From assembly GCA_913061265.1 (NCBI GenBank), contig CAJXVS010000006.1, positions 62,001 to 126,000 on the forward strand: a stretch of 64,000 nt of DNA, read 5' to 3'. The stretch comes from an uncultured Halobacteriovorax sp. (lineage in GTDB: Bacteria > Bdellovibrionota > Bacteriovoracia > Bacteriovoracales > Bacteriovoracaceae). Under the pieces are notes generated by a model. It worked only from the letters and a program-made list of their open reading frames with translations, had not been told where the DNA came from and made no database searches. Below are positions 1-64,000 of the stretch, in pieces. The translations under genes were made by a program, and so were the position numbers. How positions within the stretch are numbered: the stretch's first letter is position 1; each line of letters opens with the position of its first letter.

Positions 1-651
1 GATGACCTTGTTTTAGAGTCCTTTGCCGTTGGGTCTTTTAGATGTAACTGCTCTATCATCTATAGTGAGACGACCAAAGAGGCCATCGTTGTTGACCCAG
101 GAAATGACCTAGAGCAAATCATGGGTCTTATTAAAGAGCGCTCATTAGATGTTAAAAAGCTTCTTCATACTCATGCGCACTTTGATCATATAGGTCAGAG
201 CGCAGAGGTCTCAAGACTCACAGGGGCCACTAGTCATCTTCATCAAGAGGATATGTTTTTATATGAGGCCCTAGCTCAGCAAGGCAGCTACTTTAATCAA
301 CCAGTGGCTAAAACCGGAGAGATCCATTCTCACTTACGTGATGATGAGAGCTTCTCCCTTGATTCGAGTGGCTTAAAAGAGTTCCTTCATACAGTTCACA
401 CTCCCGGGCATACTCCTGGATCCTGTTGCTTTTATACTGACTTCTTTGATACGCCGGTCCTTTTAGCTGGGGATACTCTCTTTCAAGGAAGTATAGGAAG
501 GACTGACCTCCCAGGGGGAGATAGTACACAAATCATTAAAAGTATAAAGACCAAACTGATCAGCCTGCCTAGTGAAACACAGGTCATTACAGGTCACGGG
601 CCTGAAACCGTTATCCATAAAGAGAAGAGTCATAACCCCTTCTTAAGCTAA
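1..651 (+). CDS. MBL-fold metallo-hydrolase (GloB-like), 5' truncated by window
   Basis: The frame is open from base 1 with no stop, so 216 residues are visible and the true start lies upstream. The metal-binding motif THAHFDH is at about residues 57-63. Further ligands fit His137 (HTPGHTPGS), Asp158 (AGDTLF) and His199 (TGHGPET). This is the standard order of a metallo-beta-lactamase-fold hydrolase of the hydroxyacylglutathione hydrolase/glyoxalase II group, which binds two metal ions and hydrolyses thioesters in the cytoplasm. The substrate cannot be fixed from the sequence; related proteins act on other thioesters or persulfides. The next gene's promoter begins four bases after the stop. 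Confidence 0.88.
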   Translation, partial: DDLVLESFAVGSFRCNCSIIYSETTKEAIVVDPGNDLEQIMGLIKERSLDVKKLLHTHAHFDHIGQSAEVSRLTGATSHLHQEDMFLYEALAQQGSYFNQPVAKTGEIHSHLRDDESFSLDSSGLKEFLHTVHTPGHTPGSCCFYTDFFDTPVLLAGDTLFQGSIGRTDLPGGDSTQIIKSIKTKLISLPSETQVITGHGPETVIHKEKSHNPFLS

Positions 652-654
652 ACC

Positions 655-681
655 TAAACTCTTTATAAAACCAACCGATAA
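655..681 (+). promoter_or_regulatory. sigma-28 (FliA)-like promoter, predicted leaderless
   Basis: TAAACTCT, 11 bases, then ACCGATAA closely matches the sigma-28 consensus TAAAGTTT-N11-GCCGATAA. The -10 element ends 7 bases before the ATG at 689, so the expected transcription start falls at or just before the start codon. There is no Shine-Dalgarno sequence. Inferred from sequence only. Confidence 0.65.
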
Positions 682-688
682 GAAAGCT

Positions 689-1237
689 ATGAAACTAATA
701 GTATTAGGTTTTCTTTTCATTTCAATGAACTGCTTTTCTATGGAAGATGATGAATCTACCCATAAGAATCATACTGTTGAGTACTTAAAGCCTGATGGCC
801 CGGTCAAGCAAAGCCTGTGGGTTTTAAAGGTAAGCAAGAAAAAAGGTTACGAGCATTTTGATCTTTATAAGAAAGACTCTAAGACTGCTTTTCTTTCTAA
901 TACAGCAGAGTTGGTCACTCATAGTTTTACTAAAGGCACTATTATAAAGTTTAAAAAGCTTAGGTACTTTGTTACTCAATGGGGCAGTGGAGCTCATGGA
1001 GAAGAAGTGCTTATCTTTGATCTTAACTTAAAAGTGCCAGGACCAATCTGGACCTATGTTTCAAGCTGGCCTGCCACCTTAGAGATGACTAAGACCGACC
1101 TTCTTATCCACGGCACCGGTGACATGGATTTTGAAATAAGTGAGCCAAAGAAAGACACTAAGAAGTGGAATCCTTCAATTAAGCAGATGGATTTTTCTCT
1201 GGAGTCGGAAGCTTCCCAATCATCAGAATCGGAATAA
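689..1237 (+). CDS. exported protein of unknown function
   Basis: 182 residues. A Sec signal peptide is clear at the N-terminus (Lys2, hydrophobic core, cleavage probably after CFS near residue 17). The rest is soluble, with a Ser/Glu-rich tail. I do not recognise the family. The mature part has many short hydrophobic strands (LWVLKVSKKKGYEHFDLY, IIKFKKLRYFVTQW) and may be a beta-rich periplasmic domain. It sits behind a sigma-28-like promoter that should give a leaderless message. Its last 59 bases overlap the 3' end of the convergent MFS gene. Confidence 0.72.
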   Translation: MKLIVLGFLFISMNCFSMEDDESTHKNHTVEYLKPDGPVKQSLWVLKVSKKKGYEHFDLYKKDSKTAFLSNTAELVTHSFTKGTIIKFKKLRYFVTQWGSGAHGEEVLIFDLNLKVPGPIWTYVSSWPATLEMTKTDLLIHGTGDMDFEISEPKKDTKKWNPSIKQMDFSLESEASQSSESE

Positions 1238-2531
1238 TCAAGAAAGTCGCCCCAATATAATACGGCCAACTCGCCCCTAGTTTCCAATAAAGAATCGACG
1301 CTCCCACGGGACCAATCACTCGCGCTAAAGCGCCTAAGCTTCTAAAGACCCCTACTGCTCTTCCCTGCTCTTCAGCTGGAGTAAAGAGAGAGACCAAGCT
1401 TGTTAAACAAGGAATCGCCATAGCAGAACCTGTGGCCAAGAAGAAGAGTCCAAAATAAAGCATCCAAGAACTAGCTGAAGCTCCAATAATAAGAAGCCCA
1501 GGAATCAAGGTACAAAGGCCCATGATGGCCATCTTCTTCTCACCAATACTTCCCGCTCTTCTTCTAACAAAGCCACCTTGTACACCAGCTATTATAAAGC
1601 CGATAAAGATAAACATATAAGCATTGTCCATCGGACTATAACTTAGTTTTTCAACGGCGAAGAAAGTCAGAGTGAATTCCATCCCACTAAAGGCCATCAA
1701 GAAAAGAAAGTGACCAAAATTTGTTAGATTGATGCCTTTATAAGGAAGAGGCTTAAAGAGTTTAAAGATATTATTGGTTCTCTCACCAGTTGAGACTCCT
1801 CTTTTTTCAGGAGGAAGAGTTTCTTTAAACTTAAACCAAATATAAACATAGTTGATAGCTGAGAGAATAAAAGCCAAGGCCGCAGAGAGGCTAAAAGGGT
1901 TAATACCAAACTCGGCCCATTCAGGATTATTGATAAGAGGATTATAGAGAGCGCAGATCCCGCCCATTGCAGGACCTATAATAAAGCCAAGAGCAAAAGC
2001 AATTCCAATAGTAGCCATTCCCTTTGATCTATTTTCTCTTGAAGTTACATCCGCAACCACTGCAGTAGCGGCTGAGATATTTCCTCCCATAATTCCGCCA
2101 ACAAGACGGGCCAAGACAAGAACCGTAAAAGAGCCGGAGAAGATCCAAAGAAGGTAACTTAGGGCTAAAAAGAAAACCGACACTAGGAGGATTGGTCTTC
2201 TTCCATATTTATCAGAGAGCCCTCCCCAAATAGGAGCGGCTAAGAATTGGAGAAAAGAATAGAGTCCACCAAGAGCGCCTCCAAAGAGAACGATTCCTGA
2301 GACGTCCGAGCCTGAGGCTTCGGTCAAGTATCTAATAGAGTCAAAGATCGCCCTAAGAAGAAAATTCTCTCCATCAACCAAAAGGTAATGCTTGGCCATG
2401 GCCGGAAAGAGAGGAAAGATGATCGAGAAGCCAACTAAGTCTAAAAACAAAGTCAAAAAGATGATCTTAAGTGATGTTACGGCATGGGGTGATAAAGGGG
2501 CTGTTTCCCCAGGTTTCGTTGTAGTTGTCAT
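1179..2531 (-). CDS. MFS exporter, DHA1/TetA-like
   Basis: 450 residues from an ATG at 2531 that follows GAGGAC; an upstream in-frame extension to 2627 lacks the family pattern and is rejected. The protein has about 12 hydrophobic segments. The first carries LDLVGFSIIFPLFP, typical of TetA-like drug:H+ antiporters, and the loop between segments 2 and 3 carries the MFS motif GGLSDKYGRRPI. A long hydrophilic loop separates the two six-helix halves. It most likely exports a small hydrophobic compound by proton antiport across the inner membrane. The substrate is unknown; tetracycline should not be assumed. It is monocistronic and overlaps the convergent exported-protein gene by 59 bases. Confidence 0.88.
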   Translation of the reverse strand: MTTTTKPGETAPLSPHAVTSLKIIFLTLFLDLVGFSIIFPLFPAMAKHYLLVDGENFLLRAIFDSIRYLTEASGSDVSGIVLFGGALGGLYSFLQFLAAPIWGGLSDKYGRRPILLVSVFFLALSYLLWIFSGSFTVLVLARLVGGIMGGNISAATAVVADVTSRENRSKGMATIGIAFALGFIIGPAMGGICALYNPLINNPEWAEFGINPFSLSAALAFILSAINYVYIWFKFKETLPPEKRGVSTGERTNNIFKLFKPLPYKGINLTNFGHFLFLMAFSGMEFTLTFFAVEKLSYSPMDNAYMFIFIGFIIAGVQGGFVRRRAGSIGEKKMAIMGLCTLIPGLLIIGASASSWMLYFGLFFLATGSAMAIPCLTSLVSLFTPAEEQGRAVGVFRSLGALARVIGPVGASILYWKLGASWPYYIGATFLIIPILMIGKLPTPEKNPSA

Positions 2532-2661
2532 AGATGTCCTCGTAACCAATTTATAAGCGATAGGCCCAAAACTGGCCATTGATAAACCCTTAATTGACAC
2601 AGCGCTATCCAAAAAGTACAGGGTCACTTTTCATATTCATCCACATAAGTTACTTAAACCT

Positions 2662-3165
2662 ATGGCTAAAAAAACACAGAGAAAAGGCGTAGCAAAACTA
2701 GGACTTGGTGAAGAGACTGTTTACCCAACAACTTACTCACCAAAACTTTTAGAATCCTTCCCTAATAAGAACCCGGCGTCTGATGCATGGACTACTTTTA
2801 TTTGTACGGAGTTCACTTCTCTTTGCCCTAAGACCAATCAGCCAGACTTCGCTAGGATCTATATTAACTATATAGCGGGTATTGATATGGTGGAATCAAA
2901 GTCCTTAAAGCTCTATCTTTTTAGTTTTAGGAATCATGGAGACTTCCATGAGGACTGTATTCAGACCATTTGTGACGACTTAGTTAAGCTTATAAACCCT
3001 AAATACATCGAAGTTATGGGCGAATTTACACCTCGTGGAGGCATTGCCATCTTCCCCTATTGTTCAGCCTCAAGGGCGCTAAAGAAGTATAAAGACCTGA
3101 AAAGTAAGCGCTTCAGCGAGTATTCACCCGGTAAATACTCAATGCCTCTTTCTCAATTGTACTAG
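2662..3165 (+). CDS. queF: NADPH-dependent 7-cyano-7-deazaguanine reductase QueF
   Basis: 167 residues, the length of the short (unimodular, Bacillus-type) QueF. It reduces preQ0 to preQ1 with NADPH in queuosine tRNA-modification synthesis, in the cytoplasm. The active-site Cys55 ([12 protein letters not shown]) and Asp62 fall at the same positions as in the Bacillus enzyme. The QueF motif [20 protein letters not shown] is at residues 77-96. No other queuosine gene is in the window. No Shine-Dalgarno sequence precedes the ATG. I looked for a preQ1 riboswitch in the 130-base upstream gap and did not see one. Confidence 0.96.
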
Positions 3166-3186
3166 AACGCCAAACTAAGCTAAAAT
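3157..3186 (+). promoter_or_regulatory. sigma-70-type promoter for tatA
   Basis: TTGTAC, 18 bases, TAAAAT. The -35 element overlaps the end of queF, giving a leader of about 20 bases that contains the AGGAG ribosome site of tatA. Confidence 0.5.
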
Positions 3187-3214
3187 AGAGAGAGAAAAAT
3201 CATCAGGAGAACCT

Positions 3215-3409
3215 ATGTTTGGTTTAGGAATGGGCGAATTAGTTATTATCTTAGTTGTTGTTTTATTGCTTTTTGGAGCGAAGAAACTTCCTCAACTTGG
3301 CAAGGCCGTTGGATCCTCTATTAATAATTTTAAGGAAGGATTAAAAGAAGGTCAGAAGCTAGAAGATAAATCTCCTGAGAATGAAGATAAACCTGAAGGC
3401 AAGTCTTAG
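3215..3409 (+). CDS. tatA: twin-arginine translocase subunit TatA
   Basis: 64 residues. It has one N-terminal membrane helix (GELVIILVVVLLLFGAKKLP), then the FG-x-KKLPQLGK hinge and an amphipathic helix (AVGSSINNFKEGLKEG), then a short charged tail. This is the standard TatA/E architecture. TatA multimerises in the inner membrane to form the pore that exports folded proteins with twin-arginine signals. tatB and tatC are not nearby. AGGAG sits 6 bases before the ATG. Confidence 0.95.
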   Translation: MFGLGMGELVIILVVVLLLFGAKKLPQLGKAVGSSINNFKEGLKEGQKLEDKSPENEDKPEGKS

Positions 3410-3511
3410 CTCTAGGTAACTCACCAATATTATTATCAATTTTCAAATAAGCTTCATTTAAATCAATAATTGACCGTTACGTTAGTATTCTAATTAACGG
3501 GACTCTCGAAA

Positions 3512-3844
3512 ATGAAGCTTTTAATAACTCTTTCTTTATTGTTTTCCTTGAATGGTCTTGCCGCTGAAGATGGTTTTGAAGTCTTCCAAAAGTCTAAACC
3601 GGCACCTACAAAGGATTGCCAAATTACACCGGGCTCTAACTACGCCACTTGCCAGGGTGAAATCTATATAAGAAAGAACGTTAAAGAAGCGGCGAAGCCC
3701 TCTAAGGAAAACCCCCTTCTTCTTTTAGATAGAGATGACCTAAAGACCTTTGGTGAAAAGCAAAGATCTCTTGGAAAAGATATCTTACAAAAAGATCCAC
3801 CACCAAATTTGGAATTAACAGTACCAGACTCTCAATCTAAATAG
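3512..3844 (+). CDS. small exported protein of unknown function
   Basis: 110 residues with a signal peptide (MKLLITLSLLFSLNGLAA). The mature protein is polar, with two Cys (DCQITPGSNYATCQG) spaced to form one disulfide, and has a Pro-rich end. I do not recognise a family. TTGACC at 3470 may be part of its promoter, but no good -10 was found. The last 13 bases overlap the convergent SIS gene. Confidence 0.65.
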   Translation: MKLLITLSLLFSLNGLAAEDGFEVFQKSKPAPTKDCQITPGSNYATCQGEIYIRKNVKEAAKPSKENPLLLLDRDDLKTFGEKQRSLGKDILQKDPPPNLELTVPDSQSK

Positions 3845-5361
3845 AGCGGCTTCGACAACCTTTCAACTAAGCTCATAACAAGTGGTCGGTCACTTGGAAG
3901 CTCTTTTTTTACTATGAAAAGTTCGGTAGCAATCTCTTCGTATGTCTTTTCTATAGAGCGCACTTTCAAAAGAATTTCTGTATATCTAATGGCCCGGTCG
4001 ATAAGCTTATTATTGCTAGTTCTCACCCAGGTCATAAGGTTCCCCTCAAAGCGATCAAGCCGCCCCATGATCAAGGTCGAGTGAATATTTAAGACCATCT
4101 TCAAAAGCATATGAATTTCGAGAGTGCTTAAGTTAGAGACGTCTTTGTTTAAGACAAGCTCTCCAAGTTTCAAACTAAGAACTCCATCTTCATTATAGAT
4201 ACTAAAGATATTAGAATTACCCTTAAGGTACTTACTTCTTAGACTTACCGTTTCTTCAGAGATATTAAAGCCCAATAGTTTTTCAAAAGTAGTCTGCTCT
4301 CCCGCTTCATCCCATTTAAAGGTTCGCGCCTCTCGATAGAGAAGCTTATCCCATGCTTCTTTTGCCCCATGAACCCCTCTCATCTTTAAATAAACAAGAC
4401 TGGCCTTCTCCGCTTTCTCTTCGTCGTTTAGATTTTCAAAAGGAAAGAGGCTAAAGGTTGGAGAGCGTTCAGTCGTATCTGTTAGGATGGTGATACCAAG
4501 GTTTGGGTCTGTATCATAATATAGGTATTCACCTTTCTCGTAGATCGATGACTCCTTTAAGATAAAGGGAGACATCTTCTTGAGGTCAGCCTTTTTAAAG
4601 AAGCTTTCAAATTGCTTAAATGATGATTCTATCTTTTCGCAATCTTCAAAATGAAAGAGAGCAAGACCAATGGCATACATAAGGATTGAGCTGGCCTGCA
4701 TTCTTGTAGAGCCACTTAAGGCCATAGGTCCCGTGCTCAGGTTTATCTTTTTGATTTTAGGATTATGGAGGACTCTTCTACTTCTCTCTACCGTTTTTTC
4801 AAGGACTTCATCTGGATTGCAATACAAAAAATAGGGATTCACTCTTGAGAGTTCAGATGCTTTTTCTGCCGCTCCTATTACCCAAGGAGTCTCTCCCCCT
4901 TCGGTTGAAGCTAAAAGAAGATCCCCTTCTCTAAAGCCAAGCTCAACTAATTGCCGAGAGCCAAATTCTGGGTAATCTTCAAACTTCTCTATACTTGAAA
5001 TGAGAGCAACGTCTCCCCCTGCCATAAAGCTAATGACTCTTGAATCATTAGGATAGTCATGACGCCAGATCGTTTCTAGGGCCAAGGACAGCCTTCCGGT
5101 AGCTCCGCAGCCACAGAGAAAGATTCGCCCCTTATTTTCTAAAGTCTTCGAAATACTCTTAGATAAGTCTTTTATTTCATCAAGCTTAGTGCCGAGAACA
5201 CTAAGCATATCAATATCTATATCGTGTAGGATCTCAACCGCTTTATCGCAATTGCTTTTTGATAGTTGAGATAATTCTCTGGTCTTAGGATGCTGTTGTT
5301 CCGTTGGTAGATCACCAAGATGGAAGTCTTTAGCAATGGCCAAAAAGTCCGTGGCCTTCAA
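3832..5361 (-). CDS. SIS-domain sugar-phosphate binding protein, GKRP/MurQ-like
   Basis: 509 residues from a TTG start preceded by GGAG. The first SIS domain (residues about 60-250) has the phosphate-binding GCGATGRLSLALE, then a FMAGGD...IEKFED block and STEGGETPWVIGA, then SGSTRMQASS, all matching the MurNAc-6-phosphate etherase (MurQ)/glucokinase-regulatory-protein superfamily. The second half (ILTDTTERSPTFSLFPFE, MGRLDRFEGNLMTWV) continues as in GKRP, so it is about 200 residues longer than MurQ. The MurQ catalytic glutamate of the ASECPP segment is not aligned here (read by eye), so a binding or regulatory role is as likely as etherase activity. It lies 13 bases downstream of a response-regulator gene, in the same operon. 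Confidence 0.82.
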   Translation of the reverse strand: MKATDFLAIAKDFHLGDLPTEQQHPKTRELSQLSKSNCDKAVEILHDIDIDMLSVLGTKLDEIKDLSKSISKTLENKGRIFLCGCGATGRLSLALETIWRHDYPNDSRVISFMAGGDVALISSIEKFEDYPEFGSRQLVELGFREGDLLLASTEGGETPWVIGAAEKASELSRVNPYFLYCNPDEVLEKTVERSRRVLHNPKIKKINLSTGPMALSGSTRMQASSILMYAIGLALFHFEDCEKIESSFKQFESFFKKADLKKMSPFILKESSIYEKGEYLYYDTDPNLGITILTDTTERSPTFSLFPFENLNDEEKAEKASLVYLKMRGVHGAKEAWDKLLYREARTFKWDEAGEQTTFEKLLGFNISEETVSLRSKYLKGNSNIFSIYNEDGVLSLKLGELVLNKDVSNLSTLEIHMLLKMVLNIHSTLIMGRLDRFEGNLMTWVRTSNNKLIDRAIRYTEILLKVRSIEKTYEEIATELFIVKKELPSDRPLVMSLVERLSKPLYLD

Positions 5362-5374
5362 TGATGCTCCTTAA

Positions 5375-5743
5375 TTAGTGAATGTTTTCAAAATCTTCCA
5401 TTATTTTACCAACGACTACTCTAGTACTGAAAGGTTTTTCGAACACTCCATGTCCCCCTCTATTTTTAATCATCTCTTCTGTTACGGCAATATCTCCTGT
5501 GGCCAAATAGAAGAGAACCTTCTTATCTAGGGAGTTGATCTTCTCTAGAAGCTCAAGACCACTCATACCAGGCATATTTGAATCAGAGATGATGACATCG
5601 TACTCACCAGATTCGATCAGCTCAAATGCTTTTAAGCCGCAGGTGACAAATGATGAATTGAAGTTCTCTTCGAGAGACTCACAGATGATCTCTGCAAGGT
5701 CTTCTTCATCATCAACAATAAGAACTTTTAGGTTATCGCTCAC
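5375..5743 (-). CDS. single-domain (CheY-like) response regulator
   Basis: 122 residues, a receiver domain only. The acidic pair is DD11-12, the phospho-acceptor Asp54 is in DSNMPGMSG, the switch Thr82 is in LATGD, and Lys103 is in FEKPF. No output domain is attached, so it acts by protein contact. The start is GTG, preceded by AGGAGTGG; no upstream ATG exists. It is the first gene of a two-gene operon with the SIS-domain protein. No histidine kinase is encoded in the window. Confidence 0.92.
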   Translation of the reverse strand: MSDNLKVLIVDDEEDLAEIICESLEENFNSSFVTCGLKAFELIESGEYDVIISDSNMPGMSGLELLEKINSLDKKVLFYLATGDIAVTEEMIKNRGGHGVFEKPFSTRVVVGKIMEDFENIH

Positions 5744-5845
5744 GTTCCACTCCTAAAGGAATTCCTTAGAAATAGGATACAAGTTAATTTTACTAATTTA
5801 TTCGAATTCTTAGGGTGGTTTTGGTGAGGGGTGAAAAAGGCTAAT

Positions 5846-5868
5846 AAAAAAGGAGGCTTAAGCCTCCT
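5846..5868 (-). terminator. Rho-independent terminator after khpA
   Basis: A perfect 18-base palindrome (AGGAGGCTTAAGCCTCCT) followed on the minus strand by TTTTTT. It closes the ffh-rpsP-khpA unit before the response-regulator operon. Confidence 0.85.
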
Positions 5869-5904
5869 AAATTATTATTTTTAAATTTTATGAGAAATGA
5901 TCAT

Positions 5905-6144
5905 TTATTCGATGATTTCTAAAACTGACCGTTTTTTGAGCTTCGTAGAAGCTGCGTTTAGGATTGTTCTTAGAGCTCTTGCTGTACGTCCTTGTTTTCC
6001 AATGACTTTCCCAAGATCTGTCTTATCAACCTTTAATTCAATAACAGTTGTTTGTTCACCGACAATTTCATTAACTTCAACATTGTCTGGCATATCAACT
6101 AAGCTTTTACTTACGTAGTTGATTAGGTCTTTTAATTCACTCAT
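5905..6144 (-). CDS. khpA: KH-domain RNA-binding protein KhpA
   Basis: 79 residues, the usual KhpA (YlqC) length. It holds a single KH domain with the GxxG loop in [16 protein letters not shown]. KhpA binds RNA, often with KhpB, and in other bacteria affects cell division and translation. It follows rpsP as in many genomes. The rimM-trmD-rplS genes that usually come next are absent; the operon ends here at a strong terminator. Confidence 0.92.
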
Positions 6145-6222
6145 AATTTCTCTCTCGTTTAACGGGGACGTTCTCGTATTAGAGAAGACCCTAACTGCAA
6201 CTTATTATGGAAACGAATTAAC

Positions 6223-6471
6223 TTATAAAGCGACTTTGTTATGCTTTAAAAGTGACTTAACTGTATCTGACAGTTGAGCGCCTTTAGAAATCCAATAAGT
6301 GATTCTTTCGGCTTTAACGTCGATAAGTGTATTTTCTTTATCGTTTTGTGGCTCGTACTGACCTAGTTTCTCTAGGAATTTCCCAGTAGCTGAATTGCGG
6401 CTATCAGCTGCAACGATTGTATAAACTGGTCTATGAACTCTTCCACCACGTGATAATCTAATTGAAAGCAT
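6223..6471 (-). CDS. rpsP: 30S ribosomal protein S16
   Basis: 82 residues starting at an ATG preceded by AGGAGAAG. The N-terminus MLSIRLSRGGRVHRPVY and the block ADSRNSATGKFLEKLGQYEP are diagnostic of bS16, which helps assemble the 30S 5' domain. A 31-residue upstream extension in frame to 6564 is not part of the family and is rejected. It has its own promoter at 6505-6533 in the gap after ffh. Confidence 0.97.
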   Translation of the reverse strand: MLSIRLSRGGRVHRPVYTIVAADSRNSATGKFLEKLGQYEPQNDKENTLIDVKAERITYWISKGAQLSDTVKSLLKHNKVAL

Positions 6472-6504
6472 TAACTTCTCCTGAACTTGAACATTTAGCA
6501 CCCC

Positions 6505-6533
6505 AAAATAGGTTGCCTTACCAAATATGTCAA
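6505..6533 (-). promoter_or_regulatory. sigma-70 promoter for rpsP
   Basis: On the minus strand TTGACA, 17 bases, TATTTT. It lies in the 129-base gap between ffh and rpsP and should give a leader of about 25 bases with the rpsP ribosome site. Confidence 0.65.
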
Positions 6534-6600
6534 CGTGTGATGTCGACATCCTTCTATAAACCACAATAGCTTGGCCACTTGCGACCCAGCGCAGCGTTAA

Positions 6601-8049
6601 CTAAAAAAAGCCGCCACCCCAAGGACCTCTCTTCTTCCCTTTCTTCTTAGGCTTCTTAGCGCCCCCTGGCTGTTGCCTAAAGCCGTCTTGAGCACCACCC
6701 ATACCAGGCATTCCCGGCATACTAGGCATCCCCCCGCCCTTCATCATCTGCATCATTCCGCCCATCATCTTTTCCATCTGACGGAACTTCGCTAAGAAGT
6801 CTTTGACTGAGGACTCTGTATTTCCAGAACCGTTAGCAATTCTTTTAATGCGAGATTCTTTAACAACTTTATAATCTTGTTTCTCCGCTTTAGTCATAGA
6901 ACCGATGATAACTTTCATCTTCTTCATTTCATCTTCAGCTGAAGAGAGATCTCCCATCTGCCTTAGGGCCCCGCCCATACCTGGAATCATCTTTAGAATA
7001 GATCCCATTGAGCCTAGGTTGTTCATCATATCCATCTGCTTCATGAAATCATCTACAGTGAACTTACCCTTCTCCATATTCTTCATCATGCGTTCGGCTT
7101 CTTTTTCGTCGATATGCTCTTCAGCTTTTTCAACGAGAGAGACAACGTCTCCCATATCAAGAATTCTTCCCGCAAGACGGTCTGGGTGAAAGAGCTCTAA
7201 GTCTTTCATCTTCTCCCCAGTGGAGATGTATTTAATCGGTACGCCGGTTACATGGCGGATCGAAAGGGCCGCCCCACCTTTAGCATCTGAATCCATCTTT
7301 GAAAGAACAATACCAGTAAGACCTAGGGTCTCATGAAAGACCTTGGCCACGTTCACGGCCTCTTGACCGGTCATGGCGTCTGCTACCATTAGAATTTCTG
7401 GCTTTAAGCTTTTTATCGCCTCGCCTACTTCTTTAAGCTGTCCCATAAGTTCATCATCAACATGCAGACGACCTGCTGTATCGATGATGACAACGTCAAT
7501 ATTCTTTTCTTTGGCAAAGGCCATAGCTTCTTTAGCAATGTCCCCTGGATGCTTAGATAAATCAGAATCAAAGTAATCAACGCCTACTTGATTTGCCAAT
7601 GTAATAAGCTGATCTTTTGCGGCAGGACGAAAAGTATCGGCTGGAACTATTAGAACTGATTTCTTCTTTTTTTCTATAAGGTGTTTTGATAATTTTCCCG
7701 AGAAAGTTGTCTTACCTTGTCCGTTTAGACCAACGACTAAAACGGGAATTGGTCCCGCTCTTTCAAGGTCTACTTCTTCGTTGGCAGAGCCCATAACTGA
7801 GGCCAACTCATCGTGAACAATCTTAATGAACTGCTCTTCAGGGTTAACCCCAGAGATAACTTTTTCACCAAGAGCCGACTCTTTAACGGCGCCTATAAAA
7901 GATTTAACAACCTTGAAGTTAACATCCGCTTCTAATAAAGCAGTCCTTACGTCCTTTAGGGCGTCTTCAATATTGGACTCAGAAATCTTGCCTTTTCCCT
8001 GAACATGCTTAAAGGCATCAGAAAACTTTTCGCTTAAAGTATCAAACAT
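6601..8049 (-). CDS. ffh: signal recognition particle protein Ffh
   Basis: 482 residues from the ATG at 8049 (AGGAG upstream); an in-frame extension to 8124 is rejected. Order: N domain, then the SRP GTPase G domain (P-loop GLNGQGKTT, DTFRPAA, DTAGRL, SKMDSDAKGG), then the Met-rich M domain that binds 4.5S RNA and signal peptides. The C-terminal tail is rich in Met-Gly-Pro and ends in a basic stretch. Ffh with 4.5S RNA brings nascent membrane proteins to FtsY. The 4.5S RNA gene is not seen here. Confidence 0.97.
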   Translation of the reverse strand: MFDTLSEKFSDAFKHVQGKGKISESNIEDALKDVRTALLEADVNFKVVKSFIGAVKESALGEKVISGVNPEEQFIKIVHDELASVMGSANEEVDLERAGPIPVLVVGLNGQGKTTFSGKLSKHLIEKKKKSVLIVPADTFRPAAKDQLITLANQVGVDYFDSDLSKHPGDIAKEAMAFAKEKNIDVVIIDTAGRLHVDDELMGQLKEVGEAIKSLKPEILMVADAMTGQEAVNVAKVFHETLGLTGIVLSKMDSDAKGGAALSIRHVTGVPIKYISTGEKMKDLELFHPDRLAGRILDMGDVVSLVEKAEEHIDEKEAERMMKNMEKGKFTVDDFMKQMDMMNNLGSMGSILKMIPGMGGALRQMGDLSSAEDEMKKMKVIIGSMTKAEKQDYKVVKESRIKRIANGSGNTESSVKDFLAKFRQMEKMMGGMMQMMKGGGMPSMPGMPGMGGAQDGFRQQPGGAKKPKKKGKKRGPWGGGFF

Positions 8050-8074
8050 AGGTAACTCCTCAAAATGAGGGCAT

Positions 8075-8104
8075 AATATAACAGTTCCTAAACCCTTTTG
8101 AAAA
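8075..8104 (-). promoter_or_regulatory. sigma-70-type promoter for ffh
   Basis: Minus strand TTTTCA, 18 bases, TATATT, ending about 25 bases before the ffh start. It lies back to back with the dus promoter. Confidence 0.45.
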
Positions 8105-8115
8105 TACAGAGTATA

Positions 8116-8144
8116 TTGACGCAACCCTAGGTTTTTTGCTACTT
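8116..8144 (+). promoter_or_regulatory. sigma-70-type promoter for dus, near-leaderless
   Basis: TTGACG, 17 bases, CTACTT. The -10 ends 9 bases before the ATG at 8154 and there is no ribosome site, so the transcript should begin within a few bases of the start codon. Confidence 0.4.
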
Positions 8145-8153
8145 TCCACCCCT

Positions 8154-9263
8154 ATGCAAAAACGGATAAAACTCCCATTCACTCCTTTTTCAAAGGACTT
8201 ACAGAGCAAGATTGATTCGCTCTCAAAGAGACGCACTCCGCTGCATTTAGGAAATATAGCTTTTAGCTCCCCTCTTCTTCTGGCCCCTATGTCGGCCATA
8301 TGCTCAGCTCCCTTTCGTTTATTGATGGAAGACCTTGGTGCTGGGGGAACAGTTAGTGAGCTGGTTAGTTGTCACGGTATTAATTACGGGAATGAAAAAA
8401 CTAAGCGCATGCTTACTATTGATGAGCGTGAAGAAAATATTGGGCTTCAACTTTTTGGTGAAGACCCAAGCGCCATGAGTGAGGCGGCTAAGGTCGCTGA
8501 AGATTATGGACCTAAGTTTATTGATATTAATATGGGCTGCCCCGTAAGAAAAGTTGTTACTAAAGGTGGAGGCTCTGCTTTATTAAAAGACCCTTCAAAG
8601 CTTGGAACCTATTTTGCTTCAATGAAAAAGGCCATCGATATACCTTTAACTATTAAGATTAGAACTGGCTGGGATAGTGACGATAGAAATGCTCTTGAGA
8701 TCATTCATATAGCTAAAGAAGAAGGCGTTGAGTTTGTCGCCGTCCATGGAAGAACGAGAACTCAGCAATATAGAGGAGAGGCCGATTGGGACTTTCTTGA
8801 GTACCTTGCTTCTGAATCTCCTCTTCCTATCATTGGTAATGGCGATCTTCATTCAGCATTTAAAGTTAAAGCACGTTTAAAAGAAACGAAGTGTCAGGCT
8901 CTTATGCTGGGCCGAGGCCCTATAAGAAATCCGTTTATCTTTTTAGATTCCTATTTAAAAGATGACGAGCTCTCCCCTTTTTCTCCTGCTCATTATATTG
9001 AAATCACTCAAAGGCTCTTTGATTACACTAGAGCTTATACAGATAGAGAAAGAACAATTCTTATTCAACTTAGAAAACATGTGGTTTGGTTTGCCGCTGG
9101 TTTTCCTGGCGCCGCCCATTTCAGAAATGAGATTTTTAAGACACCAGGAATTGATGAAACCTTAGAGATCACTCAGAAATACTTTGAGTCTCTTATGGAG
9201 ACAGGGAAATTTAATAAGTTAATAGACCCCGAACAATCCTTTATGGCCGGTGGTCACGGCTAG
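8154..9263 (+). CDS. dus: tRNA-dihydrouridine synthase (DusB-like)
   Basis: 369 residues from ATG 8154; a TTG 18 bases upstream is possible but would lie in the -10 region. It is a FMN TIM barrel: LLLAPMSAICSAPFR at the first strand, catalytic Cys in INMGCPVRKVV, KIRTGWD, VHGRTRTQQYRG (FMN and RNA binding), GNGDLHS and LGRGPIRNP. It reduces uridine in the tRNA D-loop with NADPH. The order of motifs fits DusB best, but the subgroup is not certain. It is transcribed divergently from ffh. Confidence 0.94.
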   Translation: MQKRIKLPFTPFSKDLQSKIDSLSKRRTPLHLGNIAFSSPLLLAPMSAICSAPFRLLMEDLGAGGTVSELVSCHGINYGNEKTKRMLTIDEREENIGLQLFGEDPSAMSEAAKVAEDYGPKFIDINMGCPVRKVVTKGGGSALLKDPSKLGTYFASMKKAIDIPLTIKIRTGWDSDDRNALEIIHIAKEEGVEFVAVHGRTRTQQYRGEADWDFLEYLASESPLPIIGNGDLHSAFKVKARLKETKCQALMLGRGPIRNPFIFLDSYLKDDELSPFSPAHYIEITQRLFDYTRAYTDRERTILIQLRKHVVWFAAGFPGAAHFRNEIFKTPGIDETLEITQKYFESLMETGKFNKLIDPEQSFMAGGHG

Positions 9264-9372
9264 TTAATCTGCCTTCTTTTATAAAGCGCCCACTTTTTAT
9301 GCTAATGCTAATTTTCTACTAAACAAAATCATCTTAACAAATTCATGCACTTACAATACCCGAGTCACAAGC

Positions 9373-9400
9373 TAAGGTTTTCTTCTTAAAATACCGATAC
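9373..9400 (+). promoter_or_regulatory. sigma-28-like promoter
   Basis: TAAGGTTT, 12 bases, ACCGATAC; the spacer is one base longer than the consensus. It gives a leader of about 27 bases ending in the AAGAGGAAA ribosome site of the 882-residue exported protein. Confidence 0.5.
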
Positions 9401-9433
9401 TTGATAGTAGAATAGCTTTAAGAGGAAACAAAT

Positions 9434-12082
9434 ATGAAAGCTTTATTATTGATCTTTTCCATTTTCTTGTCGTTTGAGGCTTTCTCTTTAACGCCTGAAG
9501 AGGCTGAAGAGCAAAGAGTTGATCGTAGAAGAAAACGTTTAGATAAAACCGTTTTCACTCCTGAGAGTACAGAAAAATGTGACGAAGCCACCAAGCTAAC
9601 TAAACAAATTCATGGCCTGATCCTTGATAAAAAATCTGCCGCCGATGGTGAGAAATCTCTTATAGAGTTAGAACAAGATTACGAGAAAAAGAAATCAGAA
9701 CTTGTTATTTATAATGGTATTAAAAAGCTAAATGACAAATACAAGGACTTCCTCACAGACGTAGCGGGAGTTGATGGCTGGAAAGCGCCTCCTGGGGTTG
9801 ATGGAGAAGGTCTATTCTCAATTAAAAAATTCAAAGAAGATATTGCTGCCTCACAAGTGCACTTAGAGAATGTCGATACTATGGCCTTTATGGATGCCAT
9901 GTTAAAAGACACAATCGAGAACCATAAAGACTTAGTTCCCGATGCTGACCTTGATGAAGAACAAAGAAAAGAAATTCTTTCACAAAAGAAAATAGATTAT
10001 AAAAGTACTGGAGTCCCCATTATCACTCCAAATGTTAGCGGCTCGAAGGTTTTTAAGCAGTACGAAGATTTCTGTAATGGGACCAATGCGGCTAAAAGTC
10101 CTCTTTGTAATATTCTAAAAGGTTCTACAAGTGCCGGTAAAAAGAAAATCAGACAATCAGTTATTGGTTTTGTTGATGCCTATAGAACTTCTCAAAGAAA
10201 AGGAATTAAGAAGAAAGTGGCAAACTTCTTTATTGGGGACGATCTCGCCAATTATAGAAAAAGTCTTTTAGAAGGGATTGAGTTATCTAGTCCTGAATTA
10301 TTAAAAAATGAAATTCAAGTATATAGAGAAAGTAATAAAGACCTCTTGCTTCTTTCAAGGTCAAAAGGTGCTTTAGATTCTGTTACTTCAGATTTAAATA
10401 GATATCATGCATGTGTTACAGCTCGCGCCTTAGCACCTGGTGTCGGTGAAGACTGTGTCCTAGAAGCGCCTGAGAAGCCTACTGAAGAAGATAAAAAGAA
10501 TGGGCATGATAAGTCTTACTTAGAAATTGTTAACGATCTTGCAGGCGTTCAACATAGGGTTGTTGAAAGCTTAGGTGGAGATAATTCTGAAGCCTCCTTA
10601 AAAGCAAGGATGGAAAAAATCCACCGTCATAGTGAAGCAAAGGTAAAGTTAGAAGGTTTAAAGTTAGCCTACCAAGACAGACCAGATTTTAAAGAATTAA
10701 TAGATAAAAAGATAAAGGCCAAGAAAGACTCTGTTAACGGTGACGTACAAGATATAATGAGCGCTATCCTTGCTAATAAAAATAGATCAGAGCGAGCCTT
10801 TGATAGCAAGGGTGGATTCAGACTTAAAGAAACAGCAGAAGCTCAGGTTGATTATACAGGAAAAAGTGAAAGTGAAATTGCTGTACTTAAAGAAAAAGCT
10901 CAAAAAGATAAGATTGCTAGCCAGAAAAAGATTCAAGAAGATGCTTTTCAAAAGTATGTGACTGGTAAAGCTAGAATTAAAGCTCCAACAAATGAAGAGC
11001 AACTAGGTTCATTAAATAATGATCTTAATCAAAAAATGGCCGTTCTCTTATGTGCGGACCTACCAGAGAAGGCACCAGCCACAGACGCAGAAGCGTCTAC
11101 AAGAGGCAATTGCGAAGAAAGTAAGAAGAAATCAGAAGACGGTTTCTTTAAATTAGGAAGTAAGGGAAATATTGAAATTGCCCCAGAGCAACTTGAAAAC
11201 TACCTGAATGAACTTAACGAAGGTAACTTAGTTGCCAATACAGATAAATCAATTGGTAAGTTAACCGGTGAAATGGATAACCTAAAAGGTAAGATTGATG
11301 GATTGAGAAGTAGTGAGAAGTATTCGACACTAAATAAGCTTCTTGCCTACTACGGAAATAAAGCAAAGACAGCATGTCAGGGATTTAATGGTAAGGAGCT
11401 TCAAAGTAAAGAGCTTGTTACCTGTGATTTCTCTGAAGATAAATCTACGACAGACAACATAAAAGCTCTCTTAAGTTCTACAGGCGAAATCCTTGCGACT
11501 ATGCCAAACTCACCAGGTAACCAGGCCGTTACTGAGCTTAATAAAGAATGTAGCACGAAGTTTATGGCCGGTTTCACTGGCGAACAAAGTAAGATCATTG
11601 AGTCCGTTTGTGATTCAATCCTTCAGGATAACGAAAGGTTTGTAGAGTCCGTTAAACCAACTGAAGCCGAGGTTAGGTATAAAAAAGAGTTCTCTTATTG
11701 GGACGGAACTAAAAGAGTAACTCAGACAAGACAAAGAGACCGTTGGATGGTGACTCAAGCTATAGCAGAAGGGGCGATTGGCTTTCTTCCCTCTTATTTA
11801 GATCATCAAATAAAAACGACAGGGATTGAAACCTGGGAAGCTAGTACCATTGAAGGAATCAAGTACCGAAATGGGATGCTTGAGAACTATTATACTTATG
11901 GTATCTACGGAAATAATGGCTATTTTGGTGGGACTCCTGATTACCTAAGTAACTGGGGTGGCTCTGTTTATAATAATGGTTTTCAGACAGTAGGAGCCGG
12001 TGGATTCTTCGCCTTTTCAGAGCCTACAGTGGCCCCCGTAACGGCCGGAAGTACCAGCACTAGTGCTGGCTTTAGCTTCTAA
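9434..12082 (+). CDS. large exported, mostly helical protein of unknown function
   Basis: 882 residues with a signal peptide (MKALLLIFSIFLSFEAFS). Most of the mature protein is charged and Lys/Glu-rich with long helical, coiled-coil-like stretches (residues about 30-700) and scattered Cys pairs that could form disulfides. The last 100 residues change character: Tyr/Gly/Asn-rich, then a Thr/Ser-rich end. No known domain was recognised. It is followed by an even larger lipoprotein with a similar promoter, so the two probably act together at the cell surface (inference). The start is set by AAGAGGAAA. Confidence 0.75.
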   Translation: MKALLLIFSIFLSFEAFSLTPEEAEEQRVDRRRKRLDKTVFTPESTEKCDEATKLTKQIHGLILDKKSAADGEKSLIELEQDYEKKKSELVIYNGIKKLNDKYKDFLTDVAGVDGWKAPPGVDGEGLFSIKKFKEDIAASQVHLENVDTMAFMDAMLKDTIENHKDLVPDADLDEEQRKEILSQKKIDYKSTGVPIITPNVSGSKVFKQYEDFCNGTNAAKSPLCNILKGSTSAGKKKIRQSVIGFVDAYRTSQRKGIKKKVANFFIGDDLANYRKSLLEGIELSSPELLKNEIQVYRESNKDLLLLSRSKGALDSVTSDLNRYHACVTARALAPGVGEDCVLEAPEKPTEEDKKNGHDKSYLEIVNDLAGVQHRVVESLGGDNSEASLKARMEKIHRHSEAKVKLEGLKLAYQDRPDFKELIDKKIKAKKDSVNGDVQDIMSAILANKNRSERAFDSKGGFRLKETAEAQVDYTGKSESEIAVLKEKAQKDKIASQKKIQEDAFQKYVTGKARIKAPTNEEQLGSLNNDLNQKMAVLLCADLPEKAPATDAEASTRGNCEESKKKSEDGFFKLGSKGNIEIAPEQLENYLNELNEGNLVANTDKSIGKLTGEMDNLKGKIDGLRSSEKYSTLNKLLAYYGNKAKTACQGFNGKELQSKELVTCDFSEDKSTTDNIKALLSSTGEILATMPNSPGNQAVTELNKECSTKFMAGFTGEQSKIIESVCDSILQDNERFVESVKPTEAEVRYKKEFSYWDGTKRVTQTRQRDRWMVTQAIAEGAIGFLPSYLDHQIKTTGIETWEASTIEGIKYRNGMLENYYTYGIYGNNGYFGGTPDYLSNWGGSVYNNGFQTVGAGGFFAFSEPTVAPVTAGSTSTSAGFSF

Positions 12083-12115
12083 TCACTTTCTTTTTAAGGA
12101 AAGATTTGCCCATTA

Positions 12116-12141
12116 ATTCTGGCGCTTAAAATCGCCAGAAT
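12116..12141 (+). terminator. hairpin after the 882-residue exported protein
   Basis: Stem ATTCTGGCG/CGCCAGAAT (9 pairs) with an 8-base loop, 34 bases after the stop. The following sequence has only a short T-rich stretch, so termination strength is uncertain. Confidence 0.5.
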
Positions 12142-12298
12142 CTTGAGTCCTTTAATCACTTAAATATTGACCGATGAAAAGCCCTTTAATAACGAGCGCT
12201 TATTCCCCTCTATAAATCAAGCTTTCTTCACCTAATTACCTGACTAATCAAGAGCGGTTCTCCTGTAAAATAGAAAGGTAACTTATTGTTTTCAAAAC

Positions 12299-12325
12299 TA
12301 AATCAGGTCATTTAGAAACCGATAA
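12299..12325 (+). promoter_or_regulatory. sigma-28 (FliA)-like promoter for giant lipoprotein
   Basis: TAAATCAG, 11 bases, ACCGATAA, matching the sigma-28 layout with exact spacing. The predicted leader is about 20 bases. Confidence 0.62.
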
Positions 12326-12351
12326 GTAGACGAGGAGATAAGAGTTTTAGA

Positions 12352-15300
12352 ATGAAAAGAATCAACATCATCATATTAATTATTGCATCATTTCTCCTGG
12401 CGAGTTGCGTTCCAAGCTCACCTTCAAAGAAAAGAAAGACGGCATCTAGTGATGGCGCAAGCGTCGATACAACAGGTGAAAACGAAGACCCAACTTTTGG
12501 GACTACTGAAGACTTGTACTGGTATAGCGGACAAAAGATCGAAGGCTCTATTACCCTCAACGAAGATACTAATACCGTGGTCTATTTACGCGGATCATTG
12601 CTTCATAATTTTCTCGCGGTCACGGCCAACTTCAATCAAAAATATTGCCTTGTAACAAGTTTTACTGATGCCGATAACAACGGCTTTAACGAGCATGTTA
12701 GATTAAGAGCCGTACCTATTAGCTTTAATAATCTAGCAACCGGTGTTAACGAAAAACTTTTAAGAATTGATGTTCCTGAGAAAACTGTTAACAGCACTGA
12801 GTGTGATGGCGTAGGCCCGACTTATATTGATTCAAATAATATAGCAGGAGCTGTCGTTGATACTCTTACTGATGGTATTAAATTTTCGTTAGAAGATCTA
12901 TGCCCGAATTGTTCTGGTATTATAACAGGAAGTAATGTTTCTCTTTATACTTCAAATAATATTACCCTTTCAGCCACAGATTTAGTGCCAAAGACAAGCT
13001 TAGACCTTGATGGAATAGGTCTTAGAATAGATGTCAAAAACAACTCAGGGTCTCAGACCAGTAGTTGCACCAACTCTGAATGTAACGCCAAAGGTTTTGA
13101 CTGTTGCTCTAGTGGCCAATGTGTAAATGATGGACAAGAAAAACCTAGTGGTTCTTCTGAGTCAGATTATAATCAAGCTCTAAATGACATTGGTCTTAAT
13201 CCAAATAATTTTGTGAATTACCCGAATATCTTTTTTATCTGTTCTTCAAATCAACAAGTAGAACCAACCCCAACTCCTCTACCAGACGCAGTAGCTACGG
13301 CCTCTGCTCAATTGGCCGAAGATATTGCTGACTTTAATTGTCTAGAAGGAGCGAAAGGATCTCCTGCTGATTATAGCGCTTGTATCGCTCCCTCTCCTTC
13401 AACGGAGACAGGAAATAATACAGCCTTTACCCAAGTCAGAGCTGATGTTTGGGCTCGCTGTGGTTGTCAGGCCAATCCTTTTCCAACTGAGCCAGATAAT
13501 CCTCAATGCCCTGACTTCGGACTAACCGCTGTAAAAGATGTAAATGAAAATATCACAGATATCATTTGCTTTACTCCTCCGCCCATTGTGGACCCTACTC
13601 CTTTTCAAAACCTAAGCATCAATCTTCCTGTAAGAAGTGCTCCTCATCGATTCTTTAAAGAAAATGGTGATGCAGTAGATGATATCTCTACTCTAAACTC
13701 AGTTGTTCCTGAAGTTCTTCAAGAAGGCCAAGAGTTTAGCTACCTAGATGAAGTAGGAAAAACAGATCCTATTAATGGAACCTTTAATATCAATAGTATT
13801 CTCGGACAATTCAAGGTTGATCTAAGTAAGGCCCAACCGGCAAAAACAATCAACGTTGAACTTGATCAAACTTATATCATTGCAGCAGTTTCAGGCTTTG
13901 CTACTCCGTGCCCTCAATGCGCCAACGATGCTTGGTTCAATAACTTTAGCTCTCATCCGCAATCAATTGGTGGCAATGGGATTCAATGGACAGGCTATTC
14001 AACGAGTAGAGTTAGCTATCAAAATAATATTACCAACGGTAATTATGAAGATACCGTCTTCGGAAGGGCCTGTTGGTTACCTCCTACTATGATTCCTTTT
14101 TCTCATAAGAAGGATTCTAATCTTCAAACTCAAAGAATGAACAGGCTTGCTACTCAATCGGCTTACTACGTAAACGGTTACCAAAGGGATTGGTTTGGCT
14201 TTAATAAAGGCGCCCTTATCGGCTCTTTTGATGGTGTGCGCTGGTTTGCTATTGGTAACGGAAGACGTGTTACTTCAACTTCAACAAAGTTATTTTTAGC
14301 GATTAATGCTCCTTTTGCTGATCTTGCAGAACCAACAAATATCTTGGCCAATATTATTACTGACTTTGGTAATAATACGGCACCAAATTTTGACTATGAT
14401 CCAAACTTACCGCCAGATGACCCGAATCAAAACCAAGGGGCCACTTGTCAGTACTTTCACCAATGTAATGTTGATAGTGATTGTGTCACAAAACTTGGTT
14501 GGGAATACACTTGTGAAGATACATCTCGCTACAAATCAAGATGGCCTAAGTTTAATTCTGAAGCCGTTGAAACTGTAGATGAAGAATTTGCCAGTGCAAA
14601 CTTTGGAACTATCCTTCAAGGAAATGTCCCTTCAGGATCACAAAATAGATGTGTCTATAGAGGAGCTGGCGCTCCTTGTAAGCAGAACTATGAAGCGCCT
14701 ACTATCAATGCTCTTGATAGAGACCCCTTTACCTGCGCTCCAAATTTCTATTGCTCTTCACTATCCTCAAGTGACTTCAATAAGGAAGTCGTAAGAACCC
14801 CTAACTTAGTAGAGTCAATTCTTTTTGGTCAAGAAGCAGATTATCTAGGGAGAGCAAAAAGTTACCTAAGAGGAGATTCATCTCTTTCATCCGCCATCCA
14901 AGGAAATATGCAATATAATGCCCTTAATATCACATCTGAGATTGGAGACTGGGGAGTTTGTAGACCAGGAAAAAGAATAACTCCGCTTCTCGTTGATCAA
15001 CATAAAAGTAATGATAGTGGCAATAGAACTGATTATATAAGTCAGATTTCAAGTTGCCCTTCAACGGCAACAGGTATTACGAGAACTCAGTCTTGCCCGG
15101 CCTTTGAAACACTCCCCGATCAAAGTGTAACTGTTGGTAACTATATTAGAGTTACATCAGATTCAATTAGAGCAGAACAAAATATGTGCGGGGCTGAAAG
15201 CCAGAAGATCATAGGATCTAATAGTGTTTCTTCCTTTGCTCAAATCGAAGCCGATACTTTAGTCTCTGCTAATAATATTCTCAACCCAACTCTAGCAAAG

Positions 15301-17523
15301 GATGCATGCCTAAGAAGACCAGGCGCTATTTGTCATACAAATCTTGATTGTAGCCCAAATTCATTTCACGCTGAACAAGCAGACTTTTTTGGGATCGATT
15401 ATTTTGGTAACACCGAAGCTGAGAAGAAATTCTGGCAAGAAGAATTGATTTGTGGTCAAGCTGTTGCTCAGCCTTTCTTAACTTCTCCAGATTATCTTGA
15501 TTATGATATGTCTAAGAATAGATGCTGCCGAGAAGTTGGAAAAGATTTTACTATGTACTCTTCAGGGAACACCACAATCATTCCAGATTTAGGTGTTAAT
15601 AATGCAAGCCTCGACACTACCCTTCTCCCTCAGGATGGTCCAAATGTTGACAACCGCTATTCTCGTTACGCCGTCTCTTCCCCTGTGGAATCAGGACCAG
15701 GACTACCGGACCCTGCGGTTAATGAAAAACCAATGATTACAACAGATGTTGTTCCTAATGCTTATCAATGGAAGACCTTCAATGATACGGGTAAGAAAAC
15801 CTGCTGCGGTGGTGGCTGGGTAAGAAAGTTTGCTGATGGCACGACTGACTGGTCAAATGCTAATAGGCTTCAAATGGATGTGACTAAACTCTCCTGCCTT
15901 AATTATAAAAATGACTTAGTCTTCTCTAAGCCCGATGAAGTCTCTGATAGTAACTTCTCTCAGGATTTAAACTTTGTCTGCCGTTCACCTGCAGATGGTG
16001 GCTGTATTCAAAATGAAATTCCAATCGCTTCTGCCTTTGAAATTACGTTTCCTACTGATGTGGGAACCTTCTCTTCAGAACTAGATACAACTCCCATCGT
16101 TCCACCAGTTCCAGGTTCCGCTTGCGAACAAGGAATGACCTCAGAATCCCCTTATATGCCGAGGTATTTTGAAAACCCTACCCCTATCTTTTTAGCCACT
16201 GATAATTGTAGAAACTATTTTCATAATAATATAGATAAAAGAGGTCTTTCGGTTACCCTACCTACCTATATAGGTGCGAACCAATCTAATCAGGCTAATA
16301 TTGATTCTGTTGCCGTTCGTTATATGGATTCTAGTGGAAACGAAATAGCTGTTGAGAATGCAACTAATATTGGTGGGGCCTGTAATATCTTTGATAACCC
16401 TGTCCTTAATGCTGACCTAGGATCTAATGGTTCATTAACTGCAGTGGGCCATGGTCCAGCTTTATATTGCATACAAACTGTATCTAATAGAACAATTCTC
16501 CATATTGGAGTTGATGATGAACCACCTGGTGGAGGAGCCAATTGGTCTTATGCTGGTTTAATAATAAGATATAAAAACTTAAGCTCAGCTGACTACCGAC
16601 ATTTTTCAGGTGGCCCAGCTTGTGCCGGTGGTGCCTTAGGCGCAGGAGCTGTCACTAGTTGCGATAATGGAATGAACCCTGGAAATGCGCTCTATTATTT
16701 AACAAAATTGGCCCGATTAGAATTACTCGGAGTTCCGCAAATCTTTTATGAACCCCTTTATTGTAACTCTGATAGATCAAAAATAGTTGGCGGTATCTTT
16801 AACACAACTGACGAAACCAGAGTTGACTTTAATGCCTTAAGCTTTGACTACGTACCTACTGTTAATGGCCGAACCTTAGAAGAGATGTATACTTCTGACT
16901 TTAGTGGAGCTACTCCTGCAACTGACGATGGCTCAAGAAATACTAATGGATTAGACCCAGGAATAGCAGTGTCAGAGCCATTAGGAAAAGTAGCTTTTCA
17001 AGATAAGGTTTCACTCCCTCAGATCTTTTCAGGCAATGACTTTAAGTGCTGTCTTGAATTAGGTCAGGTTACTAGTGATTCAGTTAAGTGCTGCTCTAGT
17101 AACTCAAGTACTATTGATGGAGAAAGGATCTGTACTCTTCCAACTGGAACAAACTTAAATGTCTATTTTAACAAGTTCATCTCCTCAGAAGGAATTGGAA
17201 CAGAGCTCCCTGGCGGAGGCCTAACTGAAGATGACTTTATACCTGAAACTGGTGAGCCAAAGTTAAACATCGCCGTTAATAATAAATTAATTGCTTTAGG
17301 ATCTGCTTTTTGTTCAAGTCAAAGTACAAGAAAAGGCGCTTCATTCGGTTACTATTTTGGTGAACCAAATAATGGTGTCTATATTCAAACCAATCAATCC
17401 TTAGATGACAGTAAGCGCTTTAGTATTATAGACTCTACTAATGATCAAGACGCTGCTAATGATTCTGGCTTTAGCCAGTTCCAACAAGGTTTTCGTTGGG
17501 ATCATCATTTCTACTGTAATTGA
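12352..17523 (+). CDS. giant cysteine-rich lipoprotein (1723 residues)
   Basis: Lipoprotein signal MKRINIIILIIASFLLASC with the lipobox Cys at 19. The mature protein is rich in Asn, Ser, Pro and Cys, with five CC pairs. One region (residues about 238-257) reads C-x4-C-x6-CC-x4-C, a spacing like small cystine-knot folds; CCREVGKD, CCGGGW and CCLELGQ come later. Pro/Thr-rich linkers (PTPTPLPD) separate segments. No catalytic domain was recognised. It is probably anchored in the outer membrane as a disulfide-stabilised multidomain surface protein (inference). An acyl-CoA thioesterase gene starts 9 bases after the stop. Confidence 0.8.
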   Translation: MKRINIIILIIASFLLASCVPSSPSKKRKTASSDGASVDTTGENEDPTFGTTEDLYWYSGQKIEGSITLNEDTNTVVYLRGSLLHNFLAVTANFNQKYCLVTSFTDADNNGFNEHVRLRAVPISFNNLATGVNEKLLRIDVPEKTVNSTECDGVGPTYIDSNNIAGAVVDTLTDGIKFSLEDLCPNCSGIITGSNVSLYTSNNITLSATDLVPKTSLDLDGIGLRIDVKNNSGSQTSSCTNSECNAKGFDCCSSGQCVNDGQEKPSGSSESDYNQALNDIGLNPNNFVNYPNIFFICSSNQQVEPTPTPLPDAVATASAQLAEDIADFNCLEGAKGSPADYSACIAPSPSTETGNNTAFTQVRADVWARCGCQANPFPTEPDNPQCPDFGLTAVKDVNENITDIICFTPPPIVDPTPFQNLSINLPVRSAPHRFFKENGDAVDDISTLNSVVPEVLQEGQEFSYLDEVGKTDPINGTFNINSILGQFKVDLSKAQPAKTINVELDQTYIIAAVSGFATPCPQCANDAWFNNFSSHPQSIGGNGIQWTGYSTSRVSYQNNITNGNYEDTVFGRACWLPPTMIPFSHKKDSNLQTQRMNRLATQSAYYVNGYQRDWFGFNKGALIGSFDGVRWFAIGNGRRVTSTSTKLFLAINAPFADLAEPTNILANIITDFGNNTAPNFDYDPNLPPDDPNQNQGATCQYFHQCNVDSDCVTKLGWEYTCEDTSRYKSRWPKFNSEAVETVDEEFASANFGTILQGNVPSGSQNRCVYRGAGAPCKQNYEAPTINALDRDPFTCAPNFYCSSLSSSDFNKEVVRTPNLVESILFGQEADYLGRAKSYLRGDSSLSSAIQGNMQYNALNITSEIGDWGVCRPGKRITPLLVDQHKSNDSGNRTDYISQISSCPSTATGITRTQSCPAFETLPDQSVTVGNYIRVTSDSIRAEQNMCGAESQKIIGSNSVSSFAQIEADTLVSANNILNPTLAKDACLRRPGAICHTNLDCSPNSFHAEQADFFGIDYFGNTEAEKKFWQEELICGQAVAQPFLTSPDYLDYDMSKNRCCREVGKDFTMYSSGNTTIIPDLGVNNASLDTTLLPQDGPNVDNRYSRYAVSSPVESGPGLPDPAVNEKPMITTDVVPNAYQWKTFNDTGKKTCCGGGWVRKFADGTTDWSNANRLQMDVTKLSCLNYKNDLVFSKPDEVSDSNFSQDLNFVCRSPADGGCIQNEIPIASAFEITFPTDVGTFSSELDTTPIVPPVPGSACEQGMTSESPYMPRYFENPTPIFLATDNCRNYFHNNIDKRGLSVTLPTYIGANQSNQANIDSVAVRYMDSSGNEIAVENATNIGGACNIFDNPVLNADLGSNGSLTAVGHGPALYCIQTVSNRTILHIGVDDEPPGGGANWSYAGLIIRYKNLSSADYRHFSGGPACAGGALGAGAVTSCDNGMNPGNALYYLTKLARLELLGVPQIFYEPLYCNSDRSKIVGGIFNTTDETRVDFNALSFDYVPTVNGRTLEEMYTSDFSGATPATDDGSRNTNGLDPGIAVSEPLGKVAFQDKVSLPQIFSGNDFKCCLELGQVTSDSVKCCSSNSSTIDGERICTLPTGTNLNVYFNKFISSEGIGTELPGGGLTEDDFIPETGEPKLNIAVNNKLIALGSAFCSSQSTRKGASFGYYFGEPNNGVYIQTNQSLDDSKRFSIIDSTNDQDAANDSGFSQFQQGFRWDHHFYCN

Positions 17524-17532
17524 GGTTAAGTT

Positions 17533-18021
17533 ATGCCCGCAATAAAGAAAGTTAGCGATTCATCTGTCACTATGAGACAGCTTGTCATGCCTAATGATAC
17601 AAATCCCCACAACACTATCTTTGGTGGAACAGTCATGAGCTGGATCGATATGGCAGCGGCCATGGTTGCTGAACGCCATTCCAATAAAAATGTCGTAACC
17701 GTTCATGTTGATGATATTACTTTTTTATCCCCTATTAGAGTGGGTGATCATGTGTGCGTAAAAGCGCAGGTCAATTACGTGGGAAAAACATCCATCTTAA
17801 TTGGAGTCAAAGTAATTGCAGAGAATCCTCAATCAGGAGACTCTCGTCATACAACGTCAGCCTACTTAACCTTTGTCGCTCTTAACGATGTTGGACGCCC
17901 AACAGAAGTTCCAGGCCTTGAGGTTATAACTGAAGAGGAAAAGAGACGTTTTTCTGAAGGTGCTCTTCGCGTAGAACAACAAAAAGAAAAGGCTGTGAAG
18001 AAAGCAAAGGCCAAATCATGA
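17533..18021 (+). CDS. acyl-CoA thioesterase, hotdog fold (YciA/BACH type)
   Basis: 162 residues, a single hotdog domain. The block MPNDTNPHNTIFGGTVMSWID has the catalytic Asn/Asp region of the YciA/cytosolic acyl-CoA hydrolase group, followed by VHVDDITFLSPIRVGDHVCVKAQV. It hydrolyses acyl-CoA to fatty acid and CoA in the cytoplasm. The C-terminus is basic (KAVKKAKAKS). GAGG lies 11 bases before the ATG. It overlaps the next gene by 4 bases (ATGA), so the two are translationally coupled. Confidence 0.92.
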   Translation: MPAIKKVSDSSVTMRQLVMPNDTNPHNTIFGGTVMSWIDMAAAMVAERHSNKNVVTVHVDDITFLSPIRVGDHVCVKAQVNYVGKTSILIGVKVIAENPQSGDSRHTTSAYLTFVALNDVGRPTEVPGLEVITEEEKRRFSEGALRVEQQKEKAVKKAKAKS

Positions 18022-18368
18022 ACATCTTTCATATTGTAAGCAAGAAAGACTGGGAAGTGGCTTGTAAAAAAGGTCAATATGCGCCGGCCAGTTTATCTAA
18101 AGAAGGTTTTATACACTGCTCTAAAACTGATCAACTCTTAAGCGTGGCGAATAGTTTTTATAAAGGTCAAAAAGATCTTATTATCTTAAGAATCAATATC
18201 GAAAAAGTTAAATCTGAAATTAAACTTGAACCTCCACTAGAAGCTCCAATGAGCGGGATTCTTTTTCCTCATATCTATGGCGCACTAGAGATCGAAGCGG
18301 TTGAAGCAGAGGTTGAATTTCCTTGCAAAACTGATGGAAGCTTTGAGTTACCCTCACCACTTATTTAG
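18018..18368 (+). CDS. DUF952 family protein
   Basis: 116 residues. The pattern FHIVSKKDWEVACKKGQYAPASLSKEGFIHCS near the N-terminus, then LIILRIN and APMSGILFPHIYGAL, matches the DUF952 family of small cytoplasmic proteins with no proven role. The conserved EGFIHCS motif is intact. It overlaps the thioesterase gene by ATGA and the convergent exported-protein gene by 4 bases. Confidence 0.85.
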   Translation: MNIFHIVSKKDWEVACKKGQYAPASLSKEGFIHCSKTDQLLSVANSFYKGQKDLIILRINIEKVKSEIKLEPPLEAPMSGILFPHIYGALEIEAVEAEVEFPCKTDGSFELPSPLI

Positions 18369-20614
18369 TTAGTTTCATATCGGCTTTTGATTCGCCTAGC
18401 TTCTTCTAAGAGGTTCTTTCCACTAAGCTCTTTTTCAACAATATGCCCATCCTCTTCTAAGTCTTTAATTGTTTTAATGGCAAGGACTAGGCCTTCAACG
18501 CCTCTATCCCCTTCTTTTTCAAAGACTTCTTGAATGATGGCCACAATCTCAACCCTCTCTTCATGTTCTAATTGTCCAAGCTCTTCGTCACTTAAATTAA
18601 GAACTACTTTTATGCCAGACTCTGCTTGATAGTGAGTCGCCTCGGCCACTATATTTTCCCCTTGTCCCTTAAGGGTGATTACTCTCCCCCTAATAGAGGC
18701 AGCCGTATCAAAGGTTCTCTTTACAGAGACCCCAGCTCCAGCGGCCTTAACGGCCACGTCTGCAATCCTTAGAAGATCAGATCCGGGGACCATGACGCCA
18801 AAGAGAAGAGCATATTTTTTATCATTATAATATTCATCAATTTGAGCGCAATTACTTTCATCCCCAGTTCCTGAATAACAAGAGGCCTTAGCAAAGTCTT
18901 CATTTTGATAGGCCTTAACACCAAAGTAAGCACTTACTCCTGTTAGGGCGTACCAACTACCCATTAATACTTTTCCAGCTAAAGGAGCGGCGCCTATGGG
19001 ACCAGAGAAGATAAGCCCTCCGATGATTAAAGCCGCAGAGATGTTTAGATAGGTCTTCTTCATCTTTTGATCAAAGTCTTTTTGAACCCCAATCACCTTG
19101 ATCCTCTCACAAAGAAGCTGCAAGTATGACTCTGGATCTTCGGCTAATAACTTACCGGCCGTAACTGGATTGTTCATGATGAGCTTATCAAGAAGCTCAT
19201 CAAGGCTGCCTTCATCATAAAGCTTTTTAAAACTGGCCATGGCACTTTCAATACTTTCTAATCTTTGTTTTTTAAACTTACCTAGATCAAAGTCCTTCAT
19301 GCCAAAAGTTGCACCAATGGAGCGCCCTAGTTCAAAGGGATTATGTGGCTCCTTTTCAAATAGGTTTTCACAATCCCCAGTATGACAGGCCTTTAAAGTC
19401 ATGCGGTAGGAGATCGATCCATTTGCATCCTTCTCTTCTTTAATCTTAACCCCTACTTTTGAAATATCAGGAGTTATACCGAGCTTACTCATTTGAGCGT
19501 ATTGGCCGTTAATCATTTCATTCTTTTTTGTATAAAATCTTTTTCTAGCTTCCTCAGCTTCTTGTAAGCTTGAAACTGAATTACTACCGGGTTTAAAGTG
19601 ATAATTTATTCTCGATTCACTCAAGTCTTCTGAAGCAGACTTTCTCTCAACCCGCTTACCCTTTTCATCATAAATGCGCCTTTCATCAATTTGATAGATT
19701 GTTTTTGCCACATTGATGATGCGGTTTTGAATTTTATTTCTAAAACGCTCAGTATTAACGGGCTTAACATTTAGCTTTTTAAGTTGAGAGATACTCTCTT
19801 CAAGTGACTGTCTATGTTTTTGAATTTCTTCCTTTGAGCAGCCTGGACAGGCCTTGATTAAGGATTCTTTTATCTTCTTTTCACTGGCTTTAGGACTCTT
19901 ACCTTCTAGTAGGTAATTAAACATTCCATGCATATGAACCATTTGCGAACGTACTTCTTGGTAGAGTTTATCGCGAAGGGCCTTTTTTGCATCAGTTTTA
20001 CTTAAAGCTTTTTCTCGCTGTTCATCTTCGATAGTCTCAATTTTTTCTGTTAGACTATCAATCTTCTCTGCATCCTTCCCAAGTTTAACTTCTTCCCATC
20101 TCGTATTGACCATTTCTTGGTAGTCTTTTTCTTGGCGCCTTTTAACAAGATGATCAACAGGGGCAAAAGAGTTTAAGATCTTTTCTTCATCAAAAACAGC
20201 AAGGTTACTAATCACTCCTTCTAGACAATTTGAAGTCTTTAAATACTCGTCCGCAGGAATGGCCTTAACAACATCATAAAGAGCAGCTGCTAGCTTCTTT
20301 TCATTCTTTCCCTTACCCAAGCATTTATTAAAACCATCAGTGATGATCTTTAATTTCTTTAATTTGATGGCCTTTGCAATAATACTTTTCGCCATACGAG
20401 TGTTCTTAATATCATCCCAATTATTCTTAACATCTTTAAGTGTTCCCACTATTTGTTCATGACGTGAAGGATCCTGCATAAGCCGGCCTAAGTTAGAGCT
20501 AAGCCTATAAGCATTATAAAGATTATTCTGCTTAGCCTTATAATCACTAGGAAGAGCAAAGGACGGATTGATCCAAAGGGCCAATAATAATAGGTAGATA
20601 TTCAAACTTCTCAC
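18365..20614 (-). CDS. large exported protein of unknown function
   Basis: 749 residues from a GTG at 20614, which begins a clean signal peptide (MRSLNIYLLLLALWINPSFA); a TTG at 20632 adds six residues and is less likely. The mature part is Lys/Glu-rich and helical. It contains a CPGC pair at about 265 and a glycine-rich hydrophobic hairpin (about residues 540-585) that could cross or insert into a membrane. The last 150 residues are acidic and helical. No family recognised. GCCGAAAA lies 6 bases before the GTG, like the -10 of the lipoprotein gene at 27735, but no matching -35 was found. Confidence 0.72.
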   Translation of the reverse strand: MRSLNIYLLLLALWINPSFALPSDYKAKQNNLYNAYRLSSNLGRLMQDPSRHEQIVGTLKDVKNNWDDIKNTRMAKSIIAKAIKLKKLKIITDGFNKCLGKGKNEKKLAAALYDVVKAIPADEYLKTSNCLEGVISNLAVFDEEKILNSFAPVDHLVKRRQEKDYQEMVNTRWEEVKLGKDAEKIDSLTEKIETIEDEQREKALSKTDAKKALRDKLYQEVRSQMVHMHGMFNYLLEGKSPKASEKKIKESLIKACPGCSKEEIQKHRQSLEESISQLKKLNVKPVNTERFRNKIQNRIINVAKTIYQIDERRIYDEKGKRVERKSASEDLSESRINYHFKPGSNSVSSLQEAEEARKRFYTKKNEMINGQYAQMSKLGITPDISKVGVKIKEEKDANGSISYRMTLKACHTGDCENLFEKEPHNPFELGRSIGATFGMKDFDLGKFKKQRLESIESAMASFKKLYDEGSLDELLDKLIMNNPVTAGKLLAEDPESYLQLLCERIKVIGVQKDFDQKMKKTYLNISAALIIGGLIFSGPIGAAPLAGKVLMGSWYALTGVSAYFGVKAYQNEDFAKASCYSGTGDESNCAQIDEYYNDKKYALLFGVMVPGSDLLRIADVAVKAAGAGVSVKRTFDTAASIRGRVITLKGQGENIVAEATHYQAESGIKVVLNLSDEELGQLEHEERVEIVAIIQEVFEKEGDRGVEGLVLAIKTIKDLEEDGHIVEKELSGKNLLEEARRIKSRYETN

Positions 20615-20682
20615 ATAAGCTTTTCGGCTCAATACCTGATTAAAATGAGCTGTTTTATTCTTATAACAGGCTGATATTATAC

Positions 20683-20710
20683 AAAAAAAAAGCGTCTCAA
20701 AAGAGACGCT
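20683..20710 (-). terminator. Rho-independent terminator after nrdJ
   Basis: Stem AGCGTCTC/GAGACGCT with a 4-base loop, followed on the minus strand by nine T. It separates nrdJ from the exported-protein gene downstream. Confidence 0.92.
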
Positions 20711-20746
20711 TAATTTATCTTAAAATTAACCCTTTCATTTTGAATT

Positions 20747-23700
20747 CTATGAACAACCCGTTGTCTCTCCACAAGAGTCACACTTTAAGCATGAGCCATT
20801 TCTTACCATAGTCATGGCATGGCAGTTTGAGCAAGAATCCCCTTCATAGCCCTTCATCTTAGCGGCCTGTCGTTTTCTCATCTCTGTTACCATCTTAGCG
20901 TCATCAGACTTTGTGAAGACTTTATGAGTTTCAACTGAAACTCTTCCGTCATCGTGAGTTGTTTGACGTTCTTCCATCATTGATAACAATGGTTCTTCGT
21001 CTGCTTCCTCATTTGCAATGGCAGAAGATTCAAGGTCCTTTGGCTTTACATGAACCAGATCATGACGACCTAGGTATCTCATTCCAAGATCTCTAAAGAT
21101 ATAATCAACCACTGAAGTGGCCATCTTAATATTGTCGTGACCTTGAACAACTCCATTTGGTTCAAAACGAGTAAAGGTCATGGCGTCAACAAGCTCATCT
21201 AGAGGAACTCCGTACTGAAGTCCGAGAGAGATTGAGATTGAAAAGCAGTTCATAAGCGAGCGGTAAGCTGCCCCTTCTTTATGCATATCAATAAAGATCT
21301 CACCTAAAGTTCCATCTTTATATTCACCAGTTCTAAGGTAGACCTTATGCCCACCAATATTAGCTTTTTGAGTATAGCCACTTCTACAATTAGGAAGCAT
21401 CTTTCTACTTGATCTCTCTTTATAGATAACTTTCTCAACTGCTTTTTGAGCTACCAATTGAATCTGCTCAGTCATAGGTGTTTCATCAACATCCATAAGA
21501 GCAAGGTCTTCAAAGGCTGCTGCATTTAGAGGTTGAGATAATTTTGATCCATCTCTATAGATAGCGTTAGCTTTAAGCATGAGTGACCAAGATAATTGAT
21601 AGGCTTTTGAAACGTCTTCAATAGTCGCTTCGTTGGCCATATTGATTGTCTTAGAAATAGCACCTGAGAGATAAGGCTGAGTGGCGGCCATCATTCTGAT
21701 ATGACCTTCCGCTGAGATTAGTCTCGTACCAGTTCTTCCGCATTTATTTGCGCAATCAAAGACACCTAGGTGCTCCTCTTTAATATGTGGAGCCCCTTCA
21801 ATGGCCATAGTTCCACAAACATAATCATTGGCCTCTCTGATCTCAGTTGCATTAAAGCCCATGGCCTCAAGAGCATTAAACATAGGGTCTGCTATTTGAT
21901 CATCTGTTAAGGAGAATTTTTCTTTAAGAAAATCAACTCCAAGAATATAAGGAGCAAAAGCAAAGCTTAATTCAAAGGCGTTTGCTAGAGATTCTTCAAC
22001 TTTAGAGATCATTGATCCATCAAGACCTTTTTCTTCTAGAGTTTTAGCGTTGATATTTGGACAACCAACAAGAGTTCCCTTCCCAACAGCGTAATCAGTA
22101 ATCGCAGTAATTTGTTTTTCTTTATAACCTAGGTTCTTAAGAGCGGCAGGAACTGATTGATTGATGATCTTAAAATAACCACCACCAGCAAGCTTCTTAA
22201 ACTTAACAAGAGCAAAGTCCGGCTCAATCCCAGTTGTATCGCAGTCCATGACAAGACCAATTGTTCCTGTAGGTGCGAGGACTGTTGTTTGTGCATTTCT
22301 AAAACCATACTTCTCACCAAGTTCAAGGGCTTCATCCCATGCTTTCTTGGCCGCTTCAGCTAAAGGCTTATCAACCTTAGTTGAGTCAAGCCCAACAGGT
22401 TTAACAGTTAGGCCTTCAAAGTTTGTTTCATTATAAGCTGCTCTTCTATGGTTACGGATAACCTTGAGCATATGCTCTTTGTTTTCATCATATCTTAAAA
22501 AGGTGCCATGCTCTTTGGCCATTAAGGCAGAAGTCTTATATGAAGTTCCTCCCATAATAGCTGTGATAGCTGCGGCCATCTCTCTACCTTCTACTGAATC
22601 ATAAGCAAGGCCTTGCCTCATGAGAAGAGCGCCAATATTGGCGTAACCAAGACCAGTTGTTCTGTATTGATAAGAAAGCTCTGCAATTTCCTTTGAAGGA
22701 AACTGCGCCATAAGAACTGAGACTTCAAGAACAACAGTCCAAAGTTCACTGGCGTGGATAAAGGCAGGAATATCAAACATACCTGTTACTTCATCTTGAA
22801 ATTTAACGAGGTTCATTGAAGCTAAGTTACAGGCCGTATTATCAAGGAACATATATTCTGAACAAGGATTAGAAGCATTGATTCTTCCGCCCTCAGGACA
22901 GGTATGCCATTCATTAATCGTATCATCAAATTGAAGACCTGGGTCAGCGCAGTTCCAGGCCGCTTCAGTGATTTGATCCCAAAGCTCTTTTGCCTTTAAA
23001 GTCTTAGCAATCTTTCCATCAGTTCTATTTACTAAGTTCCAATCACCATCTTCTTCAAGCAGCTTAAAGAAACTATTCTTTATTCTTAATGAGTTATTTG
23101 AGTTTTGTCCGCCTACAGTTTCATAAGCTTTTGAAGTCCAATCAGTATCGTATTCTTCGAAGACTAATTCCTTAGCTCCTTGCTTCGCTAGTTCAATAAC
23201 TCTATGAACATAGTTCATAGGAACTGAGTCACGGTTAGCTTCTTTAATAGCTAGTTTTAAAGCTGGGTTTAGCTTTGGCATATAGCGGTCATCGCCTTCT
23301 ACCGTATTCATCGCTTCAAAGATGTTCCCAAGGTGTCGCTTACAAATCTTAGACCCAGTTACAAGGGCAGCCACTTTTCTTTCTTCAACAACTTTCCAAG
23401 CGATATATTCTTCAACATCTGGGTGATCAATATCAAGAGTCACCATCTTGGCAGCTCTTCTAGTTGTTCCGCCAGATTTAATAGCGCCTGCGGCCCTATC
23501 ACCAATTTGTAAGAAGCTCATGATCCCTGAAGACGTTCCGCCACCAGAGAGTCTTTCGCCTTTACCACGAAGGTTTGAAAAGTTCGTTCCTGTTCCAGAA
23601 CCATATTTAAACAGTCTCGCTTCACGAGACCAAAGATCCATGATCCCGCCAGGACCATTTAAGTCATCATCGATTGATTGAATAAAACAAGCATGAGGCT

Positions 23701-24232
23701 GAGGTCTTTCATAGGCAGAAGTTGAGAGCTTAACTTCTCCCGTCTTTTGATCCACAAAGTAATGACCTTGAGGAGAACCTGTTATGCCATAGCTTGAATG
23801 AAGACCAGTGTTAAACCACTGAGGTGAATTAGGAGCGGCCATTTGATTACAAAGCATATAGGCCATCTCAGCTTCAAAAGCATCGGCGTCCTCTTTAGTA
23901 TCAAAGTAATTATTATTCTCTCCCCAGCTTCTCCAACAAAAAGAAAGACGGGTAAAGACTTGTCTTGAATCAGTTTCAGACCCGAGGATAGGATTATCAT
24001 TCTCATCAAGAAGAACTTTTCCTTTTTCATCAGTAACAGGAACACCTGTTTTTCTAAAATACTTTTGGGCAATAATATCGGTCGCCACTTGAGACCATGA
24101 ATCAGGAACCGTCACTTCCATTGAGTTTGTACCGCTACCATCAACATGGCGGACTTCGCTCATTCTTTTGACAAATTTGATTCCTTTATAAGGACTTGAA
24201 CCCTTCTGAGTGAAAAACCTCTTGATCTTCAT
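20747..24232 (-). CDS. nrdJ: adenosylcobalamin-dependent (class II) ribonucleotide reductase
   Basis: 1161 residues, normal for long NrdJ. Visible are [16 protein letters not shown], the active-site NPCSE segment ([19 protein letters not shown]), [20 protein letters not shown] and a C-terminal zinc-ribbon (CSNCHAM...CLKCDSCG) that supplies the redox Cys. It makes deoxynucleotides from ribonucleotides without needing oxygen, using coenzyme B12. The start ATG has GGGAG upstream. Two NrdR-like boxes lie over its promoter. No class I enzyme is in the window. Confidence 0.97.
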
Positions 24233-24273
24233 AAAACTGCGCTCCCGTTATTTTTTTGTGCCGTGTAAATACT

Positions 24274-24303
24274 ATTAAAAACCAATATATGGGTTCTCGT
24301 CAA
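24274..24303 (-). promoter_or_regulatory. nrdJ promoter
   Basis: Minus strand TTGACG, 17-18 bases, TTTTAA/TTTAAT. An NrdR-like box (24280-24295) fills most of the spacer. Confidence 0.5.
24280..24295. promoter_or_regulatory. NrdR-like box 1
   Basis: AACCAATATATGGGTT matches the NrdR consensus ACACAATATATTGTGT at 11 of 16 positions and lies between the -35 and -10 of the nrdJ promoter. Confidence 0.6.
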
Positions 24304-24311
24304 CCGCCAAA

Positions 24312-24327
24312 CCACAAGATGTGGTAT
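24312..24327. promoter_or_regulatory. NrdR-like box 2
   Basis: CCACAAGATGTGGTAT matches the NrdR consensus at 11 of 16 positions. It starts 32 bases from box 1, about three helical turns, the usual spacing of paired NrdR boxes. A further candidate (12 of 16) is at 24353-24368. Confidence 0.6.
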
Positions 24328-24409
24328 ATATGCGCGTCATAAAACTGACGAACTACTAGATATTGTGTACCTGAGTAATTTGGCAAAATTTTCTTAAACC
24401 CGATGACCT

Positions 24410-24439
24410 TTGACCGTAAGTTCTATCAGTGACTAAAAT
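24410..24439 (+). promoter_or_regulatory. sigma-70-type promoter
   Basis: TTGACC, 18 bases, TAAAAT, 31 bases upstream of the ATG at 24471. Confidence 0.5.
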
Positions 24440-24470
24440 ACATAGGTACTAATTTTTTCTTACAACTTTT

Positions 24471-25268
24471 ATGAGCGACGCAAACTTACTGATAATACTT
24501 TCGATTATTTTTCCCCTCTTCGGACTTCATGCTTCTGAAGGCAAGGCCGTTATGGAAGTCCAGGAGGTTGGCCAGTTTCAACCCCATATGCTGGATCATC
24601 CTTTTAAGGGCTGCCCCACTAATAGCCTCTGTAAGGAACAGATGGGGTCTCTGCGCCAGAGGTGGCTAAAGGCCATCAGAAGTCCAAAGCCTGCTGTTGC
24701 TGAGGCCTTTAGGAAGAAGCAAGGCATGCCTATTAAGATCTGGACGCGAGATACGCTCTTAAGGCACCCTTCCTTAATTACCTGGGACTCTTTTTGCCCA
24801 AAACATAATCCAAAACCTAGTAGTGAAGGTCTTATCAATACTGATGAGAAGATCTACATCTCAGAGGTCTTCTCTACAGACTTAAGCCTTATCGGAAAGA
24901 CTTATAAGGAAGGCCCTCAAGTCTTACTAAATAGGCTCTACCTATTAGAGGATAAAAAAGTAGTAACCTATTTAATTCCCCGCGCTGAAGCTCCTTTATT
25001 TATTGAGAATAAGAAACTTTATTTTACGATAGAAGAAGAAGGCTCTTACTTTGGCCTTGAAGTTGCTCGAGATGGAAAGCTTGGGATCACGGCAACTTCC
25101 CTTCCAAAGAATTTTCCTGATGAAATAAAATGCCCGGAAGCTTTAGCGAAAGCATTCCAAAAAGGAATCATTAATCAAAAGCTCTACCAAGGATTTTTCT
25201 GTAAAGCGCTTTGGGACCGAACCAAAAAAAAGTACGCAACAATGGCCATCGGTTGGAGTTGTAATTGA
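24471..25268 (+). CDS. exported protein of unknown function
   Basis: 265 residues with an N-terminal hydrophobic signal (LLIILSIIFPLFGLHA). The mature protein has several Cys (CPTNSLC, SFCPKH, CPEAL, FFCKALW, WSCN) that may pair. The middle is beta-rich (VVTYLIPRAEAPLFIENKKLYFTIEEEG). No family recognised. There is no ribosome site before the ATG. The stop overlaps the next gene's start by 4 bases (TTGA), so the nuclease-like gene is probably coupled to it. Confidence 0.7.
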   Translation: MSDANLLIILSIIFPLFGLHASEGKAVMEVQEVGQFQPHMLDHPFKGCPTNSLCKEQMGSLRQRWLKAIRSPKPAVAEAFRKKQGMPIKIWTRDTLLRHPSLITWDSFCPKHNPKPSSEGLINTDEKIYISEVFSTDLSLIGKTYKEGPQVLLNRLYLLEDKKVVTYLIPRAEAPLFIENKKLYFTIEEEGSYFGLEVARDGKLGITATSLPKNFPDEIKCPEALAKAFQKGIINQKLYQGFFCKALWDRTKKKYATMAIGWSCN

Positions 25269-26191
25269 AAGTTGCCTCCCTCAATATGGAAAATCTTTTT
25301 CTTCACTACCCTCAAGATCAGCTAGAGGAAGAGAAAAAATATAGACCTCTTAAAGACCGTGATAAGTGCAGGTCTCTGGCCCAGGCCATTCTAGAAATAG
25401 ACGCCGATGTCATGGCCTTAAGTGAAGTTGGCGGAGAAGAATCCCTTGCCAGTTTCTGCGAACAGTTCTTAGAGGATAAGTACCATCATAGTTTAATCAA
25501 AGGTAATTCTGATAGAGGAATTGAGCTGGGCTACCTAGTCAAGAAAGGCCTGCCTTATACCTTTGAACACCTGACTCATAGAAATTCAGAAATCCCTTTA
25601 GATTATAAATCTGATGATCCCATGCTTCAGCCCCCTTGGTTTATGAGCCGAGATATAGCAGAGCTTAGGATTGTAAAGGATGGTTCTCCTGAGCTCATCG
25701 TCTTAAATGTTCATTTAAAAAGCCGCCTTGATGTTGAGGGCCTTGATAATGAAAGCACCATGAGAAGAAGAGCTGAGGTTGAGCTTTTAGTAGATAGCTT
25801 TCATGCCATTGATAAAAAGTTTGATCATAAGGTTCCCATCATCATCACTGGGGACTTTAACGGCTATGCCCGTCCTAACGGACATCCTGAATTTGAACGA
25901 ATTCATTCTGATACAGACTTAGTCGATGTCTTAGAGATCTTGAAATTGCCTCAAGATCAGAGGGCCAGTCATGTTTACTTTGATCGTTTAAAGACTCCTA
26001 TCCTAGATCAACTAGATTATTTATTTCTTCCTCCAGCTCTTCATAAGCTAGTTATCAAAGAATCTTCAGGGCTTTATTTCTATAAAGACGAAGATGGTAT
26101 TCCTTATAGAAGGCCTCAGTACCCTCATGAAGGTTACGCACTCCCTTCTGATCATCTACCAATAGTCGTGGACTTAGACTGGAAGCCTTAA
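25265..26191 (+). CDS. endonuclease/exonuclease/phosphatase (EEP) family protein
   Basis: 308 residues from a TTG that overlaps the previous stop. It shows the EEP fold motifs in order: SLNMENLF, ALSEVGGEES (metal-binding Glu), LNVHLKSR, ITGDFNGY (Asp and Asn) and PSDHLPIVVD (Asp-His). The family includes DNases and phosphodiesterases using Mg2+. No signal peptide is visible, so it is probably cytoplasmic unless processed with its partner. The substrate is unknown. Confidence 0.85.
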   Translation: MKVASLNMENLFLHYPQDQLEEEKKYRPLKDRDKCRSLAQAILEIDADVMALSEVGGEESLASFCEQFLEDKYHHSLIKGNSDRGIELGYLVKKGLPYTFEHLTHRNSEIPLDYKSDDPMLQPPWFMSRDIAELRIVKDGSPELIVLNVHLKSRLDVEGLDNESTMRRRAEVELLVDSFHAIDKKFDHKVPIIITGDFNGYARPNGHPEFERIHSDTDLVDVLEILKLPQDQRASHVYFDRLKTPILDQLDYLFLPPALHKLVIKESSGLYFYKDEDGIPYRRPQYPHEGYALPSDHLPIVVDLDWKP

Positions 26192-26330
26192 GTGTAAGAA
26201 AATGAATGATCTTGGTCTTTCAAACAGTCCCTATTTAGCCTGTAATTTTAATGTCTTATAGCTATGAAGCTTTTACTGAGCTCAAAGAATCAGCTGCCCT
26301 TTTGACCTGTCTCTAGTGTAAGGTTACTCC

Positions 26331-27659
26331 ATGTTTTTAAAGCTTATTCTTAGCCTATTCTTAGTTTCTTCTGTTCACGCCAGCGTGGTTGAAGAGGGTT
26401 TTTTTATCTTCGATAAAGAAGGAAAGAATTTAAAGCTCCTCACTAGTCATAAAGAAATCACCATTGATCATAAGAATAATCGCGGCTACGAGGCTTACGG
26501 TCCTAAAGGACTAGGTAAGTACTTAGAGATGCTTAAGATTGATCATGAAGAATTAGCAGAGATGACAGAAGGGAATAAAGACCTAAATGGTTATCCTACT
26601 CCTAAAGAAATTGAAGCAAAGTTAAAGAAGCTGGCCCTTGGAAATGAAAGTTTCTTAAAGCTTTTCTCTATTGGAAAGACCCATGAAGGCCGTGAGCTTT
26701 GGATGGTAAAGCTCTCTGATAATGTTGAACTCAATGAAGTAGAACCTGAAGTTAAGTATATCGCCAATATGCATGGAAATGAGATTGTAGGCCGCGAGCT
26801 TATGGTCTCTCTTCTTGAAGAGCTTGTTTCAAAATATAAGTCAGGGGATAAAGAGATCACTGATCTTATCAATAATTCTGAAGTCTTTATCATGCCTTCA
26901 ATGAACCCTGATGGGGCGAAAGCAAAAAGAAGAGGGAACGGACAATGGGCCGACCTTAATAGAGACTTCCCAGACTTTACAACAACAGATAATTCAAATG
27001 ATCATAAGGGAAGAGAGCCAGAAACTCAGGCTATTATGAAGTTTCAGGCCAAGCATAAATTTGCTCTCTCTGCTAACTTTCATGGTGGCTCAGTTGTGGT
27101 GAATTATCCTTGGGATACTCACTCTGATGATGCTCCTCTTACTTCACTTATCGTTGACCTCTCTAAAGAGTATGCCTTTGAAGTCCCTGAAATGAGAAAT
27201 TCAAGCCGCTTTCAAGATGGAATTGTGAATGGTTTCCGCTGGTATCATGTTGATGGTGGAATGCAGGACTGGGCCTATTTCTATTATAATGATCTGCAAG
27301 TTACGATTGAACTCTCTGATCATAAGTGGCCTAACTATAGCGAGATTCCTAGCTTCTATGAAGATAATAGAGTTAGCTTAATAAAGTATTTGAACCGTGT
27401 TCATCAAGGAGCAGGTTTTTATTTTCCTGAAGCTAAAAAAGCAAAAGGAAAAGTAGAGATTAAGAAGTTAAAGTCACTTCCTACTGACGTTGTCACCTCT
27501 GTTGGTACTTACCCTTTTAGCGATGGTGAGTTCTATAAGGTTCTTCCTGAAGGTGATTATCAATACAAGATCATCCTAGATAACGGACAGATAAAAACCA
27601 TGAAAGCTAAGATTCAATTTAAGGCTGATCTCACAAATGGTAACTATTTAGCCCTTTAG
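26331..27659 (+). CDS. exported zinc carboxypeptidase, M14 family (CPD/CPE-type)
   Basis: 442 residues with a signal peptide (MFLKLILSLFLVSSVHA). The zinc ligands are His148 and Glu151 (NMHGNE) and His251 (NFHGG). NPDGA, LNRDFPD and the catalytic Glu327 (VTIELSD) are present. The last 85 residues look like the transthyretin-like beta domain that follows the catalytic domain in N/E-type carboxypeptidases. It removes C-terminal residues from peptides outside the inner membrane. A bacterial secreted form fits digestion of external protein. Confidence 0.93.
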   Translation: MFLKLILSLFLVSSVHASVVEEGFFIFDKEGKNLKLLTSHKEITIDHKNNRGYEAYGPKGLGKYLEMLKIDHEELAEMTEGNKDLNGYPTPKEIEAKLKKLALGNESFLKLFSIGKTHEGRELWMVKLSDNVELNEVEPEVKYIANMHGNEIVGRELMVSLLEELVSKYKSGDKEITDLINNSEVFIMPSMNPDGAKAKRRGNGQWADLNRDFPDFTTTDNSNDHKGREPETQAIMKFQAKHKFALSANFHGGSVVVNYPWDTHSDDAPLTSLIVDLSKEYAFEVPEMRNSSRFQDGIVNGFRWYHVDGGMQDWAYFYYNDLQVTIELSDHKWPNYSEIPSFYEDNRVSLIKYLNRVHQGAGFYFPEAKKAKGKVEIKKLKSLPTDVVTSVGTYPFSDGEFYKVLPEGDYQYKIILDNGQIKTMKAKIQFKADLTNGNYLAL

Positions 27660-27699
27660 ATTCATACACTTAGATGCTTAAACAGCTTTCCTTTTAGGC

Positions 27700-27727
27700 T
27701 AAATTCTCACCACTAAGATGCCGAAAA
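27700..27727 (+). promoter_or_regulatory. sigma-28-like promoter, predicted leaderless
   Basis: TAAATTCT, 12 bases, GCCGAAAA. The -10 ends 7 bases before the GTG at 27735, so the transcript should start at or next to the start codon. Confidence 0.5.
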
Positions 27728-27734
27728 GATTAGT

Positions 27735-30026
27735 GTGAGAAAACTTTCCTATTTAATTCTATTATTTACCCTCCTCTCTTGTTCGAGTATCGATCAAGGT
27801 AGATCCGTTAGATCCCCAGCTTCGATAGCGAAGATTTTCAATTCTTGTAAAAAAGGAATCATGAACTTCTTTGAAGGGACGACTAAAAAGAAGATCAAGT
27901 CCTCTCTTTTAAAACTTGAAGACGGTACTCCCTTAACAAGCGAAGATACAAAAAGACTTCTTAAGGTCTCCTATGAAATTCCTTTTACAGTAGATCGTGA
28001 AGGGATAGAGCAAGCGCTACTCAGCGGCTCTTCTTTAAATAAGAAACAGATCAATACTATTAGAAATTTTATCGGAAGAGATATTATGCTAGGTCATAAT
28101 ACAGACCCTACTTTGTATAAAAGGCTTCACTTTGGTGGGGATGAAAACTTCCCTATTACTTTTGGTCTTGAGTTTGAATTAAGGCTCGAAGAAGTTCCCG
28201 GAATTCTGAATTCTTATCGGCTTAAGACTTTAACTGAACAGCAGTGGTATAGCCTCGCTCTTGAAGAAAGACTAAAGCTTGCCCTAGAAGCGCAAAAGAA
28301 GAACAACGATGTTGACGATATTTTGATTAGATTACCTGGCGCTAATCCTGCCCTCCCAAAAGGCCTCTTTCCAGAACCTCATGGAACCCTAGAAGGGAAT
28401 AATATTATTTATGATAACCTAGGTGAACTCCATGAATTAGTCGCCTATATGTCAGAGCACTTCGGAAAATTTTCTTGGCAGCCCCATGTCGTCGTTGACG
28501 CCAATGCGGAGTTCAAGGGAATGGCCGGCTATACCCTCTTTGAATTTGATCGAAACCAATTAAAGACCTTAGAAAATGGTTATCAACGATACCTAAGAAA
28601 CCCAGCGGGAATTCCTTCTGCCAATCTTGTTCATTACTCTTTAGGTCCGGTTGATGAGAAGATCGCGATCAAGCTTCGTGAATCTGATGATTATTTAGAA
28701 AATGGAATCATGGAAGTTGATACTTCCGGAGTGAAGGCCGTAAGCGCCCCACACTTTAGAGTCGAGGGTCCTTATGGCAAAGGAAAGATGGGCTTTGAAT
28801 TAAGACAGTTTCATAAGCGTTATACAGACATGTTTGACGCCCTTACAAAGCTCGGCCGAGATATGAATGATCTTGGATCCCTTGGTCATTATGGAAGCTT
28901 TAAAAAGTCAGATCAGGTCTCTAAGGACACCATTAAAAACACCCTCTCTCGCTATATGATTCCTCAGGATGAAATTGATGATTTTGAGATCTTCTTCTTG
29001 GCCCTCTCTGAAGAGATCCTACAATATAATAGGGCCATGGGCGGCGGTCGCTCGGGGGCAGACTATGAACATAGACTACTCTACCCTCTTCGTAATTGGT
29101 TAGAGCATCCTATTCGAGAGTCTCTTAGCGAAGTTGAAAAAGAGGCCTTTGATGAAGTGACTAAAAAAGCTCAGCTTAAGTTTATCTCACAAGTAAGAGA
29201 GCTTATGTTAAAAAATGAGATTACTGAAGTCGATGCTAAGACCCTTGATGAGGTGAGAATCCTTATTGCAGACTGGGCCCATCAATCTAATTATAGCCGT
29301 TTCTTTGAAGACTTTAGCGACACCATAAAAGGTGAAAAAAGAGACCTAAAATATTCCTACTTACCAAATGTAAAATTCTTCGATGAGATCGGAGAGAAAA
29401 CCTATAAGTTTAAACAGGCTACGAAAAATATAAGTTATGAAAACTATCTCGATAATACAATAGAAGTCGCTTACAGAGACTTAGGTAAAACCGGACATAT
29501 GGAGTTAAGAGTTGGTCAACGCCATTACTCAATCAATGGATTTCTTTTTGGAAGTACTTCTACTTCTTCTAAGAACTTTACGGGTTTTGAGTCAGGGGCG
29601 ACAGGAAGAGTTTATAGACTTGATCGCAATAAAATAAAAGAGGCGATGGAAAAAGTCGAAGCCTTTATGGCTTCAGCTAAGAAGAATAACTTCCCTCCCT
29701 TTGACATATGGGGCTCTGATGAATTAGTTGAGCCTGTTAAAGGCGGCTTTAAGATGGTGGAGTCTAAGAACAAAGCGACAATTAAGGCCACTGTCGAAGA
29801 GATCAATGGCACTAAGTACTTTGTTAATGGTTCCGTTAAGATTCCTGTCGTTGAAAAAGAAGGTCAATATTATATAAGAACAACGAACTGTACTAGAGGT
29901 GTTACTGATATTATGAGTCAGTACTTAAACTTTGATATAGGCTCTTATGCTTCTGCTGGCATGCTTGATAACGCCTTTAAAAAAGGCTCTATAAGAAAGC
30001 CCTTTGATCTAGAAGTTCATTACTAA
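27735..30026 (+). CDS. large lipoprotein of unknown function
   Basis: 763 residues from a GTG start; lipoprotein signal MRKLSYLILLFTLLSC. No ribosome site exists and the start follows a sigma-28-like -10 by 7 bases. The segment ITFGLEFELRLEE (about residue 138) recalls the Glu-rich strand of carboxylate-amine ligases/amidoligases, with MGFELRQFHKRY later. The C-terminus has TTNCTRGVTDIMSQYL, which recalls the Cys motif of papain-like enzymes. Both likenesses are weak and unproven. It overlaps the convergent ABC ATPase gene by 4 bases. Confidence 0.72.
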   Translation: MRKLSYLILLFTLLSCSSIDQGRSVRSPASIAKIFNSCKKGIMNFFEGTTKKKIKSSLLKLEDGTPLTSEDTKRLLKVSYEIPFTVDREGIEQALLSGSSLNKKQINTIRNFIGRDIMLGHNTDPTLYKRLHFGGDENFPITFGLEFELRLEEVPGILNSYRLKTLTEQQWYSLALEERLKLALEAQKKNNDVDDILIRLPGANPALPKGLFPEPHGTLEGNNIIYDNLGELHELVAYMSEHFGKFSWQPHVVVDANAEFKGMAGYTLFEFDRNQLKTLENGYQRYLRNPAGIPSANLVHYSLGPVDEKIAIKLRESDDYLENGIMEVDTSGVKAVSAPHFRVEGPYGKGKMGFELRQFHKRYTDMFDALTKLGRDMNDLGSLGHYGSFKKSDQVSKDTIKNTLSRYMIPQDEIDDFEIFFLALSEEILQYNRAMGGGRSGADYEHRLLYPLRNWLEHPIRESLSEVEKEAFDEVTKKAQLKFISQVRELMLKNEITEVDAKTLDEVRILIADWAHQSNYSRFFEDFSDTIKGEKRDLKYSYLPNVKFFDEIGEKTYKFKQATKNISYENYLDNTIEVAYRDLGKTGHMELRVGQRHYSINGFLFGSTSTSSKNFTGFESGATGRVYRLDRNKIKEAMEKVEAFMASAKKNNFPPFDIWGSDELVEPVKGGFKMVESKNKATIKATVEEINGTKYFVNGSVKIPVVEKEGQYYIRTTNCTRGVTDIMSQYLNFDIGSYASAGMLDNAFKKGSIRKPFDLEVHY

Positions 30027-30763
30027 AGAGATTCTGGTGGCGCTATAAAGTCAGCTACAAAATCATCCACTGGATTATTTCTAATCTCTTCAGGTGTACC
30101 TTGCTGAATAATATTTCCAGCATTCATGATCACGATCTTATCACTCATAGTAAAAGCTTCAATCTGATCATGGGTCACATAGATACAAGTGATGCCAAAA
30201 TCCTGTTGAATCTTTCTAATATCCCCGCGCATCTTCTCGCGAAGCTTGGCATCAAGATTTGATAAGGGCTCGTCTAGAAGCAGAACCTTAGGCTGAGCGA
30301 CAAGTCCTCTAGCGAGGGCAACTCGCTGCTGCTGACCACCGGATAAGGCGTCGGGCATTCTTTTTTCATAACCATCGAGTTCTACGATCTTTAAGATTTC
30401 ATTCACTCTATCGTTCAACTCACTCGATGGTGTCTTGGCCACTTTTAAGGGATAGGCGACATTATCGAAAACATTCATATGGGGCCAGACCGCATAAGAT
30501 TGAAAGACCATACCGACCTTTCTTTTCTCAGGGGCCAGGATCACTTTATTATCTGGATCGGAGACTATTGAGTTATCAATCTTAATGATCCCACTAGTAT
30601 TGGTTTCAAGGCCAGAGACCATGCGCAGACAAGTCGTTTTGCCGCAACCAGAAGGCCCAAGAAAGGAGACAAAGTCGCCATCATTGATCTCTAGTGAAAA
30701 ATCATGAATAACTTTTACGTCACCGTAATTCTTTTTTACATGTTCAAAACTTACCGTACTCAT
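30023..30763 (-). CDS. ABC importer ATPase (iron/AfuC-type)
   Basis: 246 residues. Walker A GPSGCGKTT, Q-loop MVFQSYAVWPHM, signature LSGGQQQRVALARGL, Walker B VLLLDEPLSNLD and the His-switch VTHDQ are intact. It lacks the C-terminal TOBE domain (about 100 residues) that most FbpC/AfuC subunits carry. It couples ATP hydrolysis to import through the permease upstream, which it overlaps by ATGA. Confidence 0.94.
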   Translation of the reverse strand: MSTVSFEHVKKNYGDVKVIHDFSLEINDGDFVSFLGPSGCGKTTCLRMVSGLETNTSGIIKIDNSIVSDPDNKVILAPEKRKVGMVFQSYAVWPHMNVFDNVAYPLKVAKTPSSELNDRVNEILKIVELDGYEKRMPDALSGGQQQRVALARGLVAQPKVLLLDEPLSNLDAKLREKMRGDIRKIQQDFGITCIYVTHDQIEAFTMSDKIVIMNAGNIIQQGTPEEIRNNPVDDFVADFIAPPESL

Positions 30764-32433
30764 AGTCCGTACTTTCCCTTGGAGATGGTTTTAACTAAGA
30801 AGTTAATAAAGGCCACAATCCCTATTGTAAAAAGGGCTAAGACCGCTGAACCACCACCTGAGGCATCAGCGTATTCTTGTAATTGAAAGATTAAGGTCCC
30901 TAAGGTTTCAAGGCCTGGACCACTTAATAAAATAGTCATCGTCAGTTCTGAGAAGGCCGGCATAAAGACCAAGAACCAACTCGCCACTAAAGCCGGCTTC
31001 ATAAGAGGAAACCAAATTGTTTTCATTGTTGTCAGCCAGCTAGCTCCACTAACTCTAGCGGCCTCGGCAAGGACATCATCAATTTGCCCAAAGCCATCAG
31101 AGCAAGTTCTAAGAGTGAAGTTTAAATACTTAGCAATATAGGCCATGCCGATAAGATAGATTGTATTATAAAGTGGAACTCTAAAGCCTAAGATCCCGCT
31201 TGAGAAAGTTAGGATAAAGGCGAAGGCCAAGACTGTTCCTGGAGTGGCATAAGGAAGTGAGGCTAGGATATCAACAATCCCCCTCCCCTTGATCTTAGTT
31301 TTTTGAACTATATAGGCGAGAACCATTCCAAAGATAACAGCAATAGTCGCCACAGAGAAAGCTAACTTAGTTGAGTTCCAAAGCGCCCTTGGAGTTTCGT
31401 CAGTTTCAAAAAGAATCTTTTGAAAGTTTTGAAGGCCAAAGTTATCAAGAGAGAAAGTTCCCTGAACTTTAGAAAGGGCCGTCACTAAGATTCCAAAGAG
31501 CGGCATGAGAAAGAGAACCAAAAAACTAAAACCTAAAAAACCTAGAAGTGGTATCTTCCAAGGGCCTAGGTCAATCAAGCTCGGTCTTGAGGTCTTTCCT
31601 CCAACAGTTTTGAAATGCCCCTTGCTCATAATCCTCTGATTAAGCCAAAGCACTATGATGGCCAAAACTAAAAGAACAATAGAAAGAGCTCCTGCTGTAT
31701 AAGTCCCGCCAATTGAACCCATCTTCATGAAGGTATAGATCCTCGTCGTCACAAGATAGATACTGGCAGGGTTTCCAATCATGGCCGGAACACCAAAAGA
31801 AGCCGAAGCCGCCAAGAGAACTAAAAGCACCCCAGATAAAAGGGCCGGTAGAATAATAGGAATAGTAATTTGAAAAAAGACCCTAATAGGTCCTGCTCCA
31901 CTAAGCCTTGCCGCTTCTTCAAGACTAGGATCCATCCTATCTAAGGCGGCCAATAAGGAGAGAAGGACAAAGGTATAAAAAAAGCAGCTCATCACCCAGA
32001 TAAGCCCGCCGTAAGTATAAATATTAATAAAGCCTTCGCCTAAAAAGAGATTGAGAAGGCCTGTCGTGGGATTGCCTAGGTATATCCATGCGATGGCCCC
32101 AATATAAGGAGGAATAGCATAAGGAAGGCAAAACCAAGAGCGAAGCCTTGAGGCTCCTGGAATATTAGTTCTGGTTAAAAGCCAACTAAGAGGCAGGGCC
32201 ATTAGAGTTGAAAGAAAAGCCGTTCCTACAGAGACGATAACAGTATTTTTTAAGGCAAGCAGTGTTGTTTTATTATCAAAGATCGCCAAGTAGTACTTTA
32301 AATCAAACTCTCCTTTAGGGAGAGGAAAAGAGATTTTTCCGAAGAGAGTTAAAAAAGGATAGAGGCATATCAATAATAAAAATACTATTGATAGGCCTAG
32401 GATTAAAGTCGTTGAGTTGAGTTTCTTTAACAT
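30760..32433 (-). CDS. ABC importer permease, FbpB/AfuB-type fusion
   Basis: 557 residues with about 12 membrane helices in two six-helix halves, each with an EAA-type cytoplasmic loop (EEAARLSGAGPIRVFFQITIP in the first half and LAEAARVSGASWLTTM in the second). A fused double permease is usual for the ferric-iron (FbpB/AfuB) family and its relatives. It starts directly after the binding-protein stop codon. Confidence 0.93.
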   Translation of the reverse strand: MLKKLNSTTLILGLSIVFLLLICLYPFLTLFGKISFPLPKGEFDLKYYLAIFDNKTTLLALKNTVIVSVGTAFLSTLMALPLSWLLTRTNIPGASRLRSWFCLPYAIPPYIGAIAWIYLGNPTTGLLNLFLGEGFINIYTYGGLIWVMSCFFYTFVLLSLLAALDRMDPSLEEAARLSGAGPIRVFFQITIPIILPALLSGVLLVLLAASASFGVPAMIGNPASIYLVTTRIYTFMKMGSIGGTYTAGALSIVLLVLAIIVLWLNQRIMSKGHFKTVGGKTSRPSLIDLGPWKIPLLGFLGFSFLVLFLMPLFGILVTALSKVQGTFSLDNFGLQNFQKILFETDETPRALWNSTKLAFSVATIAVIFGMVLAYIVQKTKIKGRGIVDILASLPYATPGTVLAFAFILTFSSGILGFRVPLYNTIYLIGMAYIAKYLNFTLRTCSDGFGQIDDVLAEAARVSGASWLTTMKTIWFPLMKPALVASWFLVFMPAFSELTMTILLSGPGLETLGTLIFQLQEYADASGGGSAVLALFTIGIVAFINFLVKTISKGKYGL

Positions 32434-33435
32434 CTATTGAAACATGATCTCGGTATACTTCTCTTTAATATCTACTCTTGATCGAGTCACGCTATCGAGA
32501 AACTTTTTTGTCCAAGGAAAGGACTTAGCCATGATTCTTGAAAGAGGTGGTGCTCCTTTTGGTGGAGCAATGCTTGGAATCGGTGAGTACATATAAGATC
32601 TAGTCATGGCCTCTTGCCCTTCAACTGTTAGCATCCAATCAGTAAATTTCTGGGCCAGAGTACGGTCGACTCCTTTTTTATTAGTGATCGCCATCACATT
32701 AGCGTGGGTCACAACTCCATCTGAAGGAAAGATCGTTTGAAGGCGGTCATCTTTATCTTGAAACCTTAAAAGATTCTCAAGAAGAACCCAACCAACTGGT
32801 CTCTCTTTAGATTGAAGCCTACGGATAACGGCAGAGTTTCCGCCATCAGAGATTGTCTCATTGGCCTTAAGCCCTTTGATGTATTCCCATCCATAGTGAT
32901 GCTGTAGCATGGCCATAGTTGTAAAGTTTGTTCCTGAACTCAATGGACTACCAGTAGAGAACTTTCCTTTCCATTTTGGGTCCATCATTTCTTTGAAACT
33001 TTTTGGTGCTTCTTCTGGACTAACAGCTTCTCTGTTATAGGCCATTACCATAACGGGAATTGAAACTGTGGTATAAAAACCTTCAGCATGTTTCATCTGT
33101 TCGCTTATATCTTTTGTCTTTGGACTTTTATAAGCATGAAGGTTTCCATTATTAGACATCTCTTCGTACCAAAAGCGATCACTTGAAATAAGCACATCAG
33201 CTTGTAGAGCACCCGCTAAGATCTCAGATTGTACCTTCGAAGCAATATCTTCACTTCCCGCTTGGTACCATTGAAACTTAATGCCAGGAAAAGCCTTCTC
33301 AAGCCTTGGCTTTAAATCAGAGATAGTATCTTTATACATTGAGGTATAGATCCAAAGTTCGCTCTTGGAGGTATCTTCTTTTTGGCAGCTCGAAAAGATA
33401 AGCATTAAACAGGCCATGAGAGTCATAGTTTTCAT
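32434..33435 (-). CDS. ABC importer substrate-binding lipoprotein
   Basis: 333 residues from the ATG at 33435 (AAGGA upstream). The signal MKTMTLMACLMLIFSSC ends in a lipobox, so it is lipid-anchored. The body is a type 2 periplasmic binding protein (LWIYTSMYKDTISDLKPRLEKAFPGIKFQWYQAG, ADVLISSDRFW, PKWKGKFS). The twin-Tyr motif that binds ferric iron in FbpA/FutA proteins is not visible, so iron is not certain; phosphonates or polyamine-like ligands are alternatives. Its promoter carries a half-copy of the operator described at 53530. Confidence 0.88.
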   Translation of the reverse strand: MKTMTLMACLMLIFSSCQKEDTSKSELWIYTSMYKDTISDLKPRLEKAFPGIKFQWYQAGSEDIASKVQSEILAGALQADVLISSDRFWYEEMSNNGNLHAYKSPKTKDISEQMKHAEGFYTTVSIPVMVMAYNREAVSPEEAPKSFKEMMDPKWKGKFSTGSPLSSGTNFTTMAMLQHHYGWEYIKGLKANETISDGGNSAVIRRLQSKERPVGWVLLENLLRFQDKDDRLQTIFPSDGVVTHANVMAITNKKGVDRTLAQKFTDWMLTVEGQEAMTRSYMYSPIPSIAPPKGAPPLSRIMAKSFPWTKKFLDSVTRSRVDIKEKYTEIMFQ

Positions 33436-33469
33436 AAAGATTGGTCCTTTAAATAAATAAGATGCCCAA

Positions 33470-33498
33470 ATTATAGGGGCAAGCTTTTGATATGACAC
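33470..33498 (-). promoter_or_regulatory. promoter of first ABC importer with operator half-site
   Basis: Minus strand GTGTCA, 17 bases, TATAAT. The sequence GTCATATCAAAA overlapping the -35 matches the right half of the palindrome at 53530-53549. Confidence 0.5.
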
Positions 33499-33524
33499 CC
33501 TCTAGAACAAAAATAAGCTGATCT

Positions 33525-33553
33525 TTGACAACTCGAATCATTAGAGATTATCT
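33525..33553 (+). promoter_or_regulatory. sigma-70 promoter for exported peptidase-like gene
   Basis: TTGACA, 17 bases, TTATCT. The -10 ends 10 bases before the ATG at 33564, so the leader would be only a few bases long although a GAGGAA lies just before the ATG. Confidence 0.55.
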
Positions 33554-33563
33554 TGAGGAATCT

Positions 33564-34490
33564 ATGAAGTACGCCCTAATTACAGGACTTTTAATGAGTT
33601 TCCTTTCAAGCCATGCCTTGTCCTCATCAATTCTTAACAAAACAGACCTCCGTGAAAATGGAAATTCCTACGTCTTAGAGCAAAATAGGCGTTTTATAGA
33701 ATCTTTAGAGTCCTGCACTCCTAGAGAAGACGGAAGTTACAGAGTCATCGTTCAAGGCTTTAGCCTCTTCTCTAAACTTAAGATGAACATCTCAGGAGCT
33801 GTCGTTGATACTCTTGCAGGTCTTCCCTTAGAAGAGAGGAGTCTCATCTCTCCTAAACATAACGGAACTCGTGTCACTCAGAAAACGATAGAGATCGCGG
33901 GCAAGAAGATTGAACTCTGCCTCGTTGTCAGTGAAGTTCTTTGGGACTTGGCCGCTGCTAACTTGATTGCTATTGCTAATGAATTTAAACCTGACTTTAT
34001 TCTTCTTAGTGGTAAGGGTTCAACAAGAGCAGTCATCGAAACTGGCGGTAGAAATAAAAGTGGTTCAGGAAGCGGATACCTCGGCAATGGTACAAACGCT
34101 GGTCCCCTCAACAGGCCTCGCTCTCGCAGGATCGATCCCCGTTATAAGAGCTCCAAAGTGATCAAGTCCTCTTGGCATTATGAAAAGATCTTAAAAGCAT
34201 CTAGGCCCTTTATTGAAGCTCTCGATCATAAAGTTGAACTTGGGGATGAAGGAAGAGCCGAGAACAACTATATTTGCAATAATATCCACTACGCGCTTTT
34301 ACAATCAGCTACTGAAGGTAATATTGAACTGGCAGGCGGTCTTTTAAGACCATCAATGATGCAAGAAGAGATTCCTGCCATTGGTTTCTTCCACTATCCT
34401 TCAAATACCCTTAATTCAGATCCAGGAACAGAGCTCTCCTCATGGAGCCTTGTCATCAAGGAAATAATTAAGGCACAATTAAACCTCTAA
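33564..34490 (+). CDS. exported pyroglutamyl-peptidase I (C15)-like protein
   Basis: 308 residues from ATG 33564, with a signal peptide (MKYALITGLLMSFLSSHALS). The body follows the C15 fold: RVIVQGFSLFSKLKMN (first strand and loop), KPDFILLSGKGSTRAVIET with Glu159, YICNNIHYALL with Cys238, and PAIGFFHYPS with His277, matching the Glu-Cys-His triad order. A Gly/Ser-rich insert (about residues 162-190) and secretion are unusual, as known C15 enzymes are cytoplasmic. It would remove N-terminal pyroglutamate if active. The assignment is by eye. It is first in a row of four exported-protein genes. Confidence 0.7.
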   Translation: MKYALITGLLMSFLSSHALSSSILNKTDLRENGNSYVLEQNRRFIESLESCTPREDGSYRVIVQGFSLFSKLKMNISGAVVDTLAGLPLEERSLISPKHNGTRVTQKTIEIAGKKIELCLVVSEVLWDLAAANLIAIANEFKPDFILLSGKGSTRAVIETGGRNKSGSGSGYLGNGTNAGPLNRPRSRRIDPRYKSSKVIKSSWHYEKILKASRPFIEALDHKVELGDEGRAENNYICNNIHYALLQSATEGNIELAGGLLRPSMMQEEIPAIGFFHYPSNTLNSDPGTELSSWSLVIKEIIKAQLNL

Positions 34491-34507
34491 TTCTATTTGA
34501 GGTTTTT

Positions 34508-35113
34508 ATGAAATTAATCTGCTTTCTCTTTTTATCACTTCTCTCCTTCCAAGTTTTCGCTGAAGGCATCGCAAAGATTGATTTTATTAGAGGTGAAGTT
34601 CTTGTAAATGGAAAGATCTCGGGCATTCCAACAGTCCTTAACGAAGGTGATTCAGTAGAGGCCCGCCCTTTGTTAAAACCAAAGAAAACGGGAAGCTTTG
34701 TCAGAATCACTTTTAATAATGGTGATAAGATCGGTCTTTCAAATGCTAAGATGGTCATAGAGAAGTTTAATAAATCTCAAAGTACTATCTCTTTAGTCAG
34801 AGGAAGGCTGTTTAATTACGCCAAACCAGGTCTTGATAGAAAACTCAATATTAAATCGAGGAATGTCTCCGTTGCCGTAAGAGGCACTAAATATATGATC
34901 GATGAAATGAAAGACGAATCTTATATCTGTGTCTGCGAGGGAGAAGTCATCGCTTCCAAAGGGGGGCGCGACTCATCTATCAAGGCTGGCTATGACCTCC
35001 ATATCAAACCAGGTAAACCTATAAATCAATCTATTGCTGCTACTTCTTCAATGATAGAGATGATATCGGAAAACTTTGAAACCCTCGGAGAACCTATTCA
35101 GAAAAAAGAATAG
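34508..35113 (+). CDS. exported FecR-domain protein
   Basis: 201 residues with a signal peptide (MKLICFLFLSLLSFQVFA). The mature part is a FecR domain: IDFIRGEVLVNG, VRITFNNGDKIGLSNAKMVI, RGRLFNYA and VSVAVRGTKYMID...CEGEVIA, ending in a short tail. It has no transmembrane anchor and no sigma-factor partner in the window, so it is not a classic FecIR anti-sigma factor; free periplasmic FecR domains are known but poorly understood. It starts 17 bases after the C15-like gene with GAGG upstream, so they probably share a transcript. Confidence 0.85.
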   Translation: MKLICFLFLSLLSFQVFAEGIAKIDFIRGEVLVNGKISGIPTVLNEGDSVEARPLLKPKKTGSFVRITFNNGDKIGLSNAKMVIEKFNKSQSTISLVRGRLFNYAKPGLDRKLNIKSRNVSVAVRGTKYMIDEMKDESYICVCEGEVIASKGGRDSSIKAGYDLHIKPGKPINQSIAATSSMIEMISENFETLGEPIQKKE

Positions 35114-35173
35114 TTATATAATTCCAAGACCTTATGGGCCCTAAGCCCCTGCTTTCCCCATGACAAAACCCAA

Positions 35174-35199
35174 TTTCATAGGTAGTTTAGCCTATGAAA
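35174..35199 (+). repeat. inverted repeat spanning the subtilase start codon
   Basis: TTTCATAGG, 8 bases, CCTATGAAA: nine perfect pairs. The right arm contains the ATG at 35194, and the AGGTAG in the left arm and loop is the only ribosome-site-like sequence. In RNA the hairpin would hide both. Confidence 0.6.
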
Positions 35200-36525
35200 A
35201 TCCTCTTCCTTTTTCTTCTAAGCAATTCGGTTTTTGGCTCTACTTTAGGTCTTCTCGACTCTGGCGCTGACCCAAATCAAATCATCTTAAAAAAGCATTT
35301 AAGAATAAATAAAGCCGAGCTTCGTGGGATCAAGTCTAAGGACGATGATAAGAACGGTTATATAGATGACATCAAGGGTTGGAACTTTATTGAAGAAACC
35401 CCAGATGCTTTTAACACTAAACTCTACGGCGAATTTGAAAGCGTCTTCTATAAATACTACAAAGTCAGAGAGAAGAAAGCTTTAGAGACTTGGAGTAGCG
35501 AAGAAGAGAGTTGGTACAAGGAGCTTCGAAAAGACGAAGATTTCTTAGAAAAATTAAAGAAGTTTAGAAGTTATATTCATGGCTCTCACGTAGCGGGAAT
35601 CGCGATGAGACGAGATCATAAGAAGTACGGCCCCCTCAACTTTATCAATGTAAAGTACTTAGGAAAGGCTGAGGCCGGAAGTGCAAAAGAGCCTGATTAC
35701 TCTCCTTTGAAAAAAGGATCTTTCAACAATCGCCTGAATCATTTAAAGAAATTCATAACCAAGTACAACACTTGGCAAGAAGGTAAACTTAAAAGGGCCA
35801 TCTCTTACGTATGCCAAAGGGCCCATGTTGTTAACGGGTCTTGGGGAAAAAGCTTTAAGAGTTCTGTAAAGGTTGTCTCTGGTTGGTATAAAGAAGAATT
35901 TGAATCTGAGCCTGATGAAAAAGTTGCTGAAGAACTGGCCGATCTTTTTCTTAGCAATCTTGTTAAAAGAACGGAGAAGATAACAAAGAAATTCCCACAG
36001 ATTCTTTTTGTTTTCTCTGCTGGTAATACTAAAACAGATAATGACCTTTATTCTCACTACCCTTCAAATGCCAGAGGTCATAATATCTTGGCCGTCGGTG
36101 CTGCTAGGGATAATGAAAGAACTAGTTCTTCAAACTATGGCCTAAAGACAGTAGATCTCTTTGCCCCTGGCTTCTTAGTAAAAAGCCATACACCAGAGGG
36201 CAGAACTTTAAGAACCACTGGAACCAGCCAAGCTGCCCCAGCCGTGAGTCATGCAGCCTTAGTCATTAGGAATATAAACTCTTCACTTTCTCCAAAGAGT
36301 ATTAAAACCATTCTTATGAAGACAGTCGATCAACATGATGACTTTGTTTCAATCTCTGGTGGTCTCTTAAACCTTAAGAGGGCCATCTTTGCGGCCAAGG
36401 CCAGTAGGAACCTCTCTTTAGAGAAGGCCATCAACTTATCTCTTAAGAAAGTCGGACAATTAAGCTTCCCTAAAGCCTCTAAGCCCTTAAATACAATGGA
36501 TGATTCCTTACCAGAAGCCTTTTAG
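35194..36525 (+). CDS. exported subtilisin-like serine protease (S8)
   Basis: 443 residues with a signal peptide (MKILFLFLLSNSVFG). Catalytic Asp22 (LGLLDSGAD), His132 (HGSHVAGIA) and Ser345 (TTGTSQAAPA), and oxyanion Asn278 (SAGNTK), are all present. The catalytic Asp lies just after the signal peptide, so there is no propeptide, and about 100 extra residues, charged and helical, separate Asp and His. Both are unusual for S8 peptidases. It is secreted or periplasmic. A hairpin covers its start codon. Confidence 0.92.
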   Translation: MKILFLFLLSNSVFGSTLGLLDSGADPNQIILKKHLRINKAELRGIKSKDDDKNGYIDDIKGWNFIEETPDAFNTKLYGEFESVFYKYYKVREKKALETWSSEEESWYKELRKDEDFLEKLKKFRSYIHGSHVAGIAMRRDHKKYGPLNFINVKYLGKAEAGSAKEPDYSPLKKGSFNNRLNHLKKFITKYNTWQEGKLKRAISYVCQRAHVVNGSWGKSFKSSVKVVSGWYKEEFESEPDEKVAEELADLFLSNLVKRTEKITKKFPQILFVFSAGNTKTDNDLYSHYPSNARGHNILAVGAARDNERTSSSNYGLKTVDLFAPGFLVKSHTPEGRTLRTTGTSQAAPAVSHAALVIRNINSSLSPKSIKTILMKTVDQHDDFVSISGGLLNLKRAIFAAKASRNLSLEKAINLSLKKVGQLSFPKASKPLNTMDDSLPEAF

Positions 36526-36612
36526 GAAAGAATTTCCCGATCCTTATTGATCAACCTGAAAGCTTATATTCCCCCTCTAATTTCCGATATGAAGTTAGTT
36601 CGGAGGAATACT

Positions 36613-37524
36613 ATGAATAGCAAATTAGCCATTTTAACAATATGTACCACCTTAGCTTCATGTGCCGGGAATTATCAAAGACCTGAATCATTTGAAAGTA
36701 AGATGGCCCGGTTTAAATCTAAATCAGCTGATATCAATCGTGTTCCCGACTTTCAGGTAAGTTCTACGGCCAGTTTTAAAGCAAAACGAACCAGAGGTCC
36801 TGCCAGTGTTTCAAAAAAGTTAAAGAAAGACCTTTATACGGAACACACTAATAAAAAACTCTATTTCCTAACTCTTTTTACTCAGTACCATAACCTCTCA
36901 AAGTTTTCAGGGAGCGATACTGTTCAGAGTTTAAATGTCTGTCCTAGTTTTCATTCTATCTTAGTCGATCATAAAGATAAGTTCGAAGCAGAAGGTTATC
37001 AGGCGAATCAAAAAGTAAAAATTAATTATAATGCTGTTTATAAACCAGAAGTACTATCAGATGCCTCTAAGCTCTCTTCGTACCCTGAATTAATGTTACC
37101 AGTAACTAAAGACTCTCTTCATCCCAATGTTTCAGAGCTTATCTCAAGTAATAAAACTATTGGTGCAAAAGAAGCGGTTGAAAAGGCTGTTAATATTCAT
37201 TTAGAAAAAACACTTGATGAGTTAGCAGAGCTTTGTGATTCTGGAGCTAGTAGTAATTACTATATCTATGAAAACTTAATCACGCATATTAAGAAGCAAG
37301 GGTTTCGTCCTAATCAAAACAATATGAAGGTTCTCTTAAAGACTAGTATCTTTTCAAACCGCGCTTTAATAAAGAGCTTCGAGAAGTCCGCTTCTAAATC
37401 AAGAGGAAGAACCATCGCTAGTATAGGATCATCGCCAAAAGAGTTTTATACAGAGACCATGACAAATCGTCTTGGTGTTGAATGGTCAGAGACTTATTTT
37501 GATTCGATGACTTCTAATCGCTAA
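36613..37524 (+). CDS. lipoprotein of unknown function
   Basis: 303 residues from the ATG at 36613, set by CGGAGGAA; the in-frame extension to 36547 is rejected. Lipobox LASC at about residue 17-20. The mature protein is Lys/Ser-rich and mixed helical, with two further Cys (VCPSF, LCDSG). No family recognised. It ends the row of exported-protein genes begun at 33564 and lies 9 bases from the convergent bamB gene. Confidence 0.72.
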   Translation: MNSKLAILTICTTLASCAGNYQRPESFESKMARFKSKSADINRVPDFQVSSTASFKAKRTRGPASVSKKLKKDLYTEHTNKKLYFLTLFTQYHNLSKFSGSDTVQSLNVCPSFHSILVDHKDKFEAEGYQANQKVKINYNAVYKPEVLSDASKLSSYPELMLPVTKDSLHPNVSELISSNKTIGAKEAVEKAVNIHLEKTLDELAELCDSGASSNYYIYENLITHIKKQGFRPNQNNMKVLLKTSIFSNRALIKSFEKSASKSRGRTIASIGSSPKEFYTETMTNRLGVEWSETYFDSMTSNR

Positions 37525-37533
37525 GAGAGATTC

Positions 37534-38649
37534 TTAGCGAAAGATATAAAGTCTATTGCGGCTAGAGATAGTCGCAAGTTTATTTTCCCCTACCTGAAGA
37601 TTTCCAAAGATAGCCGAATGAGAATGACCTAAACTAAAAGCTTCAATTGATTTAAAGTTCCTAGGCCAAACTAAGAAGATCTTTCCAGAACTAGTAGAGA
37701 CAGCAAGCCTCTTTTTCCACCAAACAATACTTGAAAGAGCGTTTTTAGAAAGCTTCACTTTCTTTACTTCTTTAAAGTCTTCATCAAGATGAACAAGTTC
37801 CCCGTCAACAGTTCCAAAGACTAGGCTTTTCCCGTGAGAGATAGGAGCTCTTGTGAGGTTATACTGCAGCTTTCTTAGAATACTACCTGACTGCGGGTCC
37901 ATAACAGTTAGTGGACCTGACTGAGAGGCCATATAAAGCTTCCCTTGGTGAATCACTGGTGTTGAATCGACATCGACAAACTTAGAGCCGTCGTTGATTC
38001 TCGTCTCCCATAGAAGCACTCCCTCTTCGAGAGAAAAAGCAGCGACATGACCATCAGCGAAGCCGACGATGATCTTATCTCCAGCCACTAAAGGCTGACT
38101 GACTCTTTGTAAGGTCGTTGTATAGGCCACTGAGCGTTTATAGGCCCATAGGATCTTTCCACTTTGAGCGTCCAGAGCAAATATCTTATGATTTCTTGTA
38201 TGAACAAACATGCGGCCTTTATGGATGACAGGTTGAGATTCAACACTGGCCCCTAAATCTACTGCATATTTTAACTCGCCAGTAATTGTATGCCGGGCGT
38301 AAAGTCTTCCTTCGTTGGTTCCATAAACTAGGTACTCATTGTAGACAACAGGCTGAGAAAAATAGCCGCCCTTATCTTTATGACGCCAAAGTTCAGTTCC
38401 ATCTTTTAATTCGTAGGCCACCATTTCACCACTTCCGTTTCCAGCGAAAACAGAATCTTCATGAATAAGGGGTGAATTAAGAGCGATTGGTAAATTACCA
38501 GACTCGTAGATGGGGTCATGGTTCTTTATCCATAAAGGATAAAACTCAGTTCCCTTTTCTCTAATGGCCTCGACTCCAACAGTTTCATGGAGCCAAGCGC
38601 AGGAGTTTAAGAGACCTAAACACAATGACCAAAATATTAATTTTTTCAA
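37534..38649 (-). CDS. bamB: outer-membrane assembly lipoprotein BamB-like
   Basis: 371 residues from a TTG start directly abutting the upstream stop. Lipoprotein signal MKKLIFWSLCLGLLNSC. The body is a series of PQQ-type beta-propeller blades (YELKDGTELWRHKD, ALDAQSGKILWAYK, FSLEEGVLLWETR, MDPQSGSILRKL). BamB helps the BAM complex fold outer-membrane beta-barrels. The yfgM-bamB-der neighbourhood of gammaproteobacteria is kept here in part, which supports the call over a generic PQQ-repeat protein. Confidence 0.85.
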   Translation of the reverse strand: MKKLIFWSLCLGLLNSCAWLHETVGVEAIREKGTEFYPLWIKNHDPIYESGNLPIALNSPLIHEDSVFAGNGSGEMVAYELKDGTELWRHKDKGGYFSQPVVYNEYLVYGTNEGRLYARHTITGELKYAVDLGASVESQPVIHKGRMFVHTRNHKIFALDAQSGKILWAYKRSVAYTTTLQRVSQPLVAGDKIIVGFADGHVAAFSLEEGVLLWETRINDGSKFVDVDSTPVIHQGKLYMASQSGPLTVMDPQSGSILRKLQYNLTRAPISHGKSLVFGTVDGELVHLDEDFKEVKKVKLSKNALSSIVWWKKRLAVSTSSGKIFLVWPRNFKSIEAFSLGHSHSAIFGNLQVGENKLATISSRNRLYIFR

Positions 38650-39333
38650 TTATTTTCCTTGTTCGATATCTTCAAGATACAAGCGAGCAATCTTCATGAA
38701 CTCGGCATCTTTACCGTTATCCACTAAGTACTGAAGGTTTACCTTAGCCTTTTCTTTATTACCAGCTGATAAGTACAGCCTTCCTAGATCAAGGTAAAGC
38801 TTATCCTCCATAAGTTTTAACGAAGAACCGTTTAGGTTCTCTAAAACTTCAATGGCCTTTGTGAACTCTTTATTATCTTCATAGGCTGCGGCCAAGTGAA
38901 GGGAGATAATATTTGATAGAATAGGAGTCTTAAAACTTTTTAATCCAGGCTCTAGGATCTGAATAACTTCAGCCGTAGCTCCTTGAGTATTTAAATGCCC
39001 AGCAGCTTTAATAAGAACAGGTGCTAGTCCTTCAAAGCCAGAGACACTTGCTTCAAGAGCTAAATACTTCTGTACAAATTCAGCAGGCTTGATCTTTTTA
39101 TCAATCAATTGAGTATAAGGACCCTCTTGAAAAGTATAAATAGATGCTGCATGTTCTTGCGCCTTTTTATTGGCCATTGAACTGTATCCGCCATAAGCAA
39201 AGATTCCACCAATGATGACCACGAGAAGAACAACAACCATGGTTTTATTTTTTGCAATCCACTCACCCATTTCTGTCTGACTAAGTACATTGTCTATTTC
39301 CGTATTTGGAGCCATATCCGTTTTTGTGGCCAT
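38650..39333 (-). CDS. YfgM-like membrane-anchored TPR protein
   Basis: 227 residues. A short cytoplasmic N-terminus is followed by one membrane helix (about residues 32-50, MVVVLLVVIIGGIFAYGGY) and a periplasmic TPR region (LHLAAAYEDNKEFTKAIEVLENL, LDLGRLYLSAGNKEKAKVNLQ). It matches YfgM, which works with SecYEG and PpiD at the inner membrane. It is the first gene of an operon with bamB, which starts at the next base. GGAAAG precedes the ATG. Confidence 0.82.
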   Translation of the reverse strand: MATKTDMAPNTEIDNVLSQTEMGEWIAKNKTMVVVLLVVIIGGIFAYGGYSSMANKKAQEHAASIYTFQEGPYTQLIDKKIKPAEFVQKYLALEASVSGFEGLAPVLIKAAGHLNTQGATAEVIQILEPGLKSFKTPILSNIISLHLAAAYEDNKEFTKAIEVLENLNGSSLKLMEDKLYLDLGRLYLSAGNKEKAKVNLQYLVDNGKDAEFMKIARLYLEDIEQGK

Positions 39334-39369
39334 AAAGATCTTTCCTTTGCTTTATTGAATTTTCAAAAA

Positions 39370-39399
39370 ATTGTAGAAGGGCCGACTGTAAGTTGTCAA
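39370..39399 (-). promoter_or_regulatory. sigma-70 promoter for yfgM-bamB
   Basis: Minus strand TTGACA, 18 bases, TACAAT, about 37 bases before the start codon. Confidence 0.65.
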
Positions 39400-39466
39400 A
39401 AACAGACTAGCTAGCTAAGATATATTTGTTTCGCAATATTTTTAATAAACGCCAAGGATGACGCGT

Positions 39467-39955
39467 ATGTATAGAACCCTATCTCTAGTCTTAGTTAGTC
39501 TTTTACTCCTCGCACAAAGTGCCTTTGCCACGGACCGTCGTGGACGCCTAGGCGTGGGCATGAGCAACCAACTTAAGAACGACCAGCCGGCCATACACTT
39601 CAAGATTCAAAAGAGTAGCTCTTTTGCCTTTGGAGGACTTGCAGGGGTCTCTACGAGGGATGTAGGAGGCGGACATGGCTTTGGAGTTAAGGTCTACAGA
39701 AATCTTTTTGACGAGCCTCAGCTGACTTTTTATACCTCTGTTTTAGCGGCGCTTATAAAAGAAAAAACACTAACAGGCGATGATGAAGGCTTTCAGTTTG
39801 ACCTCACCGTCGGCTCTGAATTTAGTTTCGCAGGGCTCCAATCCTTGGGCTTTAGCTTTGAAACCGGCTTAAGTTTTAATAAAATAAATTCTGAATTTGG
39901 GATAGAAACTGTAGGGTATCACTTTATTACGGCGGGAATTCTCTTTTATCTCTAA
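39467..39955 (+). CDS. small outer-membrane beta-barrel-like protein
   Basis: 162 residues from ATG 39467, which has AAGGA at a better distance than the ATG at 39458. A signal peptide ends near SAFA. The mature part alternates polar and aromatic/hydrophobic residues with Gly turns (FAFGGLAGVSTRDVGGGHGFGVKVY, SLGFSFETGLSF) and ends FYL, as in 8-stranded barrels. Function unknown. It forms a pair with the next gene on the strand opposite to the yfgM-bamB and der genes around them. Confidence 0.7.
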   Translation: MYRTLSLVLVSLLLLAQSAFATDRRGRLGVGMSNQLKNDQPAIHFKIQKSSSFAFGGLAGVSTRDVGGGHGFGVKVYRNLFDEPQLTFYTSVLAALIKEKTLTGDDEGFQFDLTVGSEFSFAGLQSLGFSFETGLSFNKINSEFGIETVGYHFITAGILFYL

Positions 39956-39978
39956 TTAAAGCGGAAATAATCTTAAAT

Positions 39979-40746
39979 ATGCAAAAGCTTCTGATTCTTA
40001 TTCTTCTTCTCCCCTCTCTTTGCTTTGCTCAAGGACTTGGGGATGGATTCTCTATTGAAGAAGATGATTTACAGATTGGTGGGGATATCTTCACTGACTT
40101 CAATGAAGATGTTGAAGAGGCTCAGGTCTTAGAAGATGAGCGTTTCTTTAGGTACGGAAGATTCTTTAGTTTCGCAATTTCTCTAGGTCTTACTACTTTT
40201 GATGGTAACCGTGGAACAGCCTACGAGAACGATCCTCCAAGTTATGGTCTTTCTGTTTATTACTTTAATGATTTCTTTAATAGTTTTGGAATGGGATTTG
40301 AATACTCAAAGCACCACTTCTTCTCAGACCAACCAACCTTCGGCTTTCGTATTAACCCTCCAGGGCTTATTGAGATAAATATTCTTAGAGTCTTTTTTGG
40401 ATACCGTTATTATGTTGATACCGCCAACCTCGGAACGGCCATTACTTATTCAAACCCTTACTTTATTGGAAGAGTTGAATATTGGTATCTTACGAATAAG
40501 TTTATTGATCAATCAGCACTGGCCGATGATTCAGGCGGCGGCTTAGGCTTTGGAGCTGGATTTGGTCTTGAGTTTCCGATCAAGTTAAAAGAATCATATA
40601 TCGGTACAGAGTTTCTTTTTCATTCAGTCAATCTGCACGATAAATTCACTCAAAACTACCGCCCCCTTTCAGAGGGGCAGTTTGGTTTTGAAGACTTAAC
40701 TGGTAACGCTTATTCATTGATGATCAGCTATACCATGGGTTGGTAG
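39979..40746 (+). CDS. outer-membrane beta-barrel-like protein
   Basis: 255 residues with a signal peptide (MQKLLILILLLPSLCFA). After an acidic stretch (residues about 25-55), the sequence runs in amphipathic strands (RFFSFAISLGLTTF, NSFGMGFEYSKHHFF, VFFGYRYYVD, GAGFGLEF) and ends MISYTMGW, typical of an outer-membrane barrel with a C-terminal aromatic residue. Function unknown. It is 23 bases from the preceding barrel gene and 2 bases from the convergent der gene. Confidence 0.72.
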   Translation: MQKLLILILLLPSLCFAQGLGDGFSIEEDDLQIGGDIFTDFNEDVEEAQVLEDERFFRYGRFFSFAISLGLTTFDGNRGTAYENDPPSYGLSVYYFNDFFNSFGMGFEYSKHHFFSDQPTFGFRINPPGLIEINILRVFFGYRYYVDTANLGTAITYSNPYFIGRVEYWYLTNKFIDQSALADDSGGGLGFGAGFGLEFPIKLKESYIGTEFLFHSVNLHDKFTQNYRPLSEGQFGFEDLTGNAYSLMISYTMGW

Positions 40747-40748
40747 GA

Positions 40749-42506
40749 CTAATCTTTCTGAATGGCCCTAGCCTTGTTCTTTCCTAATCTTTTTTCCATG
40801 TCAGCACCAGTTCTAAAAATAAGATGAACAGGAGTGTTAACAATTTCAAATTCCTTTCTCAAACTACTTTGTAAGTAACGTCTGTAGTTGGCAGGAATCC
40901 CTTGAGACTTATTAGAAAAGAGAAGAAATGTTGGTGGGTCACTCTTTAGCATCGAGGCGTACTTCACCTTAAAAGGCTTACCGCTTGTTTTCTTCAAGAC
41001 GATTGAGTGTTTTGCAACAGTTTCTAAAACAACACGGTTTAAGACACCGGTTGGAATAGTTCTTCTTCTTACAATAGTTGTTTTCTTTAAACTTTTCTTA
41101 AGCTTATTGATCCCCGTTTTCTCAACAGCTGAGATTGGGATAATATCGCAAAAATCAAGCCATGGAATCTTGGCCCTAAGATCAAGAAGCCAGTCCTTTC
41201 TTTGTTCATCAGTCTTTAGAACTTCTTTCATAAGATCCATTTTATTAAGACAAACAATAACTGATTTCCCTTTTTCTAAGGCAATATCTAAAAGACGACA
41301 GTCTTGGTGACCAATACCTCTAGTGGCGTCGATCATATAGATAACAATATCTGATTCAGTAATACATCTAAGAGATCTATAAACCGATTGAGATTCAATC
41401 ACTCCATCTACATTAGACTTTCTTCTAATACCGGCGGTATCAACAATATGCAGAGACCTCCACCAAGAGTTTTCTGCTTTTGGTTCTACGGCTTCTTTTG
41501 AATCATCTTCAGGGTTAAAGACCTGATTATAGATCCTCTCTTCATTGTTCAGAACCGGCTCTATCATCTCTTTATCTGAAGGGATGAGGGCATTTTCTTC
41601 GTTAAAGGCCTGCTCCATTTTGACATAGACTTCAGCATTGTTTTTTCTAAATTCTTGATACTGTTGAAGGAGAAGACCATCATTCTTTCCGGCCTCCACT
41701 TCTTCTTCAAGAAAGATAGATTCTTTACCAAAGTAGAGATCAAAGTATCCTTCAATAGGATCAACAGTTGTTCCGGCAATATCTGAAACTAAGGCCCTTT
41801 CACTTCCAACTAATAAGTTTAGAAGAGTTGATTTCCCAGCGTTAGGTGCCCCAATTAAGGCAAGCTTTGAAGCTACTTTCTCTCTTGGAGTAACACCACG
41901 TTGAAGCCCAGGGGCCTCATCAACTTTATTATTAAAAGCGAGAACCTCTCTATGAATAGCTTCTCTTACATACTCAAGACCAAGGCCGTGAGCGGCAGAA
42001 ACAGTAAAGAGTTCTTCAGGGTTTAAACCAAGGGAATAGAATTCGTTTTCATCCCCACGCTGATTTTCCGTATCAAACTTATTGATAAGAAGCCAAAAGG
42101 GCTTTTTTCTAGATCTAATGAATTCCGCGATTCCTTGATCGTAAGGAAGCACGCCTTCTCTAGCATCAACAACAAACAGAACTAAGTCTGACTCATCAAT
42201 GGCAAGCTTGGCGTGATCGGTCATAATATTAAAGAAGTGATTGAACTCAACTTCTTTTTTATTAGCTCCACTCTCATCAATCTTCTGAGGATAGAATCCA
42301 CCAGTATCAACCATGATGGCCTCAACTTCTTCGTCAAAGTATGGGTCATCATTAAAAGTCGCCACACCATAATGCCTGTCTCTGGTAACACCAGGAAGGT
42401 CATGAGTTAAGGCATGATTCTTTCTCATTAATCTATTAAATAGAGAACTTTTCCCTACATTAGGTCTCCCAATAAGTGAGATGACCATATTACGCTTTGC
42501 TTTCAT
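40749..42506 (-). CDS. der: ribosome-assembly GTPase Der (EngA) with large insertion
   Basis: 585 residues from the ATG at 42506, which overlaps the era stop as ATGA; most Der proteins have 430-500. GTPase domain 1 has GRPNVGKSS and VDTGGF; domain 2 has GAPNAGKST, DTAGIRRK and NKMD. About 85 acidic residues (about 258-346) are inserted between G2 (AGTTVDP) and G3 (DTAG) of domain 2, where about 20 residues are normal; the usual TTRD is TTVD. The KH-like C-terminus is intact. Der acts in 50S subunit assembly. Confidence 0.95.
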   Translation of the reverse strand: MKAKRNMVISLIGRPNVGKSSLFNRLMRKNHALTHDLPGVTRDRHYGVATFNDDPYFDEEVEAIMVDTGGFYPQKIDESGANKKEVEFNHFFNIMTDHAKLAIDESDLVLFVVDAREGVLPYDQGIAEFIRSRKKPFWLLINKFDTENQRGDENEFYSLGLNPEELFTVSAAHGLGLEYVREAIHREVLAFNNKVDEAPGLQRGVTPREKVASKLALIGAPNAGKSTLLNLLVGSERALVSDIAGTTVDPIEGYFDLYFGKESIFLEEEVEAGKNDGLLLQQYQEFRKNNAEVYVKMEQAFNEENALIPSDKEMIEPVLNNEERIYNQVFNPEDDSKEAVEPKAENSWWRSLHIVDTAGIRRKSNVDGVIESQSVYRSLRCITESDIVIYMIDATRGIGHQDCRLLDIALEKGKSVIVCLNKMDLMKEVLKTDEQRKDWLLDLRAKIPWLDFCDIIPISAVEKTGINKLKKSLKKTTIVRRRTIPTGVLNRVVLETVAKHSIVLKKTSGKPFKVKYASMLKSDPPTFLLFSNKSQGIPANYRRYLQSSLRKEFEIVNTPVHLIFRTGADMEKRLGKNKARAIQKD

Positions 42507-43477
42507 CTTGCTCTCCAAACTCTATTAGAATCCGCTGATCTTGGAAGTCCAATTTCTTCTAGTACCCAATTGTTTTTAAACCATTTTGGGCTGACTTTAA
42601 CGTGAAGGTTTAAATGAACCTTTCCACCTGTCATTGCCGTAATCTTCTTTCTTGCTCTGGTTCCGATATCTTTAATCATTGATCCTTGTTTCCCTACTAC
42701 GATTCCTTTTTGTGAAGGTCTATTCACAAGAATCGCTGCCGAGATATGAGTATCAACATTCTCTTTAGTTTCTTTGTCTTTAAAGTCTCTATATTCTTCA
42801 ATCACAACGGCCACTTCGTAAGGAAGCTCTTCTTTTAAAAGTTGGAAGGCCTGCTCGCGGATATACTCAGTAGCGAAGAATCTTTCGTTTCTATTACTGA
42901 TATCACCGTCTAGGTAATGATGTGGACTCTCTGGAGCCTTGTCACAGATATCTCCCGTTAACTGATGAACATTGTCACCGGTTTTAGAACTTAAGATATA
43001 GTGATTGGTAATTGAAGGAACAATCTCTTTTGCAGCTGTCATGATCTCTTCAATAGGAAGAGCCTTAGGATCTTTAATAAGATCTAACTTTGAGAAGACA
43101 ACCCAAGTTTCAGCTAAGTCCTCTCCTTCCATTTGTCTGGCAAATTCAGCAAACTGAGGAAGAACGTTATAAGAGATATCGATAAGAAGAAGATTTAAAT
43201 CTGCTCCTGCACTTCCGCCTCTTGCCTGATCATTCATTCTTTTATTAAATTCAAGGTTTGATTTATGTAGGCCCGGAGTATCAACAAGAATGATCTCTGT
43301 GTGATCAATCGTTAAGATACAATGAAAACGATTTCTCGTTGTCTGTGGACGGTTTGTAACTATTGATAGGTCTGTTCCCATCATATAGTTAATCAATGAA
43401 CTCTTTCCTACGTTTGGTGCCCCTAAGACGGCAAGCATAATGCTTTTACTATCCGGGTGTTGGTCTTCAATTAACAT
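42503..43477 (-). CDS. era: GTPase Era
   Basis: 324 residues. G1 GAPNVGKSSLIN, G2 region NRPQTTRNR, G3 DTPGLH and G4 SKLD are followed by the KH domain (NRPSQKGIVVGKQGSMIKDIGTRAR) at the C-terminus. Era binds the 3' end of 16S rRNA and takes part in 30S maturation. It overlaps rnc by 11 bases and der by 4, so the three are coupled. GAGG precedes the ATG. Confidence 0.96.
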   Translation of the reverse strand: MLIEDQHPDSKSIMLAVLGAPNVGKSSLINYMMGTDLSIVTNRPQTTRNRFHCILTIDHTEIILVDTPGLHKSNLEFNKRMNDQARGGSAGADLNLLLIDISYNVLPQFAEFARQMEGEDLAETWVVFSKLDLIKDPKALPIEEIMTAAKEIVPSITNHYILSSKTGDNVHQLTGDICDKAPESPHHYLDGDISNRNERFFATEYIREQAFQLLKEELPYEVAVVIEEYRDFKDKETKENVDTHISAAILVNRPSQKGIVVGKQGSMIKDIGTRARKKITAMTGGKVHLNLHVKVSPKWFKNNWVLEEIGLPRSADSNRVWRAR

Positions 43478-44300
43478 GTATTACCTCTTCGTATAATTTA
43501 TTATTTAAGATTTTCTTAGCTAATATTTTCTCTGCTTTTTTCTTTGATTGATGTGTCATCGATGCAATGGTCTTATCTTTAAGAAGAACCTTTACTTCAA
43601 AGCCTCCACTCTCAAGAGAGTCTGCTTCGTAGACAGGATGCTCTTTATAAAGACTCATGGTCTTCTCTTGAAGCTTTGTCTTAGAGTCAAAGCTCTCTAA
43701 CTGAGCCAGGTCAAAGAACTTAACCTGATTTTCTTTTTCAATGAGTTCAACGATTTTATCGAGGAAGACTTCAGCTCCATCAATTCCTTGCTCCATATAA
43801 AAGACAGCGATTACTGATTCAACTACGTCGGCCAGGATAGCGTTCTTTTCAAGACCACCATTTTTAAACTCGCCCTTTCCAACAAGGATCAAATCCCCAA
43901 GACCTATAACTCGAGCAATCTCTGAGAGACTCTCTTCGTTAACAAGGGCACCTCTGAGTTTTGATAGTGGGCCTTCTTCAAGTTCTGGAAAAATATTTAA
44001 GAGCTTCTTGGAAACAAGGAGATCTAAGACAGCATCACCTAGAAACTCTAAGCGCTCATAAGAATTAAAATTTAAAGATTCGTTTTCGTGTTCAAAGCTA
44101 GTGTGGCAAAGAGCTTCGATAAGGGCCTTTGAATGATCTAGGCCTTTAAAAAGATTATCGTATTGGGTGTGGGATTTAAGGTTTTCGAAAAACCAGGTAA
44201 GAAAACCATCTCGGTCCTGTACTTTCATAGTAGCGTCATGAAAGAGCTTGGATGTTGGATATCCAGTCTGGATATCCGAAAAGGTCGTCTTAATTGCCAT
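43467..44300 (-). CDS. rnc: ribonuclease III
   Basis: 277 residues from ATG 44300; an in-frame GTG at 44309 lies inside a TATAAG -10-like element. The RNase III signature is ERLEFLGDAVLDLL, with the second acidic site at EKNAILADVVESVIAV; a dsRNA-binding domain fills the C-terminus (KTKLQEKTMSLYKEH to KKKAEKILAKKIL). The N-terminus is about 40 residues longer than in E. coli. It cuts double-stranded RNA in rRNA processing and decay. No ribosome site is seen, so translation may be leaderless. rnc-era is the standard pairing. Confidence 0.95.
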   Translation of the reverse strand: MAIKTTFSDIQTGYPTSKLFHDATMKVQDRDGFLTWFFENLKSHTQYDNLFKGLDHSKALIEALCHTSFEHENESLNFNSYERLEFLGDAVLDLLVSKKLLNIFPELEEGPLSKLRGALVNEESLSEIARVIGLGDLILVGKGEFKNGGLEKNAILADVVESVIAVFYMEQGIDGAEVFLDKIVELIEKENQVKFFDLAQLESFDSKTKLQEKTMSLYKEHPVYEADSLESGGFEVKVLLKDKTIASMTHQSKKKAEKILAKKILNNKLYEEVIHVN

Positions 44301-44462
44301 AGGGCCCACTTATATTCGAATTTAACGGGGCAAGCCCCAACTATTTGTTGCTTTGTACCAAAACGCTCTCGAGGATTCAAGCGTCTTGTCCCCTAAGCTC
44401 CATCCGTGTAGAATTTTCCTACTTTAAGCCCAAACTATAACGCTCCACACAAAAGGAATATT

Positions 44463-45461
44463 TTGGTTACTCAACGAGAAAAAGCAAATGTCGACCTCCT
44501 AGGATTACAGGATGAGTTCTTTGTCATGCTCAAGGGTAAGGGCCGTTCGATCAATACCTTAAAAAACTACAGAACCGACCTTGATTGCTTTAATAAATAT
44601 TTAAAAGACGTAGCTAAGAATGAAAGGCTTGATATTAGCGGCTTTTCTATTCCAGAGATTCAAGAATACGGTCATTTTCTCGAGAAGAAATACAATAGTG
44701 ATAACTCAAGAAGAAGACGGGTCCAGGCCTTACGTATGTTCTTTGATTACCTTGTTGAAGAAAAGGTCTTCGCCACAAACCCTGTGCGCAAGATCCCTAC
44801 TTCTCCAAAGTTCTTGGACATCCCAAGACCTACTCCCTTTGTCGATGTTAAGACCCTGTGGCAGTTCCTCCTAGAAGAATCAGTCAGTAAGCAACCTATG
44901 GTTAGGCTTATTGCTAAAAGAAATATCTGTACCCTACTTTTTATTTATGGAGCCGGCTTAAAAGTAAGTGACCTCTCTCAATTAAAGGTTGATCAGCTGC
45001 ATTTAGACGGTGAAACTCCAAGAGTTCTGATCAATCCCCCTAAGAGAGACCCCTATACAGTGCCTCTTCCGAAGATCTTTGTTGAAGTTTATAAAGACTA
45101 CGCTAAGACTTTAGTGACGATGAAAAGAGACTCGAATACTAAATTTGACTCTGTTCTTTTTAACGCCAACCCCTACCGTATTCTCTCTGGAGGGTTAAGC
45201 TCTAGAGGTATTGAGATCATCTTTGAAGAGTTTAGAAAGAAGTTAATGATTAACTGCACGGCCAAAAGCTTAAGACAGGCTTGTATATTTAAATGGCTTA
45301 AACAAAAACATAAAGACTCTCAAATTAAAGAATGGCTTGGGCTTGCCCCTAGTTATAATTTGAAAATGTACAAAGAGCACTTGAGCAACCACGCTCATGA
45401 AGATGGGTTCCTAGAAGAGCTGTACTTGCATTTTGTTCGAAAAGGTCTTCATAGAAGGTAA
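44463..45461 (+). CDS. tyrosine recombinase-like protein with degenerate active site
   Basis: 332 residues from a TTG preceded by AAGGA. It has the two-domain XerC/D layout: an N-terminal SAM-like core-binding domain (GRSINTLKNYRTDLDCFNKYL, to about 105) and a catalytic domain. The first catalytic Arg is Lys167 (YGAGLKVSD), the HxLRH box reads KSLRQ (His to Lys268, Arg271 kept) and the LGH His is Leu294; Lys194 and Tyr303 are kept. This suggests lost or altered strand-exchange activity, though the fold and DNA binding may remain. No att sites or phage genes lie nearby. Confidence 0.82.
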   Translation: MVTQREKANVDLLGLQDEFFVMLKGKGRSINTLKNYRTDLDCFNKYLKDVAKNERLDISGFSIPEIQEYGHFLEKKYNSDNSRRRRVQALRMFFDYLVEEKVFATNPVRKIPTSPKFLDIPRPTPFVDVKTLWQFLLEESVSKQPMVRLIAKRNICTLLFIYGAGLKVSDLSQLKVDQLHLDGETPRVLINPPKRDPYTVPLPKIFVEVYKDYAKTLVTMKRDSNTKFDSVLFNANPYRILSGGLSSRGIEIIFEEFRKKLMINCTAKSLRQACIFKWLKQKHKDSQIKEWLGLAPSYNLKMYKEHLSNHAHEDGFLEELYLHFVRKGLHRR

Positions 45462-45463
45462 GA

Positions 45464-46678
45464 ATGCGCATAGGAATTCTCTCACTATTACTTTTATCAG
45501 GCTGTAGTGTTTTTATCGATAAGATTGCTGGGGACTTTGAAAAAGAACCAGAGGTCATGCTCAAAGAGCTCTCCCCTAAAGCTAAGGCCATGCTTGATGC
45601 TTCTTATGAGGGAATTAATAAGCAGTGTTTTAGAGACGTTCATGTTCACTCTGTTGGTAATGGATCAGGTGGAACTGGAAATTGGGTTAACCCTAATATG
45701 ATGACTCTTAAACATCCTTGGAAATTCATTCAATACAAAGTTTACCTAAGCGCCTCTGGGCTTGAAGACTTAAAAGACGCTGATCAAAAGTACATGGAGC
45801 GTCTAGCGAAATTGGCCCGGGCCGATAAAAGATACTCAAAGCTCCACCTCTTGGCCTTTGATAAGAACCATACTATTGATGGCAAGGAAGACTTAGATAG
45901 GTCTACTTTTTATATCACCAATGAATTTGTCTGGAAGATGTATGAAAAATACCCTGACATTATCATCCCTACGATCTCAGTTCATCCTTATAGAGCAGAC
46001 GCTGTCCAGAGGTTAGAGAAATGGGGACAGCTTGGAGTTAAATTTATTAAATGGCTTCCAAACGCTCAAAATATTGACCCAAAAAGCCCAAAGCTAGATA
46101 AGTATTATGAGGTTGTTAAGAAATACGACATGGCCATCCTCTCTCATACAGGAGATGAAAAGGCCGTCGATGGAGAGGAGTTTCAGAAGCTCGCAAACCC
46201 GCTTAATTTTAAACGCCCACTAGATATGGGAGTGAAGATTATCATGGCCCACGTAGCCTCTCTTGGCATGTGCGAGGATTATGAGCAAGGCGGAGAGAAG
46301 TCTTGCTTTGATCTCTTTTGGAGGATGTTCCAAGATAAGAAGTATGAGAAGAACCTCTTTGGTGAACTCTCAGGAGTTACCATTCACACAAGAGTGGGCG
46401 CCCCAATTGATACTCTCCTAGAGCAGCCAAGCTATCATAAGAGGCTCGTCAATGGATCAGACTATCCCCTACCTGCTATTAATATTCTCTATAGAACTAG
46501 CCAATTTAGAAAACTAGGGTATATCACTAGAGAAGAAGCAGAACTTCTTAATGAAATCTATGACTACAACCCGCTTGTTTTTGATTTTGTTTTAAAGAGA
46601 AACCTAAAGCATCCAAAGAGTGGGATGAAGTTTGGCCCAGAGGCCTTTGAGCTTCCTGAAGAGCTTTGTAAGCAATAA
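45464..46678 (+). CDS. lipoprotein metal-dependent amidohydrolase (PF04909-like)
   Basis: 404 residues. Lipoprotein signal MRIGILSLLLLSGCS. A TIM-barrel amidohydrolase follows: DVHVHSVGNG (two metal His), the WGQLGVKFIKWLP strand, LSHTGDE, IIMAHVAS and NGSDYPLP (Asp). This is the order of the amidohydrolase 2 family. A lipid-anchored exported form is unusual, as most are cytoplasmic. Substrate unknown. It begins 2 bases after the recombinase-like gene, so they share a transcript. It lies 7 bases from the convergent outer-membrane protein gene. Confidence 0.85.
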   Translation: MRIGILSLLLLSGCSVFIDKIAGDFEKEPEVMLKELSPKAKAMLDASYEGINKQCFRDVHVHSVGNGSGGTGNWVNPNMMTLKHPWKFIQYKVYLSASGLEDLKDADQKYMERLAKLARADKRYSKLHLLAFDKNHTIDGKEDLDRSTFYITNEFVWKMYEKYPDIIIPTISVHPYRADAVQRLEKWGQLGVKFIKWLPNAQNIDPKSPKLDKYYEVVKKYDMAILSHTGDEKAVDGEEFQKLANPLNFKRPLDMGVKIIMAHVASLGMCEDYEQGGEKSCFDLFWRMFQDKKYEKNLFGELSGVTIHTRVGAPIDTLLEQPSYHKRLVNGSDYPLPAINILYRTSQFRKLGYITREEAELLNEIYDYNPLVFDFVLKRNLKHPKSGMKFGPEAFELPEELCKQ

Positions 46679-46685
46679 AAAACTT

Positions 46686-47981
46686 CTAAAACATATAATT
46701 AAGAGAAGAAAAGAAAGTGTCGTTAGCTCTGTAAGGACTCCAATAAGAGCGCTCTTTTGGCGCCTTAAGAAAGTCAGCTCCAAGTCCTACGGCCACATGC
46801 TTAGTGAACTTATAACGAGATTCAAACCTAGTGAGAATGTCTGAAAGAACTAAGTCTTGGCGGTAATTACCAGAGAAACTTAGCTTACCAGTGGCCTTCC
46901 ACCATGCTCCAAAACCAATAGCTCTTACCCATTTTGGCTTCTTAGCAAAGACGTTTGTATTATTAGCGTCTCCTCTTAGAAGTTCTATGAAGTTAGTACT
47001 TAAACCGATGTAGCGGTTTTTATCCCAAGTCAATGAAGCTGTTAAAAAGCTATCAATTGTGTAAACTGGCTCAATCTTAAAAGCTTCAAAAGAAAATGAA
47101 TCATCAAGACCATGCTCAGGATTAATTGTATCCCAACTCACTTTCGCCGTTAGATCTCCGAGATCTTGAGCAGCATTTACTCCATACATTATATGATGAT
47201 TGATAAATGGTTTTGCTCTAACACTTGCTTGTTCAATTGTTGTTTGCTCGTAGAACCCAGTAGCGTTAATTCTCGCCAGGTTCTCTGGTTTATAGATTCC
47301 ATAGGCACTTACTGAGCCTTTATTCCATCTATAAGAAAGCTTAGTTCCTAAAGATTTTTGTAAAAGAAGATCCCCCATTGGAGGTTTATCTAAATTATAA
47401 TATACGGGAATATTTTGACCGCTAAAGCGCACCTGAGTTGGTGGAGGATTCGTCCATTCATTAGCCCCAGAAATCTTGCCATCTTTAATAGTAAAGGTAG
47501 GGTTAATTTGAGGAAGGTGAACGCCTGAGCCAAAGATGGAAAGATCCACGTTACTCCAGCTTTTATTAAAATGAATTCCTACTAAGCCTTCTTGATCATC
47601 ATCCATTAGGTTAAAGCCCTTGAGGGCATTAAGCTCGCCTATTCCCCAAAACTTTTCATGGGGAGTCCACTTTAAGATCTTTCTCCCGATGGCCCAATCG
47701 GTATTACCACGAGACCTTGAGACATAGGCCTCAGGGAGAGAAACAAGAGTTCCTTCATTAGATGGGTAGTATTTAACTTCAAGACCTGCGTAACTATCAA
47801 AACTACTTCGTTTCTTCTTATGGAGGTATTCAAACCCAAGGGAGCTATCGCTTGCATCTTTGAAAGCAGGCGTGTTCATCCGTCCGAGGTGTTCGTATAT
47901 TAAGGTCCCTTTAGACCAGCACTTTATTACTGGAGCAAAAAACATCAGTAAAAAAGAGCATAGGCAGCATTTTTTTCTCAT
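46686..47981 (-). CDS. outer-membrane beta-barrel protein
   Basis: 431 residues. An N-terminal signal (KKCCLCSFLLMFFAPVIKCWS) is followed by alternating amphipathic strands throughout and a terminal Phe (FFSSLNYMF), the beta-signal recognised by BAM. The segment WAIGRKILKWTPHEKFWGIGELN and the order of strands suggest a porin-like barrel of about 16-18 strands, but no named family was recognised. Three Cys cluster in the signal region. No ribosome site precedes the ATG. Confidence 0.78.
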   Translation of the reverse strand: MRKKCCLCSFLLMFFAPVIKCWSKGTLIYEHLGRMNTPAFKDASDSSLGFEYLHKKKRSSFDSYAGLEVKYYPSNEGTLVSLPEAYVSRSRGNTDWAIGRKILKWTPHEKFWGIGELNALKGFNLMDDDQEGLVGIHFNKSWSNVDLSIFGSGVHLPQINPTFTIKDGKISGANEWTNPPPTQVRFSGQNIPVYYNLDKPPMGDLLLQKSLGTKLSYRWNKGSVSAYGIYKPENLARINATGFYEQTTIEQASVRAKPFINHHIMYGVNAAQDLGDLTAKVSWDTINPEHGLDDSFSFEAFKIEPVYTIDSFLTASLTWDKNRYIGLSTNFIELLRGDANNTNVFAKKPKWVRAIGFGAWWKATGKLSFSGNYRQDLVLSDILTRFESRYKFTKHVAVGLGADFLKAPKERSYWSPYRANDTFFSSLNYMF

Positions 47982-48202
47982 AACGTATCTTAACCTAGAA
48001 TTATGTTGTATTGCAGTGGTAAAGTAAGATTAACATAATTTTTTATAGACCTTTGAAAAATAGAGGGATTTTATACTGTGCATTGCATCAGAACTGGCAA
48101 CATCTGCCGAAGGAAAAAGCGTCAAGTTTACCGATTCAATCTTAGATTGTTTTTATTCGATACAATAACAAATGTAGTGATTAAAACTCAAAGAGAGGAA
48201 GA

Positions 48203-50353
48203 ATGAATCTCCTTAGCGCACTTTTGTTACTGGCCAGCTTAGCCCTATTTACTTCTTGCGGAGACGATCCGTTACAAGACCAAGGCGTCCTGGATATCAG
48301 TGATCTTCAGCAAATCTGTCCCATCGACTCTAAGAAGTTGGAAAAAATACTTGATGAAGATGTTTCTAAAGAAATCCGTTGCCTCGAAGAAAACCTCAAT
48401 CAGTTTGTTACTTTTGTAAAAAGAGAAAATCCTGAATATGTCCATATAAATGAACTTGCAAGATTTGTTAAACGCTTCTTTGCTGAAGATGTGGCCGACA
48501 AAACCAATGACCTTCTAAAGTTTGTCTATATGCTTAATGAAGTTCTTTTAAAAGACCCAAATAACAACTTAGCAGTAGCCAATATTCCCCTCATCTTTGA
48601 AATCTTTTATGTGGTTAACAACCACGGTGGAGAGATCAAAAAACAATTCACTAACTTTAGTGATGATAATAAAAAGTATTGGAGTAATAGAGATAGTGTT
48701 AGCTCTGCTTTAAAAAATGCTTCTTCAGCCATAATGGCCGTTATTACACAAAGGCCTTCAGTTGGAAAAGAGCTTAATATTATCGACTTCTTAGAAGTGC
48801 TCAAAGAAAAACTAGACTTAAATGATGATCAAATTGATATTCCATTAATTGATTCTTATCTTTTTCTAAAGCGATTAGTTCTAGGCGGCGAGAAAAGAGT
48901 TCTTACTGATAAAGAAGTTGAGGTTCTCTTTTCTAACCTTGGTGAGATTGTCACTCTTGGTCTTGATGTCCTTTATGTAAAGCACAAAGAATTTAAAAGC
49001 CCTGAACAAAAAAACTACTTTTATCTAGATGTAGTCAAACAAGCTCAAACTTTCTTTTATAATTTTGATGATAGAGATCATATTTTTGAGTTTAAAGAAC
49101 TCGCTGATGTCATTGAAAGGATGCTTGATAATGACTGGGAAATGGATAACTTCGCAACATCAATCGCAAACCTAAAAGATCGTTTAATTGGTGGAGCTAG
49201 AGATGACTACTCCTATGCTGATGTTAAGGTCATTGCTGGCTGGGCTCAAGAAGTCTTTGAAATGCTTTACTTTAATGATGTGACTTTTAATCACTTCTTA
49301 ACAACCATGCAAAGCCCGAAGGTTATTGAAACTATCAGAAGACCTGATCTTCCTGAATACAATGTCTTTACAAAAGACCGTCAAAAAGAACTTTGGAATC
49401 AATTTGAAATCATCACTCTTCATTACAGATACTTTCAAGATGATGATGGCTTTTTACATTACTACAGAGAGTTCAAACGATTTAGATCTGGATTCAACTT
49501 CACGGCCCTTCTCCGTTACGCTCTTACAAAAGTAGTTAACGAGTATGGCTTTATCCCTGAAGGTGAAAGAAGAAAGCATATCAATAAAGATTCTGTTGCC
49601 ACTTTTATGAAAGAAGTTGAAGGCGCTGCTAAAGAGATTGGGCTATGGCCTAATGACTTTGACCGCTTCGTCGGCGAAGCCGTTGATGGGGCTGATGTCT
49701 TTCAGTACCAAGGCGATGGAAATGGCTTTGCTAATACTGAAGAGCTAACTGAGTATGTAAGCGCCATTATGTCAGCGAATAAACTTACCGGTCAGATCCA
49801 TGATAATTTAGCCAATTACTGTACTCCTATTGGTGATGAGAAAGAAAGCTATGAGCTCTCTTGTTATAGAGAACATTTTCTTCATATCTTTTTTAATGAA
49901 TTAGGTAATCAAAAGTATTTCGCAAAGCTCTATGAATATGTTCAATCTGTTGGCATGAGCGAAGCACAGCAGTATTTATTGAACCTAGAGAAGTATGCTC
50001 GAGAGATCCCAGATGAGTCTGTGCCTCTCACAAAAGTTGACCTTAACAGAATCGTTGTAGCCTTTTCTAACGTAGAGAGTATTTATATTCTTTATGATTA
50101 TAACAATGATGGCTGGTTAGACCGTAGAGAGCTAGATATCGCTTTCTTTAGATTTGAGACCACGATTATGAAGGTTGGGGAGCTTGACTCTAAAACAGCT
50201 AAATACGCCCATTCTATCTTCCTCTACTTGATTAAGAAGCTAGAGATCCCCTCTACAATACAGATGGCGATCTTTCACTACTTAACACCAAAAAAGAAGA
50301 TTAAGGGGACGCGCTTTAATATTGCCGCAATCCTCGCTTTCTTTATTGAATAG
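48203..50353 (+). CDS. lipoprotein with EF-hand-like calcium sites
   Basis: 716 residues, lipoprotein signal MNLLSALLLLASLALFTSC; GAGAGGAAG sets the start. The mature protein is helical. A clear EF-hand loop DYNNDGWLDRRE is at about residues 631-642, and further loops resemble it: YQGDGNGFANTEE (about 500), FQDDDGFLHYYRE (about 413) and NFDDRDHIFEFKE (about 290). It probably binds Ca2+ outside the inner membrane. No catalytic domain was recognised. Confidence 0.78.
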   Translation: MNLLSALLLLASLALFTSCGDDPLQDQGVLDISDLQQICPIDSKKLEKILDEDVSKEIRCLEENLNQFVTFVKRENPEYVHINELARFVKRFFAEDVADKTNDLLKFVYMLNEVLLKDPNNNLAVANIPLIFEIFYVVNNHGGEIKKQFTNFSDDNKKYWSNRDSVSSALKNASSAIMAVITQRPSVGKELNIIDFLEVLKEKLDLNDDQIDIPLIDSYLFLKRLVLGGEKRVLTDKEVEVLFSNLGEIVTLGLDVLYVKHKEFKSPEQKNYFYLDVVKQAQTFFYNFDDRDHIFEFKELADVIERMLDNDWEMDNFATSIANLKDRLIGGARDDYSYADVKVIAGWAQEVFEMLYFNDVTFNHFLTTMQSPKVIETIRRPDLPEYNVFTKDRQKELWNQFEIITLHYRYFQDDDGFLHYYREFKRFRSGFNFTALLRYALTKVVNEYGFIPEGERRKHINKDSVATFMKEVEGAAKEIGLWPNDFDRFVGEAVDGADVFQYQGDGNGFANTEELTEYVSAIMSANKLTGQIHDNLANYCTPIGDEKESYELSCYREHFLHIFFNELGNQKYFAKLYEYVQSVGMSEAQQYLLNLEKYAREIPDESVPLTKVDLNRIVVAFSNVESIYILYDYNNDGWLDRRELDIAFFRFETTIMKVGELDSKTAKYAHSIFLYLIKKLEIPSTIQMAIFHYLTPKKKIKGTRFNIAAILAFFIE

Positions 50354-50397
50354 CCCAAATTATAATGCCCTCTAAGATTTAACTATTGGAGGGCCCA

Positions 50398-51717
50398 ATG
50401 GCCGGCTACGAAACAATCATCAAAAACGGAACCCTAATGACTCCTACGGGACCAGTCAAAAAAGACTTGGCCCTTCGTCATTCTAAGATCGCTGCCCTTT
50501 TAGAGCCCGGTCACGAAGAGTTCGCTCCCGTCATCATAGACGCCACTGATAAACATGTCCTACCAGGAATTATTGATAGCCAGGTTCATTTTAGAGAGCC
50601 AGGCCTTGATCATAAAGAAGACCTTCATAGTGGTTCAAAATCAGCCGCTCTCGGTGGTGTTACAACTTACCTAGAGATGCCAAATACGAACCCACCGACT
50701 ATCGATGCCGCCTCAATTGGCTATAAAGTGGGAAGAGGAAGAGAAACTAGTTATACAAACTTTGGCTTCTTTATGGGAGCAACCGAGAAGAACCTAGAAA
50801 ATCTTCTAGAAGCATCTGAAGTTGAAGGCTGCTGTGGGATTAAGATCTTCTTAGGTTCAAGTACAGGCTCCCTCTTGCTTTATGATAAGGATAAATTAAC
50901 TAAGATCTTTGAGTCATGCTCTCTTCCTATCGCACTTCATTCTGAGAATGAATTAATGCTTAGAGAAAGAAGACCTATCAGAGATGCCGCTAAAGACGTT
51001 CACGGTCATTATGATTGGAGAAATGTTGATACCGCCCTTAGCTCGACTAAGATGATCTTAGAGCTTGCAAGAGAGACAGGAAAAAGAGTTCATGTTCTGC
51101 ATATTTCTACAAAAGAAGAAATGGAACTTCTGGCCACTTACAAAGATGTAGCGACAGTTGAAGTGACTCCGCAACACCTTACCTTAAGCGCTCCAGAGGA
51201 CTATGACCGTCTTGGAACCTACGCGCAGATGAATCCGCCTATTAGAACTTCCGATCATAGAGACGGTCTCTGGGAAGGCCTAACGAAAGGAACAGTTGAT
51301 GTCATCGGCTCTGATCACGCTCCTCATTTAAAAAAGGAAAAAGACATAGGCTATCCAAACTCCCCAAGCGGAATGCCAGGAGTGCAGACGATCCTAACTA
51401 TTATGCTCGATCATGTTAACCAAGGCAGACTGACTTTAGAGAAGCTGGTTAATCTTTTATGCCTAAGACCTGCTGAACTTTATTCACTCCGAAATAAAGG
51501 GAAACTGGCCATTGGTTATGATGCGGACATTACAATTGTTGATATGAATAAAACCCATACGATCTCAAATGGAGAACAGGCCAGTAAATGTGGCTGGACT
51601 CCTTATGATGGAAAGAAAGTAAAAGGCTTTCCTGTGATGACTATTGTTGGTGGCCACACTGTGATGGATAACGGTGAAATCGTGGGAACTCCAATGGGTC
51701 AACCAATATGCAGATAA
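50398..51717 (+). CDS. pyrC: dihydroorotase (class I, PyrC/AllB superfamily)
   Basis: 439 residues from the ATG at 50398 (GGAGGG upstream). Metal-site residues: DSQVHFREPG (His-x-His replaced by the class I pattern VHFREPG), GIKIFLGSS (the Lys that is carbamylated), LHSENE, LHIST and GSDHAPH. Class I dihydroorotase closes carbamoyl-aspartate to dihydroorotate in pyrimidine synthesis. Allantoinase and hydantoinase are close relatives, but the FREPG and SDHAPH motifs favour dihydroorotase. It overlaps the next gene by 10 bases. Confidence 0.9.
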   Translation: MAGYETIIKNGTLMTPTGPVKKDLALRHSKIAALLEPGHEEFAPVIIDATDKHVLPGIIDSQVHFREPGLDHKEDLHSGSKSAALGGVTTYLEMPNTNPPTIDAASIGYKVGRGRETSYTNFGFFMGATEKNLENLLEASEVEGCCGIKIFLGSSTGSLLLYDKDKLTKIFESCSLPIALHSENELMLRERRPIRDAAKDVHGHYDWRNVDTALSSTKMILELARETGKRVHVLHISTKEEMELLATYKDVATVEVTPQHLTLSAPEDYDRLGTYAQMNPPIRTSDHRDGLWEGLTKGTVDVIGSDHAPHLKKEKDIGYPNSPSGMPGVQTILTIMLDHVNQGRLTLEKLVNLLCLRPAELYSLRNKGKLAIGYDADITIVDMNKTHTISNGEQASKCGWTPYDGKKVKGFPVMTIVGGHTVMDNGEIVGTPMGQPICR

Positions 51718-51989
51718 GATTAGCTTTTATCATCCTCCTTTTAATTTCTTCTTGCGCTAGTAAGCCTCCTTGTAAGGGGCTTACTCATAATTGTGAAAAT
51801 GGAGATGGTGGCGCTTGCTTTGAGTTAGGTCAGGCCGTCTTTGGAACTCTTGGCGAAGACAATCCAGATCCAGAAAAAACAAAAGATAAGGCCGCTGAAT
51901 GGATGTTAAAAGGCTGCAAGCTCGGGCATCAAAAAAGCTGCACCGAGTACGCCAATTTTGAAAAATACATCTTTAATGGAAGAAAATAA
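51708..51989 (+). CDS. small Sel1-repeat-like lipoprotein
   Basis: 93 residues; lipoprotein signal MQIRLAFIILLLISSC. The rest has one Cys-paired Sel1-like unit (GGACFELGQAVFG...AAEWMLKGCKLGHQKSCTEYA), as in the Hcp-type disulfide-rich repeats. It probably binds a protein partner in the periplasm. It overlaps pyrC by 10 bases and the next membrane-protein gene by 14, so all three are cotranscribed. Confidence 0.78.
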   Translation: MQIRLAFIILLLISSCASKPPCKGLTHNCENGDGGACFELGQAVFGTLGEDNPDPEKTKDKAAEWMLKGCKLGHQKSCTEYANFEKYIFNGRK

Positions 51990-52887
51990 AAGTGAACCCG
52001 ATTCAGTTGAAGTCATTGGAACGACGGCCGGTCTTCTGGCCGCGACTGAAGTTGGCTTTGGAAGCCTTCTTCATGGTCTAAAGATCCCCCTTTCAGGTCA
52101 AATCCTAAGCCTAAACCAAGGCTTTGTTTTATCCCGTGCTGTTTTAAAGAATTCTCAGATGAAAGCTGTTCGCAGGGTTCCGGCCCAAGCTTCCCTCGTG
52201 ACTTCCATGCTTAAGAGTTTATCTCCAGCGGGAAAGAAGTTAACACCTATGCTGGCCATAAGTGTTCAAGGCTTTCTTCACGGCATCGGAATATTTATCT
52301 TTGGCCCAAACCTCTTTGGGGTTCTTGTGGGCATGAGCCTCTTATCTCTTTGGGCCTATATTCAACCCTTATTTATTTATTACTTAATGTTTGGTGAAGA
52401 CCTTATCTTTATGGGTGAATACTATAGCCGTAAATTATCAAAGGTTTTCGATTTTGATCCTCAAAATATTCTCTATATTCTCTTGGCCGTCGTTTTAACG
52501 AAGGTCTTTCTAAGCCTAGTGGTTGGAGTAGCTGCCGCCCTGATTCCTGATAGATGGTATAGAAAATGGGAGAGGACTCTTTTATCAAAGGTTAATAAGA
52601 AGAAATTAGAAACCGGCTCCACTAAAGGATCAGCCTTTAAGTTAGCTTTGAAGGATCTCTTTAACCCTCTTTTTATTGTGACTTATCTTATTACTATTTC
52701 TTTTTTCCTCTTTGTAAAATCACCCTTTAGTCCAACTCTTTGGATTGCCCTTCGTCCTCTCATCGTTGGATTTATTTTGTTTTACTTAGTCAGAAGGCTC
52801 CCCCTCGATAAGATCTTAAATGATGAAACCAATAGTCCCTTTAAGGCCTCATTAAAAAAGGCGCTTCTTTATCTAAAGGCTCTTTAG
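51976..52887 (+). CDS. multi-spanning inner-membrane protein of unknown function
   Basis: 303 residues from ATG 51976. About six hydrophobic segments (GTTAGLLAATEVGFGSLLHGL, ISVQGFLHGIGIFIFG, FGVLVGMSLLSLWAYIQ, ILYILLAVVLTKVFLSLVVG, FIVTYLITISFFLFV, ALRPLIVGFILFYLV). The first part with EVGFGSLLHGLKIPLSGQ looks like the membrane entry of vitamin-type ECF S-components, but this is weak. It overlaps the lipoprotein gene by 14 bases and the convergent mobA gene by 15. Confidence 0.75.
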   Translation: MEENKSEPDSVEVIGTTAGLLAATEVGFGSLLHGLKIPLSGQILSLNQGFVLSRAVLKNSQMKAVRRVPAQASLVTSMLKSLSPAGKKLTPMLAISVQGFLHGIGIFIFGPNLFGVLVGMSLLSLWAYIQPLFIYYLMFGEDLIFMGEYYSRKLSKVFDFDPQNILYILLAVVLTKVFLSLVVGVAAALIPDRWYRKWERTLLSKVNKKKLETGSTKGSAFKLALKDLFNPLFIVTYLITISFFLFVKSPFSPTLWIALRPLIVGFILFYLVRRLPLDKILNDETNSPFKASLKKALLYLKAL

Positions 52888-53430
52888 ATCTTCAGGTGTG
52901 TTAAAGTTCTTAAGCACTGTTTGATCGCTAGGAAGAATCATCTTAATATTCGAATTCATGAGAATCTTTCTTGGACAAGGTTTTCCCATACTGACATATT
53001 TCTTTATATCGATGACTGAAGCTGGCTCCCAAATAGTAAAAAGGGGCTCAGGCCAGTTTCTTTCTGTGTTTTCAAAACAAGTCGCCACCTTAGTGGGGTC
53101 TCTTTGTTCAATAAGAAGCTTTAAGTTTTCTTCGTCGATAAGGGGCATATCACAGGCCATGATTAACCAAGGAGAATCAGGGTCTTTTTCAAAGGCGCTT
53201 AAGATCCCAACCGCCGGACCATCCCCAGGCACACTATCAATTAAGAGAGGTAGGTCTTTTAAATGCTCCTGTCCTACTTGATCTTCCCTGACAGAGATAA
53301 AGACTTCACTACAGAGTTTTGTTAAGAGTTCATAGTTATGGAGGACCTGCGTTTTTCCATGATAAATAATGGCGCCTTTATCTTGCCCCATCCTTTTTGA
53401 AAACCCACCGCTTAATATCAAACCTTTCAT
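52873..53430 (-). CDS. mobA: molybdenum cofactor guanylyltransferase MobA
   Basis: 185 residues from the ATG at 53430 (GAGGAG upstream). The nucleotide-binding motif LSGGFSKRMGQDKG, VPGDGPAVGI and the ACDMPLIDEE metal site define MobA. It attaches GMP to molybdopterin to form the MGD cofactor used by enzymes such as the molybdoenzyme encoded at 60101. No other cofactor-synthesis gene is in the window. Confidence 0.93.
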   Translation of the reverse strand: MKGLILSGGFSKRMGQDKGAIIYHGKTQVLHNYELLTKLCSEVFISVREDQVGQEHLKDLPLLIDSVPGDGPAVGILSAFEKDPDSPWLIMACDMPLIDEENLKLLIEQRDPTKVATCFENTERNWPEPLFTIWEPASVIDIKKYVSMGKPCPRKILMNSNIKMILPSDQTVLKNFNTPEDLKSL

Positions 53431-53529
53431 GAAAACTCCTCTTGATAACACTTATACATTGAAGCAAACGCAAGAAAATTACGAGTCGCACAAACCATCT
53501 TAAGGCCTCTTGTCGCCCTCCACAAACGA

Positions 53530-53549
53530 TAGTTTGACATATCAAACTA
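53530..53549. promoter_or_regulatory. palindromic operator over lipoprotein promoter
   Basis: TAGTTTGACATATCAAACTA, a perfect 8-4-8 palindrome. It contains TTGACA (-35) of a promoter with TAAGTT 17 bases downstream. A near copy (18 of 20) is at 59505-59524. Confidence 0.65.
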
Positions 53550-53590
53550 CCTTCATTAAGTTGCTTAAAAACCTAATCGAGGAAAGAAAT

Positions 53591-54070
53591 ATGAAGTCCC
53601 TATGCATGGCCCTATGCCTACTATTTATCTCTAGCTGCGCTAGTAAATCAATCCACAAAGACGTCGATCAGTATAAAGAAGTAGCTGAAAGACTAATCAT
53701 GAATAACGACAAGGGAGCGGAGCCTATGGTTTTAAAGCAAGATGCTGTTGAGCTTATTAACCTCGCAAAGCCAATCCTTAAAAAATACACGGCGAAGAAC
53801 CCTCAGTGTAATGAGCTTTTAAGTCATATCATTGCTAAAAGTACTTTTATGCAAAACCTTACTCTCTCAGAGATTGAGGATAAGTTTCATGATGGAAATG
53901 GTCTGCCTAAAGCAGATGAAACTTGCTATGAACCTAAAGAATTAATAGTTCACCCATCTACAGTCGTGATCCTTTCAAAGAGCAAGCTAACAACAGAGGG
54001 AAGAGAGCAAATTAAAGATGAAATTGAAGAAGTGCTCGGGCACTTAGATATTCTTAAAGAATCACTTTAA
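53591..54070 (+). CDS. small lipoprotein of unknown function under palindromic operator
   Basis: 159 residues from ATG 53591, set by GAGGAAAG; an in-frame extension to 53510 is rejected because it crosses the promoter. Lipoprotein signal MKSLCMALCLLFISSC. Helical with two further Cys (PQCNELL, ETCYEP). No family recognised. It is monocistronic, ending in a strong terminator, and its promoter carries the same palindrome as the second ABC importer, so it may be part of the same response. Confidence 0.75.
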   Translation: MKSLCMALCLLFISSCASKSIHKDVDQYKEVAERLIMNNDKGAEPMVLKQDAVELINLAKPILKKYTAKNPQCNELLSHIIAKSTFMQNLTLSEIEDKFHDGNGLPKADETCYEPKELIVHPSTVVILSKSKLTTEGREQIKDEIEEVLGHLDILKESL

Positions 54071-54078
54071 GATCTTTC

Positions 54079-54105
54079 AGGGAGGGCAACCTCCCTTTAT
54101 TTGAG
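54079..54105 (+). terminator. Rho-independent terminator after the small lipoprotein
   Basis: Stem AGGGAGG/CCTCCCT closed by a GCAA tetraloop, followed by TTTATTT. Confidence 0.88.
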
Positions 54106-54137
54106 ACAAGCTCTCTTTTTTGCGCAAGAATAGCGTC

Positions 54138-54902
54138 ATGAAAGCAAAGTCCCCAATCCTCATCTCAGTCCCTCATTCAGGAATCAAGTTCCCTGAAGAA
54201 GTTCGTAGCTATTACAAAGATAAGACCCTTAACTCTCCAGGAGATACCGATTGGTTTATTGACCAGCTCTATAGTTTCGCCCCTGAATTAGATATAGAAA
54301 TTGTAGTCGCTCCCTATTCTCGTTACGTTATAGATCTCAATAGAGACCCTGAGAGTAAGCAGCTCTATCAAGATTCAAGACAAGAGACAGGGCTTATTCC
54401 AAGTAAAAGTTTTTCAGGCGAAGAAATACTACTTAAAGAAATTAATCAAGAAGAGGCCCAAAGAAGATTAAATGCTTATTATTGGCCTTACTATAAAATG
54501 GTTCAAGAAAAGTTAGATGAGAGGATCGAGTTGTTTTCAAAATGTCTTCTCTTTGATGCCCATTCTATTAAGCGGCTTGTACCAAAGATCTCAAAAGACC
54601 CTTTCCCCGATATGATCATCGGTGATGCTGATGAAACCTCTGCCGATAAGAGTTTAATTGATTGCGCCTTAAGAAGCTTAAAAAAAGGGCCTTTTGAAGT
54701 GGCTCATAATCACCCCTTTAAAGGTGGACATATAACGAGGTACTTTGGAAAGAAGTCCCCCTCGCAGCATGCCCTCCAATTAGAAATGAGCCAAGACCTT
54801 TATATGAATGAGGAATCAATCAAGTATGATGAAGAGAAAGCTCCTCATGTTCGAGAGGTTTTGCGAGAAATGTTCAAGTCCCTCTTAAAGGAGTTAAGTT
54901 AA
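54138..54902 (+). CDS. hutG: N-formylglutamate amidohydrolase HutG
   Basis: 254 residues from ATG 54138; an in-frame TTG 18 bases upstream is rejected. Motifs ILISVPHSGIKFP, GDTDWFID, VVAPYSRYVIDLNRDPE, LFDAHSIKR and the late QLEMSQDLYM define the family. It cleaves N-formyl-L-glutamate to glutamate and formate, the last step of the five-step histidine pathway. hutF starts at the next base after the stop. No ribosome site precedes the ATG. hutH, hutU and hutI are not in the window. Confidence 0.93.
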   Translation: MKAKSPILISVPHSGIKFPEEVRSYYKDKTLNSPGDTDWFIDQLYSFAPELDIEIVVAPYSRYVIDLNRDPESKQLYQDSRQETGLIPSKSFSGEEILLKEINQEEAQRRLNAYYWPYYKMVQEKLDERIELFSKCLLFDAHSIKRLVPKISKDPFPDMIIGDADETSADKSLIDCALRSLKKGPFEVAHNHPFKGGHITRYFGKKSPSQHALQLEMSQDLYMNEESIKYDEEKAPHVREVLREMFKSLLKELS

Positions 54903-56183
54903 ATGAAAGTTTATAGGTTTGATAATATTCTTTTAAAGACAGGCTGGACTGAAGAGATCTACATAACTGTAGATGATGAAAAAGTTATTCAAAAGATTGA
55001 GACGACTCTACCTGAAGAAGAGATCTTTCCGAAAGAAGGTTACTTAATACCTGGCTTTCAAAACGCTCACTCTCATGCGTTTCAATATGCAATGGCCGGA
55101 ATTAACGAAGGGCTTAGCCCCGAAGCTAAGTCAGATGACTTCTGGAGCTGGCGTGAAAATATGTATTCCATTGCCTTAAAGATTAGCCCAGAAGAATTAG
55201 AGCAGGTGGCCACTGATCTTTATATCGAAATGGTCCGTCATGGTTATACTCACGTTGCTGAGTTTCATTATCTTCACCATGACTTTGAAGGAAATCCATA
55301 TGAGAACTTAAGTGAGATGAGTGAAAGGCTTATGAACGCTTCTGTAGCTGCGGGAATCTCTTTAACAATCATCCCCATGTTCTACCAAGTTGGAGGTTTC
55401 AACCTAGATGCCAACCCTAAGCAAAGACGCTTTATTTCTCAAACAGTTGATGAGTACCTCAACTTATTTGAAGAAGTTCAAAAAGCTTCAGAGAACTACA
55501 ATAACGTAAATGTGGGCATTGGCGTTCATTCCTTAAGAGCGGTAAAGCCTGAAGATATCATTAGTCTTTTCAAAAAGGCCCCCGCAGATATTCCTAAACA
55601 TCTTCATATCAGTGAACAAGAACAAGAGGTCAGAGATTGTGTGTCTCACTTAGGTAAAAGACCCGTAGAGTGGCTTTTAGAAAATGTAAACTTAGATGAA
55701 AACTTTCACTTAGTTCATGCTACTCATATTAACAAAGAAGAATTAGAAGGCATCATCAAGACAGGGGCTAATATTGTTTTATGCCCCAGTACCGAAGGCA
55801 ACCTAGGAGATGGGCTCTTTCCTCTTCTTGAATTCTTTAAAAAAGGTGGAGAATTCTCCATAGGAACAGATTCTCATATAGGACTAAGCCCTATGGAAGA
55901 ACTGCGTTGGCTTGATTATACCGTTCGCTTAATAGAAAAATCGAGAAACCCTCTATGCTTAAACGCTGGAGATTATAGTGGAGATATTCTCTATCATATG
56001 GCCTATCAGACAGGCCTTAAGGCCATGGGAGTCACGAAGGAAGATTACTTTGAGGTAGGAGAGAAGCTAAAAGGTTATTTGATAACTAAAGATAATACGC
56101 TTTTTAAGAACAAGCCTATTGAACACGTTCTTGGAACCTTAATTTATTCTGGTGGACCAGAGCATCTTGAAAGGCTTATTTAA
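54903..56183 (+). CDS. hutF: formimidoylglutamate deiminase HutF
   Basis: 426 residues. An amidohydrolase with the His56-His58 metal pair in GFQNAHSHAFQYAMAG, then HLHISEQEQEV (His), HATHI and the terminal metal Asp in IGTDSHIGLSP. HutF converts N-formimidoyl-L-glutamate to N-formyl-L-glutamate and ammonia, feeding HutG. Its presence means histidine is degraded by the five-step route. It overlaps the convergent ABC ATPase gene by 8 bases. Confidence 0.93.
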   Translation: MKVYRFDNILLKTGWTEEIYITVDDEKVIQKIETTLPEEEIFPKEGYLIPGFQNAHSHAFQYAMAGINEGLSPEAKSDDFWSWRENMYSIALKISPEELEQVATDLYIEMVRHGYTHVAEFHYLHHDFEGNPYENLSEMSERLMNASVAAGISLTIIPMFYQVGGFNLDANPKQRRFISQTVDEYLNLFEEVQKASENYNNVNVGIGVHSLRAVKPEDIISLFKKAPADIPKHLHISEQEQEVRDCVSHLGKRPVEWLLENVNLDENFHLVHATHINKEELEGIIKTGANIVLCPSTEGNLGDGLFPLLEFFKKGGEFSIGTDSHIGLSPMEELRWLDYTVRLIEKSRNPLCLNAGDYSGDILYHMAYQTGLKAMGVTKEDYFEVGEKLKGYLITKDNTLFKNKPIEHVLGTLIYSGGPEHLERLI

Positions 56184-56871
56184 TAAAAGAATCGATCTTA
56201 GATCTCTTCTCTTTTAAGTACTCAAAGACTTCTGGAATATTTCGATAATGATCAGTTTGATAGCTTCCATCACAATTCATTAAAGTGATTCGGTCACTAA
56301 GCTCAGCAGCCTCTTCAATTGAATGAGTCACAAGCAGTGTGGTTAGTTTCATCTTTGTAGAAATTTCTTTAATCTCACTGCGAAGTTCCTCTCTGAGTCC
56401 TTGATCTAAACTTGAAAAAGGCTCATCAAGAAGAAGCAGCTTAGGCCTTGTTGCTAATGTTCTAGCGATGGCCACTCTCTGTTGCTCTCCACCAGAGAGT
56501 TCATTGGGGTATTTCTTTCTTTTATCTTCAAGTTTGATCATTGAGAGGTACTTATCAATTTCATCCCCCTTCATGGCATACTTTATATTTTCTTCGACAT
56601 TCATATGAGGAAAAAGGCAATTTTCTTGAAAGACAATACCTATCTCACGGCGCTCACTAGGAATACCTTCCATAGAGACTTCATTAACGAGGATCTTTCC
56701 AGAATTAGGATTTAAGAAACCAGCAATTAAATGCAGGATAGTTGATTTTCCACAACCACTCTTTCCGAGAAGTGAATGAAACTCATTTTCTTCAAGACTT
56801 AGAGAGAAGTCCTCAAGGACTTTTATCTTTTCGTAATTAAATGTTAGGTCTTCTATTCTTAAATAGCTCAT
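56176..56871 (-). CDS. second iron-type ABC importer ATPase, short form
   Basis: 231 residues. Walker A GKSGCGKST, Q-loop IVFQENCLFPHM, signature LSGGEQQRVAIARTL, Walker B LLLLDEPFSSLD and His-switch VTHSIEE are intact. No TOBE domain follows, so it ends about 100 residues earlier than standard FbpC. Last gene of the operon, overlapping the permease by ATGA. Confidence 0.93.
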   Translation of the reverse strand: MSYLRIEDLTFNYEKIKVLEDFSLSLEENEFHSLLGKSGCGKSTILHLIAGFLNPNSGKILVNEVSMEGIPSERREIGIVFQENCLFPHMNVEENIKYAMKGDEIDKYLSMIKLEDKRKKYPNELSGGEQQRVAIARTLATRPKLLLLDEPFSSLDQGLREELRSEIKEISTKMKLTTLLVTHSIEEAAELSDRITLMNCDGSYQTDHYRNIPEVFEYLKEKRSKIDSFIK

Positions 56872-58445
56872 TTTTTATTTATAACCTTCTCACTAATATA
56901 AAGAGAAACCGCGCCCAAGGCTATGAGAAAAAGTGCACTGATTGATGCTCTCTCCCACTCTCCTTCAGAGGTTAATTCATAGACTCTTGTTGCCAGGGTA
57001 TTCACTCCAAAGGGTCTTAATATCAAAGTGATTGGCATCTCTTTAAAGACTTCTATCAAAACTAAAACAAAAGATGAAAGTAAAACCGGCTTTAAAAGCG
57101 GCAATTGAACCTTAAAAAAAGTAAAGCCCGTGGACTTGCCTAGAGAGATTGAAGACCAATCCATCTTCTTAGAAATTCCTGACATACCTCTGGCCATAAG
57201 CTCTGAGGGAACTGAGTAAAACTTTATCAAATAGGCTAAGAACAAAGCTAATAGAGATAAAAGACCTGAATAACTTATATTAACGGTTGAGAAAAAGGCC
57301 ATAATACTGACGGCCACAATACTTCCAGGAATAGCATAACCTAGCTTTGTAATAGGTAGGATTGAATTTTCTCTAGCCCCAAATTTAAACCTTTGAAAAT
57401 ACAGAAAAAGTAGACTGATAAAATTTATTGAAAAAGCAACGACGCTTCCTATAATGAGAGTTTCTCCTATCAAGAGAAAATAGTCGCTATCAAGCTCTAC
57501 CTTTATAGCTTCAAGGGACCAAATCAATAATTGAGATACAGGAAAGAAAACAGAGAAGGCAGCATAGGTTATAACTAAAAGATAAACGATCTTTTTACTC
57601 AATCCTTTTAATTCTAGTAGGATGATATCTTCTTGAAGCTTAGACTTCCCTTCTTTAACTCTAAATTTATACTGGCTAATCAAGTACAAGATTAAGGCAA
57701 AAACTGTTGGAAACAAGCTTAGCTTTACTGCCGTATTGATTGAGAAGAGGCTTATCCAAGCGTGATAGATAGCTGTCGAGAATGTCTCATAATTGAAAAC
57801 TGATACGCCCCCGAAGTCACAAAAGACTTCAAGGCAAACAAGTATTCCCCCTGAGAGTAACCAGGGTAGGGCTTGAGGAAAAACAATTGTTCGAGCAATT
57901 TGATTTGGAGTCTTTCCTAATGACCTCGCGCTCAAAAAAAGCTTTCTATCCATAGCTCCAAAACATGATTTTAAATACAAATAGATGTAAGGACTAAGAG
58001 CAAGAGAGAAGACAAAGGCCACTCCTAAGACAGACTTAATATCAATATAGCTTAGGATATTTATTCCGAGGTTATTTCTTATAAACGAGGGAATAAGCCC
58101 ACTATATTCCAAGCTTCCAACGTAAACAAAACCTAAAACATAGAGAGGAAAGATGAGAGGCATCACAAATAAAAGATGAAGCGCTCCTTTGTGTTTAATA
58201 TTTGAGAAACTAATTAAGTAAGCTTGTGAAAAACCTAGAAGACTTGAGAATAAAACTGTGAGGAAAGCTAAAAGAATTGTATCTCTAGTTAAGTCCCACA
58301 ACATTGAATCGAGAATATAGGCCCAGGTTTCCTGATCTGATAGGCTTCCGCTAAAAAAAGATTGGCCCAATATAAAAATGATTGGGCCAAAGATAAAAAA
58401 GAGAAATAATAAGAGGTAAGCCTTATAGCTTAAATGCCTGAGCAT
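56868..58445 (-). CDS. second iron-type ABC importer permease (FbpB-like)
   Basis: 525 residues with about 12 membrane helices in two halves. The cytoplasmic EAA-type loops read ARSLGKTPNQIARTIVFPQ in the first half and MSGISKKMDWSSISLGKS (less conserved) in the second. Its layout is that of FbpB. It overlaps both neighbours (TAATG with the binding protein, ATGA with the ATPase). Confidence 0.92.
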   Translation of the reverse strand: MLRHLSYKAYLLLFLFFIFGPIIFILGQSFFSGSLSDQETWAYILDSMLWDLTRDTILLAFLTVLFSSLLGFSQAYLISFSNIKHKGALHLLFVMPLIFPLYVLGFVYVGSLEYSGLIPSFIRNNLGINILSYIDIKSVLGVAFVFSLALSPYIYLYLKSCFGAMDRKLFLSARSLGKTPNQIARTIVFPQALPWLLSGGILVCLEVFCDFGGVSVFNYETFSTAIYHAWISLFSINTAVKLSLFPTVFALILYLISQYKFRVKEGKSKLQEDIILLELKGLSKKIVYLLVITYAAFSVFFPVSQLLIWSLEAIKVELDSDYFLLIGETLIIGSVVAFSINFISLLFLYFQRFKFGARENSILPITKLGYAIPGSIVAVSIMAFFSTVNISYSGLLSLLALFLAYLIKFYSVPSELMARGMSGISKKMDWSSISLGKSTGFTFFKVQLPLLKPVLLSSFVLVLIEVFKEMPITLILRPFGVNTLATRVYELTSEGEWERASISALFLIALGAVSLYISEKVINKK

Positions 58446-59437
58446 TACTTATAGCGAACTTCTCTCATTAACTTAATAGCATCCTTTTGTAGGACTCCAG
58501 CATTTGAGAGGTTAAAGCTCTTATTAGGTTTAAAGCTTCCCCATGATTTGGTTACTTTTGATTCAGGAAATAAATTATTGATTGGATATTCCATATTAAC
58601 TTGAGCAAATGATTTCTGAGCAGTCCTACTTGAAAGCCACTCTATCAGTTTTCTAGCTTCGTCTTTATTTTTTGAAGTCTTTAATACTCCAGCTCCAGAG
58701 ACATTTACATGAACTCCATAACTATTTTCTTGATTTGGCCAAAAAAGTTTAAGCGGTAACTTTGGAGACTTCTTCATCAGCCTTCCATAATAATAAGTAT
58801 TAACAATGCCAGCATCACATTGTCCTGCAGCTACGGCCTTAAGAACTGCTGTATCATTAGGAAATATTTCAACAGTGTTATTGACCCAGCCCTTTACAAC
58901 AGCTTTAGCTTTATTACTTCCAAGCTCTGAGATCAACATGGCCACAAGAGATTGGTTATAAACTTTTTTAGAAGTCCTAAGACAAAGTCTTCCCTTCCAT
59001 TTTGAATCAGCTAATCCTTCGTATGAAGTGAGCTCACCCTTAGCTACTTTTGATGTGTTAAAAGCGATGGTTCTTGCTCTTACTGAAAGACCAAACCATC
59101 TTCCTTTTTCATCTCTTAGGTTAAAGGGAACATTCTTTCTAAGTTTATTAGAGCTGATTGATTCTAATAACCCTTCCTTCCCAGCAAACCAAAGGTTCCC
59201 AGCATCGACGGTCATAAAGATATCCGCTGGAGACTTCTCTCCTTCAGCCTTGATACTTTGAATAAGAGCAGCTGCTTTACCCGTCTTATAGACAACCTTT
59301 ACGCCTGTCTCGATGGTGTATTGCTTAAAGATATCTTTAATGAGGTGCTCTTTTCTTGAAGTATAGACAACCACATCTTTGGCAAAAGTATTGAGGCAAA
59401 AGAGGATGGGAAAAATGACAGCGATATATTTTAACAT
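58445..59437 (-). CDS. ferric-iron binding protein (FbpA/FutA-like)
   Basis: 330 residues; AAGGAG precedes the ATG. Signal peptide MLKYIAVIFPILFCLNTFA. The body is a periplasmic ferric-binding protein: VVVYTSRKEHLIKDIFKQYT, DIFMTVDAGNLW, KWKGRLCLR and GIVNTYYYGRL, whose adjacent Tyr are the iron ligands of FbpA/FutA. The substrate is therefore probably Fe3+. It heads the operon and is preceded by a promoter overlapping two copies of the shared palindrome. Confidence 0.93.
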   Translation of the reverse strand: MLKYIAVIFPILFCLNTFAKDVVVYTSRKEHLIKDIFKQYTIETGVKVVYKTGKAAALIQSIKAEGEKSPADIFMTVDAGNLWFAGKEGLLESISSNKLRKNVPFNLRDEKGRWFGLSVRARTIAFNTSKVAKGELTSYEGLADSKWKGRLCLRTSKKVYNQSLVAMLISELGSNKAKAVVKGWVNNTVEIFPNDTAVLKAVAAGQCDAGIVNTYYYGRLMKKSPKLPLKLFWPNQENSYGVHVNVSGAGVLKTSKNKDEARKLIEWLSSRTAQKSFAQVNMEYPINNLFPESKVTKSWGSFKPNKSFNLSNAGVLQKDAIKLMREVRYK

Positions 59438-59471
59438 TTGGTTCTCCTTTTAAACTTTATCTAATAATAGG

Positions 59472-59500
59472 TTTCTACTCAGGGTAGTCGCCATTGTCAA
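59472..59500 (-). promoter_or_regulatory. promoter of second ABC importer
   Basis: Minus strand TTGACA, 17 bases, TAGAAA. The -35 lies in the first of two palindromes at 59496-59524. Confidence 0.5.
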
Positions 59501-59524
59501 ACCATTGTTTGACATATGAAACTA
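59496..59524. promoter_or_regulatory. double palindromic operator at iron importer
   Basis: GTCAAAC-CATT-GTTTGAC runs directly into TTGTTTGACATATGAAACTA, which matches the palindrome at 53530 at 18 of 20 positions. The half-boxes are spaced about 10-11 bases apart, on one face of the helix. It overlaps the -35 of the importer operon. Confidence 0.65.
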
Positions 59525-59634
59525 GTTTAATCAGTGACCTTATCTGTAGATAAAACGTCCCTACAATTAACGCGTAGGACAAAGCTATTTATCAAGGCTT
59601 CTTTTGAGAAAGGTTGTTTGATTTTAGGACTAAG

Positions 59635-59679
59635 AATAAAAAGGCCTCGGATACCAAGGTCTTCTCCCTTGGTCCCGAG
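59635..59679 (-). terminator. Rho-independent terminator after small exported protein
   Basis: A long stem (CTCGG and ACCAAGG pairing with CCTTGGT and CCGAG, small bulge) followed on the minus strand by TTTTTATTCTT. Confidence 0.88.
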
Positions 59680-59697
59680 TTGATTGAGGTATTCTAT

Positions 59698-60006
59698 TTA
59701 ATCAAAGGTGATCACATCATTTCTATCTTTAACGAGAATTCCAGAGAACTCACCGCCAAAACGATAGAGGCAATGATCATGGTAACCAGCCTCGTATTGA
59801 ACAGTGCTTTCTTCGATTTCATTTTTAGTTAGTGGGCATAGTGCATGCTCATTGATGACATCAATGCTTACTTTATAAAAACAAACATCTCCCATCTTTC
59901 TAACAGATTCAATGCTTCCCATTACTTGAGCTTCGTAAGTATTACACTCAGAACTATGAGCGCTTAAGCCTAAAAGTAAAAAGGCGGTCGTGATTAAGAT
60001 TTTCAT
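59698..60006 (-). CDS. small exported protein of unknown function
   Basis: 102 residues; AAGGAG precedes the ATG. Signal peptide MKILITTAFLLLGLSAHS. The mature part has four Cys (ECNTYEA, DVCFYKV, ALCPLTK, DHCLYRF), enough for two disulfides, and beta-strand character. No family recognised. It has its own terminator, so it is a single-gene unit between the molybdoenzyme and the iron importer. Confidence 0.78.
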   Translation of the reverse strand: MKILITTAFLLLGLSAHSSECNTYEAQVMGSIESVRKMGDVCFYKVSIDVINEHALCPLTKNEIEESTVQYEAGYHDHCLYRFGGEFSGILVKDRNDVITFD

Positions 60007-60100
60007 TTAGATCTCCTTAAAGTTTTTTTTACAACTATCAAGGACCACTTCAAGAGACAATAGAAAAAAGGTTTTTCATGCACCAAGAATTGTGAATCTT

Positions 60101-62377
60101 TCACACTTTAGAATCAGACTTAGTTAAGCTAATCAAAACAGACTTTGAAGTCGGTGTCATGCTTCTTAAAGCGTAGCTATCTATGGGAATAAGCGGATTG
60201 GCCTCTGGGAAATAAGTCGCCACGCTTGATCTTGGAATATCATATTCCACGACGAAAAATCTTTCAACGCTTCTCAATACTCCATTAAATTTACTATGAA
60301 GATCAACCTGCTGCCCCTGCGTAAGATCAGCATCTCTCATGTCTTCTTTATTCATAAGAATCACTCGCCGCCCTAGTTTTATGCCGCGGTAGCGGTCCTC
60401 TAGTCCATAGACCGTAGTGTTGAATTGATCATGAGTTCTAATCGTCATCATCATATAATGATCTTTAGGAACTGAGTTATCCGGCATGGGATGAACAAAG
60501 AGGTTGGCCTTGCCATTGATTGTTTCAAAGCGGCGCTCATCCCTTGGAGGATTAGGCAGAGAGAAGCCTCCTGGCTCTCTTACTTTTTTATTATAGTTTT
60601 CAAAACCAGGAATGGTCTTAGCAATCATCTCCCTGATTTCATCATAGTCCATCTTCAAGTTATCCCACTTAACTGAATCTTCAGGTAGTAACTCTTTTGC
60701 TAAGAGGCAGACGATCTCAGGCTCACTCTTAAGAAAATTTGAAGCTGCCTTTAGATGACCTGTTGATTGATGAACTATCCCCATGGAGTTCTCCACAGTG
60801 ACAAACTGACCGAGGTCTCTCTCTGTTCTTCCGAGGCATGGTAGAATGATGGCCTTCTTTCCTGTGACTAGATGAGAGCGGTTAAGTTTTGTTGAGACTT
60901 GAACTGTTAGCCTTGTTTTAGTTAAGGCCTTTGCAGTGAACTCTGTATCAGGAGTGGCGCTTAGAAAATTACCACCCATGGCGAAGAAGACCTTGCCTTT
61001 ACCTTCGCTCATGGCCTCTATGGCCTGAACTACATTATAGCCGTGCTCCCGTGGGGACTTCATTTGAAAATTCTTGTCGAGTTGATCTAAAAAGGAATTT
61101 TTTGGCGCTTCCCAGATTCCCATGGTGCGATCACCTTGGACATTGGAATGTCCCCTGACAGGACAAGCGCCGGCCCCAGGTTTTCCCATGGAGCCTTTTA
61201 AGAGAAGAAGGTTTAAGACTTCTTGGATGTTTCCGACTGCGTTTCTGTGTTGGGTGAGGCCCATCGCCCAGCAACCGATAATGCGTTTACTTTTCGCAAT
61301 GATCTTACTGGCCTTAATGATCTCGTCCTTAGAGACGCCGGAGTGCTTGGTAATTGAATCCCAACTTTGCTTTTTAATATCTTCGATGACTTCATAACTA
61401 CCTTCCGTATAAGAATTAATAAATTCGTGGTCTAATACTTTGCCTGAGTCTTTCTCTTCGGCTTCTAACAGCCCTTTCATTAGACCTTTTGTTAGGGCAA
61501 CATCCCCATTGATCCTGATTTGAAGCAGTTGGGTGGTCAATTTTGTACCACTGCCAAGCAGCAAATGCACGTCCTTAGGATGTATAAATCTATCAGTTCC
61601 CACCTCTTTAAGGGGGTTTATTGTAATAATTTTAGCCCCCCTACGTGCAGCTGACTGAAGACTAGTCAGCATTCTAGGGTGGTTAGTGCCCGGATTCTGG
61701 CCATATATGAGAATACAGTCCGCGAGATCGAAATCTTCAAGGGTTACAGTGCCTTTTCCGATGCCAATAGACTCGGTCATGGCGACGCCACTTGATTCAT
61801 GGCACATATTGGAGCAATCAGGCAGATTATTGGTTCCAAACTTTCTAATCATCAATTGATAGAGAAAGGCCGCTTCATTAGAAGTTCTTCCGCTAGTATA
61901 GAAGATGGCCTCATTAGGATCATCAAGGGCCTTAAGCTCACTGGCTATGGTTTTAAAAGCTTCTTCCCACGAGATCATCTCATAGTGAGAACTTCCCTCT
62001 TTGAGCTGCATAGGATGAGTTAAGCGTCCCTGAAGCCCTAACCAATAATCAGATTTCTTAGCTAGTTCATTGATAGAATACTTTTGAAAGAAGCTGGGAG
62101 TAATCCTCGCTTTAGTTGCCTCTTCGGCTATGGCCTTGGCACCGTTTTCACAGAACTCTGCCACTGATCTATTCTTAGGTTCAGGCCAAGCACAACCAGG
62201 ACAATCAAAGCCACCGACTTGGTTTATCTTTCTAAGACTGGAGATAGAGTTTAGGGGACCCACTTTTTTAAAAGTATGGGACAGAGAAGAAAGCACAGCT
62301 GGAATTCCTCCGGCTTTTGTACTTAGTTCACTAACTTCAATATCTTCTGGTTTCTCCTGGGGAGTTTTCCATTTCAT
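60101..62377 (-). CDS. FdhF/YdeP-family molybdopterin oxidoreductase
   Basis: 758 residues. FDCPGCAWP (Cys59, Cys62) is the reduced N-terminal Cys motif of the YdeP group. The SNMCHESSGVAM segment places Cys192 where formate dehydrogenase H has selenocysteine. MGK PGAGACPVRGHSNVQGDR and the C-terminal molybdopterin-binding domain (TTVYGLEDRYRG) follow. These are cytoplasmic and need bis-MGD. Formate oxidation is likely by homology but not proven for YdeP-type members. The gene overlaps fdhD by 41 bases. Confidence 0.9.
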   Translation of the reverse strand: MKWKTPQEKPEDIEVSELSTKAGGIPAVLSSLSHTFKKVGPLNSISSLRKINQVGGFDCPGCAWPEPKNRSVAEFCENGAKAIAEEATKARITPSFFQKYSINELAKKSDYWLGLQGRLTHPMQLKEGSSHYEMISWEEAFKTIASELKALDDPNEAIFYTSGRTSNEAAFLYQLMIRKFGTNNLPDCSNMCHESSGVAMTESIGIGKGTVTLEDFDLADCILIYGQNPGTNHPRMLTSLQSAARRGAKIITINPLKEVGTDRFIHPKDVHLLLGSGTKLTTQLLQIRINGDVALTKGLMKGLLEAEEKDSGKVLDHEFINSYTEGSYEVIEDIKKQSWDSITKHSGVSKDEIIKASKIIAKSKRIIGCWAMGLTQHRNAVGNIQEVLNLLLLKGSMGKPGAGACPVRGHSNVQGDRTMGIWEAPKNSFLDQLDKNFQMKSPREHGYNVVQAIEAMSEGKGKVFFAMGGNFLSATPDTEFTAKALTKTRLTVQVSTKLNRSHLVTGKKAIILPCLGRTERDLGQFVTVENSMGIVHQSTGHLKAASNFLKSEPEIVCLLAKELLPEDSVKWDNLKMDYDEIREMIAKTIPGFENYNKKVREPGGFSLPNPPRDERRFETINGKANLFVHPMPDNSVPKDHYMMMTIRTHDQFNTTVYGLEDRYRGIKLGRRVILMNKEDMRDADLTQGQQVDLHSKFNGVLRSVERFFVVEYDIPRSSVATYFPEANPLIPIDSYALRSMTPTSKSVLISLTKSDSKV

Positions 62378-63218
62378 AGATTCTTACTCGGTCACTTCCG
62401 GAATAGACATTCATCTTTCCGTTTCTTAAAAAACCCACAAGGGTAATATTTAATTTCTTAGCTAATTCAACGGCCAAAGAACTTGGGGCGCCGATGGCAG
62501 CAACAATAGAGATCCCTGCCATAGAAGCTTTTTGTATCAATTCAAAGCTGGCCCTTCCGCTTAATAAAAGAACCAAATTCTTAAGAGGGAGCTCAAGACC
62601 CTCACGCAATGAAGCTCCTATCACTTTATCTAAAGCATTATGGCGCCCAACATCTTCACGAAGAAGAGTTACTTCACCTCGCGCATCAAAGAGAGCACTA
62701 GCATGAAGACCACCTGTATGAGCGAAGACTTTTTGCGCTTCATCTAAGGCCTTTGGTAAGTGGTACAAAAACTCCTGAGAAATCTCAAGGCCACCTTCAA
62801 TACAGTCGCTATAAGGATTTTGAGTCATCAAGGCTTCAATACTCGTCTTGCCACAAACGCCGCAAGAAGAACTGGTATAAAAATGTCTTTCTAACTTTGA
62901 AAGATCTATTTTTGCATCATCTCTTAAAAAGAGCCTAACAATATTGCCCTTATCTCCGCAGTGTTTAATCTCTTCAACTTGATCAACGGACTTGATGATG
63001 CCTTCAGAAAATAAAAAGCCGAAGGCCAAGTCAAAGTCAGAGCCTGGAGTTCGCATCGTTATGGAGACGGTCTTCTCTTCGCGGCTCCTATGCATGCCGC
63101 GGCTTTTTGAATAGTTCAGCCTGATCTCTAAGGGCTCTTCAATCGCCACCTGATCACTTAGGCCTAGGGCCACGGAACCGGTTAATCTGAGAATAGGGAG
63201 TTCAATTGTCTCTTTCAT
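62337..63218 (-). CDS. fdhD: formate dehydrogenase sulfurtransferase FdhD
   Basis: 293 residues. It has EEPLEIRLN, RTPGSDFDLAFGFLFSEGII, the sulfur-carrying Cys pair SSCGVCG (Cys119, Cys122), HTGGLHASALF and REDVGRHNALDKVIG. FdhD passes sulfur from IscS to the molybdenum cofactor before insertion into formate dehydrogenase. It overlaps the molybdoenzyme gene downstream, which points to that enzyme as its target. Confidence 0.95.
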   Translation of the reverse strand: MKETIELPILRLTGSVALGLSDQVAIEEPLEIRLNYSKSRGMHRSREEKTVSITMRTPGSDFDLAFGFLFSEGIIKSVDQVEEIKHCGDKGNIVRLFLRDDAKIDLSKLERHFYTSSSCGVCGKTSIEALMTQNPYSDCIEGGLEISQEFLYHLPKALDEAQKVFAHTGGLHASALFDARGEVTLLREDVGRHNALDKVIGASLREGLELPLKNLVLLLSGRASFELIQKASMAGISIVAAIGAPSSLAVELAKKLNITLVGFLRNGKMNVYSGSDRVRIYEMENSPGETRRY

Positions 63219-63227
63219 AGAAACGAA

Positions 63228-63242
63228 ATTCTCGCAGAGAAT
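63228..63242. promoter_or_regulatory. short palindrome before fdhD
   Basis: ATTCTC-GCA-GAGAAT lies 10 bases before the fdhD start. It could be an operator or chance; no ribosome site or clear promoter is seen around it. Confidence 0.25.
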
Positions 63243-63285
63243 GAAGAGATGATCAACAGGTTAAATGATTGAAATTATTGAGTGA

Positions 63286-64000
63286 TTACCAGAAATTCTG
63301 ATCTTTTCCCCAGCGCGAGGGATTAAGGCTCTTTTTAGAGAAGTTCTTACTAACGTAAAAGCTGCTTACAACTTCTCCGCTAGCATAGATTCTTCCGAAG
63401 AATCCATCCTTACCAGGAGTCTTAATGAGATGAATCATACGATTCTTCCCTTTAGATAAAACCATGCCTCTACAAGGCCCTAGTCCATTGGTGCTATGAT
63501 TCTTTGGATGCTCTGCTTTAAAGACTTCATCTAAGTAAAGGCCAATCTTTGTAGATAGTGAAAGATTTAACAACACTCCCCCTTCCTTACTTTTTGATCC
63601 TTCAGTTAAACGAATCTTTATAGGCCCTTGTTCTCCTGATCTTGTTCTATAGATACCATCCACTTCACCTAAGTAGGATTTTACAAAAGACTTTGGAAGA
63701 CCTTCAAGCTTTTCTGAATAGGGTTGACTCCCCCAAAGATCACTAAAGATATCAAATGAGAAGTAGCCCTGAGGTCCTCTTCCTGATTTCTTAAAGATAT
63801 TATCTTCAAAGCCAATAAACTTTTCTTTTTGACTATCATTAACAAGCTTTGGTTTATTTAAAAAGCCACCATAAGTTTCCGTGCAAGTTTTTAGATCTTT
63901 AATTAATTTATCTCGTTTTTCATCAGAGCCATCATTAAGATAGACCTCGGGTCCTGTTGATTTAGGAAGGGCCGGGCAAAGAGTTAAAACTTCTTTTAGG
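63286..64000 (-). CDS. protein of unknown function, 5' truncated by window
   Basis: The minus-strand frame stays open to base 64000, so 237 residues are visible and the start lies beyond the window; the GTG at 63663 is an internal codon. The sequence is polar, Lys/Gly-rich (KSTGPEVYLNDGSDEKRDK, GFEDNIFKKSGRGPQGYFSFD) with a beta-rich end. No family recognised. Neither a signal peptide nor a membrane helix can be judged without the N-terminus. Confidence 0.7.
   Translation of the reverse strand, partial: LKEVLTLCPALPKSTGPEVYLNDGSDEKRDKLIKDLKTCTETYGGFLNKPKLVNDSQKEKFIGFEDNIFKKSGRGPQGYFSFDIFSDLWGSQPYSEKLEGLPKSFVKSYLGEVDGIYRTRSGEQGPIKIRLTEGSKSKEGGVLLNLSLSTKIGLYLDEVFKAEHPKNHSTNGLGPCRGMVLSKGKNRMIHLIKTPGKDGFFGRIYASGEVVSSFYVSKNFSKKSLNPSRWGKDQNFW

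Follow-up and report, generated by a model that had tools for sequence, protein, structure and literature searches.

In Corynebacterium and Mycobacterium, the iron-starvation regulon is governed by DtxR and IdeR instead of Fur, and these proteins recognize operators that conform to a 19-base TTAGG-type consensus. MntR of Bacillus subtilis has a two-domain layout without an SH3 domain and acts on manganese genes. The iron-sparing response of Bacillus includes the Fur-controlled small proteins FbpA/B/C. Bacteria that prey on other bacteria are numerous in the family Bacteriovoracaceae. An incomplete search of the literature found neither a described iron regulon for Bacteriovorax or Bdellovibrio nor a relevant paper that prints the box described here. 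The reading favored here, to which we assign a probability of about 0.72, is that this palindromic box is an iron-starvation operator of the family which would be read by an Fe(II)-dependent DtxR/MntR-like repressor.

Operator sites in the window

The window is the whole 64,000-nucleotide stretch of DNA that was analyzed, from an uncultured Halobacteriovorax sp. The 20-base dyad TAGTTTGACATATCAAACTA is located at 53530-53549 and is matched at 18 of 20 positions by TTGTTTGACATATGAAACTA at 59505-59524, exactly where the original prediction had placed the two copies. The abutting dyad GTCAAAC-CATT-GTTTGAC at 59496-59513, which it also described, is present in the sequence. The core of the box is GTTTGA-N4-TCAAAC. 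As 100 dinucleotide shuffles of the window gave no match with up to three mismatches, the two palindromes are real and beyond chance. The features of the two loci are as follows.

53532..53547, plus strand: operator core GTTTGACATATCAAAC before the lipoprotein gene (sequence and shuffles; kept before orthologues)
53534..53539, plus strand: probable -35 TTGACA of the lipoprotein promoter, within the box
53557-53562, plus strand: weak -10 TAAGTT of the probable lipoprotein promoter (TATTTT in congeners at the same 17-base spacing)
53591..54070, plus strand: small lipoprotein of 159 aa (14 homologues in 124 genomes)
56176..56871, minus strand: ATPase of the iron-type importer (sequence and operon layout)
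56868..58445, minus strand: two-part permease of the iron-type importer (sequence and operon layout)
58445..59437, minus strand: periplasmic solute-binding protein of the iron-type ABC importer
59500 down to 59495 and 59477 down to 59472, minus strand: probable importer promoter, -35 TTGACA and -10 TAGAAA
59496..59513, no strand: second, overlapping dyad with the probable -35 of the importer (conserved block in three species)
59507..59522, no strand: operator core GTTTGACATATGAAAC upstream of the importer operon, with one mismatch (identical in two congeners)

The expectation that each box contains a -35 TTGACA is borne out at the lipoprotein. At the importer, the TTGACA within the box (59510-59515) faces away from the operon, and the -35-like hexamer of the importer itself lies inside the abutting dyad. 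A 36-base block that holds both dyads is conserved at the importer in three species in which the flanks diverge. The region around the importer promoter has no Rfam match. Just upstream of this promoter, a strong hairpin followed by a T-run is present on the minus strand at 59646-59679, and is probably the terminator of a 102-aa gene at 59698-60006.

The lipoprotein has no Pfam or NCBIfam match, and no phage DNA resembling its region was found. Fifteen genes for it are present in 124 genomes when that of the window is included, the other 14 products being 26-70% identical. A clear box, defined as having no more than two mismatches over the 12 core positions, is located 35-60 bases before the start codon in nine of the 15 genes and further upstream in two more. 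Its placement relative to the promoter varies. In one set of orthologues (L252-L254) the -35 TTGACA is within the box; in another (L259) the promoter-like pair TTGACC-16-TAAATT is upstream of the box, which would then cover the transcription start site. A position that shifts in this way, covering either the -35 or the start site depending on the gene, is expected of a repressor operator and not of a site for a fixed-position activator.

The original prediction placed a half-site over the -35 of a first importer (30023-33498) and proposed that one repressor controls both ABC importers and the lipoprotein. The half-site is literally present, as GTCATATCAAAA on the minus strand from 33496 down to 33485. 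However, even in its best alignment, near 33490, it departs from the 16-base core at four positions, and the orthologous first importers of two congeners (82% identical protein) offer nothing better than five or six mismatches. The half-site is treated as chance for these reasons and is rejected as an operator element. Thus, the proposal of shared control is supported for the lipoprotein and the importer at 56176-59437, but not for the first importer.

Distribution and targets of the box

With up to one mismatch to the 16-base core of the lipoprotein site, a match occurs in 81 of 129 Bacteriovoracaceae genomes and few matches occur in the reversed control; the exact 16-mer is found 37 times compared to once in the control. 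A search at the level of the class pointed again to this family, and the named relatives are Halobacteriovorax, Bacteriovorax and Bacteriovoracaceae MAGs. The core GTTTGAYNNRTCAAAC occurs 165 times in the 129 genomes, against 12 in the reversed control, whereas 240 genomes from the remaining families of the phylum are not enriched in it (21 against 17 in the control). Accordingly, the operator is specific to the Bacteriovoracaceae. The 16-base form GTTTGATATGTCAAAC has 75 matches in viral contigs, of which chance should account for many, given the size of the collection. The genome of the window contains four good copies, at the lipoprotein, the iron-type ABC importer, a 44-aa open reading frame and a 109-aa secreted protein. 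The looser pattern GTTTGANNNNTCAAAC, with one mismatch, gave 23 sites in this genome and 29 in the reversed control, so weaker sites in it cannot be called.

The surroundings of 60 sites in relatives were read over ~8 kb. On one side or both, an open reading frame starts no more than 120 bases away at 53 of 58 non-palindromic sites, those of the window genome included, and most boxes aim their TTGACA at a gene. Downstream genes identified by Pfam encode FeoA, a Bfd-type ferredoxin, fumarase C (FumC) and TonB receptors, as well as ChaN haem-binding, MauG, PepSY, solute-binding, DUF6607 and DUF7453 proteins. As FeoA, Bfd, FumC, TonB receptors, ChaN, MauG and PepSY are typical of iron starvation, the association of the box with a regulon for iron uptake and iron sparing is well supported. 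The original prediction had named as unfavorable outcomes a box that is common without link to promoters or is absent before orthologous genes; instead, the box is tied to promoters and to iron genes, and is kept upstream of orthologues. In relatives, uncharacterized proteins (DUF6607, DUF7453 and Kelch-repeat secreted proteins) recur directly behind the box (L136:4027-4926, L171:5525-6583, L136:2732-3898, L123:4087-5961) and are thereby linked with the iron response. A perfect box lies upstream of the 109-aa secreted protein on contig 4 (L082:8281-8607, minus strand), which is not matched in Pfam.

The remaining copy in the window genome precedes a microprotein gene.

L406:1504-1635, minus strand (C4:32157-32291, contig 4): 44-aa open reading frame adjoining metG, with the box upstream

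The microprotein family has the pattern M[IV][IV][RQ]N[CS]xxLLxxLxxLE and a length of about 44-67 aa, with relatives in L398-L426. A profile (A2) built from six seeds that were first noticed through the box matches in 41 of 124 genomes. The box, with up to two core mismatches, is located 26-66 bases upstream in 28 of the 30 loci read. Because the six seeds had been picked through the box, so had some of these 28; the others had not. The box is missing from two loci, one of them a decayed fragment and the other an internal match within a large frame. For comparison, this level is reached at only 10 starts out of 394 for other genes of these and related loci. On these counts, the most faithful target of the box is this undescribed microprotein of ~50 residues. 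It is predicted with moderate confidence to form two helices, and lacks a significant Pfam or PDB match. Its gene is located just after an nfu-like gene in several genera, and its promoter is probably upstream of the box. FbpA/B/C are likewise tiny proteins induced by iron starvation, an analogy drawn from general knowledge of these proteins and not from sequence comparison.

The candidate regulator

As originally noted, the box conforms to no consensus of Fur, FNR or ModE. Although a Fur regulon would comprise nearly the same set of targets, the box is unlike the well-known Fur box. Moreover, the only Fur-family gene of the window genome is placed in a znuABC-like operon (L237:5180-7862, C1) and for that reason looks Zur-like, so that an iron-responsive Fur is apparently absent here. 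No Fur match was found in the complete congener (G037), nor in G021, G053 and G095, and all four genomes have boxes. On these grounds Fur is unlikely and was rejected as the regulator. A DtxR/MntR-like protein is the more probable reader of the box.

L235:5742-6254, minus strand, contig 3: DtxR/MntR-like protein of 171 aa, candidate regulator

Proteins of this type occur in 71 of 72 good genomes, usually in single copy, and are 59-86% identical to that of the window genome with a nearly invariant helix-turn-helix. The candidate combines an N-terminal winged helix-turn-helix with an Fe_dep_repr_C domain (PF02742) in a DtxR-type fold. MntR, DtxR and IdeR are its best structure matches, both by sequence and by predicted fold, with MntR proteins the closest solved relatives by sequence and the best profile match. 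Cys107, Glu110 and His111, which are invariant in alignment A1, align with the iron ligands Cys102, Glu105 and His106 of DtxR, the roles of metal ligands in DtxR and MntR being taken from published work (PMC4805248). The protein therefore shares with DtxR and IdeR the fold and the Cys-Glu-His primary iron site. In contrast, features of the DtxR/IdeR subfamily are missing: His14 occupies the position of Met10 in DtxR (Asp8 in MntR), the ancillary ligands are lacking and no SH3-like domain is present C-terminally in the 171 aa. The box also is not of the TTAGG type. Because of His14 and the missing ancillary ligands, the selectivity for iron is not certain. Neither does the candidate belong within the MntR subfamily, as the manganese ligands Asp8, Glu11, His77 and Glu99 are replaced by His14, Leu17, Arg84 and Cys107, and the NCBIfam MntR score is 60 bits compared to a cut-off of 138.

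Among 79 regions upstream of DtxR-like genes, which are related sequences, a perfect core, GTTTGATAGATCAAAC, is present in two species and a core with one mismatch in a third. The half-site GTTTGAC is found in 26 of the 79 regions compared to 0.8 in shuffles, counts that are not independent as the sequences are related and the half-site overlaps a possible -35. Most DtxR-like genes, that of the window genome included, have no full box upstream, and some genomes of the family encode the protein with few or no boxes. A further stretch, GCAA-N-AAATA-N-TT-N-TCGTTTGAC or similar, is conserved in the DtxR-like promoter ~40 bases before the start codon in many genera (L282-L361). If the box is an iron operator, it is quite probable that the DtxR-like protein reads it, although this link is the weakest step of the explanation.

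An operator of an iron regulon read instead by an Rrf2 protein (a RirA/IscR-like iron-sulfur sensor) or by a helix-turn-helix protein of another family is an unlikely alternative. Rrf2 proteins are distributed just as universally as the DtxR-like protein, and the screen for regulators covered the Fur, Rrf2 and DtxR families. However, a box within three mismatches was found at none of 20 Rrf2 loci, most of which are IscR-like or beside a truncated globin gene, whereas the DtxR-like gene itself is boxed in some species. Furthermore, boxes are numerous in G034, a complete genome of the family, but its single Rrf2 match is a weaker one. Rrf2 proteins of the IscR/RirA type were rejected as regulator on the absence of boxes at the 20 loci. 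It is still less probable that the DtxR-like protein reads the box but responds to manganese, or to manganese and iron alike, with the iron genes forming part of a manganese and iron balance. The MntR proteins among its closest solved relatives and the shared absence of an SH3 domain speak for that view; on the other hand, the box marks iron genes (FeoA, Bfd, TonB, ChaN and FumC) and not manganese genes, the targets of MntR in B. subtilis, and the residue equivalent to Glu99 of MntR is a cysteine, as in iron-responsive DtxR. That the box is merely a strong promoter consensus shared by chance, as the TTGACA within it and its usual aim at a gene might suggest, is very improbable and was rejected, since the right half TCAAAC is conserved as well as the left, the position shifts such that the promoter is upstream of the box in some lipoprotein orthologues and probably also at the microprotein, and the box is confined to one family and to iron genes.

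A proposed iron response in the Bacteriovoracaceae

In the favored explanation, the box GTTTGA-N4-TCAAAC would serve as operator for a regulon of iron starvation that is confined to the Bacteriovoracaceae. Its repressor would depend on metal and is most likely the DtxR/MntR-like protein of 171 aa; with ample Fe(II) it would occupy the box and obstruct RNA polymerase, either at the -35 or at the -10 and start site. Under iron scarcity it would leave, allowing expression of TonB receptors and importers, FeoA, Bfd, FumC, the ~50-aa microprotein and the lipoprotein. That the DtxR-like protein binds the box, that Fe(II) is the signal and that the genes are repressed is inferred here from sequence comparisons. 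A broader account, in which a two-domain DtxR/MntR-like repressor with a private operator replaces Fur in the iron response of the family and the core output includes a microprotein that spares iron or protects Fe-S clusters, is put forward tentatively and at somewhat less than even odds. The new elements would be DtxR-family iron control through a private operator, with the regulator as presumed above, and a new microprotein target. If the explanation is correct, the predatory Bacteriovoracaceae gain an iron regulon with a readable operator, a DtxR-type protein would act in the role of Fur in a Gram-negative lineage, and the box would be a marker for new iron-response genes, including a microprotein family without a Pfam match.
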